Part shown: positions 1-64,000 of the stretch, piece after piece | How positions within the stretch are numbered: the stretch's first letter is position 1 | Layout of the letters: each line of letters begins with the position of its first letter | Assembly: GCF_000174435.1 (NCBI RefSeq) | Contig: NZ_ACJN02000002.1 | Coordinates: 434,001-498,000 of the forward strand | Length of the DNA stretch: 64,000 nt | Direction of reading: 5' to 3' | From: Desulfonatronospira thiodismutans ASO3-1 | GTDB lineage: Bacteria; Desulfobacterota; Desulfovibrionia; Desulfovibrionales; Desulfonatronovibrionaceae | Notes under the pieces: generated by a model | Told to the model about the DNA's origin: nothing | Database searches by the model: none | Seen by the model: the letters and a program-made list of their open reading frames with translations, nothing else | Translations under genes and position numbers: made by a program

Positions 1-132
1 ATCCGGATGTGCTCTTTTGAATCCATCCAGCACATCTTCCGGCATTTCTTCTGTCCAGGCCGGCAGGGCAGTCAGCAGCAAGACAGCCAGGCAGATGATG
101 ATGCAGAAAATAAGTCTGCTCAAGTTTGTCAT
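1..132 (-). CDS. Exported protein, N-terminal part only (runs off window)
   Basis: Reading on the minus strand from ATG at 132, the frame stays open to the window edge. It encodes a short polar start (MTNLSR), a hydrophobic stretch rich in I, C, L and V, and an Ala-Trp-Thr boundary near residue 27 that looks like a signal-peptidase site. About 44 residues are visible and the mature part begins EEMPEDVLDGF. The function cannot be told from this piece. It reads leftward, away from the accessory island. A perfect 15-bp-arm hairpin lies directly upstream and may belong to its control region. Start and signal peptide are seen; export is inferred. Confidence 0.6.
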   Translation of the reverse strand, partial: MTNLSRLIFCIIICLAVLLLTALPAWTEEMPEDVLDGFKRAHPD

Positions 133-146
133 ATTCCATGTCCTGA

Positions 147-178
147 TGTGACTGCAAAAATTCATTTTTGCAGTCACA
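147..178. promoter_or_regulatory. Perfect hairpin upstream of exported-protein gene
   Basis: A perfect inverted repeat with 15-bp arms (TGTGACTGCAAAAAT and its complement) and a 2-base spacer. It lies 15 bp upstream of the start codon of the leftward partial gene. The position suits an operator or a leader hairpin. A REP-like repeat is equally possible. Confidence 0.4.
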
Positions 179-204
179 GATGTCAGAGCTCAGACGTCAG
201 AGGT

Positions 205-284
205 CCCCAGTGAAATCCCCCAGTTAAACAAAAGAGGGTTTAACCGGGTAAACTTCGGGAACTCCAAGGAGTTATTTCACGGGG
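205..284. repeat. Nested palindromic element (REP/MITE-like)
   Basis: The outer arms (CCCCAGTGAAAT at 205-216 and ATTTCACGGGG at 274-284) are complementary apart from one inserted base. Two further palindromes lie inside: GTTAAAC/GTTTAAC near 223-244 and AACTCC/GGAGTT near 260-273. No coding potential is seen. It appears inserted into a sequence that occurs without it near 20,045. Confidence 0.5.
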
Positions 285-288
285 CAGG

Positions 289-370
289 CAGTAAAAACAA
301 AGATTTATATCACGCGAAGACGCGTGATTGATTTCTGAATTATTGATTTCTCGACTTTTTGCAGATTCAT
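289..370 (+). repeat. Dispersed intergenic repeat, copy 1
   Basis: About 80 bp that begins CAGTAAAAACAAAG and ends CGACTTTTTGCAG plus a short tail. It matches 20045-20114 with gaps. Both copies are preceded by degenerate GTCAGAG-type tandem repeats. It is non-coding and of unknown role. Confidence 0.5.
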
Positions 371-486
371 CTGTCCTGAGAAGATTTAACTGCAAACAGT
401 CAAGGCGGGGACTTGAACTAAATATAGCCTGACCAGACCAGTTCTAATTGTCAAGCGGTTTGTTGCCATGAGGTTCTTCACATTAT

Positions 487-638
487 GTTTGTTCGGGTCG
501 GACCGAGCAAATATATTATAAATATATAAAATGATCTCGTTTTTTGCTTGCTTTTAAGTCTTATAACCGCCATATTTATGTGGTAAAAGCAGTGCTAAAC
601 TTCTATTCTCGAGGCGACAACTATTTTGACACATGGGA
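487..638 (+). repeat. Structured ~150-bp repeat, copy A
   Basis: Copy A of a three-member family (others at 6150-6316 and 15581-15733), all in the same orientation. The copies start GTTTGYTCGG and end ACACATGGG or a close variant. In between lie an AT-rich block, a TTTTTTGCTTG-like block and a hairpin. Here the hairpin core is CCATAT-TT-ATGTGG; the other copies differ in sequence but still pair. The outer TTAGAAC/GTTCTAA arms are decayed in this copy. No ORF is seen. Confidence 0.7.
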
Positions 639-773
639 CCCGCTTTGGATGGTTTAAATGAAATAATTGGTGGTTAACCAGTCACTGTTGCGGACTCGCT
701 TCACTCGCCGCAAAGCTCCAACGTTCGGCTATAAAGGATTGACTTAGCATGAATACCGTGTTACCGTGATTTC

Positions 774-1067
774 ATGATACGATCATTTAAAGATCAGGGT
801 ACAGAAGATATTTTCGATGGGAAAAACAGCAAGGCTGCCCGAAAATTATGCCCGCAACATCTTTGGATTTTAGCTGCGAGAAAACTGGAGCAGGTTGACT
901 CCGCAACAAACCTTGACGACTTAAAAGTTCCGCCGGGAAATCGCCTGGAAGCCCTGTCAGGGGATCGTTATGGGCAGTACAGCATTCGAATCAATGATCA
1001 GTATCGGGTATGTTTTAAATGGGATAATGGCAATGCAGATAATGTTGAAATAGTCGATTATCATTGA
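774..1067 (+). CDS. higB: HigB-family toxin (mRNA interferase, RelE superfamily)
   Basis: This 97-residue protein has the full HigB pattern. It begins MIRSFKDQGTEDIF, has a central PPGNRLEALSGDRYGQYSIRIN segment around residues 53-73, and ends YRVCFKWDNGN...VEIVDYH. HigB toxins are ribosome-dependent mRNA endonucleases in the cytoplasm and are neutralised by HigA. The order here, toxin first and then antitoxin, is typical of higBA. The antitoxin ATG lies 17 bp past the toxin stop. The HigA dimer probably represses the shared promoter, as in known higBA pairs. The gene lies in the accessory region between repeat copy A and an IS66 element. Confidence 0.9.
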   Translation: MIRSFKDQGTEDIFDGKNSKAARKLCPQHLWILAARKLEQVDSATNLDDLKVPPGNRLEALSGDRYGQYSIRINDQYRVCFKWDNGNADNVEIVDYH

Positions 1068-1084
1068 AAGTTCAGGAGAATATC

Positions 1085-1408
1085 ATGATCAGAATTCCGA
1101 AATACAGGGAGCCGACGCACCCGGGACAAATGTTGATGGAGGATTTTTTGGCTCCACTGTCAATAACGCAACGAGATTTGTCTAAGGCGATTCATGTTCC
1201 TTACCAGCGAATTAACGAGATTGTAAATGGGCGGCGCGGTATTACACCCAGTACAGCATTACGCCTGGCAAAATTTTTTGATATGTCAGAGGATTTTTGG
1301 ATGAATATGCAGCTTCGTTGGGACCTGTATCGTGCTAAAAAATCAGAAGAAAGAGAATTGCGTATGATAAAGCCCTATACGTCTTCTGAACACACAGCCC
1401 ATATGTAA
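1085..1408 (+). CDS. higA: HigA-family antitoxin (XRE-type DNA-binding)
   Basis: Antitoxin partner of the preceding HigB. The start is placed at the ATG at 1085 because a CAGGAG ribosome site stands 6 bases before it; a TTG at 1064 is less likely. The protein is 107 residues. It begins IRIPKYREPTHPGQMLMEDFL, carries a helix-turn-helix (ITQRDLSKAIHVPYQRINEIVNG, about residues 26-48), and has the family's IT.STALRLAKFF...FWMNMQ segment. It should bind HigB and repress the operon. The C-terminal tail is slightly longer than the core family. Confidence 0.9.
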   Translation: MIRIPKYREPTHPGQMLMEDFLAPLSITQRDLSKAIHVPYQRINEIVNGRRGITPSTALRLAKFFDMSEDFWMNMQLRWDLYRAKKSEERELRMIKPYTSSEHTAHM

Positions 1409-1952
1409 AAAAGGCTGCCGTACCATTCAGCCCGGGTGACAGCCAGGGCAGGTGGAATTTTGACAAATCGAGGGGGAAACTGAATTTCAAACAACTATTG
1501 CCAAGCCAGCGGGGGCACCAGCAGATATTCATGGTTTTCAGTGGTCAAGCGGGCGATTCTGCTACATAGATAACATCTTCCCTGGAAACGCGGTGATAAC
1601 CTGGGAAAACGTGCTCTGAAGCCATATCTTTATTTTCTGCCTCAATTTTGATTCAAACCTGCTCTTATGTCTTGAAATGTTTGTAAATCCGGGCTATTGA
1701 TCTACTCAAAATTCCATTCATGGGTTATTATCGCCCTGCCGGCCAGGGTTTTTCAGCTATTGCTGCCCGAGTGTCCGGTTTTCTGCACTTTTCCTGGCCT
1801 GCCCTGCTGAAACCTCAAGGGGTTTCAAAGGTTCAGAGGGCTTTTGGCCTCTTTCCGAGTATTGCTCTTAGCAGTCCCATTACGTGTTATTGCTGGCTTG
1901 GGTCGAATTTTTGATCATTGACTGAGCTTGTTCTCATATCTCAACAGGTGAG
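1409..1952. other. Intergenic stretch between higA and IS66
   Basis: About 540 bases with no gene I can support. A short hairpin (GAAACCTC/GGGGTTTC) lies near 1810-1827. The last 27 bases (1926-1952) are the left copy of the direct repeat that brackets the IS66 element. Confidence 0.5.
1926..1952 (+). repeat. 27-bp direct repeat, left flank of IS66
   Basis: Identical to 4436-4462 over all 27 bases (starts GCTTGTTCTCATATC, ends AACAGGTGAG). It directly abuts the left tip of the IS. IS66 elements normally duplicate 8 bp of target, so this length is unusual. Confidence 0.85.
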
Positions 1953-2030
1953 GTAAGCGTCCATTTAACCCCATCTTTTTTTCTCCGCCTGATGTGCTAA
2001 TGGTCTCCCAAATACCAAGGAGGGACCGTT

Positions 2031-2372
2031 ATGCAAACCAAGTCACAGAAGTACACGCCTGAGGAGCGGGCCGGGTTCTGGTCCGCGCATATCAACAAGT
2101 GGAGGCAGGGCAGCCTGACCAAGGCCGAATACTGCCGCAGGGCAGAACTGTCCAAGCATGCCTTCTATTACTGGTGCAAAAAGCTTGGGCACACCTATTC
2201 CAGGAAAACCCTGGAGGAAAATGCCGTCGTGCCGGTGCCCCTGAAGGTTGTCCAGGAGAAAACCCATACGCCTCTGCGTCTGATGGTCAATAGCTACCAG
2301 GTGGATATCCCGGGTGATTTCCAGCAGGAAGTACTGGCCAAGCTGGTCCGTACTCTGGAGGAGATCACGTGA
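2031..2372 (+). CDS. tnpA: IS66 accessory protein TnpA
   Basis: The first IS66 gene encodes 113 residues. The N-terminal part (YTPEERAGFWSAHINKWRQG, then LTKAEYCRRAELSKHAFYYWCKKLG) is the helix-turn-helix found in IS66 OrfA proteins. It is needed together with TnpB for transposition in studied IS66 elements. An AAGGAGGG site stands just before the ATG. The stop overlaps the GTG start of tnpB by 4 bases (GTGA), which indicates translational coupling. Confidence 0.9.
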   Translation: MQTKSQKYTPEERAGFWSAHINKWRQGSLTKAEYCRRAELSKHAFYYWCKKLGHTYSRKTLEENAVVPVPLKVVQEKTHTPLRLMVNSYQVDIPGDFQQEVLAKLVRTLEEIT

Positions 2373-2719
2373 TCGCGGTTAGTCAGGCCAGGGTGTATCT
2401 GGTCACCGGACATACCGACATGCGCAAGGCTATAGACGGGTTATCCATCATGGTCCAGGCTCAGCTGGAGCATGACCCCTTTTCCGGGCATCTGTTTGTC
2501 TTCTGCAACAGGCAGCGGACCATCATCAAGATCCTGTACTGGGACACAAGCGGTTTTTGCTTGTGGCAAAAGCGCCTGGAGAAGCAAAGCTTCAAGTGGC
2601 CTGCATCAAAGCAGGAAGTTATGGAGCTTGATGCGAGGCAGCTTGTCTGGCTTTTAGACGGTCTGGACCCTGTGCAGGTCAGGGGGCACAAAGAGTTAAA
2701 ATTTTCCACATTATTTTAG
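2369..2719 (+). CDS. tnpB: IS66 accessory protein TnpB
   Basis: This 116-residue protein has the family signature GHTDMRKAIDGLSIMVQ, then FVFCNRQRTIIKILYWDTSGFCLWQKRLE. It starts at GTG 2369, which overlaps the tnpA stop. TnpB has no known enzymatic residues; in IS66 it is required for efficient transposition. The length matches the family's usual 110-120 residues, so the gene appears complete. Confidence 0.92.
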   Translation: MIAVSQARVYLVTGHTDMRKAIDGLSIMVQAQLEHDPFSGHLFVFCNRQRTIIKILYWDTSGFCLWQKRLEKQSFKWPASKQEVMELDARQLVWLLDGLDPVQVRGHKELKFSTLF

Positions 2720-2778
2720 ATTTTTTTGCAAAAAAAGCTTGCAATTCCAAATGTTTGTGTGTATATGAATACTCAGTT

Positions 2779-4335
2779 ATGGACATCAACAACTTGCCAG
2801 ATGATAAAGATGCGCTCAAAGATATCGTTGCTGACTACCACCAGCAACTTATCTACCTGCAGGAGAAACTGAACTTCCTGCAAAAAGCCATCTATGGGTC
2901 CAAATCCGATAAAAAACCCAAATGCGGCTCTAAAGAGACCTGGCCCATGATGCCTGGCCTTGTTGAGATGGAAACCGAGGTGGAAACGCCCCAGGAAAAA
3001 ACCATCACCATACCTGAACATTCCCGTAAGAAACGTGGCCGCAAGCCCATCCCCAAGGATCTTCCCAGAAAGGATATAATCCATGACCTCTCTGGGGAGG
3101 AAAAGATATGCCCCTGCGGAGTCGAGCTAAGCCCGATAGGTCAGGAAGTAAGCGAAAAACTGGATTATATCCCTGCCAGGCTGATTGTTAATCGCTACAT
3201 CCGTCTCAAATACGCCTGCAAAAACTGCGAGGGAGCCGAAGATGATCAGGGTGCAGTCAAAATAGCTCCCATGCCGGAACAGCTGATCCCCCAGGGCATA
3301 GTGACTCCAGGTCTTATGGCTCATATCATCACAGCCAAGTTTGTGGACGGCCTACCCTTTTATCGCCAGTGCAAGCAGCTTTTAAGGCTGGGCATTGATA
3401 TCTCCCGTTCCACCATGGTCTCCTGGGCCATGCATGCGGCCAGGGTCTGCGAGCCTTTCCTGGATCTGTTCAAAAAGGAGATCATGCTCGGATTCCAGGT
3501 GGGCATAGACGAGACCCCGGTACAGGTACTTGATGAACCGGGCCGGTCCAACACTTCCAAGTCATATATGTGGGTTTTCCTTGGCGGCCATCCTGAAAAT
3601 CCCACTGTCCTTTATGATTATCATCCCACGCGAAGCGGTCTGGCCCTGGATTTCCTCCAGGACTATCAAGGTTATATTCAAAGTGACGGCTATGCAGTCT
3701 ACAACGACCTGGGCGACAAGCCGGGCATATTCCATGTAGGATGCCTGGCCCATGTCCGGCGCAAGTTTATGGATGTGGTCAAACTCTCCAAGAAACAAAA
3801 GCACAAGGGCGGAACCGCCCAGGAAATCCTGAACCTTATCGCCAAGCTATATATCCTGGAACAGTCCTTTGAAACCAGAAAGCTAAAGCCCGACCGGATA
3901 CAGGAAGAACGTCAGGAAAAAAGTATACCCATACTAAACCAGATAAAAACTCTGCTGGACGAAAGAAGTAAAACCACCCCGGACAAAAGCAAACTGGGCA
4001 CGGCCATAAATTATGCCCTGAACCAGTGGGACAGAGTGGTGCGCTATACACTGGATGGCCGGCTGCGGCCTGACAATAATCTGGTGGAAAACGCCATCAG
4101 ACCCTTCGCCCTGGGACGCAAGAACTGGCTTTTTGCCGGACATCCCAATGGAGCCAAGGCAGGCGCTATGTACTTCTCCCTGGTGGAGACAGCCAAAAAG
4201 AACGGCCTGGAGCCTTACGCATACTTACGCCACCTGTTTGAAAACTTGCCCCTGGCCAAGACCGAGCAGGATCTGAAGGCCCTTATGCCTCAGTACATAG
4301 ATCCGGAAGTCCTGCCTTCCCCCACTGCCTGCTGA
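2779..4335 (+). CDS. tnpC: IS66 transposase TnpC (DDE)
   Basis: DDE transposase that cuts and joins the IS ends. The preferred start is the ATG at 2779 (MDINNLPDD); an upstream start at 2755 adds eight unlikely residues. The order is an N-terminal leucine-rich coiled coil (QQLIYLQEKLNFLQKAIYG), a zinc finger (CPCGVEL ... CKNC) and a catalytic core. The acidic residues lie in VGIDETPVQ, QSDGYAVYN and DNNLVENAIRP. The C-terminal IS66 tail is present, so the protein seems complete at 518 residues. Confidence 0.93.
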   Translation: MDINNLPDDKDALKDIVADYHQQLIYLQEKLNFLQKAIYGSKSDKKPKCGSKETWPMMPGLVEMETEVETPQEKTITIPEHSRKKRGRKPIPKDLPRKDIIHDLSGEEKICPCGVELSPIGQEVSEKLDYIPARLIVNRYIRLKYACKNCEGAEDDQGAVKIAPMPEQLIPQGIVTPGLMAHIITAKFVDGLPFYRQCKQLLRLGIDISRSTMVSWAMHAARVCEPFLDLFKKEIMLGFQVGIDETPVQVLDEPGRSNTSKSYMWVFLGGHPENPTVLYDYHPTRSGLALDFLQDYQGYIQSDGYAVYNDLGDKPGIFHVGCLAHVRRKFMDVVKLSKKQKHKGGTAQEILNLIAKLYILEQSFETRKLKPDRIQEERQEKSIPILNQIKTLLDERSKTTPDKSKLGTAINYALNQWDRVVRYTLDGRLRPDNNLVENAIRPFALGRKNWLFAGHPNGAKAGAMYFSLVETAKKNGLEPYAYLRHLFENLPLAKTEQDLKALMPQYIDPEVLPSPTAC

Positions 4336-4435
4336 TCCCAACCATCATACCCCTGGCCTGCTGCATATCCAGTGGGCCAGGGAATACTACCAACGATACC
4401 CGCCCATGGATAGGTGTACCCGTTTGGACGCTTAC

Positions 4436-4462
4436 GCTTGTTCTCATATCTCAACAGGTGAG
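4436..4462 (+). repeat. 27-bp direct repeat, right flank of IS66
   Basis: Perfect second copy of 1926-1952. It starts at the base after the right IS tip. Confidence 0.85.
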
Positions 4463-4558
4463 TGGACGGGTGATCACTGGTTAGATTTCACAAGACCTGG
4501 CCACCCAGATTCTTACATTGGCTCGGGATCTACCCCAAAACAGAATGGGAAGAACACT

Positions 4559-4651
4559 ATGGCTAACTTTGATGATTACATTGTTTTTGTGGATGAAAGT
4601 GGCGATCACAGACTTGAATCAGTAGATTCAAATTACCTAAGGGCAATGTAA
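4559..4651 (+). pseudogene. DUF3800 protein, N-terminal fragment
   Basis: A 30-residue frame beginning MANFDDYIVFVDESGDHRLE and ending SVDSNYLRAM, followed by a stop. The FVDESGDH signature is the N-terminal strand and acidic motif of DUF3800 proteins, an RNase H-like family common in defence islands and beside mobile elements. Family members are about 200-280 residues, so more than 85 percent is missing. The break falls after SNY, where a proline and the second strand normally follow. It sits 100 bp downstream of the IS66 element. It is probably the relic of a gene lost during island rearrangement. Confidence 0.65.
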
Positions 4652-5091
4652 ACGGCTGGGGACTAAAAGTGTTCCCATAAAAAGCGAAAGGCCCTGGTAT
4701 TCACCAAGGCCAGACGCCGACCGGGCATTCCCAGTCCATTTTCATAAACAAAATCTATATCTTGTATAAGGGGCTGTCAACATTTGTTGCCAACTAACTC
4801 AAGACTAATGCCTGTGCCCTGAACCAGACCCAAAACTACAAGTTTTTCCTTGTAATCCACTTGAAATAATGGTTACTTGACCGAAATTTGATAAGACGAG
4901 ACTTTTAAAGGGCTTTTCTGATAATAACCAGGGAGCAGGGTGGATAAGATTCCATTGGTTATAACTGGGATGTTTTTGATCATAGAGAGATTGCAAATTG
5001 AACGGTAATGATTTTAAATGTTTACATATAGATCCATACATTCTTGATGGTAAAAGTTGTCTGTAAGACCCAAAAATTGGGTTTTTTTGAG
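4652..5091. other. Intergenic stretch, no gene seen
   Basis: About 440 bases without a supported gene. A hairpin (GGCCCTGGT/ACCAAGGCC) lies near 4690-4713. The stretch is AT-rich after 4740. It lies between two gene remnants and is probably decayed coding DNA. Confidence 0.4.
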
Positions 5092-5271
5092 ATGAAATAT
5101 AATGATAACAGCATGTTGCTGGTCTCAGAGACCTGGCTCACAGAGACCTGGCTCAGAGAACTGAAGGCTGATCTGATCATCCTTCTGGCCGATCACGGCT
5201 ATCCCCCGGTGGACAGGGATGAAGTGTACAAGGAGATCTTTGAGCAGGCCGAGAACTTCAAGAAGTATTAA
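5092..5271 (+). pseudogene. Probable C-terminal remnant of a type I restriction HsdR
   Basis: A short frame ending LADHGYPPVDRDEVYKEIFEQAENFKKY and a stop. This tail resembles the extreme C-terminus of some type I restriction endonuclease R subunits (YPP, then a helix with E.A.NF). The assignment is from memory of the family and is not certain. The N-terminal part holds a local duplication (SETWLTETWLREL). No upstream helicase or nuclease domain remains. The next gene, a four-helix-bundle protein, is of a kind often found beside type I systems. Confidence 0.4.
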
Positions 5272-5333
5272 AGCAGGGTCAGGGGTTGAGCTGTGCTTAT
5301 AAAATTTGAATCGCTTACAGCGGAATAAAGGAG

Positions 5334-5987
5334 TTGCTTCTGACAGAATCTGAAACCTTGATTCCCAAGCACGGCGGCTACCGGAAGCTCAAGAGCTTTC
5401 AACTGGCCCAGCTTGTATATGATCTGACCGTGCGTTTCTGTGGGCGGTATATAGATAAGCGCAGCCGCACTCATGATCAGATGGTTCAGGCCGCCCGCAG
5501 CGGGGTGCAGAACATCGCGGAAGGATCAGAAGTTTCTGCCACATCCAAGAAAATGGAGCTGAAGCTTACCCAGGTAGCCCGGGCCAGTCTTGAAGAACTG
5601 AAGCTGGACTACGAGGACTTCCTGCGTCAGCATGACCTGCCTTGCTGGGACCGAAATCACCCCCTGCGTCAAGATCTGGTTGATGCACAATGCCGAAGCG
5701 TTGATGACGTGGCCGAGTGGGTGATGAATGCGGCTAAAAAAATAGCCTGGGAGAGAGGACACAGTGAACAAAGTAGACTTGGGGAATCAGACAAGGATAT
5801 TGAGTCTTCTACGTTTACTGCGTCCTCTTTTTATCCTGAAATCTCGGCCAATGCAGCTCTGACACTGGCCACTGTAGCCGGTTATCTCCTGGACCGGCAG
5901 ATCCAGGCCCTGGCTGAGTCCTTTGAAAAAGAAGGCGGGTTTACAGAACGACTGTACAGTGTGCGTACCGCCAGAAGACGAAAATAA
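5334..5987 (+). CDS. Four-helix-bundle protein with C-terminal suffix domain
   Basis: A 217-residue protein. Residues about 15-95 form an S23/IVP-type four-helix bundle (KLKSFQLAQLVYDLTVRFCGRYI, MVQAARSGVQNIAEGSE, then two helices). The C-terminal half (ISANAALTLATVAGYLLDRQIQALAESFEKEGGFTERL) matches the suffix domain of four-helix-bundle proteins. The biochemical role is unknown; members occur beside restriction systems. The start is uncertain: TTG at 5334 has GGAG only one base away, and a TTG at 5355 is possible. After the stop the same frame continues for 26 more protein-like codons, so the gene may be interrupted. Confidence 0.7.
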   Translation: MLLTESETLIPKHGGYRKLKSFQLAQLVYDLTVRFCGRYIDKRSRTHDQMVQAARSGVQNIAEGSEVSATSKKMELKLTQVARASLEELKLDYEDFLRQHDLPCWDRNHPLRQDLVDAQCRSVDDVAEWVMNAAKKIAWERGHSEQSRLGESDKDIESSTFTASSFYPEISANAALTLATVAGYLLDRQIQALAESFEKEGGFTERLYSVRTARRRK

Positions 5988-6068
5988 ATCTATGAATTCG
6001 AGAACAAAGCTATATACAAGGCTCTTCAGGACTGGTGCAGAGAGAACGACATCCAACTGGCGGATTAA
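5988..6068 (+). pseudogene. In-frame extension after four-helix-bundle stop
   Basis: The frame of the preceding gene continues past its TAA with YEFENKAIYKALQDWCREND and a second stop at 6066. The segment has a protein-like composition. It may be the tail of the same gene behind a nonsense mutation, or a fragment of another gene. I do not recognise a family. Confidence 0.3.
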
Positions 6069-6071
6069 TCG

Positions 6072-6149
6072 ATGGCTGCATGGCCGCAAATTGATTTTGT
6101 CGACGACCGAGAAGGATGTCTGTTCACAGCAACGGTTTACCGAAAACAG
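6072..6149 (+). pseudogene. C-terminal fragment of an AlbA_2/RecG-like ATPase
   Basis: The residues AAWPQIDFVDDREGCLFTAT followed by VYRK correspond to the segment EAWPQIDLVDDPAGNQFSAV with IWRA of the intact AlbA_2 gene at 16015-17475. The sequence differs from that gene, so this is a relic of a separate, diverged member. It ends exactly where repeat copy B starts. Everything upstream of this piece is missing. Confidence 0.6.
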
Positions 6150-6316
6150 GTTTGCTCGGGTCGATTTGCTCGGGTCGAACCCAGCCAATATATTGAAAAT
6201 ATTTAAAAAGAGCTCGATTTTTGCTTGATTTTGACTCTTAGAACCGCCATTTTGATATGGAAAAAGTAGTTCTAAAGTTCAATTCTCCAGGGCAACAACT
6301 ATCCTGACACATGGGG
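6150..6316 (+). repeat. Structured ~150-bp repeat, copy B
   Basis: Second member of the family. The first 15 bases (GTTTGCTCGGGTCGA) are duplicated in tandem. The hairpin has outer arms TTAGAAC/GTTCTAA and inner arms CCAT/ATGG (6239-6275). Its right end (ACACATGGGG) joins directly to an internal piece of an AlbA_2 gene, which marks a sharp boundary. Confidence 0.75.
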
Positions 6317-6633
6317 CGGTCCGTGTCATGGTGTTTGTCGACCGGGTGGAAATCGTCAGCCCCGGCCACCTGCCGGACAGCCTGAGTCCGGAGGATATCC
6401 GCCAGGGCAAGACCATCCGCCGCAACCCCACACTCACCGAGCACGCCAGTCATATCCTGCCGTATCGTGGCATGGGCAGCGGCATTCCCCGTGCCCTGGA
6501 AGCCTGGCCGCAGATCGACTTGGTGGATGATCCCGCGGGCAACCAGTTCAGCGCCGTGGTCTGGCGTGCAGAAGCGGAATGGTCGGTTGACACTGCCGCC
6601 CCGCAAGTTACGGGGAAGTTACCGGGGAAGTGA
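6317..6633 (+). pseudogene. Internal AlbA_2/RecG-like fragment, duplicated from 16.9 kb
   Basis: Almost identical to 16907-17250 inside the intact AlbA_2 gene, with few base changes. It keeps VMVFVDRVEIVSPGHLPDSL and MGSGIPRALEAWPQIDLVDD. The N-terminal two thirds are absent. Near 6609 one C is missing and two of the four 12-bp GTTACCGGGGAA repeats are gone, so the frame is broken and ends at 6633. The homology then jumps over about 315 bp of the other copy. It is a recent duplicate and not functional. Confidence 0.85.
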
Positions 6634-6636
6634 AAC

Positions 6637-6770
6637 GGTTGTCGCTACCTGGGCGACTGGCATCAGCGGGAGAATAACCGGCCTTGCAGCCGATGCCGCG
6701 ACCGCTGCGCATCTCTGGCGCGGCTGAGTATGCTCGTTCGGCAGTAGCAGAATTTATGTGAGAGGTGATT
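6637..6770 (+). pseudogene. HsdR-like N-terminal fragment plus antitoxin leader
   Basis: The frame reads RYLGDWHQRENNRP before losing sense. YLGDW.xREN is typical of the N-terminus of some type I restriction R subunits. It corresponds to 17565-17672 downstream of the intact AlbA_2 gene. The later part carries the AGAGGTGATTT leader that drives the antitoxin at 6772. Confidence 0.55.
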
Positions 6771-6771
6771 T

Positions 6772-6996
6772 ATGAAGATTAAAGACCTGATTGAAGCGGC
6801 AGAGGCTCTCCCAGTGGAAGAGCGTGCGTTAGTAGTCGATTCGCTTCTGCGCAGTCTCAACCCTCCCCAATCCAGGATCGATGAAAAATGGGTTTCGGTA
6901 GCGCAGGAGCGATTGAAGGAGTTTCGTTCCGGTGATGTGGAGACCGTCCCCGGAGAAGAGGTGTTTGCGAAAATCTGGGGCGAGCAATCTCCATGA
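6772..6996 (+). CDS. Addiction module antitoxin (TIGR02574-like)
   Basis: A 74-residue antitoxin. Residues 1-30 (MKIKDLIEAAEALPVEERAL, then VVDSLLRSLN) form the helical pattern of the putative addiction module component family, which pairs with ParE/RelE toxins. The acidic tail ends GEEVFAKIWGEQSP. A GAGAGGTGATTT site stands before the ATG. The stop overlaps the toxin ATG by 4 bases (ATGA). A truncated second copy with nearly the same first 54 residues lies at 17674. It should bind and neutralise the downstream toxin and may autoregulate. Confidence 0.85.
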   Translation: MKIKDLIEAAEALPVEERALVVDSLLRSLNPPQSRIDEKWVSVAQERLKEFRSGDVETVPGEEVFAKIWGEQSP

Positions 6997-7283
6997 GCTT
7001 CCGCTTTCACCCTGAAGCTGAGCGCGAACTTCGTGAGGCTGTCGCCTACTATGAAGATATAGAGCCTGGCCTCGGATACGATCTTTCTGTGGAAGTGTAT
7101 GCCGCAGTTCAGAGGGCTGTAATGTATCCAAAGGCTTGGCCAGTGCTTGACGGTGATATTCGGAGGGCCTTAGTACGGAGGTTTCCGTATGGAGTGCTTT
7201 ACTCCGAGGAACAGGGAGTTCTCCTGATCATTGCCGTGATGAACCTTCATCGAGAGCCGGGCTACTGGAAGGGCCGATTTTGA
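6993..7283 (+). CDS. RelE/ParE-superfamily toxin
   Basis: A 96-residue protein with the ParE/RelE fold pattern: FRFHPEAERELREAVAYYED at the start, GLGYDLSVEVYAAVQRAVMYP in the middle, and the C-terminal RRALVRRFPYGVLYSEEQ, ending in NLHREPGYWKGRF. The last motif (HREPGYW) is typical of toxins paired with the TIGR02574 antitoxins. Members target gyrase or the ribosome; which applies here cannot be told. It is coupled to the antitoxin by a 4-base overlap and lies 100 bp upstream of hsdM. It may help to stabilise the restriction operon. Confidence 0.88.
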   Translation: MSFRFHPEAERELREAVAYYEDIEPGLGYDLSVEVYAAVQRAVMYPKAWPVLDGDIRRALVRRFPYGVLYSEEQGVLLIIAVMNLHREPGYWKGRF

Positions 7284-7382
7284 ATGTCGAACAAAGTCTT
7301 TTTGCCGACGCTCGTGCCTCGCGCGGCTGATTAGCAGCGTTTAGGCCAATAAGACAAGAAGTCGCGCACGATAGGAGATTGA

Positions 7383-9743
7383 ATGGAAAACGGACAACTG
7401 AACTGGATCGCCAACTTCATCTGGAATATCGCCGACGATGTGTTGCGCGATGTTTATGTGCGGGGTAAGTACCGCGACGTGATCCTGCCCATGACGGTCA
7501 TCCGCCGTCTTGACGCCTGCCTGGAGCCCACCAAGCAGGACGTCCTGAAGATGAGCGAGCAGCTGGACAAGGCGGGCGTGGCCAATAAGGTCGGCGCTCT
7601 ATCAAGGGCTGCCGGTGCGGACGCCAACCACGCCTTCTACAACGATTCGCCCTTTACCCTCCGCGATCTCCAGTCACGGGGAAAAGCGCAGCAACTCAAG
7701 GCCGATTTCGAGACCTACCTCGACGGCTTCAGCCCGAATGTCCAGGAGATTCTGGAGAAGTTCAAGTTCCGCAACCAGATACCCACGCTGGTCGATGCCG
7801 ACGCCCTCGGCCCGCTCATCGAGAAGTTCCTCAACCCGGATATCAACCTCTGCCCGCACCCGGTCCGCGACGTCGAGGGCAACGTCCGCCTGCCCGGCCT
7901 GGACAACCACGCCATGGGCACGATTTTCGAGGAACTGATCCGCCGCTTTAACGAGGAGAACAACGAGGAAGCGGGTGAGCACTTCACGCCCCGCGACGTC
8001 GTCAAGCTGATGGCCAACCTGATCTTCTGGCCCATCGCGGATGACATCCGGTCGGCCACCTATCGCGTCTATGACGGCGCGTGCGGCACCGGCGGCATGC
8101 TGACCGTCGCCGAGGACACCCTCCAAGGGCTTGCCTCCAGCCGAGGGAAGAACGTCTCCATCCATCTGTTCGGTCAGGAGGTCAACCCCGAGACCTACGC
8201 CATCAGCAAGGCCGACCTGCTGCTCAAGGGCGAAGGCCAGGGCGCGGAGAACATGAAGTTCGGCTCGACGCTCTCCCGTGACGCCTTCCCCTCCGGCGAG
8301 TTCGACTTCATGCTCTCCAATCCGCCCTACGGCAAGAGCTGGAAGATGGACCTCGACCGCATGGGCGGCAAGAAGGACATGTCCGACCATCGCTTCGTGG
8401 TCCAGCACGACGGCGACGAGTTGTCGCTCATCACCCGTTCCAGTGACGGCCAGCTCCTGTTTCTCGTCAACAAGCTGACCAAGATGGTCGAACCCACCGA
8501 GCGCAGTCCGCTGGGCAGCCGCATTGCCGAAGTCCACAACGGCTCGTCCCTGTTCACCGGAGACGCGGGCTCGGGCGAGTCCAACATCCGCCGTTGGATA
8601 ATCGAGAACGACTGGCTGGAAGCCATCATCGCGTTGCCGCTGAACATGTTCTACAATACCGGCATTGCCACCTATATCTGGGTGCTGACCAATGCCAAGC
8701 CCGAGGAGCGCAAGGGCAAGGTCCAGCTTATCGACGCCACCGACATCTACCAGCCCCTGCGCAAGAACATGGGTGCGAAGAACTGCGAGCTGTCCGAGGA
8801 GCAGATCAAGCAGATATGCGAGATGTTCCTCGCCTTCGAGGAAACCGAGCAGTCGAAGATCTTCCCCAATGCCGCCTTCGGATACTGGAAGATTCGTGTT
8901 GAACGTCCGCTGCGCCTGCACAGTCAACTGACCCGCAAGGCAATCCAGGGTCTGCGCTACGCCTCCGGCGACGAGGACATCCGCCAGGCCCTGCACGAAG
9001 AGTTCGGCGACACCATCTTTGAGAACTTCTCGTCCGTGCGCAAGCAGGTCGAGCAGACCCTCCACGACTGGGGCGGCAATGGAGATGAGGACTCCGACGG
9101 AGATGAAGACAGTGACACGCCCAAGCGAACAGTCATCCCGGAGAAGAAGCGCAAGAAGCTGCTCAAAGCCGACACCTGGAAGCGGGACAAAAAGCTCTAC
9201 GATGCAGCCCGCGCTCTGCGGGATGAACTTGGCGAGGATGTGTTCACCAACCACAACATCTTCCGTGACGCCGTGGCCGATGGGCTGAAGAAGCTGGGCA
9301 TCAAGCTGTCTGCCGGTGAGCAGAAGATTATCTTCAACGCTATGAGTTGGCGCGTTGAGGATGCGCCCCCGGTCATCAAGAAGGCCCACAAGCCGGGCAA
9401 GGCCGAAGTCGACCCGCTCCACGGATTGTATGCCAACCCTGAAGGCGACCCCGGGCTGGTTCTGGAATACGAACCAGACAGCGAACTGCGCGACAGCGAG
9501 CAGGTTCCGTTACTGGAAGAAGGTGGCATCGAGGCGTTCTTCCGCCGCGAGGTCCTGCCCCATGTCCCAGGGGCCTGGATCGACGAGTCGGCCACGAAGA
9601 TTGGCTACGAGATTTCCTTCACCCGCCACTTCTACAAGCCGCCGGAGCTGCGGCCGCTGGAAGAGATCAAGGTCGACCTGCTCGCCCTGCAGGAAGAAGG
9701 CGAAGGCCTGCTTGAAGAAATTGTCGGGGGGCAGAAGGCATGA
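7383..9743 (+). CDS. hsdM: Type I restriction-modification, methyltransferase subunit HsdM
   Basis: N6-adenine methyltransferase subunit that works with HsdS and supplies host protection. The N-terminal helical HsdM_N domain begins QLNWIANFIWNIADDVLRDV. The SAM-binding motif I is DGACGTGGM (about residues 230-238) and the catalytic motif IV is NPPYGKSW (about 313-320). At 786 residues it is longer than the usual 500-550, with a charged Asp/Glu/Lys-rich linker near 560-590 and a C-terminal extension. The stop overlaps hsdS by 4 bases. The region is clearly richer in G+C and GC-ending codons than the core genes, which suggests transfer. Confidence 0.96.
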   Translation: MENGQLNWIANFIWNIADDVLRDVYVRGKYRDVILPMTVIRRLDACLEPTKQDVLKMSEQLDKAGVANKVGALSRAAGADANHAFYNDSPFTLRDLQSRGKAQQLKADFETYLDGFSPNVQEILEKFKFRNQIPTLVDADALGPLIEKFLNPDINLCPHPVRDVEGNVRLPGLDNHAMGTIFEELIRRFNEENNEEAGEHFTPRDVVKLMANLIFWPIADDIRSATYRVYDGACGTGGMLTVAEDTLQGLASSRGKNVSIHLFGQEVNPETYAISKADLLLKGEGQGAENMKFGSTLSRDAFPSGEFDFMLSNPPYGKSWKMDLDRMGGKKDMSDHRFVVQHDGDELSLITRSSDGQLLFLVNKLTKMVEPTERSPLGSRIAEVHNGSSLFTGDAGSGESNIRRWIIENDWLEAIIALPLNMFYNTGIATYIWVLTNAKPEERKGKVQLIDATDIYQPLRKNMGAKNCELSEEQIKQICEMFLAFEETEQSKIFPNAAFGYWKIRVERPLRLHSQLTRKAIQGLRYASGDEDIRQALHEEFGDTIFENFSSVRKQVEQTLHDWGGNGDEDSDGDEDSDTPKRTVIPEKKRKKLLKADTWKRDKKLYDAARALRDELGEDVFTNHNIFRDAVADGLKKLGIKLSAGEQKIIFNAMSWRVEDAPPVIKKAHKPGKAEVDPLHGLYANPEGDPGLVLEYEPDSELRDSEQVPLLEEGGIEAFFRREVLPHVPGAWIDESATKIGYEISFTRHFYKPPELRPLEEIKVDLLALQEEGEGLLEEIVGGQKA

Positions 9744-11122
9744 TTGATGAATTGAAGCCATACGCCGAATACAAGGACAGCGGCCTGCCTTGGGCAAGCA
9801 AGATTCCCACGCATTGGAAGGTCAGACGCGCCAAGAACCTCTTTCGTTGCATCGACGTCAGGTCGAAGACCGGCACCGAGGAGAGATTGACCGTATCCGC
9901 AGAGCGCGGAGTGGTGCCCCGCAGTTCGATGAAGGTGACCATGTTCGAGGCCAAGTCGTACATCGGACATAAGCGCTGCTGGCCCGACGATTTGGTCATC
10001 AACAGCCTTTGGGCATGGGGACGCGGGCTTGGCGTGGCGAGGCACCACGGCCTTGTAAGCAGCGCATACGGGGTTTACCGGCTGAGACCAGAGTTTGACG
10101 AGTATGCTCCCTTCATCCACCACCTTGTTCGATCAAAGGTGTATCACTGGGAGCTCCGCACACGATCCAAAGGCGTGTGGATTTCTCGTCTTCAGTTGAC
10201 TGACGACGCTTTCCTGAGAGCACCAATCCTGGTGCCGTCGGTCGAGGAAGGTAAGGCCATCACGCGCTTTATCCGTGACATCGACCGCAAGGTCAATGCG
10301 TTCATCCGAAATCGGCGGCGGCTGATCAAGGTGTTGAACGAGCAGAAGCAGGCCATTATCAATCGCGCCGTGACTCGTGGCCTCGACCCCAACGTGCCCC
10401 TCAAACCCTCCGGCGTCGACTGGCTTGGCAATATCCCAAAGCACTGGGAGAAAAATCGGCTGAAGTTCCTGGTTCGTAACGTAAACGAGCAGACGTCGAC
10501 GCGGCAACCTGACGAAGTCTACGTTGCACTTGAACATGTCGAGGGGTGGACAGGGCGAATTACGCTGCCGAGCGAAGACATTGAATTTGGCAGTCAAGTA
10601 AAACGGTTCCATGTGGGTGACGTGCTCTTCGGCAAGCTACGCCCGTACTTGGCGAAGGTTACTCGCCCCAGCGTGAAGGGAGTCTGTGTCGGGGAGTTCC
10701 TTGTCTTGCGCCGCAAGAACGAGGCTCTGCTTCCAGAGTTTCTTGAACAAGAACTGCGATCTAAGCTGTTTATCGACATCATCAACAGCGCAACATTCGG
10801 GGCGAAGATGCCCCGGGCCGATTGGGACTTCATCGGAAATCTCTTGATCGTCTACCCACCGACGCATGCTGAACAATTGGAGATCCTATCAGACACCGGT
10901 AAGCAAACAGCCTCACTTCAGGCGGCTATCGATAAAGCCAATCGAGAAGTCAGCCTCATCCAAGAGTATCGCACCCGCCTGATCGCCGACGTGGTCACCG
11001 GCAAGGTGGACGTCAGAAATGTGAAGTGTGAAGGGAGAAGTGTGAATGAAGAAGAATTTGAAGATATTGAGGAGGTAGAAAAAGCGGTCGACTTGCTGGA
11101 GGAATCTGAAGATGACAAATAA
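9740..11122 (+). CDS. hsdS: Type I restriction-modification, specificity subunit HsdS
   Basis: DNA-recognition subunit of the type I complex, 460 residues. It has the two-fold layout: target recognition domain 1 begins YKDSGLPWASKIPTHWKVRR (about 11-30), a conserved helical spacer follows (ITRFIRDIDRKVNAFIRNRR to LNEQKQAIINRAVTRGLD), and domain 2 begins GVDWLGNIPKHWEKNRLKFL. The second spacer ends EYRTRLIADVVTGKVDV. The last 35 residues are an unusual acidic tail whose first part is encoded by one arm of a 32-bp inverted repeat. It overlaps hsdM by 4 and the next gene by 11 bases. Confidence 0.95.
   Translation: MIDELKPYAEYKDSGLPWASKIPTHWKVRRAKNLFRCIDVRSKTGTEERLTVSAERGVVPRSSMKVTMFEAKSYIGHKRCWPDDLVINSLWAWGRGLGVARHHGLVSSAYGVYRLRPEFDEYAPFIHHLVRSKVYHWELRTRSKGVWISRLQLTDDAFLRAPILVPSVEEGKAITRFIRDIDRKVNAFIRNRRRLIKVLNEQKQAIINRAVTRGLDPNVPLKPSGVDWLGNIPKHWEKNRLKFLVRNVNEQTSTRQPDEVYVALEHVEGWTGRITLPSEDIEFGSQVKRFHVGDVLFGKLRPYLAKVTRPSVKGVCVGEFLVLRRKNEALLPEFLEQELRSKLFIDIINSATFGAKMPRADWDFIGNLLIVYPPTHAEQLEILSDTGKQTASLQAAIDKANREVSLIQEYRTRLIADVVTGKVDVRNVKCEGRSVNEEEFEDIEEVEKAVDLLEESEDDK
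11016..11047. repeat. Left arm of 32-bp inverted repeat around four-helix-bundle gene
   Basis: Its reverse complement matches 11489-11520 at 28 of 32 bases. The core is TGAAGTGTGA. The arm lies inside the 3' end of hsdS and is read in frame. Confidence 0.8.
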
Positions 11123-11483
11123 GCGTCCGCCAGAAATTACAGAACGCGCTTTTCAATTCGCGATACGGATTGTCACATTGTGTCAGCACCTGGACGAAAA
11201 GCCGGGCGTGTCCAGAACGCTGGCAAAACAACTGCTGCGTGCAGGAACTTCCATCGGCGCCATTCTCGAGGAAGGCAGAGGCTCTCAGTCCGAAGCGGAT
11301 TATCTAACCAAATGCTCCATTGCGTGTAAGGAAGCACGGGAAACCCTGTATTGGTTGAAATTGCTCGCCGCGTCAGAAATGCTGCCGGCAAACCGCCTCT
11401 CGGCAATGACAAAGGAATGTGATGAACTTGTAGCCATCTTGACTACTATAGCCAAACGGCTCAAGGAGAAACGGAATGGCTGA
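11112..11483 (+). CDS. Four-helix-bundle protein (S23/IVP family) within the restriction operon
   Basis: A 123-residue protein of the 23S-rRNA intervening-sequence protein family. Four helices are recognisable, with the motif VSRTLAKQLLRAGTSIGAIL and EEGRG..SEADYLTKCSIACKEARETLYWL. It starts at ATG 11112, overlapping hsdS by 11 bases, and its end overlaps the DUF1016 gene by 8. Relatives are encoded in intervening sequences of 23S rRNA genes and as the Avd protein of diversity-generating retroelements; here there is neither rRNA nor a reverse transcriptase. The 32-bp inverted repeats around it suggest it arrived as a small cassette. Its role in restriction is unknown. Confidence 0.88.
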   Translation: MTNKRPPEITERAFQFAIRIVTLCQHLDEKPGVSRTLAKQLLRAGTSIGAILEEGRGSQSEADYLTKCSIACKEARETLYWLKLLAASEMLPANRLSAMTKECDELVAILTTIAKRLKEKRNG

Positions 11484-12513
11484 ACAAAATTCACCCTTCA
11501 CCCCTCACACTTCAAATTTCTACCCCGACCTGCTGGCGGAGATCAAGGAACGTGTCCGCGCCGCCCAGTACGAGGCCCTCAAGGCAGTCAACACTGAGTT
11601 GGTCGGGCTGTATTGGGATATCGGGCGGATGATCGTGGAGCGGCAGGCGGACGCCAAGCACGGTTCGGCCATCGCGGATCAGCTATCCAAGGATCTTCGG
11701 GCCGAATTCCCGGGGATTGGCGGGTTTTCCCGTCGCAACATCTTCTATATGCGGGAGTTCTACCTGCTGTACCGTGACGACGAGCGAGTGCAACCACTGG
11801 TTGCACAAATCGGCTGGACCCACAATCTAGCCATTCTCCAACGTTGCAAGGACCCCCTGAAGCGCGAATTCTACCTTCGCATGACCCGCAAGTTCGGCTG
11901 GTCCAAGAACGTGCTCATTCATCAGATCGAGAACCAGAGTTACGAGAAATCGCTGCTGGGGCAGACCAATTTCGACCAGGCGCTGACGCCGGAATTGCGC
12001 GCACAGGCCAAATTGGCGGTGAAGGACGAGTACACTTTTGATTTTCTGGAGCTGGGCGAGGAGCACAGCGAACGTGAGTTGGAGCGGGCGCTGATTGGCC
12101 GCATCGAGGGTTTCCTTCGGGCCATGGGCGGCATGTTCGCCTTTATGGGCAGCCAGTACCGCCTGAACGTTGACGGCGAAGAATACTTAATCGATTTACT
12201 GCTGTTCCACCGCCGCTTGCGCTGTCTGGTCGCAATTGATCTGAAGATCGGCAAATTCAAGCCGGAGTACGTCGGCAAGATGCAGTTCTACCTGACCGCC
12301 CTGGACAAGCAGGTACGCCAGGAAGACGAAAATCCTGCCATCGGCATCATTCTATGCAAGGAGAAGAATCGCACGGTTGTCGAATATGCCTTGCACGACG
12401 CCCGAAAACCGATCGGTGTGGCGACCTATGAAATCACCAGGACATTGCCGCAATCGCTGGAAGGCGAACTGCCGTCGCCGGAGGACATCGCTCAATTGCT
12501 GGAGGATCTCTGA
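11476..12513 (+). CDS. DUF1016/YhcG-type PD-(D/E)XK nuclease
   Basis: A 345-residue protein of the YhcG/DUF1016 family. The N-terminal domain holds NTELVGLYWDIGRMIVERQ, FSRRNIFYMREFYLLY and WTHNLAILQRCKDP. The C-terminal nuclease domain (about 200-335) has YLIDLLLFHRRLRCLVAIDL followed by KIGKFKPEYVGKMQFYL, giving the D...DxK active-site pattern near residues 240-257. Such nucleases often accompany type I restriction operons and are proposed to act in DNA cleavage or repair. The first 15 residues (NSPFTPHTSNF) are encoded by the right arm of the inverted repeat. The gene ends in TGATG with hsdR. Confidence 0.92.
   Translation: MAEQNSPFTPHTSNFYPDLLAEIKERVRAAQYEALKAVNTELVGLYWDIGRMIVERQADAKHGSAIADQLSKDLRAEFPGIGGFSRRNIFYMREFYLLYRDDERVQPLVAQIGWTHNLAILQRCKDPLKREFYLRMTRKFGWSKNVLIHQIENQSYEKSLLGQTNFDQALTPELRAQAKLAVKDEYTFDFLELGEEHSERELERALIGRIEGFLRAMGGMFAFMGSQYRLNVDGEEYLIDLLLFHRRLRCLVAIDLKIGKFKPEYVGKMQFYLTALDKQVRQEDENPAIGIILCKEKNRTVVEYALHDARKPIGVATYEITRTLPQSLEGELPSPEDIAQLLEDL
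11489..11520. repeat. Right arm of 32-bp inverted repeat around four-helix-bundle gene
   Basis: Partner of 11016-11047. It lies in the first codons of the DUF1016 gene, directly after the four-helix-bundle stop, and is read in frame. Confidence 0.8.
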
Positions 12514-15500
12514 TGCCGACCGATACAAGCGAAAAAGGGCTGGAAACACTGATTGTCGAGTCGCTCGTCAACGAGGCGGGCTACGTCCAGGGCAGCAACG
12601 ATGACTACAGCCGCGAGCATGTCATGGACCTGGCGAAGCTGCGCGAGTTTCTGGAGGCTACGCAGCCTGAAACGGTCGAAACCCTGGCCCTGGATCAGGA
12701 CTGCCCCAAGCGGACGCAGTTTCTGCATCGCCTGGACGCGGAGATCGCCAAGCGAGGCGTCATCGACGTGCTGCGCAAAGGCGTCAAGCATGGGCCGGTA
12801 AGCCTGGACCTGTTCTACGGCACGCCTACGCCGGGCAACACCAAGGCGGCCCAGTTGCACGCGGCCAATATCTTCAGCGCGACGCGGCAGCTTCGCTACA
12901 GCCAGGACGAGACACAGCTCGCCCTGGATCTGGGCATCTTCATCAACGGTCTGCCGGTGGCGACGTTCGAGTTGAAGAACTCGCTGACCAAGCAGACAGT
13001 CAACGACGCGGTGCGGCAATACAAGCGGGACCGCAGCCCGAATGAGCCGCTGTTCAAGTTCGGCCGCTGCATGGTGCATTTCGCGGTGGACGACAACGAG
13101 GTGCAAATGTGCACCCACCTCAAGGGCAAGGACTCGTGGTTCCTGCCGTTTAACCAGGGCTGGAACGACGGAGCCGGGAACCCGCCCAACCCTGACGGGC
13201 TCAAGACCGACTACCTCTGGAAGCGGATTCTCACCAAGCTAGGCCTGACCGACATCCTGGAAAACTACGCCGAGATCGTCGAGGAGAAGGACGAGCGCGG
13301 ACGAAAGAAGCATCCGAAGCAGATATTTCCCCGCTATCACCAGCTTGACGCGGTCCGCAAATTGCTGGCCGATGCTGCCGTCAAGGGTGCGGGTGAGAAG
13401 TACCTCATCCAGCACTCGGCGGGCAGCGGCAAGAGTAACTCCATCGCCTGGCTGGCCCACCAGTTGATCAGCCTGGAAGATGGCCTGCCTGCCGAAGCCT
13501 CTGCCTGTGCAGCTGGCACGGCAGTCAGGTCGGCGCAGGCAGGCGGCAGGTCTGTCTTCGATTCCGTCGTGGTCATTACGGACCGGCGGGTGCTGGACAA
13601 GCAGATTCGCAACACGATCAGGCAGTTCGCCCAGGTGTCGTCGGTGGTCGGGGCGGTGACGGGAGAATCCGGGAGCAAAACGCAGCAGCTCAGCGGATTC
13701 CTGAAGGCGGGGAAGAAGATCATCATATCGACGGTGCAGACGTTCCCGTTCATCCTGGATGCGATCGGGGACGAACATCGCGGGAAGCGGTTTGCTATCA
13801 TCATCGACGAGGCCCATTCCAGCCAGGGCGGGAAGACCTCGGCGAAGATGCACATGGCGCTTGAAGATCTTGGTGAATACAAAACATCCTGGGAAGAGCT
13901 TGATGCTGAAGACAAGATCAACAGGATCATGGAGTCGCGGAAGATGCTGGCCAACGCCAGCTACTTCGCCTTCACAGCCACGCCCAAGAACAAGACGCTG
14001 GAGATCTTCGGGATTCCGGGCAAGCCGGTGGACGGTAAGGTTCCCTACCGGCCTTTCCACAGCTACACGATGAAGCAGGCGATCCAGGAGGGGTTCATCC
14101 TGGACGTTCTGGCGCACTACACGCCCGTCAACACTTGGAGTCGTCTGGCCAAGGAAGTGGAAGACGACCCCGAATTCGACACGAAGAAGGCACTGAAGAA
14201 GCTGCGGCGTTACGTCGAGTCGCACGATCACGCCATCCGGACGAAGGCCGAGATCATGGTGGTCCACTTCCACGAGCAAGTGGTTGCCCGGAGGAAGATC
14301 GGCGGCCGGGCACGGGCTATGATCATCTGCAGCAGCATCAAGCGGGCGATCCAGTACTACGAGGCCGTCTCGGCCTACCTCAGGGAGCGCAAGAGCCCGT
14401 ACCACGCCATAGTGGCGTTCTCCGACTTCGAGCAGGACGGCAAGAAGATCACCGAGGCATCCCTGAACGGGTTCCCGAGCAGCAAGATAGAGGAGTACTT
14501 CAAGGCGGGCGAGATCAAGGACATCTCGGGCAAAGACCCGTATCGCTTCCTGATCGTGGCCGACAAGTTCCAGACCGGTTACGACGAGCCGCTTCTGCAC
14601 ACGATGTATGTGGACAAGGTGCTCTCCGGCATCAAAGCGGTGCAGACGCTATCGCGGCTGAACCGGGCGCACCCGCAGAAAACCGACACGTTCGTGCTGG
14701 ACTTCATGAACGACGCCGACACAATCAAGGCTGCGTTCTCAGATTACTACCGCACGACGGTGCTCAGCGAAGAGACCGATCCCAACAAGCTGCACGACCT
14801 GAAGGCGGCCCTGGATGGCTATCAGGTGTATTCCTATGAGCAGGTCGACCAGTTGGTCCGACTGTTCCTCGACGGCGAAGACCGGGACAACCTGGACCCG
14901 ATTCTGGACGTATGCGTGGGCGTCTACAACGACGAGCTGGACGAAGATGGGCAGGTGGACTTCAAGGGCAAGGCGAAGGCGTTCACGCGCACGTACCAGT
15001 TCCTGGCGTCGGTGCTGCCCTATACCAATGCCGAGTGGGAGAAGTTGTCCATCTTCCTGAACTTCCTGATTCCCAAGCTCCCGGCACCCGTCGAGCAGGA
15101 CCTGTCCAAAGGCATCCTCGAAGCCATCGATATGGACAGCTACCGCGCCGAGGTTAAGCAGATGATGCAGCTCGCGCTTCCGGATGAAGACGCTGAGATC
15201 GGGCCCGTCCCAACGAGTGGCGGCGGACGAAAGCCGGAGCCCGAGCTGGACGCACTGAGCAATATTCTCAAGGCATTCAACGATCGGTTCGGCAACATCG
15301 AGTGGGAAGATGCGGATCGCATCCGCAAGGTGATTACCGAAGATATACCGGCCAAGGTGAAGGAAGATCAGGCGTACCAGAACGCTATGAAGAACAGCAG
15401 CAAATCGGCGGCGCGGCTGGAGCACGACAGGGCACTTGAGAAGGTGGTCATCGAGATGCTGTCCGACCATACGGAGTTGTTCAAGCAGTTCAGCGACAAC

Positions 15501-15563
15501 CCCGGCTTCAAGAAGTGGCTGGCGGACACGATCTTCGGGGTGACCTATGATGAGACTGTATAG
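12513..15563 (+). CDS. hsdR: Type I restriction-modification, endonuclease/translocase subunit HsdR
   Basis: Motor and nuclease subunit, 1016 residues, which translocates DNA with ATP and cleaves unmodified DNA. The N-terminal nuclease core is LDLGIFINGLPVATFELKN (about 137-155). The helicase has Walker A SAGSGKSNS (about 302-310), DEAH (about 431-434), FTATP (about 486) and ADKFQTGYDEPLL (about 683). Residues about 324-346 (PAEASACAAGTAVRSAQAGG) are an Ala/Gly-rich insertion encoded by a palindromic DNA segment, placed between Walker A and VFDSVVVITDRRVLD. The frame remains open, so the protein may be active. It starts at ATG 12513, sharing one base with the preceding stop. Confidence 0.95.
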   Translation: MPTDTSEKGLETLIVESLVNEAGYVQGSNDDYSREHVMDLAKLREFLEATQPETVETLALDQDCPKRTQFLHRLDAEIAKRGVIDVLRKGVKHGPVSLDLFYGTPTPGNTKAAQLHAANIFSATRQLRYSQDETQLALDLGIFINGLPVATFELKNSLTKQTVNDAVRQYKRDRSPNEPLFKFGRCMVHFAVDDNEVQMCTHLKGKDSWFLPFNQGWNDGAGNPPNPDGLKTDYLWKRILTKLGLTDILENYAEIVEEKDERGRKKHPKQIFPRYHQLDAVRKLLADAAVKGAGEKYLIQHSAGSGKSNSIAWLAHQLISLEDGLPAEASACAAGTAVRSAQAGGRSVFDSVVVITDRRVLDKQIRNTIRQFAQVSSVVGAVTGESGSKTQQLSGFLKAGKKIIISTVQTFPFILDAIGDEHRGKRFAIIIDEAHSSQGGKTSAKMHMALEDLGEYKTSWEELDAEDKINRIMESRKMLANASYFAFTATPKNKTLEIFGIPGKPVDGKVPYRPFHSYTMKQAIQEGFILDVLAHYTPVNTWSRLAKEVEDDPEFDTKKALKKLRRYVESHDHAIRTKAEIMVVHFHEQVVARRKIGGRARAMIICSSIKRAIQYYEAVSAYLRERKSPYHAIVAFSDFEQDGKKITEASLNGFPSSKIEEYFKAGEIKDISGKDPYRFLIVADKFQTGYDEPLLHTMYVDKVLSGIKAVQTLSRLNRAHPQKTDTFVLDFMNDADTIKAAFSDYYRTTVLSEETDPNKLHDLKAALDGYQVYSYEQVDQLVRLFLDGEDRDNLDPILDVCVGVYNDELDEDGQVDFKGKAKAFTRTYQFLASVLPYTNAEWEKLSIFLNFLIPKLPAPVEQDLSKGILEAIDMDSYRAEVKQMMQLALPDEDAEIGPVPTSGGGRKPEPELDALSNILKAFNDRFGNIEWEDADRIRKVITEDIPAKVKEDQAYQNAMKNSSKSAARLEHDRALEKVVIEMLSDHTELFKQFSDNPGFKKWLADTIFGVTYDETV
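13484..13550. repeat. In-frame palindromic insertion inside hsdR
   Basis: The DNA here can fold on itself. CCTGCCG...GCCTGTGC on the left pairs imperfectly with GCGCAGGCAGGCGGCAGG on the right, and an inner hairpin CTGCC(T)GTGC / GGCACGGCAG lies at 13500-13523. It encodes about 22 extra residues with no counterpart that I recall in related HsdR proteins. Frame is kept. Confidence 0.6.
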
Positions 15564-15580
15564 CAGGGAAATGAAAAACA

Positions 15581-15733
15581 GTTTGTTCGGCTCGGACCCA
15601 GACAACATACTGAAAATATTCAACAAGAGATTGTTTTTTGCTTGATTTTGAGTCTTAGAACCACCATTTTGATGTGGAAAAAGCAGTTCTAAACATCTAT
15701 TCTCCGAAGTGACAACTATCCAGATACATGGGG
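15581..15733 (+). repeat. Structured ~150-bp repeat, copy C
   Basis: Third member, starting 18 bp after the hsdR stop. The outer arms TTAGAAC/GTTCTAA are perfect (15655-15692). The inner hairpin pairs CCA-CAT with ATGTGG across a TTTG loop. The right end is ACATGGGG. Confidence 0.75.
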
Positions 15734-15740
15734 ACGATTT

Positions 15741-15893
15741 GATGACGAAATATTCTTGCTACGAGCATAGCCAGTCCTCCGAAACGCCAGTATTTATTCC
15801 GGAAGAGGATGAGCTTAGGCGGGATATTGAGTCGCTCAGAACGTGGAGGGAAGATTTCAAAAAAAGACCTGCTGCTGAGGTGTATCATGCCTG
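15741..15893 (+). CDS. Small protein of unknown function, possibly a fragment
   Basis: A 50-residue frame beginning MTKYSCYEHSQSSETPVFIP and rich in charged residues (EEDELRRDIESLRTWREDF). It starts 8 bp after repeat copy C. No strong ribosome site is visible. I do not recognise a family. It may be the N-terminus of a truncated gene, as for other remnants in this island, or a genuine small protein. Confidence 0.35.
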
Positions 15894-16014
15894 AGCGTGT
15901 TCGCTGCGAACGCTACATCCAGAAAATGATCATGGCTTTGCTCTTCAACCTTCGACTAATCGTCAGGGGCGCCGGACTGCAGGACGCAAAGTGTGCGGGG
16001 AGAACGGCACCGAC

Positions 16015-17475
16015 ATGACCCCTTCAGAACTCACCAGCCTCCTCGCCCGCGGCGAAGACAGCCGCCACCAGTTCAAGCGCAATGCAACCAATGCCGACGG
16101 CCTTGCTGCTGAGCTTGCCGCCTTCGCCAACAGTGGTGGGGGCTGGCTGTTTTTGGGCGTGAATGACGATGGCAGTATTGCGGGGCTGAACGCCGCTGAT
16201 ATTCGCCGGTTAAACCAGCTATTGGGCAATTCTGCCTCCCAGCATGTGCGTCCGCCGTTGCACCCGCTGTCTGAGAACGTGCAGACAGACCAGGGCATCG
16301 TCATGGTGGTGGAAGTGCCCGACGGGTTGGCCAAGCCCTACCTGGACAATCAGGGGCGTATCTGGGTCAAGCAGGGTGCGGACAAGCGCCATGTGACCTC
16401 TCGCGAGGAAATGCAACGGATGTTCCAGCGCGCCGCGCTGCTCTACGCCGATGTAGTGCCGGTGGCAGGCACCTCGGTGGAAGATATCGATGACAAGGCA
16501 TTCAGTGCCTACTTTGACCGGCGCTATGGCGCGAGCGGCGAATTTTCCGGCCTGACTCGGGAGCAGCTGTTGCAGAACCTGGGGCTGGGCGATGGTCGGG
16601 AGCTGAATCTGACCGGATTAATGTTGTTTGGCCGCAATCCACAGCGCTGGCGTCCGGCCTTTGAAGTGAAGGCTGTGGCCTTTCCCGGCAAGGTGCTGCA
16701 CGACACCCGCTACCTGGACAGCGAGGACATCAAGGACGCCCTGCTGGAGCAGTTCCGGGGTGCCTTCGCTTTTATCAAGCGCAATCTGCATCATGTGCAG
16801 CGCGGGCGCGGTTTCAACACTCCGGGGGAACTGGAAATCCCCGAAATAGCGCTGGAAGAACTGCTGGTGAACGCCCTGATCCACCGGGACTATTTCACCA
16901 GCGCCTCGGTCCGTGTCATGGTGTTTGTCGACCGGGTGGAAATCGTCAGCCCCGGTCACCTTCCGGACAGCCTGAGTCCGGAGGATATCCGCCAGGGCAA
17001 GACCATCCGCCGCAACCCCACACTCACCGAGCACGCCAGTCATATCCTGCCGTATCGTGGCATGGGCAGCGGCATTCCCCGTGCCCTGGAAGCCTGGCCG
17101 CAGATCGACTTGGTGGATGATCCCGCGGGCAACCAGTTCAGCGCCGTGATCTGGCGTGCAAAAGCGGAATGGTCGGTTGACACTGCCGCCCCGCAAGTTA
17201 CCGGGGAAGTTACCGGGGAAGTTACCGGGGGAGTTACCGGGGAAGTGAAACGGTTAGCCGAAGCCATGCAGGGCGAGATGAAGCGCTCCGAGATACAGGC
17301 GGCCCTGGGATTGAAACATGAAGACCACTTTCGGGAGAGCTATCTGCGGCCCGCCCTGGACGCCGGCGTTATCGAAATGACGATTCCGGACAAACCGCGC
17401 AGCAGCCGCCAGAAATATCGCCTGACAGCCTTGGGCCAGGCGCTGCTGAAGGCCGGACAGGAAAAGAGGGAGTAG
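16015..17475 (+). CDS. AlbA_2/Schlafen-domain ATPase (RecG-like transcriptional regulator family)
   Basis: A 486-residue protein. The N-terminal AlbA_2 (Schlafen-type) domain spans about 8-125 (LLARGEDSRHQFKRN, ELAAFANSGGGWLFLGVND). The GHKL-type ATP-binding domain lies at about 270-400 (LEELLVNALIHRDY and GMGSGIPRAL), followed by a winged-helix end. Start: ATG 16015 is preferred to GTG 15991 because the AlbA_2 fold begins directly after it and a GGGGAG lies 12 bases upstream. Residues about 395-409 repeat G-E-V-T, encoded by four 12-bp units. Members appear in defence islands; the precise function is unknown. A broken duplicate is at 6317. Confidence 0.88.
   Translation: MTPSELTSLLARGEDSRHQFKRNATNADGLAAELAAFANSGGGWLFLGVNDDGSIAGLNAADIRRLNQLLGNSASQHVRPPLHPLSENVQTDQGIVMVVEVPDGLAKPYLDNQGRIWVKQGADKRHVTSREEMQRMFQRAALLYADVVPVAGTSVEDIDDKAFSAYFDRRYGASGEFSGLTREQLLQNLGLGDGRELNLTGLMLFGRNPQRWRPAFEVKAVAFPGKVLHDTRYLDSEDIKDALLEQFRGAFAFIKRNLHHVQRGRGFNTPGELEIPEIALEELLVNALIHRDYFTSASVRVMVFVDRVEIVSPGHLPDSLSPEDIRQGKTIRRNPTLTEHASHILPYRGMGSGIPRALEAWPQIDLVDDPAGNQFSAVIWRAKAEWSVDTAAPQVTGEVTGEVTGGVTGEVKRLAEAMQGEMKRSEIQAALGLKHEDHFRESYLRPALDAGVIEMTIPDKPRSSRQKYRLTALGQALLKAGQEKRE
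17197..17244 (+). repeat. 12-bp tandem repeat, four units, inside AlbA_2 gene
   Basis: Four units of GTTACCGGGGAA (one with GGGGGA), encoding VTGE repeats between the ATPase and the winged helix. The duplicate at 6317-6633 has only two units and a one-base loss, so the repeat number varies. Confidence 0.85.
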
Positions 17476-17478
17476 CGC

Positions 17479-17649
17479 ATGGTGAGCAGAGCCCGCCCCG
17501 AGCGACTGACCCAAAACCGCGTGGTCGACCTGTTCACCCGTTCCGAGGCGGAAGGCGGGCTGGGTTATCGCTACCTGGGCGACTGGCATCAGAGTGAGAG
17601 ACAACCGGCCTTGCAGCCGATGCCGCTGAGCATGCTCGTTCGGCAGTAG
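17479..17649 (+). pseudogene. HsdR-like N-terminal fragment
   Basis: A 56-residue frame from ATG 17479: MVSRARPERLTQNRVVDLFT ... GYRYLGDWHQSERQPALQ, then a stop. The ERxTQNRVVxLF and YRYLGDW motifs are typical of the beginning of a type I restriction R subunit of a different subfamily from the intact hsdR. It follows the AlbA_2 gene by 3 bp, so an operon of AlbA_2 and hsdR genes probably existed here. It is joined directly to the antitoxin leader. Confidence 0.7.
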
Positions 17650-17673
17650 CAGAATTTATGTGAGAGGTGATTT

Positions 17674-17836
17674 ATGAAGATTAAAGACCTGATTGAAGCG
17701 GCAGAGGCTCTCCCAGTGGAAGAGCGTGCGTTAGTAGTCGATTCGCTTCTGCGCAGTCTCAACCCTCCCCAATCCAGGATCGATAAAAAATGGGTTTCGG
17801 TAGCGCAGGAGCGATTGAAGGAGTTTCGTTCCGGTG
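17674..17836 (+). pseudogene. Truncated copy of addiction-module antitoxin
   Basis: The first 54 codons match the intact antitoxin at 6772 with a single residue change (D40K). Homology stops at 17836. The frame then runs into unrelated sequence (VYAVVVASKRLWIYRNLAEW) and through the tRNA terminator to 18057. The acidic tail is lost and no toxin follows. The foreign part has a protein-like start that I cannot identify. Confidence 0.8.
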
Positions 17837-17979
17837 TGTATGCAGTGGTGGTGGCCAGCAAGCGCCTGTGGATCTACCGCAATCTGGCCGAATGGAAGGA
17901 CCTGAATGCCACAGCGGTGGCCCGGTGGAATCAGCAAGCAAAAGCAAGAGTCTACCCCCCAGGGGATATAGATCAAAAA

Positions 17980-18011
17980 AAAGGGGTTAAGCCTTTTAAG
18001 CCTAACCCCTG
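17980..18011 (-). terminator. Rho-independent terminator of tRNA-Ala
   Basis: On the minus strand the transcript leaves the tRNA and forms a stem from AGGGGTTAGGC and GGCTTAACCCCT with a short TTAAAA-type loop. A run of eight T follows. Confidence 0.85.
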
Positions 18012-18019
18012 GAAATTTC

Positions 18020-18095
18020 TGGTGGAGCTGAGGAGAATTGAACTCCTGGCCTCCTGAATGCCATTCAGGCGCTCTCCCAACTGAGCTACAGCCCC
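18020..18095 (-). tRNA. tRNA-Ala, anticodon GGC
   Basis: A 76-base gene on the minus strand including an encoded CCA. The acceptor stem GGGGCTG pairs with CAGCTCC, with one G-T pair. The D-arm is GCTCAGTTGGGAGAGC. The anticodon stem CCTGA/TCAGG encloses loop ATGGCAT, giving GGC, and the T-arm contains GTTCAAT. Its 3' end faces the accessory island, a position often used by integrating elements. Confidence 0.95.
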
Positions 18096-18110
18096 TCGTG
18101 AACAATCATG

Positions 18111-18137
18111 AATATATTTCATCAACGGTCTTGTCAA
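18111..18137 (-). promoter_or_regulatory. Probable promoter of tRNA-Ala
   Basis: Reading on the minus strand, a perfect TTGACA -35 box (18132-18137) is followed after 15 bases by TATATT (18111-18116). The expected start lies about 8 bases before the mature tRNA. The spacing is a little short. Confidence 0.55.
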
Positions 18138-18337
18138 GAGAATTGTCCGGTCTTTGAAAACTTTCTTGCCCTGCCGGCCGACTAAAGCTATGCTGAAATC
18201 AATGCAGACCTGTGCTCGACTGAAACATATTTTACCAACCCCAATGGCAGGAGATACCCGCCCTTATGGCTGAACTGCTTAACACTTTAGCGATACTTAT
18301 AAAATAGAATATCATATCTCAATTTGGGGACAGGCAC

Positions 18338-18392
18338 CCCGCACTTATTTTTATTAAATGATCCTGATTTTATTGGAAAAAATAAGTGCGGG
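18338..18392. repeat. REP-like palindrome with 15-bp arms
   Basis: Arms CCCGCACTTATTTTT (18338-18352) and its perfect complement (18378-18392) are separated by 25 bases. The outer flanks GGGGACAGGCAC and GCTAGCCCCC extend it imperfectly. The GGGGACAG lead-in recurs at 52512. It lies upstream of the cyclase gene. Confidence 0.7.
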
Positions 18393-18513
18393 CAGAGCTA
18401 GCCCCCGGAGGTTAGTCATAAGTTTCGCTGTAATGTTAAGGCACAGAGCGATAATGCTGCCGGCCAGGTCGCTTTGCAGGCGGGCTGATACTCCTGCGCA
18501 GGGAGGCTTTTAT

Positions 18514-20004
18514 ATGCGCTTGGGGCTGAAAATCTTTCTACTTCTGTTTGTGGCCGCATTCACCATTTCCGGAGCCACGGGATCCTATTTCTATTATCAG
18601 GCCAGGCAATCCTTGCTGGAATCCATCCAGAGTCAGTTGCTTACTGCGGCCAAATCCTTTTCCGGGCTCATTTCCGGAGATGACCTGGAAGCCCTCAATT
18701 CTCCTGAAGACATGCATTCCAGTGCTTACCCCAGGATCCAGCGTATCCTGCACCAGATTGCTCTGACCAACGAGGACTTCCTATTTGCCTATACCATGCG
18801 CATCCAGGACGATGAGGTCCTGTTCGTGGTGGACTCACCCCCCAGCGATGATACCGGTGACGGCCGGATATCCCCGGACGAAATGCCTGAGCCCGTGGGT
18901 GCTGTTTACCCCGATCCTCCATCATCCCTGCTCAAAGGCTTTGTCCGCCCCAGTGTGGATCAACGTATTTACCAGGACCAATGGGGCTGGACCATATCCG
19001 GGTACGCTCCCATCAAGGACTTTCGGGGACGCAATGTGGGACTTCTGGGCATAGACATGTGTGCTGAACACATGGAGGCCAAGCTGGCCGCCATCAGACA
19101 AGCCGGACTGATCTCCCTTGGCGTGGCCGGACTTCTGGCCCTGGGAGTGACCCTGCTCCTGACCAGACATATTACTGGCCCCATCAAGTCCCTGCACCAG
19201 GGTCTGAGCCGGGTCAGCGCCGGAGACCTTGATGCCGTGGTCCCGGAGCATGGCCGTGACGAACTGGGGGACCTTTCCCGGCACTTCAACCAGATGGTGG
19301 GCGAACTAAGAGAAAAACAGCTTCTACAGTCCAGCCTGGGCAAAGTCATGCCCAGGGAAGTAGTCAGCAGGCTGCTGTCGGATGATCCCAAACTGGGCGG
19401 GGAGACCGCAGAGGCATGCATCCTTTTCTGCGATCTGCGCGGATTTACCAGCATCAGTGAAAAACTGCCGCCAAAGATCCTGGTGGGACTGCTCAACGAC
19501 TACTTTTCCGCCATGGTCCAGGCAGTGGAGAAACAAGGCGGTCTGGTGGACAAATTTATCGGGGACAAACTTATGGCCGTCTTCGGTCACCCGATAACTG
19601 ATGAAAAGGCAGAAGCCAAAGCCCTGCAGGCCGGTGTAGACATGCTCTCGGCCTGCGACCGCCTGAACTCCACCCTGGCCCTGACCTCGGATCTGATCCT
19701 GGAAAACAGCATAGGCATTCATACCGGTCATGTCCTGGCGGGCAACATCGGTTCACCTCAGCGAATGGAATACACTGTGGTCGGTGATGCTGTGAATATC
19801 GCCGCCAGGCTGGAGGCAAAAACCCGTGAAATGCACACCAGGTTGATCATAAGCTCCCATGTCGCCGCAAAAATCTCTCCGTTGCCCGGGCAGCTGCGTT
19901 CTCAGAAAAATATCAGCCTGGAGGGCAGACGGGAAACTCTGGACATCTACCTGCTGGAGAACAGTGACCCGGTGGGCACACGAGGCAGGGATAGTGAGTT
20001 ATAA
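18514..20004 (+). CDS. Membrane-bound class III adenylate/guanylate cyclase with HAMP domain
   Basis: A receptor-type cyclase of 496 residues. The start is placed at ATG 18514, 6 bases after GGAGGC, which begins MRLGLKIFLLLFVAAF, a membrane segment; a start at 18358 would add 52 implausible residues. The order is TM1 (about 4-25), an extracytoplasmic sensor of about 170 residues, TM2 (about 197-220), HAMP (HITGPIKSLHQGLSRVSAGD) and a catalytic domain from about 285. The metal-binding residues sit in FCDLRGFTSISE and DKFIGDKLMAVFG, and the C-terminal half has VVGDAVNIAARLE. It probably makes cAMP in response to an external signal. Confidence 0.9.
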   Translation: MRLGLKIFLLLFVAAFTISGATGSYFYYQARQSLLESIQSQLLTAAKSFSGLISGDDLEALNSPEDMHSSAYPRIQRILHQIALTNEDFLFAYTMRIQDDEVLFVVDSPPSDDTGDGRISPDEMPEPVGAVYPDPPSSLLKGFVRPSVDQRIYQDQWGWTISGYAPIKDFRGRNVGLLGIDMCAEHMEAKLAAIRQAGLISLGVAGLLALGVTLLLTRHITGPIKSLHQGLSRVSAGDLDAVVPEHGRDELGDLSRHFNQMVGELREKQLLQSSLGKVMPREVVSRLLSDDPKLGGETAEACILFCDLRGFTSISEKLPPKILVGLLNDYFSAMVQAVEKQGGLVDKFIGDKLMAVFGHPITDEKAEAKALQAGVDMLSACDRLNSTLALTSDLILENSIGIHTGHVLAGNIGSPQRMEYTVVGDAVNIAARLEAKTREMHTRLIISSHVAAKISPLPGQLRSQKNISLEGRRETLDIYLLENSDPVGTRGRDSEL

Positions 20005-20044
20005 GAGTTCAGAGGTCAGAGATCAGAAGTCAGAGGGCAGAGGA

Positions 20045-20114
20045 CAGTAAAAACAAAGTGTTATATAGATCATTGATTCCTAACTTATTCATTTTCCGAC
20101 TTTTTGCAGGTACA
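20045..20114 (+). repeat. Dispersed intergenic repeat, copy 2
   Basis: Matches 289-370: CAGTAAAAACAAAG, a TTATAT block, and CGACTTTTTGCAG near the end. Here the palindrome found at 205-284 is absent from the upstream side. Confidence 0.5.
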
Positions 20115-20161
20115 TTTTAGTGACTTACTCCTGAAACCCTGTCATAAAAACAAGAAACTTA

Positions 20162-20320
20162 GACAGGATTAACAGGATTGACAGGATAAGCAATCAGCGG
20201 CCGGAAGCCGCAGATTGCATTAGCCATCGCCAGAGGCGAGTGATTACCTTTTGGCCTGGCTCCCGGCCAGGACAAAAATGTTTTTCTCTTAATCAATCTC
20301 TTAATCCTGTTAATCCTGTC
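20162..20320. repeat. Inverted-repeat element with 18-bp perfect ends
   Basis: The ends GACAGGATTAACAGGATT (20162-20179) and its complement (20303-20320) enclose smaller hairpins: GCGGC/GCCGC near 20201, CGCC/GGCG near 20229 and GGCCTGG/CCAGG-type near 20252. It has no ORF. The AACAGGATT motif is of a kind seen repeatedly between genes in related bacteria. It is probably a small non-autonomous element. Confidence 0.65.
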
Positions 20321-20406
20321 AAAAAAGCTCTTTTCTTTATTGGGTTGCGGGCAACGTCCGCGTTAGAAAGGCAAAAAAATAAGCCGTTCTTACCGGCCGG
20401 GGACAA

Positions 20407-21774
20407 CTAAATAGCCTTGCCCGGGTTTAGAATCCCGTCCGGGTCAAAGACCTTTTTTATCCCGCGCATGATTTCCAGTGCCGCGAGGCCGGGCTGCCTG
20501 TTTAAAAAACCTCTTTTGGAAAGACCCACCCCGTGTTCCCCGGACATGCTCCCTCCCAGGTCCAGCACCAGCTCAAGAAGCTCTGCCCGGGCCTTCTGGA
20601 CCTCTTTTTGCACAACTTGCTGCTTGTCGTCGTACATGAAATTTACATGCAGGTTGCCATCGCCAACGTGGCCGAAGGCCAGTACCTGCAAAGAGTGGTT
20701 TCCGGCGATGCGGCGAATGCCCTGCATGGCCTTTAGAAGACTTCCCCGGGGGATGCTCACGTCATCACTGGCTTTGCCTGAGCCCAGCCTGAAAGAGGCC
20801 GGATTGATGAGCCGTCGCAGCTCCCAGATACGCTCCTGGTCACTGTTTTCGGCCTCATCAACGTAAACCGGCTCTTTGAGCCTTTTGCGCGCCTCTGCCA
20901 TCTCCTGTCGCACACTGCCTTTCAACCCGTCACACTGCACCATGAGGGCGGCGCCTGCGTTATCCGGCCAGGGCATGCCGGAATAGGCAGACAGGCACTG
21001 CAGCACCTCCCGGGGCAAAAACTCCAGGGCGCAGGGCAGAAGACCGGCCCCGAAAATCTGGTCCACACTCTCCAGGGCCTGTTCCTCGCTTTCAAAGCAG
21101 GCCATTATGGTCGAAGCATACGCCGGGCGGGGCAAAAGCTTGATCCAGGCCCCCACAACCACACCGAGACAGCCTTCCGAACCCACCATTAAAGAGTTCA
21201 GGTCCAGGCCCACTACGTTCTTGTGCACCTTTCCCCCGGTGCTGATGAGCTCGCCCCCGGGAAGCACCACCTCCAGGCCCAGGACATAGTCCCGGGTGAC
21301 ACCGTATTTTACAGCCCGCATGCCCCCGGCATTGGTGGCTATATTGCCCCCGATGCTGCAGATGCGCACGCTTGCCGGGTCCGGGGGGTAAAAAAGCCCT
21401 TTTGCCGCAGCCGCCTGCTGCAGTTCATGAGTAATCACTCCGGGCTGGACATGGGCCGTAAAGTCCCGGCTGCTGAGGGAAAGTATGCGGCCAAGCTTCA
21501 GGCAGGACAGGACAATCCCGCCTGCCTGGGGCACGCAGGCGGAGACAACATTGGTCCCCCTGGCCCTGGGGATGACCGGCACTTTTTCCTGCCCGGCCCA
21601 GTGCATAATCTGCCTGACCTGCTCTACCGTTTCCGGCAATACCACCGCCCAGGGCATGGCAAAGCGCCGCCCGGCATCAGTGCCGTAGATAAGTTTTTCT
21701 GCAGGATTAAAAAGAAGTCCGTCATTGGGCAGGATCTTGCCCAGATCTCTGACCTGGGATTTTTTCAGAGACAT
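20407..21774 (-). CDS. GlcD-like FAD-linked oxidase (D-lactate/glycolate dehydrogenase family)
   Basis: A flavoprotein of 455 residues that oxidises a 2-hydroxyacid, most likely D-lactate or glycolate. The N-terminal FAD-binding domain (about 38-215) has PRARGTNVVSACVPQAGGIV and the flavin motif ICSIGGNIATNAGGMRAVKYG. The C-terminal FAD-oxidase domain holds FGHVGDGNLHVN (about 375-386) and ends SGEHGVGLSKRGF...FDPDGILNPGKAI. Length and domains fit GlcD. No adjacent iron-sulfur partner is seen, so the electron acceptor and exact substrate are open. It reads toward the repeats at 20.0-20.4 kb. Confidence 0.9.
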   Translation of the reverse strand: MSLKKSQVRDLGKILPNDGLLFNPAEKLIYGTDAGRRFAMPWAVVLPETVEQVRQIMHWAGQEKVPVIPRARGTNVVSACVPQAGGIVLSCLKLGRILSLSSRDFTAHVQPGVITHELQQAAAAKGLFYPPDPASVRICSIGGNIATNAGGMRAVKYGVTRDYVLGLEVVLPGGELISTGGKVHKNVVGLDLNSLMVGSEGCLGVVVGAWIKLLPRPAYASTIMACFESEEQALESVDQIFGAGLLPCALEFLPREVLQCLSAYSGMPWPDNAGAALMVQCDGLKGSVRQEMAEARKRLKEPVYVDEAENSDQERIWELRRLINPASFRLGSGKASDDVSIPRGSLLKAMQGIRRIAGNHSLQVLAFGHVGDGNLHVNFMYDDKQQVVQKEVQKARAELLELVLDLGGSMSGEHGVGLSKRGFLNRQPGLAALEIMRGIKKVFDPDGILNPGKAI

Positions 21775-21849
21775 CTCCCCCCCATGCCCTAAGCAGCCGG
21801 CCCGGTGAAAATTCCCTGTTCCCTGTGCTCCATGCCCTGCGCCCCATGC

Positions 21850-22317
21850 CTACTTATATTTGGCCATTTCCCGGGCGGTATCGCGTTCCACGGCCCTGCG
21901 CTTTAGGGTTTCGCGGCGGTCATGGAGTCTAAGGCCGCGGGCCAGGGCAATTTCCACCTTGGCTCTGCCCTGCTTGAAATACATCCGGGTGGGTATAACA
22001 GTCAGACCCTTTTGCTCCACCTTGCCCATGAGCCGTTTAATCTCGCTTTTGTGCATAAGAAGCCTGCGCGGACGTACCGGGTCATGCTGGGCATAACCGG
22101 CGTTTTCATAGGGGGCTATATGCACGTCCACCAGGTAGGCCTCACCCCGGTCAAAGCGCACGTAACCCTCCTTGAAACTGACTTTGCCCGCCCGCAAAGA
22201 CTTGACCTCGGAGCCTGTCAGGGCCATACCAGCCTCCATGGTTTCCATTATTTCGAAATAATGGCGCACCTTGCGGTTGACCGCAATTATCTTTATGCCG
22301 CTTTTGCCTTGTGACAT
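21850..22317 (-). CDS. smpB: SsrA-binding protein SmpB
   Basis: A 155-residue protein that binds tmRNA and brings it to stalled ribosomes for trans-translation. It contains YFEIMETMEAGMALTGSEVK, then SLRAGKVSFKEGYVRF, the OB-fold core, and GRAKVEIALARGLRLHDRRE with the basic C-terminal tail that enters the ribosomal A site. Length is normal. The start codon follows closely on the stop of the HD-domain gene on the same strand, so the two are probably co-transcribed. Confidence 0.97.
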   Translation of the reverse strand: MSQGKSGIKIIAVNRKVRHYFEIMETMEAGMALTGSEVKSLRAGKVSFKEGYVRFDRGEAYLVDVHIAPYENAGYAQHDPVRPRRLLMHKSEIKRLMGKVEQKGLTVIPTRMYFKQGRAKVEIALARGLRLHDRRETLKRRAVERDTAREMAKYK

Positions 22318-22320
22318 AGC

Positions 22321-22917
22321 CTACTTCTTGTGCTTGCGCTCAATCCACCAGCGCTTGTCCTGGCTTTCAAACCACCAGGCGGTGTGATCGCTTTCAAAAA
22401 TCGCCCCGGCCAGTTTGCGGCCGTGCTCCGTCTTTACCCGCTCCCAGGCGTATTCCAGCCACTTAGTTGCGTACCTGTTGCCCAGATCCTCCTGCTCCTT
22501 GAGATTCAGGATAAGATCCAGCTGATCCGCATCCTCGGCCAGGCCGGCCTCCAGGGTGCTGTTCTGGTCCAGTTCCTCGTGAAGAGGAATCACTTCTTCT
22601 TCCAGACCTGTGCCCCGCAGGGCATCCTCCAGGGCTGACCGGTCATTGGTCTTGTTATACAGCCGGTTGACATAATTCATGTCCCCTACCCTGGATTCGT
22701 GAATATCGTGAAAAAGGCACATGTACACGGTCTTTTCCCGGTCCGCCCCGGCCATCCTGGCCAGGATATAGCCTATTACCGCGGTGCGGAAACTGTGCTC
22801 GGCCACATTTTCCGAGCCCGTACCCAGAAACTGGTAGCCTGTACGCGGCGTTCTCTTGAGCATGCCCACCTCGTGCAGGAAATCGGCCACACGGGGCAGG
22901 TTCAGTTTTGCGGTCAT
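22321..22917 (-). CDS. HD-domain nucleotidase (YfbR-like)
   Basis: A metal-dependent phosphohydrolase. The start is placed at ATG 22917 (MTAKLNLPRVADFLHEVG) with AGGAAG upstream, giving 198 residues; an upstream start at 22965 is less likely. HD motif residues appear in ENVAEHSFRTAVIGY and CLFHDIHESRVGD, with a later Asp in AEDADQLDLILNLKEQED. The family includes 5'-deoxynucleotidases, and substrate identity is inferred only. The gene ends 3 bp before smpB and is likely in one transcript with it. Confidence 0.85.
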   Translation of the reverse strand: MTAKLNLPRVADFLHEVGMLKRTPRTGYQFLGTGSENVAEHSFRTAVIGYILARMAGADREKTVYMCLFHDIHESRVGDMNYVNRLYNKTNDRSALEDALRGTGLEEEVIPLHEELDQNSTLEAGLAEDADQLDLILNLKEQEDLGNRYATKWLEYAWERVKTEHGRKLAGAIFESDHTAWWFESQDKRWWIERKHKK

Positions 22918-23018
22918 ATATTGCGCTTCCTGTAATATAGAATGCTTCAGCCCTGGCTGTGCCACACCAGGCCTGGATAAGCTCTGAGTTAATAGTTGCG
23001 CTGCTGCGCTTTGACTGC

Positions 23019-24203
23019 TCAGCTGCGGTAATCGGAATTGATGCGGATATATTCGTCGGTTAGATCCGAGGCCATGAGAAAATATTCGCCCTGTCCCCTT
23101 CCCAGGTCAATATCCACCTGGATATCCCTGGAGGATAGCAGAGGGGCGAAAACCTCGTCTATATCCATATCCACAGGTCTGCCCTTAGAAAAGATCTCCA
23201 GGCCCGCCAGGCTGAGCCTGACTTTGTCTGGGTCAAAAACGGCCCCGCTTCTGCCCAGGGCGGCCACAATGCGGCCCCAGTTGGGATCGCACCCGAACAT
23301 GGCCGTCTTGACCAGACTGGAATTGCCCACCGCCCTGGCCGCCTTGCGCGCGTCCAGGCTGTCTGCCGCCCCGGTTACCCGGATATGCATGACCTTGGTG
23401 CCGCCCTCGGCATCCTTGACGATCTGGTAGGCCAGATCCCGGCATACATCCTCCAGGGCTTTTGCTGCTATGTCCCGGTCCCTGCTGGAGTGTAATCCTG
23501 CCCTGGATCCACCTCCTGCCAGGGCCAGAACGCAGTCGTTGGTACTGGTATCTCCGTCCACGGTTATGGCATTGAAGCTCTGCTCCATGGCCCCGGCCAG
23601 CATCTCCTGCCACAGGGCCCCGTCCACCTGCAGATCCGTCAGAACAAAGGCCAGCATGGTGGCCATATCCGGGCAGATCATGCCCGCTCCCTTGGTCATG
23701 CCCCAGAAGCGCACCCGGCCCTGGTCCAGCTCTATCTCCCTGGCTGCGGTCTTGGGAAAGGTGTCCGTGGTCATAATGGCCATGGCCGCCTGTTCCCCGG
23801 TGCATTTTCCCAGGTTTTCCACCAGACCGGGCAGGCTTTTTTCCCAGGTGGGCATGGGCATCCTCACGCCGATGACCCCGGTGGAGGCAGGCAGTATTTC
23901 CCCGGCAGAAATATCCAGGTGTCCGGCCAGCAGGTCCAGGGTCCTGCGGCAGTCGGCCAGGCCTTCTTCACCGGTGCAGGCATTGGCCTGGCCGGCATTG
24001 ACCAGCACAGCGCGCATGAGATCGCTGCGGTCTAAGTTTTCCCTGGCCACCAGCACCGGGGCAGCCTGGAATGCGTTGGTGGTGAAAACACCGGCAGCCC
24101 TGGCCGGAGTCCGGCTGAATATCAGGGCCAGGTCCGGGCGGTCTTTGTACTTGAATCCAGCCCGGACCGCAGCCAGATCAAACCCCAGGGGTAGATCCTG
24201 CAT
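23019..24203 (-). CDS. argJ: Arginine biosynthesis bifunctional protein ArgJ
   Basis: Glutamate N-acetyltransferase/ornithine acetyltransferase. It recycles the acetyl group from acetylornithine to glutamate and may also use acetyl-CoA in the first step. The self-cleavage motif is KGAGMICPDMATMLAF, with the Thr of MATML becoming the N-terminal nucleophile of the beta chain. Other motifs are VNAGQANACTG and the C-terminal end YIRINSDYRS. The likely start is ATG 24203 (MQDLPLGFDLAAVRAGFKYK) behind AGGATACAGGAC; the frame is open further upstream to 24275. No other arg genes are adjacent. It lies downstream of secA. Confidence 0.95.
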   Translation of the reverse strand: MQDLPLGFDLAAVRAGFKYKDRPDLALIFSRTPARAAGVFTTNAFQAAPVLVARENLDRSDLMRAVLVNAGQANACTGEEGLADCRRTLDLLAGHLDISAGEILPASTGVIGVRMPMPTWEKSLPGLVENLGKCTGEQAAMAIMTTDTFPKTAAREIELDQGRVRFWGMTKGAGMICPDMATMLAFVLTDLQVDGALWQEMLAGAMEQSFNAITVDGDTSTNDCVLALAGGGSRAGLHSSRDRDIAAKALEDVCRDLAYQIVKDAEGGTKVMHIRVTGAADSLDARKAARAVGNSSLVKTAMFGCDPNWGRIVAALGRSGAVFDPDKVRLSLAGLEIFSKGRPVDMDIDEVFAPLLSSRDIQVDIDLGRGQGEYFLMASDLTDEYIRINSDYRS

Positions 24204-24334
24204 GTCCTGTATCCTTTTTTGTAGCCATTCAATGCAAAATTCTACTGCTGCGTACTCGCATACATTCTTCCCCATGCCCTATGCCCAATACGCTTTGCCC
24301 CATGCCCCATGCGCCACGCGCCACGCGCCACGCC

Positions 24335-26851
24335 CTAACCACAGCATTTCTTGTATTTCTTGCCGCTGCCGCAGGTGCAGGGGTCGTTGCGGCCTACTTT
24401 GGGCTCAGCCCTTCGCTGGGGCTCCTTTTTGGCCTCTTTTTTTTCCTCGCCCTTCTGCGGGGCACCGTAGCGCAGGTCTTCCTGTTCCTTGTGCCTGAAT
24501 CCTTCAACCTCTTCCTTCTTGCGGATCCGCAGGCGGCACAGGGCCCGGACCACGTTTTCCTTTATGCGGAAAAGCAGTTCTTCAAAGAGTTCATACCCCT
24601 CGCGCTTGTATTCCCTTTTGGGATCGCGCTGGCCGTAACCGCGCAGGCCGATGCCCTGCTTTAAGTGATCCATCTGCAGAAGATGCTCTTTCCAGTTGCG
24701 GTCCAGGCTTTCCAGAAGGAAAAACCGCAGCACCTCCTCGTACTGATCCCCGGCGTCCGCCTTGAGCTGTTCCAGGTGGGCATGGACGGCGTTCAGGGTC
24801 TTTTCCTTTTCCGGGGACTCCACTTCCGGGAGCAGGCGCTTGATATTGAAAATTTCTTCCAGTCGTCCCATGAGCATGGAGCGTTCTTCTTCATCCTCCA
24901 GGCTGTCCGGAGTGCTCTCGCCCACCGGGGAGTAGACATCATCCAGGACATCCTGGATCATGTCCAGGACGTAATCCTCGAGTTTTTCCGCGTGCATCAG
25001 CTCCCTGCGCTGGGTATAGATGACGGTTCTCTGCTGGTTCATGACGTCGTCAAAGTCCAGAAGCTGCTTGCGGATATTGAAATTGTGCGCTTCCACCTTG
25101 GTCTGGGCGTTTTCAATGGCCCGGGAGATCATATTGTTTTCAATGGGCTGGCCGTCCTCCATGCCCAGCTTGTCCATCATCCCGGTTATGCGCTCGGAAC
25201 CAAAAAGCCTGAGCAGGCTGTCGTCTAAGGCCAGGTAGAACCTGGATGAACCGGGATCGCCCTGACGACCGGCCCTGCCCCGGAGCTGGTTGTCTATGCG
25301 CCGGCTTTCGTGGCGCTCAGTGCCCAGGATGTGCAGGCCTCCGAGTTCGCGAACTCCTTCCCCCAGGACTATGTCCGTACCCCTTCCGGCCATGTTGGTA
25401 GCCAGGGTCACGCGTCCCATTTCTCCGGCCCGGGCCACGATCTCCGCCTCACGCTCGTGGTGCTTGGCGTTTAAGACCTCGTGGGGAACTTCTCTTTTGT
25501 TCAAAAGTTTAGACAGGTGCTCGGATTTTTCTATGGATGTGGTCCCCACAAGCACCGGCTGTCCCCTGGAATGCAGCTCCAGCAGGTCGTCGGCGATGGC
25601 GTTGAATTTTTCCTGCTGTGTCTTGTAGACCACATCAGGCAGGTCCTCACGGATCATGGGTTTGTGCGTGGGGATCACCGACACATCCAGGTTGTAAATT
25701 TCTTTGAATTCAACCGCCTCGGTGTCTGCGGTACCGGTCATACCGGCCAGCTTGTCATACAGCCGGAAGTAGTTCTGAAAAGTGATGGAGGCCAGGGTCT
25801 GGTTCTCTGCTTCCACCTTGACCCCTTCCTTGGCCTCCAGGGCCTGGTGCAGGCCGTCCCCGAAACGCCGGCCCGGCATCAGCCTGCCGGTAAACTCGTC
25901 CACGATGATCACCTGGCCGTCCTTGACTATGTATTCCGAGTCCCGGCCGAACAGATGGTGGGCCTTGAGGGCCTGCAGTACATGGTGCTGGTAAGTTATG
26001 TTTTCCGGATCATAGAGGTTTTCCAGGCCCAGTATATTTTCCACCCTGTGCACGCCTTCCTCGGTGAGGGTAACGGTCTTGGCCTTTTCGTCTATGTTGA
26101 AGTGTTCGTCTTTTTTGAGTTTGGGTACCATGGAATTCATCCGGGCATACAGGTCAACGGATATGTCCGCTGGCCCGGAAATAATAAGCGGGGTACGGGC
26201 CTCGTCGATGAGTATGCAGTCCACCTCGTCCACAATGGCGAACTGCAGGTCGCGCTGCACCAGCTGGTAGGCGTAAAACTTCATGTGATCGCGCAGATAG
26301 TCGAAACCAAACTCGTTGTTGGTTCCGTAGGTTATGTCCGCGGCGTAGGCCTGCCTTCGATCCTCGTCGCTCATACCGTGCACCACCACGCCCACATCCA
26401 GTCCCAGGAAATTGTAGAGCCGGCCCATCCACTCGGCATCGCGCCGGGCCAGGTAGTCGTTGACAGTGACAATGTGCACTCCTCTGCCGGTCAGGGCATT
26501 GAGCACAACCGGCAGGGTGGCCACCACTGTTTTACCTTCACCGGTCTTCATCTCGGCAATGCGGCCCTGGTGCAGAACTATCCCGCCTATGAGCTGGACG
26601 TCGAAATGGCGCATGCCCAGGACCCTGTGCGAGGCTTCCCGGACCACGGCAAACACGTGGGGCAGAAGATCATCCAGGGAAGCCCCGGCAGCGGCCTCCT
26701 CTTTCCAGGCCTGGACCCTGGACTGAAGCTGCTCGTCACTTAGAGAACTTATTTCCTCTTCCAGGGAGTTGATACGTTCCACCAGGGGCCTTAAACTTTT
26801 GAGGTACCTTTCGTTTTTACTTCCGAATATTTTTTTGACTATATTAAACAT
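24335..26851 (-). CDS. secA: Preprotein translocase ATPase SecA
   Basis: Motor of the Sec export pathway, which drives unfolded proteins through SecYEG. The protein is 838 residues. Walker A is [14 protein letters not shown], the DEAD-like motif is [20 protein letters not shown], and NBD2 has [14 protein letters not shown] and [20 protein letters not shown]. The C-terminal zinc motif that binds SecB and lipid is complete ([13 protein letters not shown]). The start is ATG 26851 ([20 protein letters not shown]). A leader with no obvious secM-like gene lies upstream. Confidence 0.98.
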
Positions 26852-26980
26852 CAAATTCCTCTAGCCCGAAAGTGCCTGGACCAGCACTTTTTGAGCATTT
26901 ATTTACAAACTGAGCAAGGATTCACCATTTCGTCCAGCACCTTGTGCTGTTAAACTCTTTCACCGGCTCTAAGGCACACT

Positions 26981-29029
26981 CTACTCTTCCCAGGCCTCCA
27001 GGACATGGATCTCGTTGTTCAAGGGATCAATCCTGCCCAGACGCAGCCTGAAGGCCTGTCCGATCATGGTCTTGCCTCCGAAGACCTCGTGCGGAGCTCT
27101 GATGAGCACCTGCTCCCGGGGCAGGGATAATACCACCGGGCCGCTGTTGTCCACCACCACCCCGGTCCAGGTAGTGTGCCTGGCCTGCTGTTTGAAATAG
27201 AGCAGCTTCCAGTACCTGGGGCGAAATTTCTGGATCCTGCTCACCTGTCCCATGCGGGTGTTCATAAAGGGCAGCATTTTCTCCAGCCAGGTCCTGTCCC
27301 TCACCGGGTGCCCGGAAAGAGCCGCAGCTATCTGGGCCTGATTCACCAGGTCCACGTATCTGCGCAGGGGCGAGGTAACCGAGGCGTATGCCCCGGCTCC
27401 GATGGACCTGTGGGGACGCGGCCGGGTCTCGGTGAGGGTCGCCCCCATGGAGCGTATCACCCGGTAAATCTCCTCGGGCTTTCGCCATACCCCGCTGTAA
27501 TCTTTGGGCAGGACTATATCCTGGGTGCGGTATAAAAGTGGGATATCTTTCTCCCTTGCCCAGCTGGCCAGGACGGTGTTGCAAAGCAGCATGAACTCGG
27601 ACACGATGAGATGAGCCCCGGGATGGGTCACCCCGGGCATCAGGCTGACCAGGGTCTGTCTGGGTGTATGCTCCAGCCTGATGATTGGTTCGTTTTGCTC
27701 TATGATTACCGCACCCTGCTCCAGCCTTTTTGCCCGCAGGGTCCTGGCCAGCCTCAGGGCCGAGCCCAGGCGGGATGCCGGGTCCATGGCCAGCTCGTCC
27801 TCCACTTCGGCATAGGTCCGGTTGGCCTGTACCCGGACCCATTCCAGGCGAGGCTGCAACCTGTACACTATACCCTGAAAATCCAGATCAATATCCAGGA
27901 CCATTGCCGGGCGTCTCTGACCCTGGTTCAGGCTGAACATCTCCTCGGCCAGAATCCGGGGCAGCATATCGCTTTTTCCCTCGGGCAGATATAGACTGGA
28001 AACTCTGTGGGCTACATCCCGGTCCAGTTCTGATCCGAAAGTCCAGTAAAGGCCCGGACCGGCCAGGGCCAGGGTCAGCGAATAGCCGTCTGCATGCTCC
28101 CGGATATAAAAAGCGTCGTCAATATCCCGGGTAGAGGCGGAGTCGATGCTTATCAGCCCGTCAACTGCCGGCTCGCCGCTTTCCTGCTCCAGCTTCCGGG
28201 AAAGGGCCTGAATCTCCGGGTCATGCGTTTTTGACCATGAGTCTTCCCAGGCATAAGCCGCCTGCTCCAGCATGTAGTTGTAGTGCTCCGGATAAATGCC
28301 CCAGGCCCTGGCCAGGATAAAAGGCAGGTGCGGATCCTGGGGCAGACCCGCGGAAAGCTTGCTCCAAAGGTCCTGAGTATGGGGATCTTCAGGGTTTTTA
28401 ATGCGCTGGACCAGAATATTTTTAAGCTGTCCGGCCAGTTCCGGGTCTTCCGGCTCCGGTTGGTCCCCGGGGGAATATTCACCTGAATGCAGCTTCCTGA
28501 AAAAATCTTTGCCGATACTCACCAGACGTTCTCTTTCCCGGTGCAGGCGTTCCTCCTCCATCTTTTTTTCGGCTGTTTCCCGGGAAAAAACCTCAAAATC
28601 GGGAGGTGAAAACTTGAAATGAGTCCTGGCCTGGAGCATGGCCCTGCCCAGTGCGGCTGTCCGGTCCGCATCCGGCTCATCCCAGATAAGGCCTGCGAAC
28701 CAGAAAATGGAGGCCTGGACGATCTCTCCCTGGGCCATGGACCATACGTCCATTACGTCCAGGTCCTCCTGGATACTGTTGCGCCTGTGGTGATGCTCCT
28801 GCAAAAGCTGCAGCACGTCCTGCCTGGACAGGTCCGGAGAGTACACCGGACCTGTCCAGGGCATGACTCTTGCAATCGGCAGTTTGACTTCGCGCTGGTT
28901 TATGTTCAGCACCCGGACCCTTGGAGACTGGACCTCCTGGATCCAGGATACAAGAGGCTGGTTGTTCTGCAGGTATTCCACCACCTGCCCGGGGCGCAGT
29001 TCAGCTCTGTGGTGCTTGTAATCGTTCAA
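26981..29029 (-). CDS. RNase II/R-family 3'-5' exoribonuclease
   Basis: A 682-residue protein with an RNB catalytic domain. The active-site acidic cluster is in ISIDSASTRDIDDAFYI (about 295-311). The motif RSIGAGAYASVTSPLRRYVD marks the conserved end of the domain, followed by a short S1-like region. The N-terminus (RPGQVVEYLQNNQPLVSWIQ) differs from the cold-shock domains of classical RNase R. It probably degrades mRNA or structured RNA. The start appears to be TTG 29029, preceded by GGCGAGG, 12 bp after the end of the AICAR transformylase gene, so co-transcription is likely. Confidence 0.88.
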   Translation of the reverse strand: MNDYKHHRAELRPGQVVEYLQNNQPLVSWIQEVQSPRVRVLNINQREVKLPIARVMPWTGPVYSPDLSRQDVLQLLQEHHHRRNSIQEDLDVMDVWSMAQGEIVQASIFWFAGLIWDEPDADRTAALGRAMLQARTHFKFSPPDFEVFSRETAEKKMEEERLHRERERLVSIGKDFFRKLHSGEYSPGDQPEPEDPELAGQLKNILVQRIKNPEDPHTQDLWSKLSAGLPQDPHLPFILARAWGIYPEHYNYMLEQAAYAWEDSWSKTHDPEIQALSRKLEQESGEPAVDGLISIDSASTRDIDDAFYIREHADGYSLTLALAGPGLYWTFGSELDRDVAHRVSSLYLPEGKSDMLPRILAEEMFSLNQGQRRPAMVLDIDLDFQGIVYRLQPRLEWVRVQANRTYAEVEDELAMDPASRLGSALRLARTLRAKRLEQGAVIIEQNEPIIRLEHTPRQTLVSLMPGVTHPGAHLIVSEFMLLCNTVLASWAREKDIPLLYRTQDIVLPKDYSGVWRKPEEIYRVIRSMGATLTETRPRPHRSIGAGAYASVTSPLRRYVDLVNQAQIAAALSGHPVRDRTWLEKMLPFMNTRMGQVSRIQKFRPRYWKLLYFKQQARHTTWTGVVVDNSGPVVLSLPREQVLIRAPHEVFGGKTMIGQAFRLRLGRIDPLNNEIHVLEAWEE

Positions 29030-29040
29030 AGGCCTCGCCT

Positions 29041-30315
29041 TTAGTGTTTAAATGACCGCTGTCCGGTAAATACCATGGCTGCCTGGGGTTGTGCCTCGTT
29101 CAGGGCCTGGATGACCTCGTGATCGCGCATGGAACCCCCCGGCTGAGCAATGGCGGTGATCCCCTGTTCCAGGGCCAGGTCCACCCCGTCCCTGAAGGGG
29201 AAGAAGCCGTCGGATACCATGACCGCCCCGGGAAGATCCGCCCGTTCCTTGAGGGCCTTTTCTTCCACTGATGAAAGCAGATCTTTGGCCTCAGGGTCCG
29301 TCCTGGCCTTTTCCCTGGCCTGGTATATGGACTGTCCGGTCTGTTTGAAAATCTCCATGTCCATGTACTTGGTATAGGCCTTGTGAATTGTCAGGTCCAC
29401 GCAGCCCACCCGGTCCTGCTCCCCGGTGCCTATGGACAGTGTGCGGCCATCCCGGGCGAAAAGCACGGAATTGGAAGTAACTCCTGCCTCCACCGCCCAG
29501 GCGAAAAGAAGATCTTCTGTCTCACGCTGGTCAGGATGCCTGGCACTTACAACCTGGTCTTTGCCCTGGGCCTGGGCCGGGATAAAATCTTCTGGCTCGC
29601 GCATACGGCTGGTAAAGGAAAACTGGACTATGACACCGCCGTCCTGCATGGACTTGATATCCAGAAAAGGATAGTCGGCAAATTCCTGCAGCCTGCCCAG
29701 ACCGGCCATTTTGATGATACGCAGATTTTTTCTGGTCTTGAGCCTGTCCAGGGCTCCAGGCTCGAAATCGGGAGCTGCCACCACCTCCAGGTAATTATCC
29801 GCAAGAAACTCGGCCCCGGCCAGGTCTATGGGCCTGTTGAGCACCACCGCCCCGCCGAAGGCAGCAATGCGGTCCGAGTAGTAGGCCTTCTGCAGTATAT
29901 CCAGGACCCCCTCACTGGACCAGGCCGCCCCGCAGGGATTGTTGTGTTTGAGGATAACCGCCGCAGGTTTTTTGTGCAGATACTGCAGGACATTGATACC
30001 GTTGTCCACGTCGGTAAGATTGATTTTGCCTGGATGTTTGCCCGCCTGGAGCATGTCATCCTCCGTAATGGCCGAAACCAGACCCTGGCCCGCACCCTTG
30101 AACTTTACCCCGCCAAGCTCCAGACCGCCGCCAACAGGCTCGTACATGGCCGCCGCCTGGTCCGGATTCTCCCCGTAGCGAAGCCCCTTCTCCTGGTCCT
30201 GTACCACCCAGGTCCTTTTGCGCATCCTGATTTCCTGATCCCCGAGCCTGATACTCATTTCTCTGGGAAAAGGGTCTTCTTTAATGTCCTTGTACATCTT
30301 TCTCAAATCCTGCAT
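29041..30315 (-). CDS. purH: AICAR transformylase (PurH C-terminal domain, stand-alone)
   Basis: Converts AICAR to FAICAR with 10-formyl-tetrahydrofolate in purine synthesis. At 424 residues it has only the transformylase part: GLRYGENPDQAAAMY near the start, the catalytic KHNNPCGAA, NRPIDLAGAEFLADNYLEVV, and the end AIAQPGGSMRDHEVIQALNE. The N-terminal IMP cyclohydrolase domain of standard PurH (about 520 residues in total) is missing, so IMP cyclohydrolase must be encoded elsewhere. A GGAGGA site precedes ATG 30315. The symbol purH applies to this half only. Confidence 0.92.
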   Translation of the reverse strand: MQDLRKMYKDIKEDPFPREMSIRLGDQEIRMRKRTWVVQDQEKGLRYGENPDQAAAMYEPVGGGLELGGVKFKGAGQGLVSAITEDDMLQAGKHPGKINLTDVDNGINVLQYLHKKPAAVILKHNNPCGAAWSSEGVLDILQKAYYSDRIAAFGGAVVLNRPIDLAGAEFLADNYLEVVAAPDFEPGALDRLKTRKNLRIIKMAGLGRLQEFADYPFLDIKSMQDGGVIVQFSFTSRMREPEDFIPAQAQGKDQVVSARHPDQRETEDLLFAWAVEAGVTSNSVLFARDGRTLSIGTGEQDRVGCVDLTIHKAYTKYMDMEIFKQTGQSIYQAREKARTDPEAKDLLSSVEEKALKERADLPGAVMVSDGFFPFRDGVDLALEQGITAIAQPGGSMRDHEVIQALNEAQPQAAMVFTGQRSFKH

Positions 30316-30528
30316 GTTTTACATCCTCCTAAATGTGCTTTTTCGGGGTTGCTCAAGAGACTTTTTTTTCATAACACAGGCCTGTTGCAGGGGCAAACTT
30401 TTTCAAACCTGCAACCCGAATGGACTGGCCATAAAAATTGTGATTATTCACCGAATTGCCAAAGCAAAGCAGAGACAAGCTGCTGACATTTACTAAAAAA
30501 TATTGATTTTCAAGGACGGCACGCAGTT
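30316..30528. other. Divergent intergenic region upstream of purH
   Basis: About 210 bases between the leftward purH and the rightward small gene. It contains a stem of GTTGCAGG and CCTGCAAC (30383-30415), which may be a leader hairpin for purH. I looked for the conserved elements of a ZTP riboswitch and did not find them. Confidence 0.4.
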
Positions 30529-30837
30529 ATGGAAAAGGTTCTCAAGAAGCTGGCAGACGAACTCAACAGCCTGGACGAAGCGTCCCTCATCAGCCTGTGG
30601 GACAAGTACTATGAACGGGTGCAGAATTTCTCCCCCAGCCGTGAATGGGAGGAAGATATACTTATTCTGTCCATGATCCAGTCCGTGCGCTGGAAAAACC
30701 AGCTTTTCAACCAGTGCCTGAGCCAGCAGTCAGGGATCCCTTCAAAGCACGAAGAAAAAAAGGACTCACTGCGGCCAGTCAGAAGGGACAAGGTCAAGAA
30801 ATCCGCCAAGGTGCTCAGCTTCAAACCTCGAGAGTAA
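30529..30837 (+). CDS. Conserved-looking small protein of unknown function
   Basis: A 102-residue protein beginning MEKVLKKLADELNSLDEASL. The first 60 residues look helical (LISLWDKYYERVQ, EDILILSMIQSVRWKNQLFNQ). The tail is basic (RPVRRDKVKKSAKVLSFKPR). An AAGGACGGC site lies before the ATG. I do not recognise a family. Its last 72 bases run antisense to the 3' end of the MltF-like gene, so the two converge. The basic tail could bind nucleic acid; that is speculation. Confidence 0.6.
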   Translation: MEKVLKKLADELNSLDEASLISLWDKYYERVQNFSPSREWEEDILILSMIQSVRWKNQLFNQCLSQQSGIPSKHEEKKDSLRPVRRDKVKKSAKVLSFKPRE

Positions 30838-32211
30838 GGCATGTCCGTATAGGAGGCTGTAGTAATAGCGCACACTTTCCACGAAATTAACCGCTTCATA
30901 TCCCCGTGTATAGCCCCGGGGCACAGTTTCGTAATATTCTTTGTAGCTTAAGAGGGGATAAGTTTTTTTAAGCCCGTTCCAGGAATCAGGGTTATAGCCC
31001 TGACGCTCAGCCAGCGTCCTGGCATCATAAACATGCCCCAGGCCCTGATTGTATGCGGCCAGGGCCATAAACCACTTGTCCCAGGACTCAATGCCTATTC
31101 TATCCATGCGCTCCCCGAGCATCTGCAGGTACCTGGCTCCACCGGCGATGCTCTGGTGAGGGTCCAGGTGGTCTTCTATACCCAGAAATTCAGCCGTATG
31201 CGAGGTGATCTGCATTAGACCCCTTACCCCGGTGCGGCTTGTTGCCCCTGGATCAAAGCGCGACTCCTGGTAAATGATCGCCACCAGCAGTAAAGGGTCC
31301 AGACTGTACCTCCTGGAAACATCCCTGATTGTCTGTGCATACTTAGGCATCTCATTTTGCAGGGCATGCTGAAACTGTCTTAGTTCATATGGATCCTGTT
31401 CTTTAGGATAAAATCCCAGATACCTCTCCAACAGTTCATCCAGCAGTCCGGAATTCTTGATATCTTCCCAGAACCGTTCCAGATTGCGGTCCAGATTCAT
31501 ATAATGACTGCTCCAGAGCCAGTTCAGGGAGTAAGTCTCATCCAGTTCTTCCGTTCTGCGCACCTCCGGATAAAACCCCTTCCAGAAGGTGTAGTTCTTT
31601 TCATCCTTGATACCGAAGCGAAACCTGCGTTCAGCAAGGGCGTCAAAAAAATCCTTTCCAGGCTCAGGCCTTTTGGAAGGCTCCAATTCACACTGCAGAA
31701 CTTCACGCACATCCTGCAGAATTTTGTCGAAAGCCGACCTGCCGGGGACAACCACGTCGGTTGCGCAAAGGTCCTCCAGGCTTCTCAAAGGATAACGCCA
31801 CTGGTTGTGCAGGACGAGAAACCGGCCCTCCAGGTAGACCGGCCCTCTTTGAAGACTTTTTTTATCCGGGGTCTGCATGCCCGGTACCGGCAGGAGAAGC
31901 TGCAGATCATGGTTGATAAGTTTTTCCATGCCCTGTCTAAAATCCTGCAACTCCACCCAGACCGGGGTCAGTCCGTTGCGGCTGCAGAAAAGCTCCACAA
32001 GCTCACGGTCCAGGCCGGGACCATAAGGGCTTAGATTTGCATCAACTCTTTGAGAGGGCTTGAAGCCGATTCTGATGGTGTCTTCGGTCCACTGGCGAAG
32101 TTCCATGCGGTAGGAGTACTCATACCAGAAGACTAAAACCCCCTGCACCAGCAGCAGACAAATTATTGCAGCGATTTCTTTTGAGGATATACAGTAATTT
32201 AAACGATAGGA
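30766..32211 (-). CDS. mltF: MltF-like membrane-bound lytic murein transglycosylase
   Basis: A cell-wall enzyme of 481 residues from the preferred ATG 32211 (MSYRLNYCISSKEIAAIICL), with AAGGAG upstream. It has an N-terminal membrane segment (about 10-30), a periplasmic solute-binding-like domain (about 45-270; TIRIGFKPSQRVDANLSPYG), and a C-terminal lysozyme-like SLT domain. The catalytic Glu is in LVAIIYQESRFDP, followed by GVRGLMQITSHTAEFLGI and ALAAYNQGLGHVYDAR. It cleaves peptidoglycan to 1,6-anhydro ends. The architecture matches MltF (YfhD). Confidence 0.92.
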   Translation of the reverse strand, partial: SYRLNYCISSKEIAAIICLLLVQGVLVFWYEYSYRMELRQWTEDTIRIGFKPSQRVDANLSPYGPGLDRELVELFCSRNGLTPVWVELQDFRQGMEKLINHDLQLLLPVPGMQTPDKKSLQRGPVYLEGRFLVLHNQWRYPLRSLEDLCATDVVVPGRSAFDKILQDVREVLQCELEPSKRPEPGKDFFDALAERRFRFGIKDEKNYTFWKGFYPEVRRTEELDETYSLNWLWSSHYMNLDRNLERFWEDIKNSGLLDELLERYLGFYPKEQDPYELRQFQHALQNEMPKYAQTIRDVSRRYSLDPLLLVAIIYQESRFDPGATSRTGVRGLMQITSHTAEFLGIEDHLDPHQSIAGGARYLQMLGERMDRIGIESWDKWFMALAAYNQGLGHVYDARTLAERQGYNPDSWNGLKKTYPLLSYKEYYETVPRGYTRGYEAVNFVESVRYYYSLLYGHALLSRFEAEHLGGFLDLVPSDWPQ

Positions 32212-32458
32212 CATGCCTGAACAGACTCCTTGACCAGTTAATGCTGAGCAAATGCTGTATGACAAAGTACTCCAATTTATTACTTTACTTTATTTCCGGG
32301 TAAATGGCAAATTTGCTCATCAAGGCCCGCATTGACTTTGCCTGTTTGCTATTTTAAAAAAACAGGCTATTTGCAAAAATTCAGGCACACACCCCCCATC
32401 CGAGCCCGGGGCGAAGCGCACTGCAAGACATAATTACCGCAGAGATTACGGAGGCTGA

Positions 32459-33736
<1,278 letters not shown>

Positions 33737-33757
33737 CCTGCAGGGGCTAGAGTTTTA

Positions 33758-34591
33758 ATGACCATGTCTTCTGCACCTTCAACAGCCATCCAGGAACAGA
33801 GCAACGCAGCCGGGCTTCTCCTCAGGCTGGTCGACAACCCGCCCTGCAGCTTGGTTCTCGAAGGCGGCAGTCAGACACAGAGAAGCGCCCTTGCCGGATA
33901 CCTGCTCAAAGCCCTGCACTGCAGAAACCCTGGAGATGGTCCGTGTCTTAAATGCGATATGTGTGTCAAGATTGAGGCTGATGCTTTCAGGGACCTCTTC
34001 CGGCTTACCCCCCTGGAGGGCCTGTCTGTCGATGAAGTCAGGGAAATTAGGCCCGCTCTTTCCCAGAGCCCGCATCACGGCTGGCGGATGGTGGTGGTGG
34101 AGGAGGCCGGTGAAATGAACGCGTCTTGCGCCAATGCTCTCCTCAAATCCGTGGAAGAGCCTGTAAGCCGGAATATTTTTGTATTCCTGTCCAATGAAAG
34201 GCAGTCCATCCTGCCCACCATCGTTTCCAGGAGTTTTGTGCTCACCCTGGGTAGAACACCAGGGACAGGCCTTGAATCCGGGCAGGAAGAACTGTATTCG
34301 GACTTCAGCACTTTTGTCCTTCATGGAAAAGGTTTTATGCACAAATGCTCCAAAAAGGAGAATTTCGACCTGACCGGAGCCAGGCAGTTCCTGGTGAGAA
34401 TCCGCCTGGACCTGGCCCGGGGCATGCGGGGGGAAAAAAGCCTTTTTAAGAACATTGAGCCTGTAAAAGCAAACAAAATGCTTCTAACCCTGCAAAAGGC
34501 GGAGCAGGCACTGGCATTCAAGGCGCGCACCGACCTTGTAATGCAGTGGCTGGCCCTGACCATGTGGAAAATTTTCAATAAAAAACAGTAA
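33758..34591 (+). CDS. holB: DNA polymerase III delta-prime subunit
   Basis: Clamp-loader subunit of 277 residues that helps to place the beta clamp (DnaN) on DNA. The four-Cys zinc module is LHCRNPGDGPCLKCDMC (about 53-69). Typical motifs follow: VDEVREIRPALSQSPHHGWR, NALLKSVEEP, and ILPTIVSRS in place of the usual SRC. The P-loop region is degenerate, as is usual for delta-prime, which does not hydrolyse ATP. The C-terminal helical domain is short. It follows purA and precedes glgB on the same strand. Confidence 0.88.
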   Translation: MTMSSAPSTAIQEQSNAAGLLLRLVDNPPCSLVLEGGSQTQRSALAGYLLKALHCRNPGDGPCLKCDMCVKIEADAFRDLFRLTPLEGLSVDEVREIRPALSQSPHHGWRMVVVEEAGEMNASCANALLKSVEEPVSRNIFVFLSNERQSILPTIVSRSFVLTLGRTPGTGLESGQEELYSDFSTFVLHGKGFMHKCSKKENFDLTGARQFLVRIRLDLARGMRGEKSLFKNIEPVKANKMLLTLQKAEQALAFKARTDLVMQWLALTMWKIFNKKQ

Positions 34592-34651
34592 GCACCTGTA
34601 TACTGCTCAATTTTTTTCTGCCCGCCGGGCAAAGGAGAACTTAATAATCTT

Positions 34652-36535
34652 ATGTTTACCGAACAGGATATTTATCTTTACAAGCAGGGAAGACACTTTC
34701 GCCTGTACAAGCACCTCGGAGCCCAGGTGGTCATGCATGGCGGTGTACGCGGAACCTACTTCGGGGTATGGGCCCCCAACGCGGAACAGGTCAGCGTCAT
34801 TGGAGATTTCAACTACTGGGACAACACTACCCATCAGCTCAATGTCCGCGGCGACGGTTCCGGCATCTGGGAAGGATTTGTGCCCGAGGCCATGCCCGGT
34901 CATAAGTACAAGTACCATATCCGCTCCAGATTTCAGGGCTACAGTGTGGACAAGGGCGATCCCTTCGGATTCTACTGGGAAACAGCTCCCAGCACAGCTT
35001 CCATTATCTGGCAGATGGACTACCAGTGGGGAGATGAAGAATGGATGCAGAACCGCCGGGAAAAAAACCGCCAGGACAAGCCCTTGAGCATCTACGAAAT
35101 GCACCTGGGTTCATGGATGCGGGATCCGGATAATCCCGAGAGGCTCCTGAGTTACCGGGAACTGGCTGACAGGCTGCCGGGGTATCTTGTGGACATGGGC
35201 TTTACCCACGTAGAATTTATGCCCGTGGCCGAACATCCTTTTTACGGATCCTGGGGTTACCAGATCCTGGGATTTTTTGCCCCCACCAGCCGCTACGGGA
35301 CTCCCCAGGACTTCATGTATCTCATAGATGTCCTGCACCAGCACGGCATAGGGGTCATCCTGGACTGGGTGCCTTCCCATTTCCCCACCGACGAGGTGGG
35401 ACTGGGATTTTTCGACGGCACCCACCTGTATGAGCATATGGACAGTCGCAAGGGGTTTCACCCGGAATGGAAAAGCTACATTTTCAATTACGGCCGCAAT
35501 GAGGTGGTCAGCTTTCTTATAAGCAACGCCCTTTTCTGGCTGGACTACTACCACATAGACGGGCTTCGCCTGGACGCTGTGGCTTCCATGCTCTACCTGG
35601 ATTACGCCCGTGAGGACGGTGACTGGGAGCCCAACGAATTCGGGGGCAATGAAAACCTGGACGCCATAAGCTTTCTCAAGCACCTCAACAGTGAGGTGTA
35701 CCGCTCTTATCCGGATGTCCAGACCTTTGCCGAGGAATCCACTTCCTGGCCCATGGTTTCCAGGCCTACATACGTAGGGGGCCTGGGATTCGGATACAAG
35801 TGGAACATGGGCTGGATGAACGACACCCTGAGCTACATGAGCAGAGAGCCGGTATTTCGCAAGTATCACCACAACCAGATGACCTTCAGCATCTGGTACG
35901 CCTTTACCGAAAATTTCGTCCTGCCCCTGTCCCATGACGAGGTGGTGCACCTCAAAGGATCACTGGTCACAAAAATGCCCGGTGACGACTGGCAGAAGCT
36001 GGCCAACCTGCGGCTTCTTTTGGGCTACATGTATGCGCATCCCGGCAAAAAGCTTTTGTTCATGGGGGCTGAAATGGCCCAGTGGACTGAATGGAACCAT
36101 GACAAGAGCCTGGACTGGCATCTTCTGCAATACGACCGGCACAGGCAGGTTCAGGACTGGCTGCGTGAGGTGAATAACCTGTACCGCAACCGCCCCCAGC
36201 TTTACGAGCTGGATTTCGAACCAGGGGGATTCTCCTGGATCGACTGTACCGACTCGGACAACAGCGTATTATCCTTTATCCGCCGGGACAAAGAGAAGAA
36301 GCCGCTGATTATGGCCGCCAATTTCACGCCTGTGCCCAGGCATGATTATATCCTGGGGGTACCGGGACCTGGACCCTACAGGGAGATACTCAACAGCGAC
36401 GATGCCCGGTTCGGAGGTTCTCACCTGGTCAACCCGGATGTCTATCACGCTCAGGAAATCCAGGCCCATGGATATTCCCACCGCCTGAGCCTGACACTTC
36501 CCCCCCTGGGCATATTGTTCATGGAGCAGAGCTGA
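34652..36535 (+). CDS. glgB: 1,4-alpha-glucan branching enzyme GlgB
   Basis: Adds alpha-1,6 branches to glycogen. It has 627 residues with an N-terminal CBM48 domain (GVWAPNAEQVSVIGDFNYWD), a GH13 barrel and a C-terminal all-beta domain. The nucleophile Asp is in DGLRLDAVASMLYLDY (about 307), the acid Glu in FAEESTSWP (about 360), and the transition-state Asp in LSHDEVVHLKGS. AAAGGAG stands before the ATG. The stop overlaps the malQ start (TGATG), so the two glycogen genes are translationally coupled. Confidence 0.98.
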   Translation: MFTEQDIYLYKQGRHFRLYKHLGAQVVMHGGVRGTYFGVWAPNAEQVSVIGDFNYWDNTTHQLNVRGDGSGIWEGFVPEAMPGHKYKYHIRSRFQGYSVDKGDPFGFYWETAPSTASIIWQMDYQWGDEEWMQNRREKNRQDKPLSIYEMHLGSWMRDPDNPERLLSYRELADRLPGYLVDMGFTHVEFMPVAEHPFYGSWGYQILGFFAPTSRYGTPQDFMYLIDVLHQHGIGVILDWVPSHFPTDEVGLGFFDGTHLYEHMDSRKGFHPEWKSYIFNYGRNEVVSFLISNALFWLDYYHIDGLRLDAVASMLYLDYAREDGDWEPNEFGGNENLDAISFLKHLNSEVYRSYPDVQTFAEESTSWPMVSRPTYVGGLGFGYKWNMGWMNDTLSYMSREPVFRKYHHNQMTFSIWYAFTENFVLPLSHDEVVHLKGSLVTKMPGDDWQKLANLRLLLGYMYAHPGKKLLFMGAEMAQWTEWNHDKSLDWHLLQYDRHRQVQDWLREVNNLYRNRPQLYELDFEPGGFSWIDCTDSDNSVLSFIRRDKEKKPLIMAANFTPVPRHDYILGVPGPGPYREILNSDDARFGGSHLVNPDVYHAQEIQAHGYSHRLSLTLPPLGILFMEQS

Positions 36536-38061
36536 TGAAGAGGTTAAACGGCATACTCCTGCACATATCATCACTGCCTGGACCCTACGGATCAGGCGAC
36601 ATGGGTCCACATGCCTACCGCTTTGTTGATTTTCTGGCCGGCAGCAGGCAGAAGATCTGGCAGATACTGCCCCTTAACCCCACCACACCCGGGACCGGCA
36701 ATTCACCCTATTCCAGCTACAGCGCATTTGCCGGCAATCCGCTTTTTATTGATCCGGAAGCGCTGCAGGACAAGGGTCTTCTTGATCCGCAGGATACAAG
36801 AGATCTGCCCGGCTTTCCAGAACACCGCACGGATTATGAACTGGCCGGCGACTTTAAAAAATCCTTGCTGCAAAAGGCCTTCAAGCGCAACAGGGAAAGC
36901 CTGGAAAACGGTTCAAAGTTCGAGCTTTTCTGCCGCAACCATTCCTTCTGGCTTGATGACTTCGCTCTGTTCAGCGCCCTCAAGGAACATTTCAGCGGAG
37001 CACCATGGTACAGGTGGCCAAGAAAGATCAGGCTTCGCCACCTTGAAGCCGTGGAGGAATTTAAAAACAGACTGTCAAATGAAATATTGCGGGAAAAATT
37101 CTGTCAGTACTTATTTTTCAGTCAGTGGCAGAAACTTAAAACCTACGCCAATAACCACAACGTGCTCATATTCGGGGATCTGCCCATCTATGTCAGCCTG
37201 GACAGCTGCGACGTATGGTCCAACCCGCACCTCTTTTTGCTGGACCAGGAGAAAAACCCCACCAGGGTGGCAGGAGCTCCGCCGGATTATTTCAGTGAAA
37301 CAGGGCAGTTGTGGGGCAATCCCATTTATGACTGGGAAGAATGCGCCAGGGAGAATTACCAGTGGTGGATCAAGCGCATAAGGCAGAACCTGGTTATGTT
37401 CGATCTTTTAAGATTTGATCATTTCCGGGGGTTTGCCTCCTACTGGAGCATACCTGCCGGTGCCCAAACCGCAGTTGACGGTAAATGGGAGGAAGGCCCC
37501 GGGCACCGTTTCTGGTCCGCCCTGACCAGTGAAATATCCCCGGCTCATTTTGTGGCCGAGGACCTGGGATACATTACTGAAGATGTACTGGAGCTAAGGG
37601 ACAGTTACGGCCTGCCGGGAATGAAGATCCTCCAGTTCGCCTTTGGCGAGGATATGCCCACCAACCCTTATATACCTCACAATCATATACCCAATTGCGT
37701 GATCTATCCGGGAACTCACGACAACAACACGGTGAGAGGATGGTTTGAAAATGAACTGGATTCCATAGCCAAAAAAAGGCTCAGCGAGTATACCGGGCGA
37801 AGGCTCGATGCAGAAAATATTTGCAGGGAAATTATCCGCATGGCCATGTCCTCACCGGCCAGATTATGTGTTTTACCCATGCAGGATGTACTCGGCTTAG
37901 ACGGGCGTTTCCGCATGAATACACCGTCTGTTGCCCGAGGAAACTGGGAGTGGCGTGTAAAAAGTGCAGAAATTGGCATTGATATCAAGGAATTTTTGCT
38001 CTACTTTACCACCATCTACGGTAGAGACAATCACTTTGATGCCGGTACGAACCATACATAA
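36535..38061 (+). CDS. malQ: 4-alpha-glucanotransferase MalQ (amylomaltase)
   Basis: GH77 disproportionating enzyme of 508 residues that transfers alpha-1,4-glucan chains. Motifs: RLNGILLHISSLPGPYGSGD at the start, NSPYSSYSAFAGNPLFIDPE, the nucleophile Asp in LLRFDHFRGFASYW (about 290-303), Glu in HFVAEDLGYIT and the Asp in YPGTHDNNTVRGW. It is coupled to glgB by a one-base overlap. Together they build and remodel glycogen. The length is normal for bacterial MalQ. Confidence 0.97.
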   Translation: MKRLNGILLHISSLPGPYGSGDMGPHAYRFVDFLAGSRQKIWQILPLNPTTPGTGNSPYSSYSAFAGNPLFIDPEALQDKGLLDPQDTRDLPGFPEHRTDYELAGDFKKSLLQKAFKRNRESLENGSKFELFCRNHSFWLDDFALFSALKEHFSGAPWYRWPRKIRLRHLEAVEEFKNRLSNEILREKFCQYLFFSQWQKLKTYANNHNVLIFGDLPIYVSLDSCDVWSNPHLFLLDQEKNPTRVAGAPPDYFSETGQLWGNPIYDWEECARENYQWWIKRIRQNLVMFDLLRFDHFRGFASYWSIPAGAQTAVDGKWEEGPGHRFWSALTSEISPAHFVAEDLGYITEDVLELRDSYGLPGMKILQFAFGEDMPTNPYIPHNHIPNCVIYPGTHDNNTVRGWFENELDSIAKKRLSEYTGRRLDAENICREIIRMAMSSPARLCVLPMQDVLGLDGRFRMNTPSVARGNWEWRVKSAEIGIDIKEFLLYFTTIYGRDNHFDAGTNHT

Positions 38062-38104
38062 AGCCGGAGATGAATAAGCCCGGAAACCTGAGGGGGATGC
38101 AAAA

Positions 38105-38974
38105 ATGAACGCATTTAGACTGATTTTTCTGTTGCTGGTTTTTGCCGCAGTAATGCTCGGCCTCAGTCAAAACACTGAAACACTGGGATTAAAGGCGCCT
38201 CTGGAACTTGATCTGTGGTTCATTGAGCTTTCTTTGCCCCAGGTGGCCATGTATGTATTCATCTTCTTCTGCTTTCTGCTGGGCATAATTTTTGGTATAA
38301 TCACTTTTTTCCCGGCCAACAGGGAGGCCAGGGAAAAATTGAAAGTCCTGCGCAAAAAATTGAGGCTCTTGCAGGAAGATTTTAAGACGGCCGAAATGGA
38401 ACGGGCCAGACAGATCATGAAGCGCCAGGAAAAAATAAGCCCTGACGAAGAAGCCTTTAAGGAAGAAATTGTCAGTTCAGCCTCATCCAGGGCCTGGGGC
38501 AAGGCGGCCATGGCCGGATGCGTAGTTCTTTTCTTCATCCTGGTGGCTCTTTACTACTACGGCCACACAGAATTTGAAAAAGTGCACGAGCAGACTAAAG
38601 CCAATATGGAAAAAACCACCGGCATGATTGAAGATACCCAAAGCAGCCTGGACAGCCTGGAGCATGATTTCAGGGATGCGGATAAAAAACTGGGAGAGCT
38701 GGACCGTGAATTCAGGGAGGAGACCGCAAAGCTTCAAGACGCCACAGAAAACATGCAGGAAAAGCTTCAAAAGCACTCCGGGGAAATAAGCGAACTAAAG
38801 CTCATACCGGTTAAGACCCGTGATTACCTGACTGTCATGCATCTTGAGCAATACCTGCAGACCCTGGGTTACCTGAAGAAGGAGGCTGATACAGAAGAAG
38901 ACAGAAAACGCCTGCAGGAGGCTGCAGAAGAAGTCCGCAAGGCTCTGGAGCATTACCGGGAAAAATCTGATTAA
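38105..38974 (+). CDS. LapA-domain membrane protein with long coiled coil
   Basis: A 289-residue protein. The N-terminus resembles LapA-domain proteins (PF06305): TM1 (MNAFRLIFLLLVFAAVMLGL), then TM2 (about 48-68) and the charged stretch FPANREAREKLKVLRKKLRL. A third membrane segment lies at about 141-158 (MAGCVVLFFILVALYYYG). Residues 160-240 are coiled coil with heptad-like hydrophobics. The C-terminus is helical and charged. The function is unknown; LapA relatives act in envelope assembly. It follows malQ by 43 bp with GGGGGA before the ATG, and its end meets the TPR lipoprotein gene tail to tail with a 4-base overlap. Confidence 0.75.
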   Translation: MNAFRLIFLLLVFAAVMLGLSQNTETLGLKAPLELDLWFIELSLPQVAMYVFIFFCFLLGIIFGIITFFPANREAREKLKVLRKKLRLLQEDFKTAEMERARQIMKRQEKISPDEEAFKEEIVSSASSRAWGKAAMAGCVVLFFILVALYYYGHTEFEKVHEQTKANMEKTTGMIEDTQSSLDSLEHDFRDADKKLGELDREFREETAKLQDATENMQEKLQKHSGEISELKLIPVKTRDYLTVMHLEQYLQTLGYLKKEADTEEDRKRLQEAAEEVRKALEHYREKSD

Positions 38975-39762
38975 TCCCGGATAGATGACAGATGTTCAAT
39001 GCGGGCCTCAATGGCTTTGGGGTTGGGATGTATGTCCAGGATTTCTTTTAAGAGATCTACAGCCTGATCGACTTTATCCTGGTCAAGGAGGACCTCTGTC
39101 AGGAGAAGTCCAGCCCTGGACCTGTATTCATTCCCGGCATCCAAGCTGTAAGCCCTGGATAAAACCTCCCCGGCCCTGGTAAGATCATTTTCCAGGTAAT
39201 AGGATTTCCCCCGGGTATAATGAATCATGGAGCACAGCTCGGCATCTGTTTCGCCTGAACAGTCAGAAAATTTTTCCAGGTCCTCCCGGACCCTCTCAAA
39301 TTCGCGCAGCTGAATACCTGTTTTGGAAAGGAAAAGAGCTGCTTTTTTCCTTTCCTTACCGGACTGTGCCAGTTCCTTGTTCTTTTTCCAGAGCCGGCGA
39401 CTTTCCCGTGGCTGTCCCAGTCTATCATATTTACCTGCAATCCTGGCATTGATATCCAGGATTGTGTCCAGTTCCCCGTCGTACTCCATCTGCATGGCCT
39501 TTAATATATCAAGCCCTCCCTCAATGTCATTATATATATCCACACTGATGCTTAAAAGCCGGTTCCAGGCCTGGTATCTTTTTCGTCCGTGCTCATTTTC
39601 GTCTATATACTGCTGGTATAAATTTCTGGCCTGGTTGAACTGACCCGTGGAAAAATAATATTCAGCCTGGTCGAAATCATCCGTATCCTCTTTTTGTTCC
39701 AGGCATCCAGGAAGCATAAAAAATATGAGAACCGGAAAAATGATGTAAAGCAGCCTTTTCAT
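38971..39762 (-). CDS. TPR-containing lipoprotein
   Basis: A 263-residue lipoprotein from ATG 39762. The signal peptide KRLLYIIFPVLIFFMLPGC ends in a lipobox (LPGC), so Cys is lipidated after cleavage. The rest is helical repeats of the TPR kind (FDQAEYYFSTGQFNQARNLY, LTRAGEVLSRAYSLDAGNEY, VDQAVDLLKEILDIHPNPKA). It follows gyrA by 13 bp on the same strand. In Desulfovibrio-like genomes a TPR protein also follows gyrA. It is probably an outer-membrane scaffold; partner unknown. Confidence 0.8.
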   Translation of the reverse strand: MKRLLYIIFPVLIFFMLPGCLEQKEDTDDFDQAEYYFSTGQFNQARNLYQQYIDENEHGRKRYQAWNRLLSISVDIYNDIEGGLDILKAMQMEYDGELDTILDINARIAGKYDRLGQPRESRRLWKKNKELAQSGKERKKAALFLSKTGIQLREFERVREDLEKFSDCSGETDAELCSMIHYTRGKSYYLENDLTRAGEVLSRAYSLDAGNEYRSRAGLLLTEVLLDQDKVDQAVDLLKEILDIHPNPKAIEARIEHLSSIRD

Positions 39763-39775
39763 ACATGCAACTATT

Positions 39776-42217
39776 CTACTGCTCTTCTTTATCACCAAGC
39801 AGGTGCTGTTCCGGGATGATCAGGTCTGCGCAGATCACCTTCTGATCATTTTCCAGGTCAACCATTTTTACTCCCTGGGTTGAGCGTCCAACAGACCGGA
39901 TATCGCTGGTGCCCAGCCTGATTATCTTGTTGGCTGAGGTGAAAATAATCAGCTCTTCCTGGTCTGATACAGGCATTGAACTCACCACCTTGCCCGTTTT
40001 GGAGGTTACCTTCATATTGATAAGACCCTTTCCCCCCCTTGCCTGTAACTTGTACATGTCCAGGCTGGTCTTTTTTCCGAAACCTTTTTCCGAAATGGTA
40101 AAAAGCTCCCTTGCTTCGCCCGGATCCAGTACAGCCCCGGAAACCACCTCGTCGCCCTGGCGCAGGGAAATTCCCTTGACCCCGGCGGCGTTTCTGCCCA
40201 TCGCCCGGAGTTCCCTGCAGGCAAAGCGAATGGCCAGGCCATCATGTGTAGTTATAATTACCTCGGATTCATCTTTGACCACTTTGACCCCGATGAGTTC
40301 ATCTCCGGGTTTGAGATTGACTGCAATCAGACCCAGGGAGCGCATGTTCTTGAACATCTCGATAGATGTCTTTTTGACCATGCCTTTTTTGGTCACAAAA
40401 AGAAAATAGTGTCTCTGGTGAAAATTGCGCTCGGAAAGTGCTGTGGCAATGTATTCCTCGTTATCCAGGGGAAGCAGGTTTTTAATGTGCACTCCCCTGG
40501 CCGTGCGTGATCCTTCCGGGATTTCGTAGGCCTTGAGCAGATAAGACTTGCCGGTGTTGGAAAAGAGATAAATATCCTTATGATTGCTGGTGGTAAAAAG
40601 AGTAGTAATAAAGTCCTTGTCCCCGACATTGGCCCCGGCTATTCCCTTGCCTCCTCTTTTCTGCTGGTGGTAATATTCAAGAAGCGTTCTCTTGATATAT
40701 CCATTTCTGGACAAGGTGACCACCACGTCATGATCCGGGATCAGGTCCAGCATCTCTATACTGTCGGGGTCCTGTTCCAGGATCTGTGTTCTGCGGGGAG
40801 TGGAATAGGTTTTCTTTATCTCTTGGAGTTCTTTTTTTATTTCACCCTTGAGGATATCAATATTTTCCAGGATGCTTTTTAGAAATTCAATCTGCTGCAA
40901 AAGCTCCCTGTACTCCTGCATCAGTTTTTCGCGCTCCATATTGGTCAGCCTTTGCAGGCGCATATCCAGGATGGCCTGGGCCTGAACCTGACTCAGGGAA
41001 AAGTTTGAAATGAGCTTTTCTCTGGCTTCGGCCCCGGTGGATGACGACCTGATGAGCCGGACCACCTCGTCGATGTTGTCCAGGGCTATCTGCAGCCCCT
41101 CCAGGATGTGCGCCCTGTGCTCCGCCTTTTCCAGGTCATGCCTGGAGCGCCTGAGTATGACCTCCTTTCTGTGCTCCAGGAAATACTCCAGGACCTGTTT
41201 GAGGTTTAACAGCTGCGGACGGTTATTGACCACGGCCATCATATTGATGCCGAAGCTGGTCTCCAGGGCGGTAAGCTTATACAGTTTGTTGATGATTACA
41301 TCGGAGATGGCTCCCTTTTTCAGGTCTATGACTATCCTGATTCCATTGCGGTCTGATTCGTCCCGCAGATCGGAAATGCCTTCGATTTTCTTATCATTGA
41401 CCAGCCCGGCTATTTTTTCCACCAGGTTGGCCTTGTTCAGGGCATAGGGAACTTCGTTGATGACAATTGATTCATGTCCCCTGGACCTGGTCTCCACGTC
41501 CAGCCTGGAACGGATTTTAAAACTTCCCCTGCCTGTCCGGTAAGCCTCGAGTACGCCCTTGAGGTTGTAAATATATGCCCCGGTAGGCAGGTCCGGGGCC
41601 TTGATGTGCTGCATGAGCTGGGAGATGTTTGTCTCCGGGTTGTCCAGAAGCTGCAGAAGGGCGTCTATCACCTCCCCCAGGTTGTGCGGGGGAATATTCG
41701 TGGCCATGCCAACGGCAATGCCCGAGCTGCCGTTGACCAGGATATTGGGAACTCTGGCCGGCAGGACCTCGGGTTCGGTGAGGGTATTGTCGTAGTTGGC
41801 CCTGAAATTGACCGTGTTTTTTTCGATATCAGCCAGAAACTCCCCGGCAAGCCTGGACATGCGGGCTTCTGTATACCGCATGGCTGCCGGGGCGTCCCCG
41901 TCGATGGAACCGAAGTTGCCCTGTCCGTCCACGAGTGGGTCACGCATATTGAAATCCTGGGCCATGCGCACCAGGGCATCATACACTGCTGAATCACCGT
42001 GGGGATGGTATTTACCGATGACGTCACCAACCACCCTGGCCGATTTTTTATAGGGGCGGTTGTAGGTGTTGCCAAGCTCGTGCATGGCATAGAGTATACG
42101 CCGGTGAACGGGTTTCAGACCGTCACGGACATCAGGGATGGCCCGGCCGATTATTACGCTTAGCGAATATTCCAGGTAGGATTTTTTTATTTCCTGTTCA
42201 ATGCTGATATTGCTCAA
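39776..42217 (-). CDS. gyrA: DNA gyrase subunit A
   Basis: Breakage-reunion subunit of gyrase, which with GyrB introduces negative supercoils. It has 813 residues. The active-site Tyr is in [13 protein letters not shown]. The quinolone region reads [18 protein letters not shown] with the wild-type Ser and Asp. The C-terminal beta-pinwheel has repeated blades and a QKRGGKG gyrase box. The start is TTG 42217 with GGAG seven bases upstream. It follows gyrB by 46 bp. Confidence 0.98.
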
Positions 42218-42263
42218 TTGCAGGCTCCGGGAATTTGTTTTAATTTATTTTTTTATAATCAGC

Positions 42264-45832
<3,569 letters not shown>

Positions 45833-46550
45833 AGATTTAGAATCCTTAATAGGGTATGTTTAAATGTATATTTTTCATTTAACTATCTTTATTTATTTAT
45901 TTTTTTGTCTTGTAATGTTTGTTGTTTCTTTTCATTTCCGTGAACCGGGTGTTCAAAAAATCATTTTCCTGAAGCAGAATTGTCAATTTTTTCATAACTG
46001 TTGTTATTGAGTTTATAAATCAAATAACCAACTGATATCCTTAAATATAGGACAGAGTCTCTTTGTTTATGCAAAAACAAATCCTTATACCATTGATTTT
46101 GTATTTTGTAAAATACTTTTTATTATGTATCATCTTGTAATTTTTATATTTTTTTAATAAACTAACCGATTTTTTTTGAGTTTTTATAAAGTATTTCTTG
46201 TTCATCAGCCATCTCTTTGACTTGCATGAATCCTTTTTTTAATTTAAAAATCAGAAATTATTCATAATTGATTGAAACTTGAGACTCTTTTTTTGTAACC
46301 ATTCAGGGGGACCTCGGTGTTGGCTGATGGCACAAGGCCAGGGGCCTGTCCCCGCTAAGTGATGATAATGATGCTTCACAGAACTTCGTGTCTGTACTTT
46401 TCAGTGGTGCAGTAAAAGTGTCGCGGGGACTGTACCCCTGGACGGTATCTGCCCCCTGAATGGTTATTTTTTTTGAGCTTGATATTTTCCATTTTCCAGG
46501 ACTGCAGTCCCTAATCCAAACATAGCCGCAACACCCGGCAGGAATGATAA
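45833..46550. other. AT-rich intergenic region, candidate replication-origin region
   Basis: About 720 bases without a gene. From 45833 to about 46296 the sequence is strongly AT-rich, with long T and A runs. dnaN-gyrB-gyrA leave to the left and the DUF39 gene to the right. I see one near-match to a DnaA box (TTATGCAAA near 46068) but no cluster of perfect boxes, so origin function is a guess from position and composition. The right part holds an inverted-repeat element (46297-46465). Confidence 0.4.
46297..46465. repeat. 169-bp element with 14-bp terminal inverted repeats
   Basis: The ends AACCATTCAGGGGG (46297-46310) and its perfect complement (46452-46465) enclose a second arm pair, CCAGGGGCCTGTCCCCGC (46338-46355) with GCGGGGACTGTACCCCTGG (46423-46441). 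A further ACTTTT/AAAAGT stem lies inside. It contains no ORF. The form suits a MITE or a large REP element; T-runs flank it on both sides. Confidence 0.75.
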
Positions 46551-47723
46551 ATGGCTTTTAATAAACAGGTAAACAGAACCATTGACGAGATAAATCAGAA
46601 AATCAAGTCTGGTAAAGCAGTGGTAGTCAATGCACGGCAGATGGCTTCCCTGGTCCGGGATAAGGGCAAGGTGGAGGCAGCCAGGGAAGTTGATGTGGTA
46701 ACCACCGGTACTTTTTCTCCAATGTGTTCCTCGGGCATGATTTTTAACTTTGCCCAAAAACCACCCATGATCAAGGGCCACAAGATATGGCTGGATAACG
46801 TCCCCTGCTATGGAGGACTGGCAGCTGCTGATTCATTTATCGGTGTTACGGAAACAACGGAAAACGATCCCCTGAACAAGGTTTATCCAGGTACTTTTAC
46901 CTACGGTGGTGGACATGTGATTGAAAACCTCGTCCGGGGAAATTCCGTACACTTGCGTGTCCAGGGATATGGTACAGACTGTTATCCCCGAAAACTTCTG
47001 GAAAAGGATATAACCCTTGGCGAACTCAAAAGTGCTGTACTTTTCAACCCCAGAAATGCCTACCAGAATTACAACTGTGCTGTGAACCTCACCAACAGGA
47101 TCAAATATACTTACATGGGTCCGCTAAGGGCTAATATGGGTAATCTCAACTTCGCTACCGCAGGTTCCCTGAGCCCTTTGTTCAATGATCCTTATTTTCT
47201 GACCACAGGGCTTGGCACCAGAATTTTTCTGGGCGGTGGCACAGGATATGTTATTGGTGAAGGTACCCAGCACAATCCTGATCCACCACGAAATGAGCGC
47301 GGCATCCCCAAGATGCCCGCAGGGACCCTGATGGTCAAAGGGGATTTGAAACAGATGAACCATAGATATATCCGTGGAATCAGTTTTGCCGGTTATGGAT
47401 GCTCCATGGCTGTTGGACTTGGCATCCCCATTCCGGTGTTAAACGAGGATATAGCCTGGTATGCAGGAGTTGACGATTCTGAAATCCACATGCCGGTTAT
47501 TGATTACGGGTACGAATATGGAGCAGGCAAGGCCAAAATACTGGCTTATGTCACGTATGAGCAACTCCTATCAGGAAGTGTGGAGATAAACGACAAAAAG
47601 GTGACTACAGTACCCCTGACCAGTTACTCCATGTCCCTGGAGATTGCAGACCAGTTAAAGGACTGGATCCAGTCAGGTGAATTTTTTCTGACCCAGGCAC
47701 AGGATAAAATTGAATCCAACTGA
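46551..47723 (+). CDS. DUF39 homocysteine-forming enzyme (aspartate semialdehyde sulfurtransferase family)
   Basis: A 390-residue protein of the DUF39 family. Members in methanogens and sulfate reducers make homocysteine from aspartate semialdehyde and sulfide, usually with a small NIL/ferredoxin partner. Visible motifs: VVTTGTFSPMCSSGMIFNF, DNVPCYGGLAAADSFIG, TYGGGHVIENLVRG and GTRIFLGGGTGYVIGEGTQH. Cys residues in CSSG and VPCYGG are candidates for sulfur handling. No CBS domains are attached, unlike some archaeal members, and the ferredoxin partner is not adjacent. AGGAATGATAA precedes the ATG. The end overlaps a LarE-like gene by 14 bases. Confidence 0.88.
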   Translation: MAFNKQVNRTIDEINQKIKSGKAVVVNARQMASLVRDKGKVEAAREVDVVTTGTFSPMCSSGMIFNFAQKPPMIKGHKIWLDNVPCYGGLAAADSFIGVTETTENDPLNKVYPGTFTYGGGHVIENLVRGNSVHLRVQGYGTDCYPRKLLEKDITLGELKSAVLFNPRNAYQNYNCAVNLTNRIKYTYMGPLRANMGNLNFATAGSLSPLFNDPYFLTTGLGTRIFLGGGTGYVIGEGTQHNPDPPRNERGIPKMPAGTLMVKGDLKQMNHRYIRGISFAGYGCSMAVGLGIPIPVLNEDIAWYAGVDDSEIHMPVIDYGYEYGAGKAKILAYVTYEQLLSGSVEINDKKVTTVPLTSYSMSLEIADQLKDWIQSGEFFLTQAQDKIESN

Positions 47724-48492
47724 CAGGCTCCGTAAGCACCTTTTGTCTCTTTCTCCCCTGGCTATAGCCCTGTCCGGGGGGGTGGACAGCTCAACACTTA
47801 CTTTTTTCTGTCTTGAAAACCATATTGAATTTACTGCGTATACTTTCTGCGGGGATCACTTAACATCATTTGAGGCAGAGCATGTCCAGAAAGTGGTCAC
47901 TGAAAATTCTATACCGCATTTATTTATCCCGTGCCAGCCTCTCAAAGATCCAAAAATCGCCGCCAACTCCAGGGAACGTTGTTATTACTGCAAAAATGAT
48001 CTTTATTTCAGGCTTAAAAGATGTGTAGAGCCCGGCAGGACCATTATCGACGGTTCCAATGCTTCAGATCTTTCAAAGTATCGGCCGGGTCAAAAAGCCT
48101 TAAAAGAGCAGGGAGTCATGACTCCTTTTGCCAGCCTGGGTTTTCACCGTATGATGGTTGAAGATCTGGCCCAGGAATTGGGCTTAAATATTCCCAGGTT
48201 TTCCAGGTCCTGTCTTCTGACCCGTTTCCAGTATGGATACCAACTGGATTCCGACCTGGTTCAAAGGCTCGGCAGAGCAGAGGATTATCTACTCAGGGCC
48301 GGCCTTTCGGGCTTCAGGACGAGGGTTCTTTTGGACGAAACGGTCCTGGTGCAGGTTGATGCCTCTGAGAAAGTCGGTTTTTTAAATATTGAGCCTGGTT
48401 TTCAATCTTTAATGCAGGAGTTGTTTTTTTATCCTTACCGGGTGCAGTACATGGAATTCAGTATGATAAGCGGTTATTTTGATCGAAGCTGA
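47710..48492 (+). CDS. LarE-like ATP-dependent sulfur transferase
   Basis: A PP-loop enzyme of 260 residues. The ATP motif is ALSGGVDSSTL (about 18-28). Family motifs are RCYYCKNDLYF, IIDGSNASDLSKYRPGQKAL, and SCLLTRFQYGYQL, where the Cys lines up with the sacrificial Cys of lactate-racemase LarE. LarE uses its own Cys sulfur to build the nickel-pincer cofactor. The start is TTG 47710 with AGGATAAAA just before it. This overlaps the DUF39 gene by 14 bases, so the two are translationally coupled, which hints at a role linked to sulfur assimilation. No larA is in the window. Confidence 0.85.
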   Translation: MNPTDRLRKHLLSLSPLAIALSGGVDSSTLTFFCLENHIEFTAYTFCGDHLTSFEAEHVQKVVTENSIPHLFIPCQPLKDPKIAANSRERCYYCKNDLYFRLKRCVEPGRTIIDGSNASDLSKYRPGQKALKEQGVMTPFASLGFHRMMVEDLAQELGLNIPRFSRSCLLTRFQYGYQLDSDLVQRLGRAEDYLLRAGLSGFRTRVLLDETVLVQVDASEKVGFLNIEPGFQSLMQELFFYPYRVQYMEFSMISGYFDRS

Positions 48493-48555
48493 CCAGGTCT
48501 TTTCATCCTGCGTTTTACTGTCTGAATACATTTTAAGAATTTAAGAGGGTTAGAC

Positions 48556-49128
48556 ATGCATGAAGTAAAATTTGATCAGGTGATCCAGGACTATCTCACC
48601 GGCAAGGATCTCCAGATGACCACTTACGAGGATATCCGCCAGGCCCTTGCCCGCATCCTGGTCGAGGAAAAAGGTTATCCCGTGCAGAATATAAAGCCCA
48701 GATATAAATTGCCGCTCGGGCTTGATGATATTGATTACACTATAAATCTGGATTTTCTGGTCACCATAGATGAACAGCCTGCTATGATCCTGGGTTTTTG
48801 TCCTGGAGCGGTTTCTACATATATTACCCAGTATGTAAGCGCAGCCAGAATTTTTCCCGGAGGCCCCGTACCTTTTGTCCTGGTCACCGATTCAACTGAT
48901 GCCGCTCTGGTCCGGGTCAAAGATAAAAAAGAGATCTGCAGGGGTTATCATTGCATTCCAACCTGGCAGCATCTGCAGGAAATATTCAAGGAATGCCCGC
49001 CCTGCACTTTCACCACGGAGAGACAGCTAAAGGAGAAAAGAGTGGCTCATGCCATGTTCGCCCTGAGCGATGGGTACTGTTCCTCAAGTTGTGAAATTAC
49101 CAGTGATAAATCTCAGGCTGACTCATAG
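48556..49128 (+). CDS. Type I restriction R N-terminus-like protein (HSDR_N_2), probably non-catalytic
   Basis: A 190-residue protein resembling stand-alone HSDR_N_2 domain proteins (PF13588). After helices (TTYEDIRQALARILVEEKGY) comes the nuclease-like strand DIDYTINLDFLVTID, and then PAMILGFCPGAVSTYITQYV. In active relatives the second strand reads ExK; here GFC stands in its place, so metal-dependent cleavage is unlikely. Paired Cys residues occur near the C-terminus (ECPPC, YCSSSC). A GAGGG lies before the ATG. It converges with hldA with a 32-base overlap. The role is unknown. Confidence 0.65.
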   Translation: MHEVKFDQVIQDYLTGKDLQMTTYEDIRQALARILVEEKGYPVQNIKPRYKLPLGLDDIDYTINLDFLVTIDEQPAMILGFCPGAVSTYITQYVSAARIFPGGPVPFVLVTDSTDAALVRVKDKKEICRGYHCIPTWQHLQEIFKECPPCTFTTERQLKEKRVAHAMFALSDGYCSSSCEITSDKSQADS

Positions 49129-50080
49129 ATTCAATGGACTGAACAAGGTTCTCCCTGTCTGCAGCTGCAGTACCAACCTGGCCCACAACCAGGCCTGCAG
49201 CAAAATTGGCCGTCATACAGGCATCCGGCAGTGAGTATTGTGCCTGCAGGCAGATTCCCATGGTGGCAATAACTGTATCCCCTGCCCCGGTTACATCATA
49301 GACTTTTCTGGCGCTTGTGGGAAAATGCAGTATCTCTTTGTTGCTTCTAAACAGGACCATGCCCATGGGGCCAACAGTTATCAGCAGGTTTTCCAGGTTT
49401 TTGGTTTTCATTATTTTTTTTCCTGTGCTGATAATGTCTTTATTTGAGTTGATTTTTGTGTTGCTGCCCTCCTCGGCCTCTTTCTGGTTTGGGGTCATGA
49501 GAAACAGATCCTTATATACCCTGAAATTTTTTGTTTTGGGATCCAGCACCACCTTGTAGTCCTGTAAAGCCGACAGAGTCTTTCTATTGACCATTCCTTT
49601 TCCGTAATCCGATACCAGTACATATTCGCCAAATCCCTTTTTCTCTATCAGACTGGTTATTTCAGCCATAAGTCCTGGTTCCAGATCATTGCAGTTTTCC
49701 TGGTCCACCCTGACAATCTGCTGACTGTTGCCGATAACCCTGGTTTTAACGGTGGTTTTTCTCTTGCGTGAACTTACTATTGTATGTTCAATGCCTTCTC
49801 TATCCAGCATTTTTTTTATTTCTCTGCAGTGATCATCATCTCCGGCGACACTTATCAATACCGGTTCACCGCCCAGGCTTTTTATGTTTCTGGCTACATT
49901 TCCCGCCCCGCCCAGGCTGTATGTTTCCTTCTCCACGTATACCACCGGCACAGGTGCCTCGGGGGAGATTCTGGAGACTTCCCCCCATTGATAATGATCC
50001 AGCATGATATCGCCGATGACTAACAGGCGTTTTCCCCGAATTCTGTCCAGGTTCTGTATTAATTTTTGTCTGGTTTCCAT
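49097..50080 (-). CDS. rfaE1: D-glycero-beta-D-manno-heptose-7-phosphate kinase (RfaE domain I type)
   Basis: PfkB-family kinase that makes heptose 1,7-bisphosphate for the LPS inner core. The start is preferred at ATG 50080 with GGAA upstream; TTG 50095 is possible. Motifs: GDIMLDHYQWGEVSRISPEA, SLGGAGNVARNIKSLGG, VSDYGKGMV, LDPKTKNFRVYK, and the catalytic DVTGAGDTVIA. It has 327 residues and lacks the nucleotidyltransferase domain of fused HldE, so an HldC partner is expected elsewhere. It follows parB closely on the same strand. Confidence 0.92.
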   Translation of the reverse strand: METRQKLIQNLDRIRGKRLLVIGDIMLDHYQWGEVSRISPEAPVPVVYVEKETYSLGGAGNVARNIKSLGGEPVLISVAGDDDHCREIKKMLDREGIEHTIVSSRKRKTTVKTRVIGNSQQIVRVDQENCNDLEPGLMAEITSLIEKKGFGEYVLVSDYGKGMVNRKTLSALQDYKVVLDPKTKNFRVYKDLFLMTPNQKEAEEGSNTKINSNKDIISTGKKIMKTKNLENLLITVGPMGMVLFRSNKEILHFPTSARKVYDVTGAGDTVIATMGICLQAQYSLPDACMTANFAAGLVVGQVGTAAADRENLVQSIESMSQPEIYHW

Positions 50081-50099
50081 TTCAGGCAGTTCCAAATTG

Positions 50100-50960
50100 T
50101 TAGTTATCTATGCCAAGGCATTTTAAAAGAGCATCAAGTTCGTTCTCGTTTCTGTATTGCAGAACAACCTTACCCTTTTTTTCGTCTCCCTGCGTCTGAA
50201 CACTTAGTTTGTTCTCGATCTTCTCTTTTATCCGGCTTTCCAGTGAACCGGCAAAGTCACTCTTGTTTCTTCTGCTTTCTTTTTTCTTTTCCTGGGTTAA
50301 TTTTTTAACCAGCTCTTCGGTCTGCCGCACTGACAGGTTTCTGGAGACGATTTTACCTGCTGCCTCCAGCATGAGCTCTTCATCCTTGATTCCCAGTAGA
50401 CATCTGGCATGACCTGGACTTAAAGACCTGTCTTCCACCATGTCCCTGATTTTCTCTGGAAGTTTTATCAGCCTGAGGGTATTGGTTAGCTGTGATCTGC
50501 TCTTGCCTATTCTATCAGCCAGCTCCTCCTGGTTGATGCCCAGCTCTGACTGCAGCCTCTGCAGAGCGTAAGCCTGCTCCATGGGATTTAAATCCTCACG
50601 CTGAAGATTTTCAATAAGCGCTATTGCCAGAACCTGGTTATTGTCATAATCTCTCACCAGTGCCGGGATGGTGTTGAGACCAGCTTCAATGCTGGCCCGC
50701 CATCGTCTTTCTCCAGCTATGATCTCGTACTCCTGGTTTTCATTTTTGCGCACCAGGATGGGCTGGAGTACTCCGTTTTCCTGGATTGAGGCAGCCAGCT
50801 CGCTGATACTTTCTTCTGCAAAGTTTTTCCTGGGCTGATATGGATTTGGCTTGACTTTTTGAACACTTAGTTGAACGCTGTCCGTGTTCTTTTCCTCATA
50901 GAATGAAGGTTTGATCAGGGCATCCAACCCTTTGCCCAGTCCTTTTTCTTTTTTTTGCAT
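50100..50960 (-). CDS. parB: Chromosome-partitioning protein ParB
   Basis: CTP-dependent clamp protein of 286 residues that loads at parS and spreads on DNA. The N-terminal CTPase domain has NPYQPRKNF and GERRWRASIEAGLNTIPALV. The helix-turn-helix that reads parS is in NQEELADRIGKSRSQLTNTL. The C-terminal dimer domain ends NELDALLKCLGI. A parS site lies 1.5 kb away upstream of parA. ParA and parB are on the same strand but are separated by a gene in the opposite direction. Confidence 0.96.
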   Translation of the reverse strand: MQKKEKGLGKGLDALIKPSFYEEKNTDSVQLSVQKVKPNPYQPRKNFAEESISELAASIQENGVLQPILVRKNENQEYEIIAGERRWRASIEAGLNTIPALVRDYDNNQVLAIALIENLQREDLNPMEQAYALQRLQSELGINQEELADRIGKSRSQLTNTLRLIKLPEKIRDMVEDRSLSPGHARCLLGIKDEELMLEAAGKIVSRNLSVRQTEELVKKLTQEKKKESRRNKSDFAGSLESRIKEKIENKLSVQTQGDEKKGKVVLQYRNENELDALLKCLGIDN

Positions 50961-51009
50961 TTCTGTTTTCCTGTTTTATATTACTTTAAACTTCAGTTAA
51001 GGAGGCTTT

Positions 51010-51417
51010 ATGAATAGCAAAATGCCTGTACAACCTTTCTACAATGAGACCGGTCAGCTCACCGGGGTCTGGATACCTGCAGAAGAGTGGCTCAAGCACC
51101 AGGATGATCTGGAAAGCATACTCCTGAAGAGTGAAAAAAAGTCCGCTCTTCCTGCAGAACCATTAAACGAATGGACAAACTTTTTAATGTACTGGGACTT
51201 TAACTATCCTGTGGAAAAAAAGGTTGAATGCAAGGGTTGTGGTGCCCTGACCAGCGACTGGACCCAGGATGACCCCAAGAAGTTTTATTTAAGAAGCGCA
51301 AGCCTCGGTGGTCTTGTTGCTTTTTTATGCCTTGGATGCCAGTCCAGGGTTACAAAAAAGCATTTCAAGGATCATATCCTTTATGAATGCTCAGAATTTA
51401 CCTGCAAGGTAAAGTAG
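51010..51417 (+). CDS. Zinc-ribbon-like protein of unknown function
   Basis: A 135-residue protein. The N-terminal third (PFYNETGQLTGVWIPAEEWL) resembles a short beta-hairpin segment. The centre has CKGCG and the later part CLGCQSRVTKKH and YECSEFTCK, so up to three Cys pairs could bind zinc. An AAGGAGG site precedes the ATG. No family is recognised. It sits between parB and parA on the opposite strand, and its promoter must lie in the 50-bp gap before it. Confidence 0.65.
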   Translation: MNSKMPVQPFYNETGQLTGVWIPAEEWLKHQDDLESILLKSEKKSALPAEPLNEWTNFLMYWDFNYPVEKKVECKGCGALTSDWTQDDPKKFYLRSASLGGLVAFLCLGCQSRVTKKHFKDHILYECSEFTCKVK

Positions 51418-51585
51418 AGCCAGAACAGAACATGGATTATTTTACTCTTGATTACCACTACAGGGAATCTTAGCGTGTAGCCAAAGTAACCTGTTTTCAC
51501 TGAAAAATCATTTAACCATGAAGATCATGATGACAGGATATAAAATAACTTTTCCTTCCCTGTTTTAAACTCTATATTCTTCACT

Positions 51586-51641
51586 GCTTATTGTTCCCGC
51601 GCTCCCAGCCGCCAGGGCGGGTGAGCGCGGGAACAATAAGC
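51586..51641. repeat. Large perfect hairpin, 19-bp arms
   Basis: Arms GCTTATTGTTCCCGCGCTC (51586-51604) and its perfect complement (51623-51641) with an 18-base GC-rich loop that itself has GCCGCC/GGCGGG pairing. It lies just past the parA stop. No T-run follows in either direction, so it fits a REP-like element better than a terminator. Confidence 0.7.
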
Positions 51642-51660
51642 CTTTTGATTCAGCCTGCTG

Positions 51661-52425
51661 TTATTGCAGCCTTCCCACAACCTCTCTGGCCAGCCTCAGA
51701 TATGCATGCGACCCAGTAGACCTTATATCATATGCCAGTACCGGCCTGCCGTGACTTGGAGCTTCAGAGAGACGGACATTTCTTGGAATAATGCTGTCCA
51801 TGGTTTGAGCCTGAAAATGCCTTCTGATTTCCTTGATAACCTGGTGACAGAGTTTGTTCCTTTTATCAAACATGGTCAGGGCCACCCCAAGCAATTCCAG
51901 ATCATTATTCAGCCGCTTCCGTATTAGTTCATATGTTTCGAACAGTCTGGCAATTCCCTCCAGGGCATAATACTCGCATTGCATGGGAACTAATAAACGA
52001 TTGGATGCGCACATGGCATTGATTGTAATCATGCCCAGCGAGGGCGGGCAGTCCAGTATTATGTATTCGTACGGCTTACTGACGTTCTTGAGAAGTTTGT
52101 ACAGATAATATTCCCTGTCCTGCCTGTCATTCAGTTCCAGTTCTACAGCAACCAGATCCTTGTTAGAGGGAATTATATCTAAGTATTTCATTTCCGTAGG
52201 TCTGATGAGTTTCTCCGGTTCAGCCTCCCCTGTCAGTCCATGATACAGAGAATATTCCAGGGAGTCTATGTCCAGACCAAGACCGCTGCTGGCGTTGGCC
52301 TGGGCGTCACAGTCCACCAGGAGCACCTTTTTTTCCATTACCGCCAAAGATGCCGCCAGATTTACCGCTGTAGTAGTCTTGCCCACGCCACCTTTTTGAT
52401 TGGCAACCACAATGTTCCACTGCAA
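51661..52425 (-). CDS. parA: Chromosome-partitioning ATPase ParA (Soj)
   Basis: Walker-type ATPase that works with ParB to segregate origins. The deviant Walker A is VANQKGGVGKTTTAVNLAAS. Other motifs are LVDCDAQANASSGLGLD and YIILDCPPSLGMITINAM. The start is placed at TTG 52425, which has AAGGAG seven bases upstream, giving 254 residues; the frame is open six codons further to a TTG at 52443. A perfect parS lies 25 bp upstream of the start. Confidence 0.95.
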   Translation of the reverse strand: MQWNIVVANQKGGVGKTTTAVNLAASLAVMEKKVLLVDCDAQANASSGLGLDIDSLEYSLYHGLTGEAEPEKLIRPTEMKYLDIIPSNKDLVAVELELNDRQDREYYLYKLLKNVSKPYEYIILDCPPSLGMITINAMCASNRLLVPMQCEYYALEGIARLFETYELIRKRLNNDLELLGVALTMFDKRNKLCHQVIKEIRRHFQAQTMDSIIPRNVRLSEAPSHGRPVLAYDIRSTGSHAYLRLAREVVGRLQ

Positions 52426-52449
52426 TGCTTTTCTCCTTGCCAAAGTTAA

Positions 52450-52465
52450 TGTTTCACGTGAAACA
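52450..52465. promoter_or_regulatory. parS centromere site
   Basis: The perfect 16-bp parS sequence TGTTTCACGTGAAACA. The palindrome extends five bases further on each side to 26 bp (52445-52470). It is bound by ParB and lies in the parA leader, so ParB may also influence parA expression. Confidence 0.97.
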
Positions 52466-52513
52466 TTAACACTACAGAGAAACTTCTAAAATTTTATCAC
52501 CTGTCGCGATTGG

Positions 52514-52594
52514 GGACAGTCCCGCACCTACTTGATTTCTCAGCAAGTTCCAGCGATTTCATGAAATCATTCCCAGGTAGGTGCGGGACTGTCC
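52514..52594. repeat. REP-like palindrome with 18-bp perfect arms
   Basis: GGACAGTCCCGCACCTAC (52514-52531) pairs perfectly with 52577-52594. A second small palindrome GATTTCATGAAATC lies inside. The GGGGACAGTCCC start is like the element at 18325. Such palindromes are typical of REP sequences moved by single-strand REP transposases, none of which is in this window. Confidence 0.75.
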
Positions 52595-52716
52595 ACCGAG
52601 GTCAATATATAAGTTTGGCTGTAGTGTTAACTTTGATGAAAATTCTGTAAGTTGGTGTCGAAAATAATCAAAGGTTAAAGCACAATCATGTTCTGATTTC
52701 GGCTTTACCAAGTATG

Positions 52717-52761
52717 CCAAAAAAAAACAAGCCTGACTGAATTTCATCAATCAGGCTTGTT
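52717..52761 (-). terminator. Rho-independent terminator
   Basis: On the minus strand AACAAGCCTGA and TCAGGCTTGTT form an 11-bp stem with a 14-base loop, followed by a long T-run. It ends transcripts of the slipin/NfeD group and the small gene at 52789. Confidence 0.88.
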
Positions 52762-52788
52762 CAGAATTAAATGGTTGGAACTTGAAAA

Positions 52789-53070
52789 TCAATTTTCAGC
52801 TATAAAAGTCCAGGCTTCTCTGATGGAGTCCATCAATTGGACTGCCTCTTCAAACTGGCTGTTTTTAACTGCCAGCAGAAGCTGGTCAGCGAGATGGCTG
52901 AAGTCCTCTGCTTCAGCCAGCCAGGATTCGTCAGCCTTCATAGGCAAAGCTCTGGCTGCTCGGACAAATTCCTGGACTTCGTTTAGGCTGGGCATTTGGT
53001 TATCGTTCTGTGAATTCAATATGTCCTGAATAAAAGCTTCTATCCGGGTATTTAATGTAGCGGTCTTCAT
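52789..53070 (-). CDS. Small helical protein of unknown function
   Basis: A 93-residue protein beginning MKTATLNTRIEAFIQDILNS. It looks fully helical (SLNEVQEFVRAARALPM, AEDFSHLADQLLLAVK, FEEAVQLMDSIREAWTFI). AAGGGTG precedes the ATG. It is the last gene of a leftward group after NfeD and slipin, 29 bp downstream of slipin, and is followed by a strong terminator. I do not recognise a family. It may assist the slipin/NfeD pair, which is inference from position only. Confidence 0.65.
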   Translation of the reverse strand: MKTATLNTRIEAFIQDILNSQNDNQMPSLNEVQEFVRAARALPMKADESWLAEAEDFSHLADQLLLAVKNSQFEEAVQLMDSIREAWTFIAEN

Positions 53071-53099
53071 TTAAGCACCCTTAGTATCTGGTGTATTGC

Positions 53100-53936
53100 T
53101 CAGCTTTTTTGTTCAGAGCTTAAAGGGTCTGGTGGGACATCAGGTTCAGGCAGGTTATCAGGGTCAATCTTGGTAGCTCCCTGAGCGTGCTCAGACATTA
53201 TCGGGTTCAGCCCCCTGAACAGATCAATGGGTATTGGTATAACCGTGGCATTTCTGCCTTCAGAGGTCATCTCCCGCATGGTCTGCAAGTAACGCAGTTG
53301 AAGGGCCTGCGGGTACTCAGAAATAATCTGGGCTGCCTGAGTAAGTCTCTTGGCTGCCTGGAATTCTCCTTCAGCACCGATAACCTTAGCCCTTCTCTCA
53401 CGCTCGGCCTCTGCCTGCGCAGCCATGGCTCTTTGCATTTCCTGGGGCAGATCAATGTGCTTAAGTTCCACAGTGGTGACCTTTACACCCCAGGCATCAG
53501 TCTGCTCGTCAAGGATTGACTGGATTCTGGTATTGAGCTTTTCTCTCTGCCCGAGAATTTCATCCAGTTCTGATGCGCCGCAAACTGTTCTGATAGTGGT
53601 TTGCGAGAGCTGGGAAGTGGCAAAATGGTAATCCTCAATTTCCAGCACTGCGTGTTGTGGGGACATGATTCTGTAGTACAGAACCGCGTTTACCTTGATG
53701 GTGACGTTATCCTGGGTGATGACTTCCTGGTGAGGTACGTCAAGGGTAACAATCCTCAGGCTGGTGCGGACCATCTTATCCAATACTGGAATCAGAATGA
53801 TGATGCCAGGACCCTTAACTTTCAGGAATCGTCCCAGTCGAAAAATTACACCACGCTCATACTCGTTAAGGATCCTGATGGCATTCATCAGGAAGAGAAC
53901 AACAAGTATGAGTACCGGTAGAACATAGGTTAGCAT
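53100..53936 (-). CDS. Slipin (stomatin/prohibitin-family membrane protein)
   Basis: A 278-residue SPFH protein. It has one N-terminal membrane segment ([20 protein letters not shown]), then the SPFH domain ([45 protein letters not shown]). A helical part with [20 protein letters not shown] follows. Slipins form oligomers at the membrane and pair genetically with NfeD, as here: nfeD ends 18 bp upstream. The C-terminal tail ([15 protein letters not shown]) is acidic and proline-rich. Confidence 0.95.
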
Positions 53937-53954
53937 TGGTTCCTCCTGCTGAGA

Positions 53955-55250
53955 TTAAACTGGTTTTATATGTAGGGTGAGTCCCTCAACTTTATCCACC
54001 TGAACCTCCTGGCCAGGCTGCAGGGACAGCATCTCCTGAGACTGTGCTCTCCATATTTCACCCCTCACCTTGACCTGTCCCTGTGTGCCGGACCAGCTGA
54101 CGACTTTAGCTGATTGGTCAGGAATTCCGGTCTGGTGAGTCTTGGGTGCCATCTGAGATTTGCCGATTAGATATGCCAGAGCCAGCAAAACTACCGTAAG
54201 TATGAGTATAACAGGAATAATTGTCATAGTAGGTATCTGAAAATAAGGATGTTCTGCATCAAACAGAAAAAGTGATCCAAAGAAAAAGCTTGCCAGTGCA
54301 GCCATGGTCAACAGGCCGAAAGTCGGCATGTTGATTTCCAGAATTATAAATATAAATCCCAGAATTAGCAACAAAATTCCTGCAATATTAGTAGGTAGAA
54401 CCGCCAGGGAATATAGACCCATAATCAGACACATGGATCCGAGAACTCCGGGGAAGATAGCACCCGGATTGGACAGTTCGAAAAAAAGTCCGGCCATTCC
54501 CGCAAGAAATAATAGATAAGCTATCTGGGGGTGCAGCAGCCAGGAAAGTATTTTATACTTGAAGCCCGGTTCGAACTGGACAATACTTATTTCATCGCTT
54601 TCAAAGGTTATTTCCTCTCCATAAACCGAAAGGCCTTTTTTTCCCAGTTGACTTAAAAGGTCATCCGTAGAAGTGGCTATATGATCAATAACCCTTAACT
54701 GCAACGCTTCTTCAGAGTCAATGTTTGCTGCTTCTGTAACCGCCTTTTCGTACCATTCAACGTTTCGGCCCTTGTCTTTAGCTACGGTTCGCACAAGAGA
54801 AAGCATCTCATTGATAATTTTGCTCTGCATGGTTTCATCCTGTTCCTCGCCGCCCATGGTCACAGGAGAAGCTGAACCTATGGTGGTCTGAGGACTCATA
54901 ACCGCATGGTCCGAAGCAGCCACAAGAAATACTCCTGCTGAGGTAGCCCTTGCACCCGGTGGGTCAACCCAGACAATTACCGGCAGATCAGAAGCCAGTA
55001 TATCCTTTACCATGTTGCGCATTGATTCTACCAGACCTCCGGGTGTATCCAGGCGGATCATAAGGGCAATAAAATCCTCATCGTGAGCACGCCTCAGGGA
55101 ATCCTGAAGCAGCTCTTCTGTGGCCGGAGTAATGGGTCCATCAATATCAACTTTGAGTATCTGGTGAGACGCGGGATCCCTGTCGGCAAATACAAGGCTG
55201 AAGGCCAAAAGTATAATCGAGGCCAGAAAACATATTTTAAAAATCTTCAT
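53955..55250 (-). CDS. NfeD-family membrane serine protease
   Basis: A 431-residue protein. A signal peptide (KIFKICFLASIILLAFSLVF) is followed by a ClpP-like protease domain: LDTPGGLVESMRNMVKDIL, the catalytic Ser in PGARATSAGVFLVAASD, and the region MSPQTTIGSASPV. After about residue 235 come several membrane segments, then a C-terminal OB-fold domain (GTQGQVKVRGEIWRAQSQE). Members cleave stomatin-like partners in archaea. The slipin gene follows directly, so the two form the usual pair. Confidence 0.94.
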   Translation of the reverse strand: MKIFKICFLASIILLAFSLVFADRDPASHQILKVDIDGPITPATEELLQDSLRRAHDEDFIALMIRLDTPGGLVESMRNMVKDILASDLPVIVWVDPPGARATSAGVFLVAASDHAVMSPQTTIGSASPVTMGGEEQDETMQSKIINEMLSLVRTVAKDKGRNVEWYEKAVTEAANIDSEEALQLRVIDHIATSTDDLLSQLGKKGLSVYGEEITFESDEISIVQFEPGFKYKILSWLLHPQIAYLLFLAGMAGLFFELSNPGAIFPGVLGSMCLIMGLYSLAVLPTNIAGILLLILGFIFIILEINMPTFGLLTMAALASFFFGSLFLFDAEHPYFQIPTMTIIPVILILTVVLLALAYLIGKSQMAPKTHQTGIPDQSAKVVSWSGTQGQVKVRGEIWRAQSQEMLSLQPGQEVQVDKVEGLTLHIKPV

Positions 55251-55284
55251 GATATTCTCGGTGGTTAATATTTATGTTCAGGTG

Positions 55285-55896
55285 TCATGAAAGTGATAAA
55301 CTGTTGATCATCCGCCACGTAAAATTTTTAAGCAAACGATTATCAGGCATTAAAGCATCTATTGAAGGCAGAGCCATGATGGAAAAATGGCCTGTAACCC
55401 ACTTGCCGTATGCAAACCTTTCCCGGGGAAACAATATGTTAAAAGCTGCTGCTCCAAAACAAAATATATAAACTGGATTGATTCTGTCCATAGCTGAATA
55501 AAAAAAATCCTTGTCAGGAACAGTTTTATCCGAAAAATTTCTGGTTACCGGCCAGTAAGTAAAAGAACAGGCATCCCATCCCATACTGTTTTGTATGGCT
55601 GTTAGCAGCCTGGCTCTTGGGGTATTGAAACCACAGAAGAGGTCTTCATAGAGTTCCAGGTAGGTCCATACCGAGTAAGACGGCCGGTATAAAGGCTCCA
55701 GCAACGGGTCGGTTTGGAATCCGGTGGCATCATTACTATGGGGATGAACATAGCAAGAGGGCGGCCGGGTATCTGCTCCGGGCACTGGTTCCTGCTGGGG
55801 CTGTAAGGCACTGGATTCCGGCTTGAAAAGATATCTGATACCGAGCGTTTCCAGCCTGGCAGCTGCAGGATGTGAGTCTACAATTCGAGTATCCAA
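55285..55896 (-). CDS. Uracil-DNA-glycosylase-superfamily-like protein
   Basis: A 203-residue protein with no firm family name. The order of features suggests the UDG fold: FCGFNTPRARLLTAIQNSMG (like GPAGxLLDxxLxAIG), CSFTYWPVTRN, then INPVYIFCFGAAAFNILFP (like xxxPxVIxxLGxxAxxxLL), and ALPSIDALMPDNRLLKNFTW (like the lPS..Ll..P..K...W end). The usual catalytic motif near the N-terminus is not clear, so activity is doubtful. The first 75 residues are proline-rich and variable. It overlaps the end of coaBC by 19 bases and is probably co-transcribed with it. Confidence 0.45.
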   Translation of the reverse strand: MDTRIVDSHPAAARLETLGIRYLFKPESSALQPQQEPVPGADTRPPSCYVHPHSNDATGFQTDPLLEPLYRPSYSVWTYLELYEDLFCGFNTPRARLLTAIQNSMGWDACSFTYWPVTRNFSDKTVPDKDFFYSAMDRINPVYIFCFGAAAFNILFPRERFAYGKWVTGHFSIMALPSIDALMPDNRLLKNFTWRMINSLSLS

Positions 55897-57098
55897 TCCG
55901 CCATCCTCCAGGCGATTTTCTGCTTGGAAAGCTTGGGAAGATATTCCATTCTGCCGGTTTTATCCATGATCAAGACCTGGTTCTCATCAGAGCCGAAGGG
56001 AGTGCAATCAGAAGTGACCTGGTTGGCTACTATCATGTCCAGGGATTTTGTACTCAACTTGGCTGAAGCGTTAGCCTCTAGATTTTCAGCTTCTGCGGCA
56101 AAGCCGACAATTTTTTGATCCCTGGCTCTGGATGCGCTCATTTCCGCCAGAATATCCAGTGTCGGGTTCATTTTTACCTGCAAAGCCGAACGTCCCTGTT
56201 TCTTGAACTTCAAGTCCGTGGCCTTTTCCGGAGCAAAATCAGCAACTGCGGCACTAAATACTCCCAGGGTACAATCAGGCCACAGTGCGCTGCACTTGTC
56301 ATACATGTCCCGGGCAGTTGTAACAGGGTATATATGAAACCCGGGCAGAGGCAGCAAAGGCTGCATGGGACCGTGGACAAAATGGATTTCAGCTCCTCTC
56401 AGCCACAGGGCCAATGCAATGGCCAGGCCCATCCTGCCGCTGGAAGGATTGCTCCAGTAGCGCACCAGGTCGAAATATTCGTGCGTGGGACCGGCTGTTA
56501 TGAGCACCTTCGTGGATACCATGTCCTTAGAGGTCAGTTCCCTGAGGCATATGTAATATAAGCTTGCAATGTCAGGAAATCTGCCCTGTCCCTGTTCACC
56601 ACAGGCTACCTTTCCACTGTCAGGCTCAATAATCTCGTGGCCGAAATCCCTGAGCTGTCGGATATTATGCCTGGTGGCGGCATTGTTCCACATGTTGGGG
56701 TTCATGGCCGGTGCAAAGAGAACTCTTCCCGGGTAGGACAAGATCTGCGTGGATAAAAGATCATCTGCAATTCCTGAGGATGCTTTGGCCAATATATTGG
56801 CCGTTGCAGGAGCTACCATGAAGACATGGGGAGAAAACTGCGAACTCAGGTGAGCAAAGGGCTGCTCCACTGGAGAATAGTCAGGAGTATATACAGGGTC
56901 AGCTCCCAGGGCACTCAAAGTGAGAGGACCTATAAAAGCACAGCCGGAGCTGGTGATGGTTGCGCTGACGGATAAAGATGATTTCTGCAACAGGCGCACA
57001 AGGTCAAGGGTTCTGTAGGCAGCAACACTGCCGGTGATGCCCAAGTGTACCCGCTGACCCTGGTACTGGTCAAAAATCATATATGGGCAGGAAAGCAT
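55878..57098 (-). CDS. coaBC: Phosphopantothenoylcysteine decarboxylase/phosphopantothenate-cysteine ligase CoaBC
   Basis: Bifunctional coenzyme A biosynthesis enzyme of 406 residues. The N-terminal flavin-dependent CoaC part has HLGITGSVAAYRTLDLVRLL, the flavin motif APATANILAKASSGIADDLL, APAMNPNMW with the conserved Asn, and KVACGEQGQGRFPD with the catalytic Cys. The C-terminal CoaB ligase has ITAGPTHEYFDLVRYWSNPS, SGRMGLAIA, and late motifs FAAEAENLEANA and KSLDMIVANQVT. The start at ATG 57098 lacks a clear ribosome site; ATG 57080 is an alternative. Confidence 0.95.
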   Translation of the reverse strand: MLSCPYMIFDQYQGQRVHLGITGSVAAYRTLDLVRLLQKSSLSVSATITSSGCAFIGPLTLSALGADPVYTPDYSPVEQPFAHLSSQFSPHVFMVAPATANILAKASSGIADDLLSTQILSYPGRVLFAPAMNPNMWNNAATRHNIRQLRDFGHEIIEPDSGKVACGEQGQGRFPDIASLYYICLRELTSKDMVSTKVLITAGPTHEYFDLVRYWSNPSSGRMGLAIALALWLRGAEIHFVHGPMQPLLPLPGFHIYPVTTARDMYDKCSALWPDCTLGVFSAAVADFAPEKATDLKFKKQGRSALQVKMNPTLDILAEMSASRARDQKIVGFAAEAENLEANASAKLSTKSLDMIVANQVTSDCTPFGSDENQVLIMDKTGRMEYLPKLSKQKIAWRMADWILEL

Positions 57099-57126
57099 AT
57101 GCCAAAATTTATATTACCCACAGGCA

Positions 57127-57567
57127 TTATATTTTTGGGGAGATCCAGATCTGAAGCTCGGTTCTTAATCTGCCGTCAATGATACGGATGATGCAGAGCC
57201 TGTCGTCCTTGGCAAAAGTCTGGATCTGGGTACCATATTTGATATAGCTTAATTTTTCCCAGCCTTCGTTCGGCAATGCCGATAGAAAGTAGTTAAAAAG
57301 GGAATTGCTGTCTACCCTGCCGGAGTAGGTAAGCATGCCGGCCTTTACTCCCTGGGATTCGAAAAGAATGGATTCATCCCTGTCGATGTTCATTTCCTTG
57401 GGAATAGGTATATCATCAAAATCATAGTAGCCATGGGCAGCAGTTTCTCTTTGTTCAGGCTCTTGGGATTCGGTTACAGGCTCAAAACTTTCCGGTTCAG
57501 GTTCCCTGGTGGCCCAGCAGCCGGATAAAATTAGGAGCATAAGAGCCACTGATAATGTTTTCCACAT
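57127..57567 (-). CDS. Small lipoprotein
   Basis: A 146-residue lipoprotein from ATG 57567 (MWKTLSVALMLLILSGC) with ACAGGAG upstream; the frame is open to 57696 but lacks support there. The lipobox is ILSGC. A Glu/Pro-rich linker (EPEPESFEPVTESQEPEQRE) is followed by a compact C-terminal domain (GMLTYSGRVDSNSLFNYFLS, GWEKLSYIKYGTQIQTFAKD) that resembles small periplasmic domains of unknown role. It lies just upstream of coaBC on the same strand. Confidence 0.75.
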   Translation of the reverse strand: MWKTLSVALMLLILSGCWATREPEPESFEPVTESQEPEQRETAAHGYYDFDDIPIPKEMNIDRDESILFESQGVKAGMLTYSGRVDSNSLFNYFLSALPNEGWEKLSYIKYGTQIQTFAKDDRLCIIRIIDGRLRTELQIWISPKI

Positions 57568-57740
57568 GCTTTTTCTCCTGTAATAATAATTAGGCTTAAA
57601 TAAACATTTACAAACAGGGCTGGCCCTGCATAAAGAACCAAGTATCCACTCAGACGGGCGGAACCAGTCAAGTTTGCCTATCTGGCAGGCTGGCAACGCC
57701 TTTGTGGTGCTGTATCTGCTCAGCTCTTTTAAGGAAAGCA

Positions 57741-57842
57741 GGGGACAGGCACTCCGGGACCCACTTGAGCATCATTTTGTGCTTAAAATATTTCATTTTC
57801 TGGGACATCACGCCTCAGGCGTGACGGATGAGCCAGTCCCCC
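57741..57842. repeat. Degenerate REP-like region
   Basis: GGGGACAGGC (57741-57750) and GCCAGTCCCC (57832-57841) are roughly complementary, and TCACGCC/GGCGTGA (57808-57824) forms a hairpin between them. It shares the GGGGACAGGCAC lead-in with the element at 18326. Poorly preserved. Confidence 0.4.
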
Positions 57843-57913
57843 CTCCGGGCTGTATGCCTCCGGGCTGAAAGCCATGCTGCATGCAAAGCGCTGAACAGAT
57901 ACGTGGTGCTTAT

Positions 57914-59746
57914 TTATCTGGACAACAGGTTCTGTTCAAAAGCAAAATCTTCCTGGATTTTGACCAGTTCGTCAAAGCGGATATCTGCACCGAGTACGGC
58001 CAGGATTTCATCTGTTTCACTGAATACGGGGATAGATGCAGTCAAACAAAGCTTTCCCGTGAAATGAGACTTGTAAAAGTCGGTTATATGCATTTTTCCG
58101 GTTTTAACAGGGCGAATAAACCACTCTCTGTCTGAGAGGTTGATGCCTGGTTCGACCTGCCTGTACTTGGAAAGATCGCCTATATCGCTTACATTCCAGG
58201 TCATAAGGCAACCGTTGATATCGGTAAGGTACATATACTGAATAAAGGGGTACTCCTTTAAAAATTCCTGCATCTTGCTGTTGATGCTGTCAATGTCAAG
58301 CGAGGCCATTTCAGGCTCAGCTGCCAGATCCTGAATGATTTTCTTGAGCACCCTGTGAGCAAGTTCCTTCAACTGATCAAAGGATGAAGAGAACAGTTCG
58401 GGCAGGTAGCGCCGTACCAGCTGGTCCATCTCTTCGTGTGAAAAGTTGGTGGTACGGCCCTGATTGTATGATTTTCTGATTTTCTCGTATATTTTCCCGA
58501 CAGCCGGATGCCTTTTGTCCACTTTCTGGTCATCAGATAAATCCAGGTAATGGTTGATCCAGTAGGCCACGCCGGCTTTACCGGTTTTATCGGTAATAAT
58601 AATGGGTATGGACCTGTGAAGAATCTGCTCAGTGTCGAAGATATTGTATATCTCCTCGTTCTTCATCAGTCCGTCTACATGAATTCCAGCACTGGTGGCA
58701 TTGAAGTCCCTGCCGGCAAAAGGATAATTGGCGGGTATTTCAGCGCCGAGGTTTTTGTGGAAATACCTGGCCAGTTCAGTAATTACCGGTGTGTACGCAG
58801 CGTCATCATCGCTGGTCAGTGAGATGTATTCAATGACCAGGGCTTCCAGGGGGGCGTTGCCGGTACGCTCGCCTATTCCAAAAAGAGTGGAATTGACTGC
58901 GCTGCAGCCGTACAGCCAGGCGGTTGTGCCGTTTATAAAGGCCTTGTGAAAATCATTGTGACCATGCCATTCCAGAGCCTCCGGAGGCACCTTGGCCTCG
59001 TGGGTGAAAGCCCGGACAATTTTGGCCACACTTCTGGGCAGGGCAGATCCAGGGTAAGGTACACCGTAACCCATGGTGTCGCAAAGGCGGATTTTCACCG
59101 GCAGTCCTTTCTGCTGGGAAAGCTCCATAAGCTTCTGGGCATAAGGGATGCAGAAACCATAAATGTCCGCCCTGGTTATGTCCTCGAAGTGGCACCTGGG
59201 GATGATATCCCAGTCCAGGGCCGCCTCTACAAGTTCTAAGTAGTCGTCCATGGCCTGCTGACGGGTTTTGCCCAGTTTCAGAAATATATGGTAATCAGAA
59301 ACAGAGGTGAGCATGCCCGTCTCCTTGAGCCCCATATCCTTGACCAGCTTGAGATCTTCTTTGTTGGCCCTGATCCAGCCGGTGATCTCGGGATACCTGT
59401 GCCCTTTCTCCAGACAGGCCTCAACTGCTTTTTTATCCTTGTCCGAATACAGAAAAAATTCACTCTGGCGGATAAGCCCGGAATGACCTCCAAGGCGGTG
59501 CAGATATTCGTATATATCTGCAATCTGTTCTACAGTGAAGGGAGGCCTTGCCTGCTGGCCATCTCTGAAGGTGGTATCGGTAATAAATATTTCCTCCGGT
59601 GGCCGGGGCAGAATAAATGAGTCGTCAAAGGCTATGCGGGGGACATGGTTATAGGGATAGAGATCCCTTAAAAGCTGAGGACTCTGGACATCCTGCAGGT
59701 CGTAGCGCTGTTTGGCGGTATTTTTATGGTATAAAAAATCGAACAT
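57914..59746 (-). CDS. DRE-TIM condensing enzyme (Re-citrate-synthase-like) fused to a Cache-like domain
   Basis: A 610-residue protein. Residues about 50-330 form an HMGL/isopropylmalate-synthase-type barrel with the metal motif FITDTTFRDGQQ (about 54-65), EWHGHNDFHKAFINGTTAWL and GIGERTGNAPLE. This lineage includes Re-citrate synthase, which makes citrate in Clostridium kluyveri and Desulfovibrio-type bacteria; homocitrate or isopropylmalate synthase are alternatives. The last 110 residues (YMYLTDINGCLMTWNVSDIG, DLSDREWFIRPVKTGK-type, TASIPVFSETDEILAVLGAD) resemble a Cache/PDC sensor domain without membrane segments, which could sense a metabolite and regulate the enzyme. GGAGG lies before the ATG. 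Confidence 0.8.
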   Translation of the reverse strand: MFDFLYHKNTAKQRYDLQDVQSPQLLRDLYPYNHVPRIAFDDSFILPRPPEEIFITDTTFRDGQQARPPFTVEQIADIYEYLHRLGGHSGLIRQSEFFLYSDKDKKAVEACLEKGHRYPEITGWIRANKEDLKLVKDMGLKETGMLTSVSDYHIFLKLGKTRQQAMDDYLELVEAALDWDIIPRCHFEDITRADIYGFCIPYAQKLMELSQQKGLPVKIRLCDTMGYGVPYPGSALPRSVAKIVRAFTHEAKVPPEALEWHGHNDFHKAFINGTTAWLYGCSAVNSTLFGIGERTGNAPLEALVIEYISLTSDDDAAYTPVITELARYFHKNLGAEIPANYPFAGRDFNATSAGIHVDGLMKNEEIYNIFDTEQILHRSIPIIITDKTGKAGVAYWINHYLDLSDDQKVDKRHPAVGKIYEKIRKSYNQGRTTNFSHEEMDQLVRRYLPELFSSSFDQLKELAHRVLKKIIQDLAAEPEMASLDIDSINSKMQEFLKEYPFIQYMYLTDINGCLMTWNVSDIGDLSKYRQVEPGINLSDREWFIRPVKTGKMHITDFYKSHFTGKLCLTASIPVFSETDEILAVLGADIRFDELVKIQEDFAFEQNLLSR

Positions 59747-60088
59747 ATATCCTCCACTTTTTCATATTTCTTTGATAGTTAGCAGAGAAAGTCAAGCGTA
59801 GCAAGAAACTTTTAAAGCCTGGGTGCAGAATTCTATTCAGCGGCATCAGCAGATTCGGGATGTTGCCCTCGAAAAGGGCTCTTTTCACGCACAGGATCAC
59901 AAAAAAAGCCTGGAGCTTAAAAGAATATATGGGTAGATTTGGCCATAATTGAATATCTGTTTTCAGGTGAAGGTGATGAATGGTTACAAATTAAGGTTGA
60001 AAAAGAAGTAGTAAAGGCATTCTGGAAAAATCTTGGACAAAAAAAACCCCGGCAGAACCGGGGCTTTGGAATAAAATCGAGTTGACGG
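59747..60088. other. Intergenic stretch with terminator
   Basis: About 340 bases between the Re-citrate-synthase-like gene and the LysM lipoprotein gene. A 37-codon GTG frame at 59822-59935 (VQNSIQRHQQIRDVALEKGS and on) looks protein-like but has no ribosome site. It is not called as a gene. The lipoprotein terminator lies at 60039-60064. Confidence 0.45.
60039..60064 (-). terminator. Rho-independent terminator of LysM lipoprotein gene
   Basis: On the minus strand GCCCCGG and CCGGGGT form a stem around a TTCTG loop, followed by eight T. It lies 25 bp after the lipoprotein stop. Confidence 0.9.
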
Positions 60089-60580
60089 TTAAAAGCTCCA
60101 GCCAAGATCCTCCCTTAATTCTGCAGGAAGCCTTGCACCCTCATCAGGAAGGTACGGTTGGGGTGCTCCGGCTTCACGCCTGCTTTCAGTAAGTTCATTC
60201 TTCTCAAAATCCCTGGGGATGCTGAAGACCTGGTCGGGATAGATAAGATCCGGGTTGTCGATTTGGTCCCTGTTGTCCTTGTATATCAAAGGCCACATGA
60301 AAGGATCATTGTAAATCTCATTATACTCGGCTATCCACCACAGGCATTCGCCTTTTTCCACGGTATGCGATGTAGGAAGTGCGTTGTAGACTTCTTCATA
60401 TAGGGCTCTTTTGTCCATGGGTTCGGGCTTTTCTTCTTCTGCAGGTTCAGGTATTTCTGGCTCGGGCTGAGCTACTTCAGGTTCAGGCGGTTCCGGCTCT
60501 GCAGGATCGACGGGCTTTTTGGCGCAACCAGCTGCCAGAAGCGCAAGCAGCAAAATTGAGAAAATAAGGTAACGTTTCAT
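60089..60580 (-). CDS. LysM-domain lipoprotein
   Basis: A 163-residue protein. The signal peptide KRYLIFSILLLALLAAGC ends in a lipobox (LAAGC). A Pro/Glu linker of about 35 residues (EPEPPEPEVAQPEPEIPEPA) spans the periplasm. The LysM domain (about 70-122) has SHTVEKGECLWWIAEYNEIY, DPFMWPLIYKDNRDQI and IYPDQVFSIPRDF, and should bind peptidoglycan. A C-terminal tail ends ELREDLGWSF. The likely role is anchoring of the outer membrane to the wall. It is monocistronic with its own terminator. Confidence 0.88.
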   Translation of the reverse strand: MKRYLIFSILLLALLAAGCAKKPVDPAEPEPPEPEVAQPEPEIPEPAEEEKPEPMDKRALYEEVYNALPTSHTVEKGECLWWIAEYNEIYNDPFMWPLIYKDNRDQIDNPDLIYPDQVFSIPRDFEKNELTESRREAGAPQPYLPDEGARLPAELREDLGWSF

Positions 60581-60645
60581 TTCTTCCTCCGTGGACAGGG
60601 TTTAAGGGCAGTTTATGGCTTTACATGTCTATATTTACTCAAGTT

Positions 60646-61356
60646 TCAGGTAAAGTCAAGAGAAACCCTGCTCCTGGCGGCTTCAGCTTCTGCTTTCCAG
60701 CCTCCGCGTTCAAGGCTGCTGGCTGCCAGTTCGTAAAGTTTGACCGGTTTTTCTCCGTATATGGCTGTGATGAGATCCGGGTATGAAGATTTGAACACCT
60801 CGCGCACCAGGTCTTCCTGGGCGAACAGGTAGCGGGCAAGCAGTGGATTGTCTGCATGTGCCGGAAGATAAAGAATAAAAAGCCTGCGGCAGTGAAACAG
60901 AATAAATTTGATCCTGGATATCTCCCGGTTGATGCTCTCCCCGGTCTGATCCAGGACGTTTATGAGTTCCTGGCTGATGAGCTGTTCTTCCGGGGTTATT
61001 TCAGGATTTGAATAGCGGGCCTCGAACCAGGGCCGGTAATTCTCCTGCTGGTAAGCATCCTCTCTTAGTTTCATGCACTCGTGGAATATGTAACCTATGC
61101 ACCAGTCTAAGTAAGGACCGATCTTTCCGGCCCTCTGGTCGTTGCGGAAAAGTATGTGGGCGGTATCCTTGAGACGCCATAGCTGACCCTTGCTCATCTC
61201 CTCGCCCAGCAACTCCTTGAAAAAAGTGAAGCTCACATGGCCTGATTGATCATGCGAGTCAAATTGGTTAAAAAGTTCCTTGCTGACCTGACAGAAGTCC
61301 CGCAGGACATCCCTGACGAATTCGGGAAGCTTGGCGTCAATCCAGGATTTATGCAT
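60646..61356 (-). CDS. Conserved-looking protein of unknown function
   Basis: A 236-residue soluble, mostly helical protein beginning MHKSWIDAKLPEFVRDVLRD. Features include FNQFDSHDQSGHVSFTFFKE, WRLKDTAHILFRNDQRAG, GYIFHECMKLREDAYQQENY, FILFHCRRLFILYLPAHADN and a C-terminal LYELAASSLERGGW. There is no signal peptide or membrane segment. I do not recognise a family. It stands alone between the LysM lipoprotein and the divergent CDF transporter. Confidence 0.65.
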   Translation of the reverse strand: MHKSWIDAKLPEFVRDVLRDFCQVSKELFNQFDSHDQSGHVSFTFFKELLGEEMSKGQLWRLKDTAHILFRNDQRAGKIGPYLDWCIGYIFHECMKLREDAYQQENYRPWFEARYSNPEITPEEQLISQELINVLDQTGESINREISRIKFILFHCRRLFILYLPAHADNPLLARYLFAQEDLVREVFKSSYPDLITAIYGEKPVKLYELAASSLERGGWKAEAEAARSRVSLDFT

Positions 61357-61505
61357 AAGCCCATCTAAGTTGCGGGTTTAAAAAGAATTGCAGCCTCGGA
61401 TTTCTTGATGATCCCTGGTCCAAAAAAAGGCCCTGATCTGTGCCTTCCGGCAATGTATTCACCGGCTCAACGACTTGTCAACATATTTAAAAGCTTAATT
61501 AAAAA

Positions 61506-62471
61506 ATGCCCAGAAATATCGCCCTGCTCTCTGTACTGGCATCCCTGCTGACCCTTGGACTCAAATTTGGAGCATTCTGGGTCACAGGTTCAGTTGGCCT
61601 TTTGTCTGATGCAGTGGAGACCCTGGTCAACCTGACAGCAAGCATTGTAGCCGTAATCGCCCTGACTGTAGCCTTCAAGCCGGCCAACAGGAAGTTCAAC
61701 TACGGCCACGACAAGGCAGAGTATTTTGCCGGAGGCCTCGAGGGAGGTCTTATACTGGTGGCTGCGGCTGGGATCATCTACTCTGCCGTGGGGAGGCTCA
61801 TGCAGCCCCAGGCCCTGGAAAATCTTCTTCTGGGCATAGGGATCTCCGTAGTTGCTGCCCTGATTAATCTTGTGGTGGCCAGAATTATGCTAAGAGCTGC
61901 CAGGCATTTCGACTCCATTACCCTGGAAGGGGATGCCAGACACCTCATGGCCGACGTCTGGACAACCACAGGGGTGGTTCTGGGGCTGGGGATCATAATG
62001 TTCTACCCGCAACTGGTGATCCTGGATTCCATAATCGCCGTAATAATCGCCCTGAATATCACCAGGTCCGGTATAAGCCTCATAAAGAGATCCATGCACG
62101 GGCTTATGGATGTCTCCCTGCCCAGGGAGGAAGTGGACCTGGTGGAAAAACACATCCGCAGGCACGCCGGGGAAAAGGCGGCGTATCACGGCCTGCGCTC
62201 GCGAAAGTCCGGGTCCAGGCGTTTTATCGACTTTCATCTGCTTCTGCCGGGAGATAGAACCATCCGCGAAGGCCACGATATCTGCTGCAGGATTGAAGAG
62301 GGTATCGAGCAGGAGTTGCCCAAATCCCAGGTAACTATACACGTGGAGCCGGAAGAAGACCGGGCTTCCTGGGACGGGGACCAGGTGGGAGGAAGAAAAA
62401 GCAGTTCTGAGTCCAGGCATTGTGAGCCGGGGAACGAAAGCAAGGAGCAAAACCCGGGCGAAATCCGCTAA
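61506..62471 (+). CDS. Cation diffusion facilitator metal transporter
   Basis: A 321-residue CDF-family proton/metal antiporter of the FieF/MamM type. It has six membrane segments in the first 210 residues. Metal-site residues are in GLLSDAVETLVNL, NYGHDKAEYFAGG and GDARHLMADVWTTTGVVLGL. The cytoplasmic C-terminal domain has HGLRSRKSGSRRFIDFHLLL and ends VTIHVEPEED. It exports divalent metals such as Zn or Fe(II). The 35-residue charged tail after that is unusual. The ATG has no strong ribosome site. It converges with the amidase gene. Confidence 0.93.
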   Translation: MPRNIALLSVLASLLTLGLKFGAFWVTGSVGLLSDAVETLVNLTASIVAVIALTVAFKPANRKFNYGHDKAEYFAGGLEGGLILVAAAGIIYSAVGRLMQPQALENLLLGIGISVVAALINLVVARIMLRAARHFDSITLEGDARHLMADVWTTTGVVLGLGIIMFYPQLVILDSIIAVIIALNITRSGISLIKRSMHGLMDVSLPREEVDLVEKHIRRHAGEKAAYHGLRSRKSGSRRFIDFHLLLPGDRTIREGHDICCRIEEGIEQELPKSQVTIHVEPEEDRASWDGDQVGGRKSSSESRHCEPGNESKEQNPGEIR

Positions 62472-62481
62472 ATACTGGCTG

Positions 62482-64000
62482 CTAATCCAGCCTGGCAAAC
62501 TGTTCTATCTTATCCCGGTAGGAGGTGACCCCCTTGGTCAGTCCCCTGGCCATGTACTGCATAAAGTCGTCGTTCTGCAGAAGACGCATGTCCTTTTGGT
62601 TGGTCATGTAGCCCATTTCCAGCAAAATGGCCGGCATCTGGGCCCCCATGAGCACATAAAAAGGGGCCTGGCGCACACCGTTGGTGTCCATATCGGAAAA
62701 CATGCCTCTTGTGTTGTCCAGGGTGACCTCGTGGACCTTCTTGGCCAGATCCCGGGATTCGCTTATTTTGGAGCTTAGCATCAGGTCTGTCAAAATATAC
62801 TGCAAATCTGAGATCTTCTGGGTTGAGACTGCATTTTCCCTGGCCGCCACACGCTTGGCGTCTTCATCCTGGGCAAAGTTCAGGTAATAGACTTCAAAGC
62901 CTCTGACATTTTGATTTCTATGGGCATTGGCATGCACAGAAATAAAGAGGTCCGCCTTTTGGGAATTGGCCATGGCGGTTCGCTCCTCCAGGGGAACAAA
63001 GACATCCTCAGTCCGGGTGTAGAGAACATCGAAACCTTCCTGCTCCAGCTTGCGGCCCAGGACTTTGGACATCCTGAGGGCAATGTCCTTTTCCTTGAAA
63101 TTGCCTACCACAGCTCCCGGGTCCTTGCCGCCGTGACCAGGGTCTATCATGATGGTCTGAACCTTGAGCCCCAGCTGCTCAAGAAGGCTGCCGGAAGACA
63201 GCTCGGCCCGCTCGGGATCCAGGGAGATGTCCGGTTCGCCTTCCACCGTCTGCAGAACCTGGCGTTCATCGGGAGAGTAAACGTCCACAACAATGCGAAA
63301 GGGATTTTCCAGGGCAAAGACCCTGAAATCGTCCAGTTCGTCGATATCCAGGACCACCCTTGACTTATCAGTGGTATGCTGAGCTGACCTGATACGGCTT
63401 AAGATACCGTCGGCCACGTTTTCTTCCTGGGTTACTTCTTCTGCCTGACGAGTTTTCTCTAAGTCGATAAACAATCTGTGCGGAGTTCCCAGTTCCTCAT
63501 CGGGCTTCAAAAGCTTGTGATAATAATCCACCTGCGAATCCAGATCCAGTACTATGCGGGTGTATTCATCAGAACTCCAGTGACGTATGTCCACCAGCCG
63601 GGCTGTTCTGGAATCAGTTTTCGACTGCTCCTGCCCTGGTTCTTCTTCTATGCGGGAATCTGCAAGGGGCCTTTCCTCCAGGGAAACCTGTGGGCTCTTC
63701 TGAGGTTCAGAGACCTTTTCCAGGTCCAGAGAGGCGCGCTTACCGTTTATCATTTCCAGGTTTTTGCGGTCCAGTTCCTTGAGAACTTCCTGGGCGGCAT
63801 CTTTTTTGGAGCTGGAAGAATGGTTGTAAACCACGCGCAGATACTCCAGGTAAGCCTGGGCTGAATCCCGGTGATGGTTGAGGTGGATCTCGGCCTTGCG
63901 GTACTGGGAGCGACCGGCAAAATCGGTGTCGGGGTGCTCTCTGACTGCACGGGTATAGAATTCTTCAGCCTTTTCAAAATCGGAAGGCAGAAAGGATTTT
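62482..64000 (-). CDS. N-acetylmuramoyl-L-alanine amidase (AmiC-like), 5' end outside window
   Basis: The frame runs from the window edge to the stop at 62482; an internal GTG at 63834 is not the true start because homologous-looking sequence continues upstream. The order is a TPR-like segment (EEFYTRAVREHPDTDFAGRS, SAQAYLEYLRVVYNHS), a charged linker, an AMIN domain (VDIRHWSSDEYTRIVLDLDS), and an Amidase_3 domain. The zinc ligands are in IMIDPGHGGKDPGAV, FKEKDIALRMSKVL, DLFISVHANAH, and the catalytic Glu in AILLEMGYMTNQKD. It cleaves the septal murein peptide bond. At least 506 residues. Confidence 0.94.
   Translation of the reverse strand, partial: KSFLPSDFEKAEEFYTRAVREHPDTDFAGRSQYRKAEIHLNHHRDSAQAYLEYLRVVYNHSSSSKKDAAQEVLKELDRKNLEMINGKRASLDLEKVSEPQKSPQVSLEERPLADSRIEEEPGQEQSKTDSRTARLVDIRHWSSDEYTRIVLDLDSQVDYYHKLLKPDEELGTPHRLFIDLEKTRQAEEVTQEENVADGILSRIRSAQHTTDKSRVVLDIDELDDFRVFALENPFRIVVDVYSPDERQVLQTVEGEPDISLDPERAELSSGSLLEQLGLKVQTIMIDPGHGGKDPGAVVGNFKEKDIALRMSKVLGRKLEQEGFDVLYTRTEDVFVPLEERTAMANSQKADLFISVHANAHRNQNVRGFEVYYLNFAQDEDAKRVAARENAVSTQKISDLQYILTDLMLSSKISESRDLAKKVHEVTLDNTRGMFSDMDTNGVRQAPFYVLMGAQMPAILLEMGYMTNQKDMRLLQNDDFMQYMARGLTKGVTSYRDKIEQFARLD

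Follow-up and report, generated by a model that had tools for sequence, protein, structure and literature searches.

Bacteria very commonly carry genes annotated as 'four helix bundle protein' (4HB), to which, to our knowledge, no function has been assigned. The window analyzed here, a stretch of 64,000 nucleotides from Desulfonatronospira thiodismutans ASO3-1, carries such a gene within a type I restriction operon, closely framed by two inverted repeats. What is this gene doing between two restriction genes, and do the repeats belong to the operon, to its transcript, or to the gene itself?

All genes of the operon are read from the forward strand, in the order hsdM (7383-9743; PF02384, PF12161), hsdS, encoding the specificity subunit (9740-11122), the 4HB gene (11112-11483), the gene for a DUF1016/YhcG PDDEXK nuclease (11476-12513; PF17761, PF06250), and hsdR (12513-15563; PF04313, PF18766). 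The 4HB protein, 123 amino acids long, belongs to the family of proteins encoded in 23S rRNA intervening sequences (23S rRNA IVP or S23p), as a sequence-only reading of the locus had proposed. It matches PF05635 (E = 8e-21) and TIGR02436 (E = 1.6e-27) and has a relative of solved structure (PDB 2rld, E = 4e-19). Family matches of the enclosed gene are to 23S_rRNA_IVP only, with none to the HUH tyrosine transposase typical of REPIN/RAYT systems. Outside the whole hsd operon lie two pairs of direct repeats, each 98% identical (6317-6631 and 16907-17222, 316 bp; 6720-6938 and 17622-17839, 219 bp). Both are partial copies of a gene (15991-17475) and of the sequence after it, as if the hsd restriction island had been inserted through recombination between duplicated ends.

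The inverted repeat spans 11015-11047 on the forward strand and 11489-11521 on the reverse strand. Its arms are 33 nt long, are complementary at 29 of 33 positions (88%), and are separated by 441 nt; it is the same repeat that had been reported as matching at 28 of 32 bases between 11016-11047 and 11489-11520. The local alignment of one flank with the other scores 23.0, above the maximum of 13.0 reached in 100 shuffles (mean 8.1), and this excludes a chance origin. The repeat is not one single 32-bp sequence. The left arm consists of about four degenerate copies of a heptad (GAAATGT GAAGTGT GAAGGGA GAAGTGT), of which the right arm is the inverse, and the period-7 score is 14 in both arms. The HsdS and DUF1016 reading frames do run into the arms: the left arm is read within the HsdS tail as NVKCEGRSVNE, and the right arm as SPFTPHTSNF at the head of the DUF1016 protein. 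Between the left arm and the 4HB start codon, the segment 11048-11111 (forward strand) encodes the acidic end of HsdS, EEFEDIEEVEKAVDLLEESEDD. The predicted fold of a 516-nt RNA pairs the two arms, as the sequence-only reading had expected for the mRNA, with z = -3.06 against dinucleotide shuffles.

This arrangement proved to be the rule for the family. A scan of GTDB genomes yielded 80 4HB loci from many phyla. The scan was built on the closer of two alignments (A2); the diverse one (A1) had no stretch that was conserved enough. Arms of different loci were not pooled into a covariance model because their units differ. A period-7 segment is found at most 300 nt away in 87% of the upstream and 95% of the downstream flanks of these 80 loci, vs. 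5.5% of 731 control stretches, and none of the other periods between 4 and 13 rises comparably above background. In a second sample, made up of 30 loci from the phylum of the window, period 7 occurs in 70-73% and period 8 in about 20%. With the flanks of DUF1016 genes taken as a control family, a period-7 score of at least 10 is seen in only one of 29 upstream regions. The repeat period is usually 7, and 6, 8, or 9 in some loci. Of 143 loci, 109 have inverted arms, and for 15 a direct arrangement is better; the arms lie close to the gene, at median distances of 20 nt ahead of the start codon and 14 nt past the stop codon. 4HB genes are themselves frequent, being present in 107 of the 197 genomes sampled from the phylum of the window.

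Within the genome of D. thiodismutans, most short 4HB genes have inverted arms, with a different unit each time: CAGGAGA (L001), GCGGGAA (L003), a CATACGCC-type octamer (L004), and GTTAATT (L005), while octamer arrays flank both sides of a further gene (L002). Relatives of the '4helix_suffix' kind depart from this picture. Four of them in the same genome (L007-L010) have no inverted arms, most of their flanks being devoid of heptad arms altogether, and the second 4HB protein of the window, encoded at 5334-5987 (TIGR04258), is of this kind and also lacks such arms. '4helix_suffix' proteins may thus be a subfamily that left the element lifestyle.

If gene and arms form a cassette, related sites should exist from which both are missing. 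The cassette idea was to fall if operons devoid of the 4HB gene still carried both arms; three such hsdS-DUF1016 operons (L206, L207, L214) have neither. In these operons HsdS and DUF1016 overlap directly, the left arm is absent from the HsdS homologues at the same position, and the DUF1016 homologues, 81-87% identical, lack the arm peptide. The window locus thus has inverted short-period arrays hugging the gene, together with empty sites that have neither arms nor gene. Similar pairs are found elsewhere. The trpD-trpC junction of Tenacibaculum is filled in some species and clean in others (L196), with intermediates in which the gene is broken (L197, L199) or in which a hairpin stands without a gene (L191). 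On Nostoc plasmids of 86-88% identity, arms and gene (about 480 bp) separate two genes in one plasmid (L318) that are only 12-13 bp apart in two others (L368, L369); this one filled site carries a candidate target duplication of 9 bp, imperfect (TACTAAG[TC]A), the only case seen of a feature that, at fixed length, would mark a classical insertion sequence or MITE. Filled and empty sites therefore differ by the whole element, in agreement with the earlier proposal of a cassette tolerated by donating in-frame tails. The junction at the window locus is less simple in one respect. The 64 nt between the left arm and the 4HB start differ in both length and sequence from the corresponding segment of the closest relative (L327), and the acidic tail that they encode resembles the native tails of HsdS proteins from operons devoid of 4HB (L214). 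The segment may be either a native HsdS tail or a newly recruited one. Since a native tail may thus lie inside the element, a simple one-step insertion is not a sufficient account.

Repeat unit, period, and protein are coupled. Across 135 loci, protein identity correlates with unit similarity (Mantel r = 0.60; none of 500 permutations). An antisense control correlates as well, which indicates that base composition contributes, but the correlation is weaker, and the lag is largest at high identity (0.52 vs. 0.67). Mapped onto the protein tree, the period changes 8 times vs. 12.8 times in shuffles (0 of 300), and one octamer, CAAGGGTT, is common to three proteins from three families (L120, L127, L129). 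The coupling holds across genomic sites: among protein pairs that are at least 70% identical, 83% have no neighbor gene in common, and their unit similarity is 0.63 vs. a background of 0.41. L327, which is encoded in a different genome and is 71% identical to the window protein, is its closest relative and also has the unit GAAGTGT. There, the 4HB gene again follows hsdS, with hsdR directly behind, and the arm peptide xxFTPHTSxF, which heads DUF1016 in the window, heads HsdR. The peptide is therefore part of the element and not of the host protein. As far as these sequence comparisons go, gene and arms shift between sites as a unit.

The genes on either side of a 4HB gene tend to run in its direction: both neighbors are co-directional in 102 of 125 cases, vs. 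39% of ordinary gene triplets. The sites themselves are diverse. Some elements lie within core metabolic operons (between trpD and trpC, between cobW and cobN, among acyl-CoA genes, near cobU; L036, L039, L069, L112, L055, L105), and these supply in-frame ends to the adjoining proteins. Two 4HB elements of one genome (L145 and L146 of G278), with arms GAGGACTGAGGACTGAGT, sit within an apparent CRISPR array (repeat GTCGCAATCCCTTCGTAATCAGG...) and have been amplified in tandem with the apparent CRISPR repeats. Defense operons are a recurrent site; on plasmids of Planktothrix agardhii (L317, L372), an element with CCCCAAT/GTAAATC heptads lies between drmD of a DISARM system and a gene for an MmeI/PglX-like methyltransferase.

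Arrays are not confined to the neighborhood of 4HB genes. We counted 42 arrays of period 7 and 40 of period 8 in 0.86 Mb of the D. thiodismutans genome; the remaining periods between 4 and 13 yield at most 11 each. For the 69 arrays that have no 4HB gene nearby, a match to the arms of one of the genome's own 4HB genes exists in 81% of cases; when six foreign 4HB loci are drawn at random instead, the mean is 5%, and none of 500 draws reaches 81%. Replication in other genomes gave a divided result. Dispersed arrays match the arms of the examined 4HB genes in 6 of 6 cases in G135 and 2 of 4 in G278, and in none of 16 in G118 and none of 6 in G271. Four sampled genomes with 4HB genes have 4-16 arrays per 100 kb; of four without, three have 0-1 and one has 4, mostly T-rich tracts. 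Further samples gave 3 arrays in 40 kb (G158) and 3 in 60 kb (G213), and none was found in the sampled parts of G187, G237, and G184, the first two of which do have 4HB genes. As for the unit of the window, no other site of the GAAGTGT type was found in its own genome when as many as 2 mismatches in 17 nt were allowed, whereas the units of four other 4HB genes in this genome do have gene-less copies. A gene-less GAAGTGT hairpin is present in the other genome, where it takes up 75 bp, in frame, of the hsdR of L327; HsdR homologues of 71-73% identity do not have it. Exactly at the position of that hairpin, the HsdR of the window is extended by a loop insertion (about 20 residues, at about 13472-13558, within DGLPAEASACAAGTAVRSAQAGGRSV). 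This insertion has no heptad structure and was rejected as a second element hairpin. Two heptad arrays of the window, at 20004-20047 and 24270-24333 (of CAGAGGT and CCCCATG types), have no adjoining 4HB gene.

This anatomy has a published precedent. In the 428-nt intervening sequence (IVS) of the Coxiella burnetii 23S rRNA, three or four heptameric repeats precede the S23p start codon and the termini form a stem of 28 bp; RNase III cleaves the IVS in vitro, and the authors did not generalize the anatomy (PMC4990558). Like the window element, it combines an S23p-family gene, complementary stem-forming termini, and heptameric repeats beside the open reading frame in about 430-500 nt that lie in sense orientation in the host transcript. 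The two differ in site, helix 45 of 23S rRNA vs. a protein-coding operon, where the window element lies between hsdS and DUF1016 and not in a 23S rRNA helix. They also differ in unit (GACAGAT vs. GAAGTGT), and the RNase III cleavage seen for the Coxiella IVS is no more than a possibility for the window element. A conserved 23S probe found no 23S rRNA intervening sequence among the sampled loci, so that this comparison rests on the literature. REPIN/RAYT systems (PMC3116915), too, have a gene with inverted short repeats of its own on either side, and gene-less inverted doublets of that repeat are dispersed in the genome. However, 4HB elements lack their HUH tyrosine transposase, and the 4HB unit is a degenerate, locus-specific tandem repeat of 6-9 bp instead of a fixed palindrome. 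Finally, heptamer satellites have been published for Calothrix (STRR), Xanthomonas (GGGAATC), and Nostoc (GGGGA[CT]T) (PMC4692102), as well as for Beggiatoaceae (TAACTGA) (PMC4679880). They are over-represented, their origin is unexplained, and they are not linked to 4HB genes in these papers (PMC4692102, PMC4679880). By their descriptions they resemble the arrays studied here, as tandem 7-bp units in bacterial intergenic DNA that are sometimes inverted. CCCCAAT-type units flank the 4HB gene of the Planktothrix plasmids, and Xanthomonas campestris has a 4HB protein, XCC0516 (PDB 2gsc), which forms a toroidal pentamer (PMC4990558). In a search of the literature outside subscription papers and preprints, the Coxiella IVS paper was the only one found to link 4HB genes with heptads.

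Three other explanations have to be weighed. The segment could act at the RNA level, as an intervening sequence whose stem is excised from host transcripts by RNase III, selection on RNA pairing keeping the arms complementary. The strong sense-orientation bias, the pairing of the window arms in the predicted fold, and the cleavage of the Coxiella IVS in vitro (PMC4990558) agree with this. However, copies of a given unit are present in the DNA on either strand and in the absence of the gene, and the G-U mismatches that RNA would tolerate are not commoner in the arms than A-C mismatches (109 vs. 117; 71 vs. 76 in another count), so that there is no sign of selection for sense-RNA pairing. We regard this explanation as unlikely.

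Still less probable is that the heptad arrays are independent genomic satellites into which 4HB genes merely insert, or beside which they persist. That many arrays are remote from 4HB genes, and that those of G118 and G271 are unlike the examined 4HB arms, would fit such a view, but a gene entering an existing array would split it into two direct halves, and the arms around the gene are inverted. Moreover, unit and period track the protein phylogeny across genomes and sites, and the arrays are absent from empty sites. It is equally hard to see the 4HB gene as a domesticated member of the operon that regulates or assists the restriction system, with the inverted repeat as a local regulatory hairpin, and we give this idea the least credence. 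The gene is intact and co-directional in the window, and 4HB genes are found in defense operons there, in L327, and at the Planktothrix DISARM locus; yet genes of this family, with the same anatomy, are also found on plasmids, within an apparent CRISPR array, and in operons of the trp, cobalamin, and acyl-CoA kinds, and homologous hsd operons do without the gene.

We therefore favor, with a probability of roughly 0.72, the reading that small mobile elements made of arms and a 4HB gene, together with their gene-less copies, form a widespread family, and that the window segment is one of its members. Against it stand the undispersed unit of the window, the unmatched arrays of G118 and G271, the lack of arrays in G187 and G237, the 64 nt behind the left arm of the window, and the single, imperfect target duplication; we also know of no catalytic site in 4HB proteins. 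The sequence-only reading thus holds as far as a cassette in protein-coding operons is concerned, and the arm peptide, being shared by different host proteins, bears it out; it had missed the heptad arrays and the family-wide pattern.

In this mobile family, an element would consist of a gene for a pentamer-forming 4HB protein placed inside inverted arrays of an element-specific tandem unit, gene and arms traveling and evolving together. Inverted arms would also persist as gene-less hairpins dispersed in the genome. Elements would insert into co-transcribed genes or at the junctions between genes, in the sense direction, and one so oriented in a host operon would be transcribed from host promoters. 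Where heptad arms overlap coding ends, they would be translated as harmless in-frame tails. The 4HB protein may bind the hairpin of its own unit and help host enzymes to copy or insert it. The stem may be cut in the mRNA by RNase III, and it is possible that such RNA-level processing makes insertions harmless. In 23S rRNA genes, the classical intervening sequence would be the same kind of element.

The presence of heptad arms as a rule around 4HB genes points to a widespread and overlooked kind of mobile element, of which rRNA intervening sequences are one case. A broader proposal, which we advance tentatively and hold at somewhat less than even odds, is that of a new class of mobile elements in which a pentameric 4HB protein that is not a transposase writes and spreads the repeats, setting their unit and period; this class would be the source of many unexplained heptanucleotide satellites of bacteria and would include rRNA intervening sequences as a special case. 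Through their element-specific inverted heptad arrays, the common 4HB genes become a testable class of mobile elements. Odd in-frame protein tails such as xxFTPHTSHF would find their explanation, and rRNA intervening sequences would share an origin with at least some of the unexplained heptamer satellites of cyanobacteria, xanthomonads, and Beggiatoaceae.
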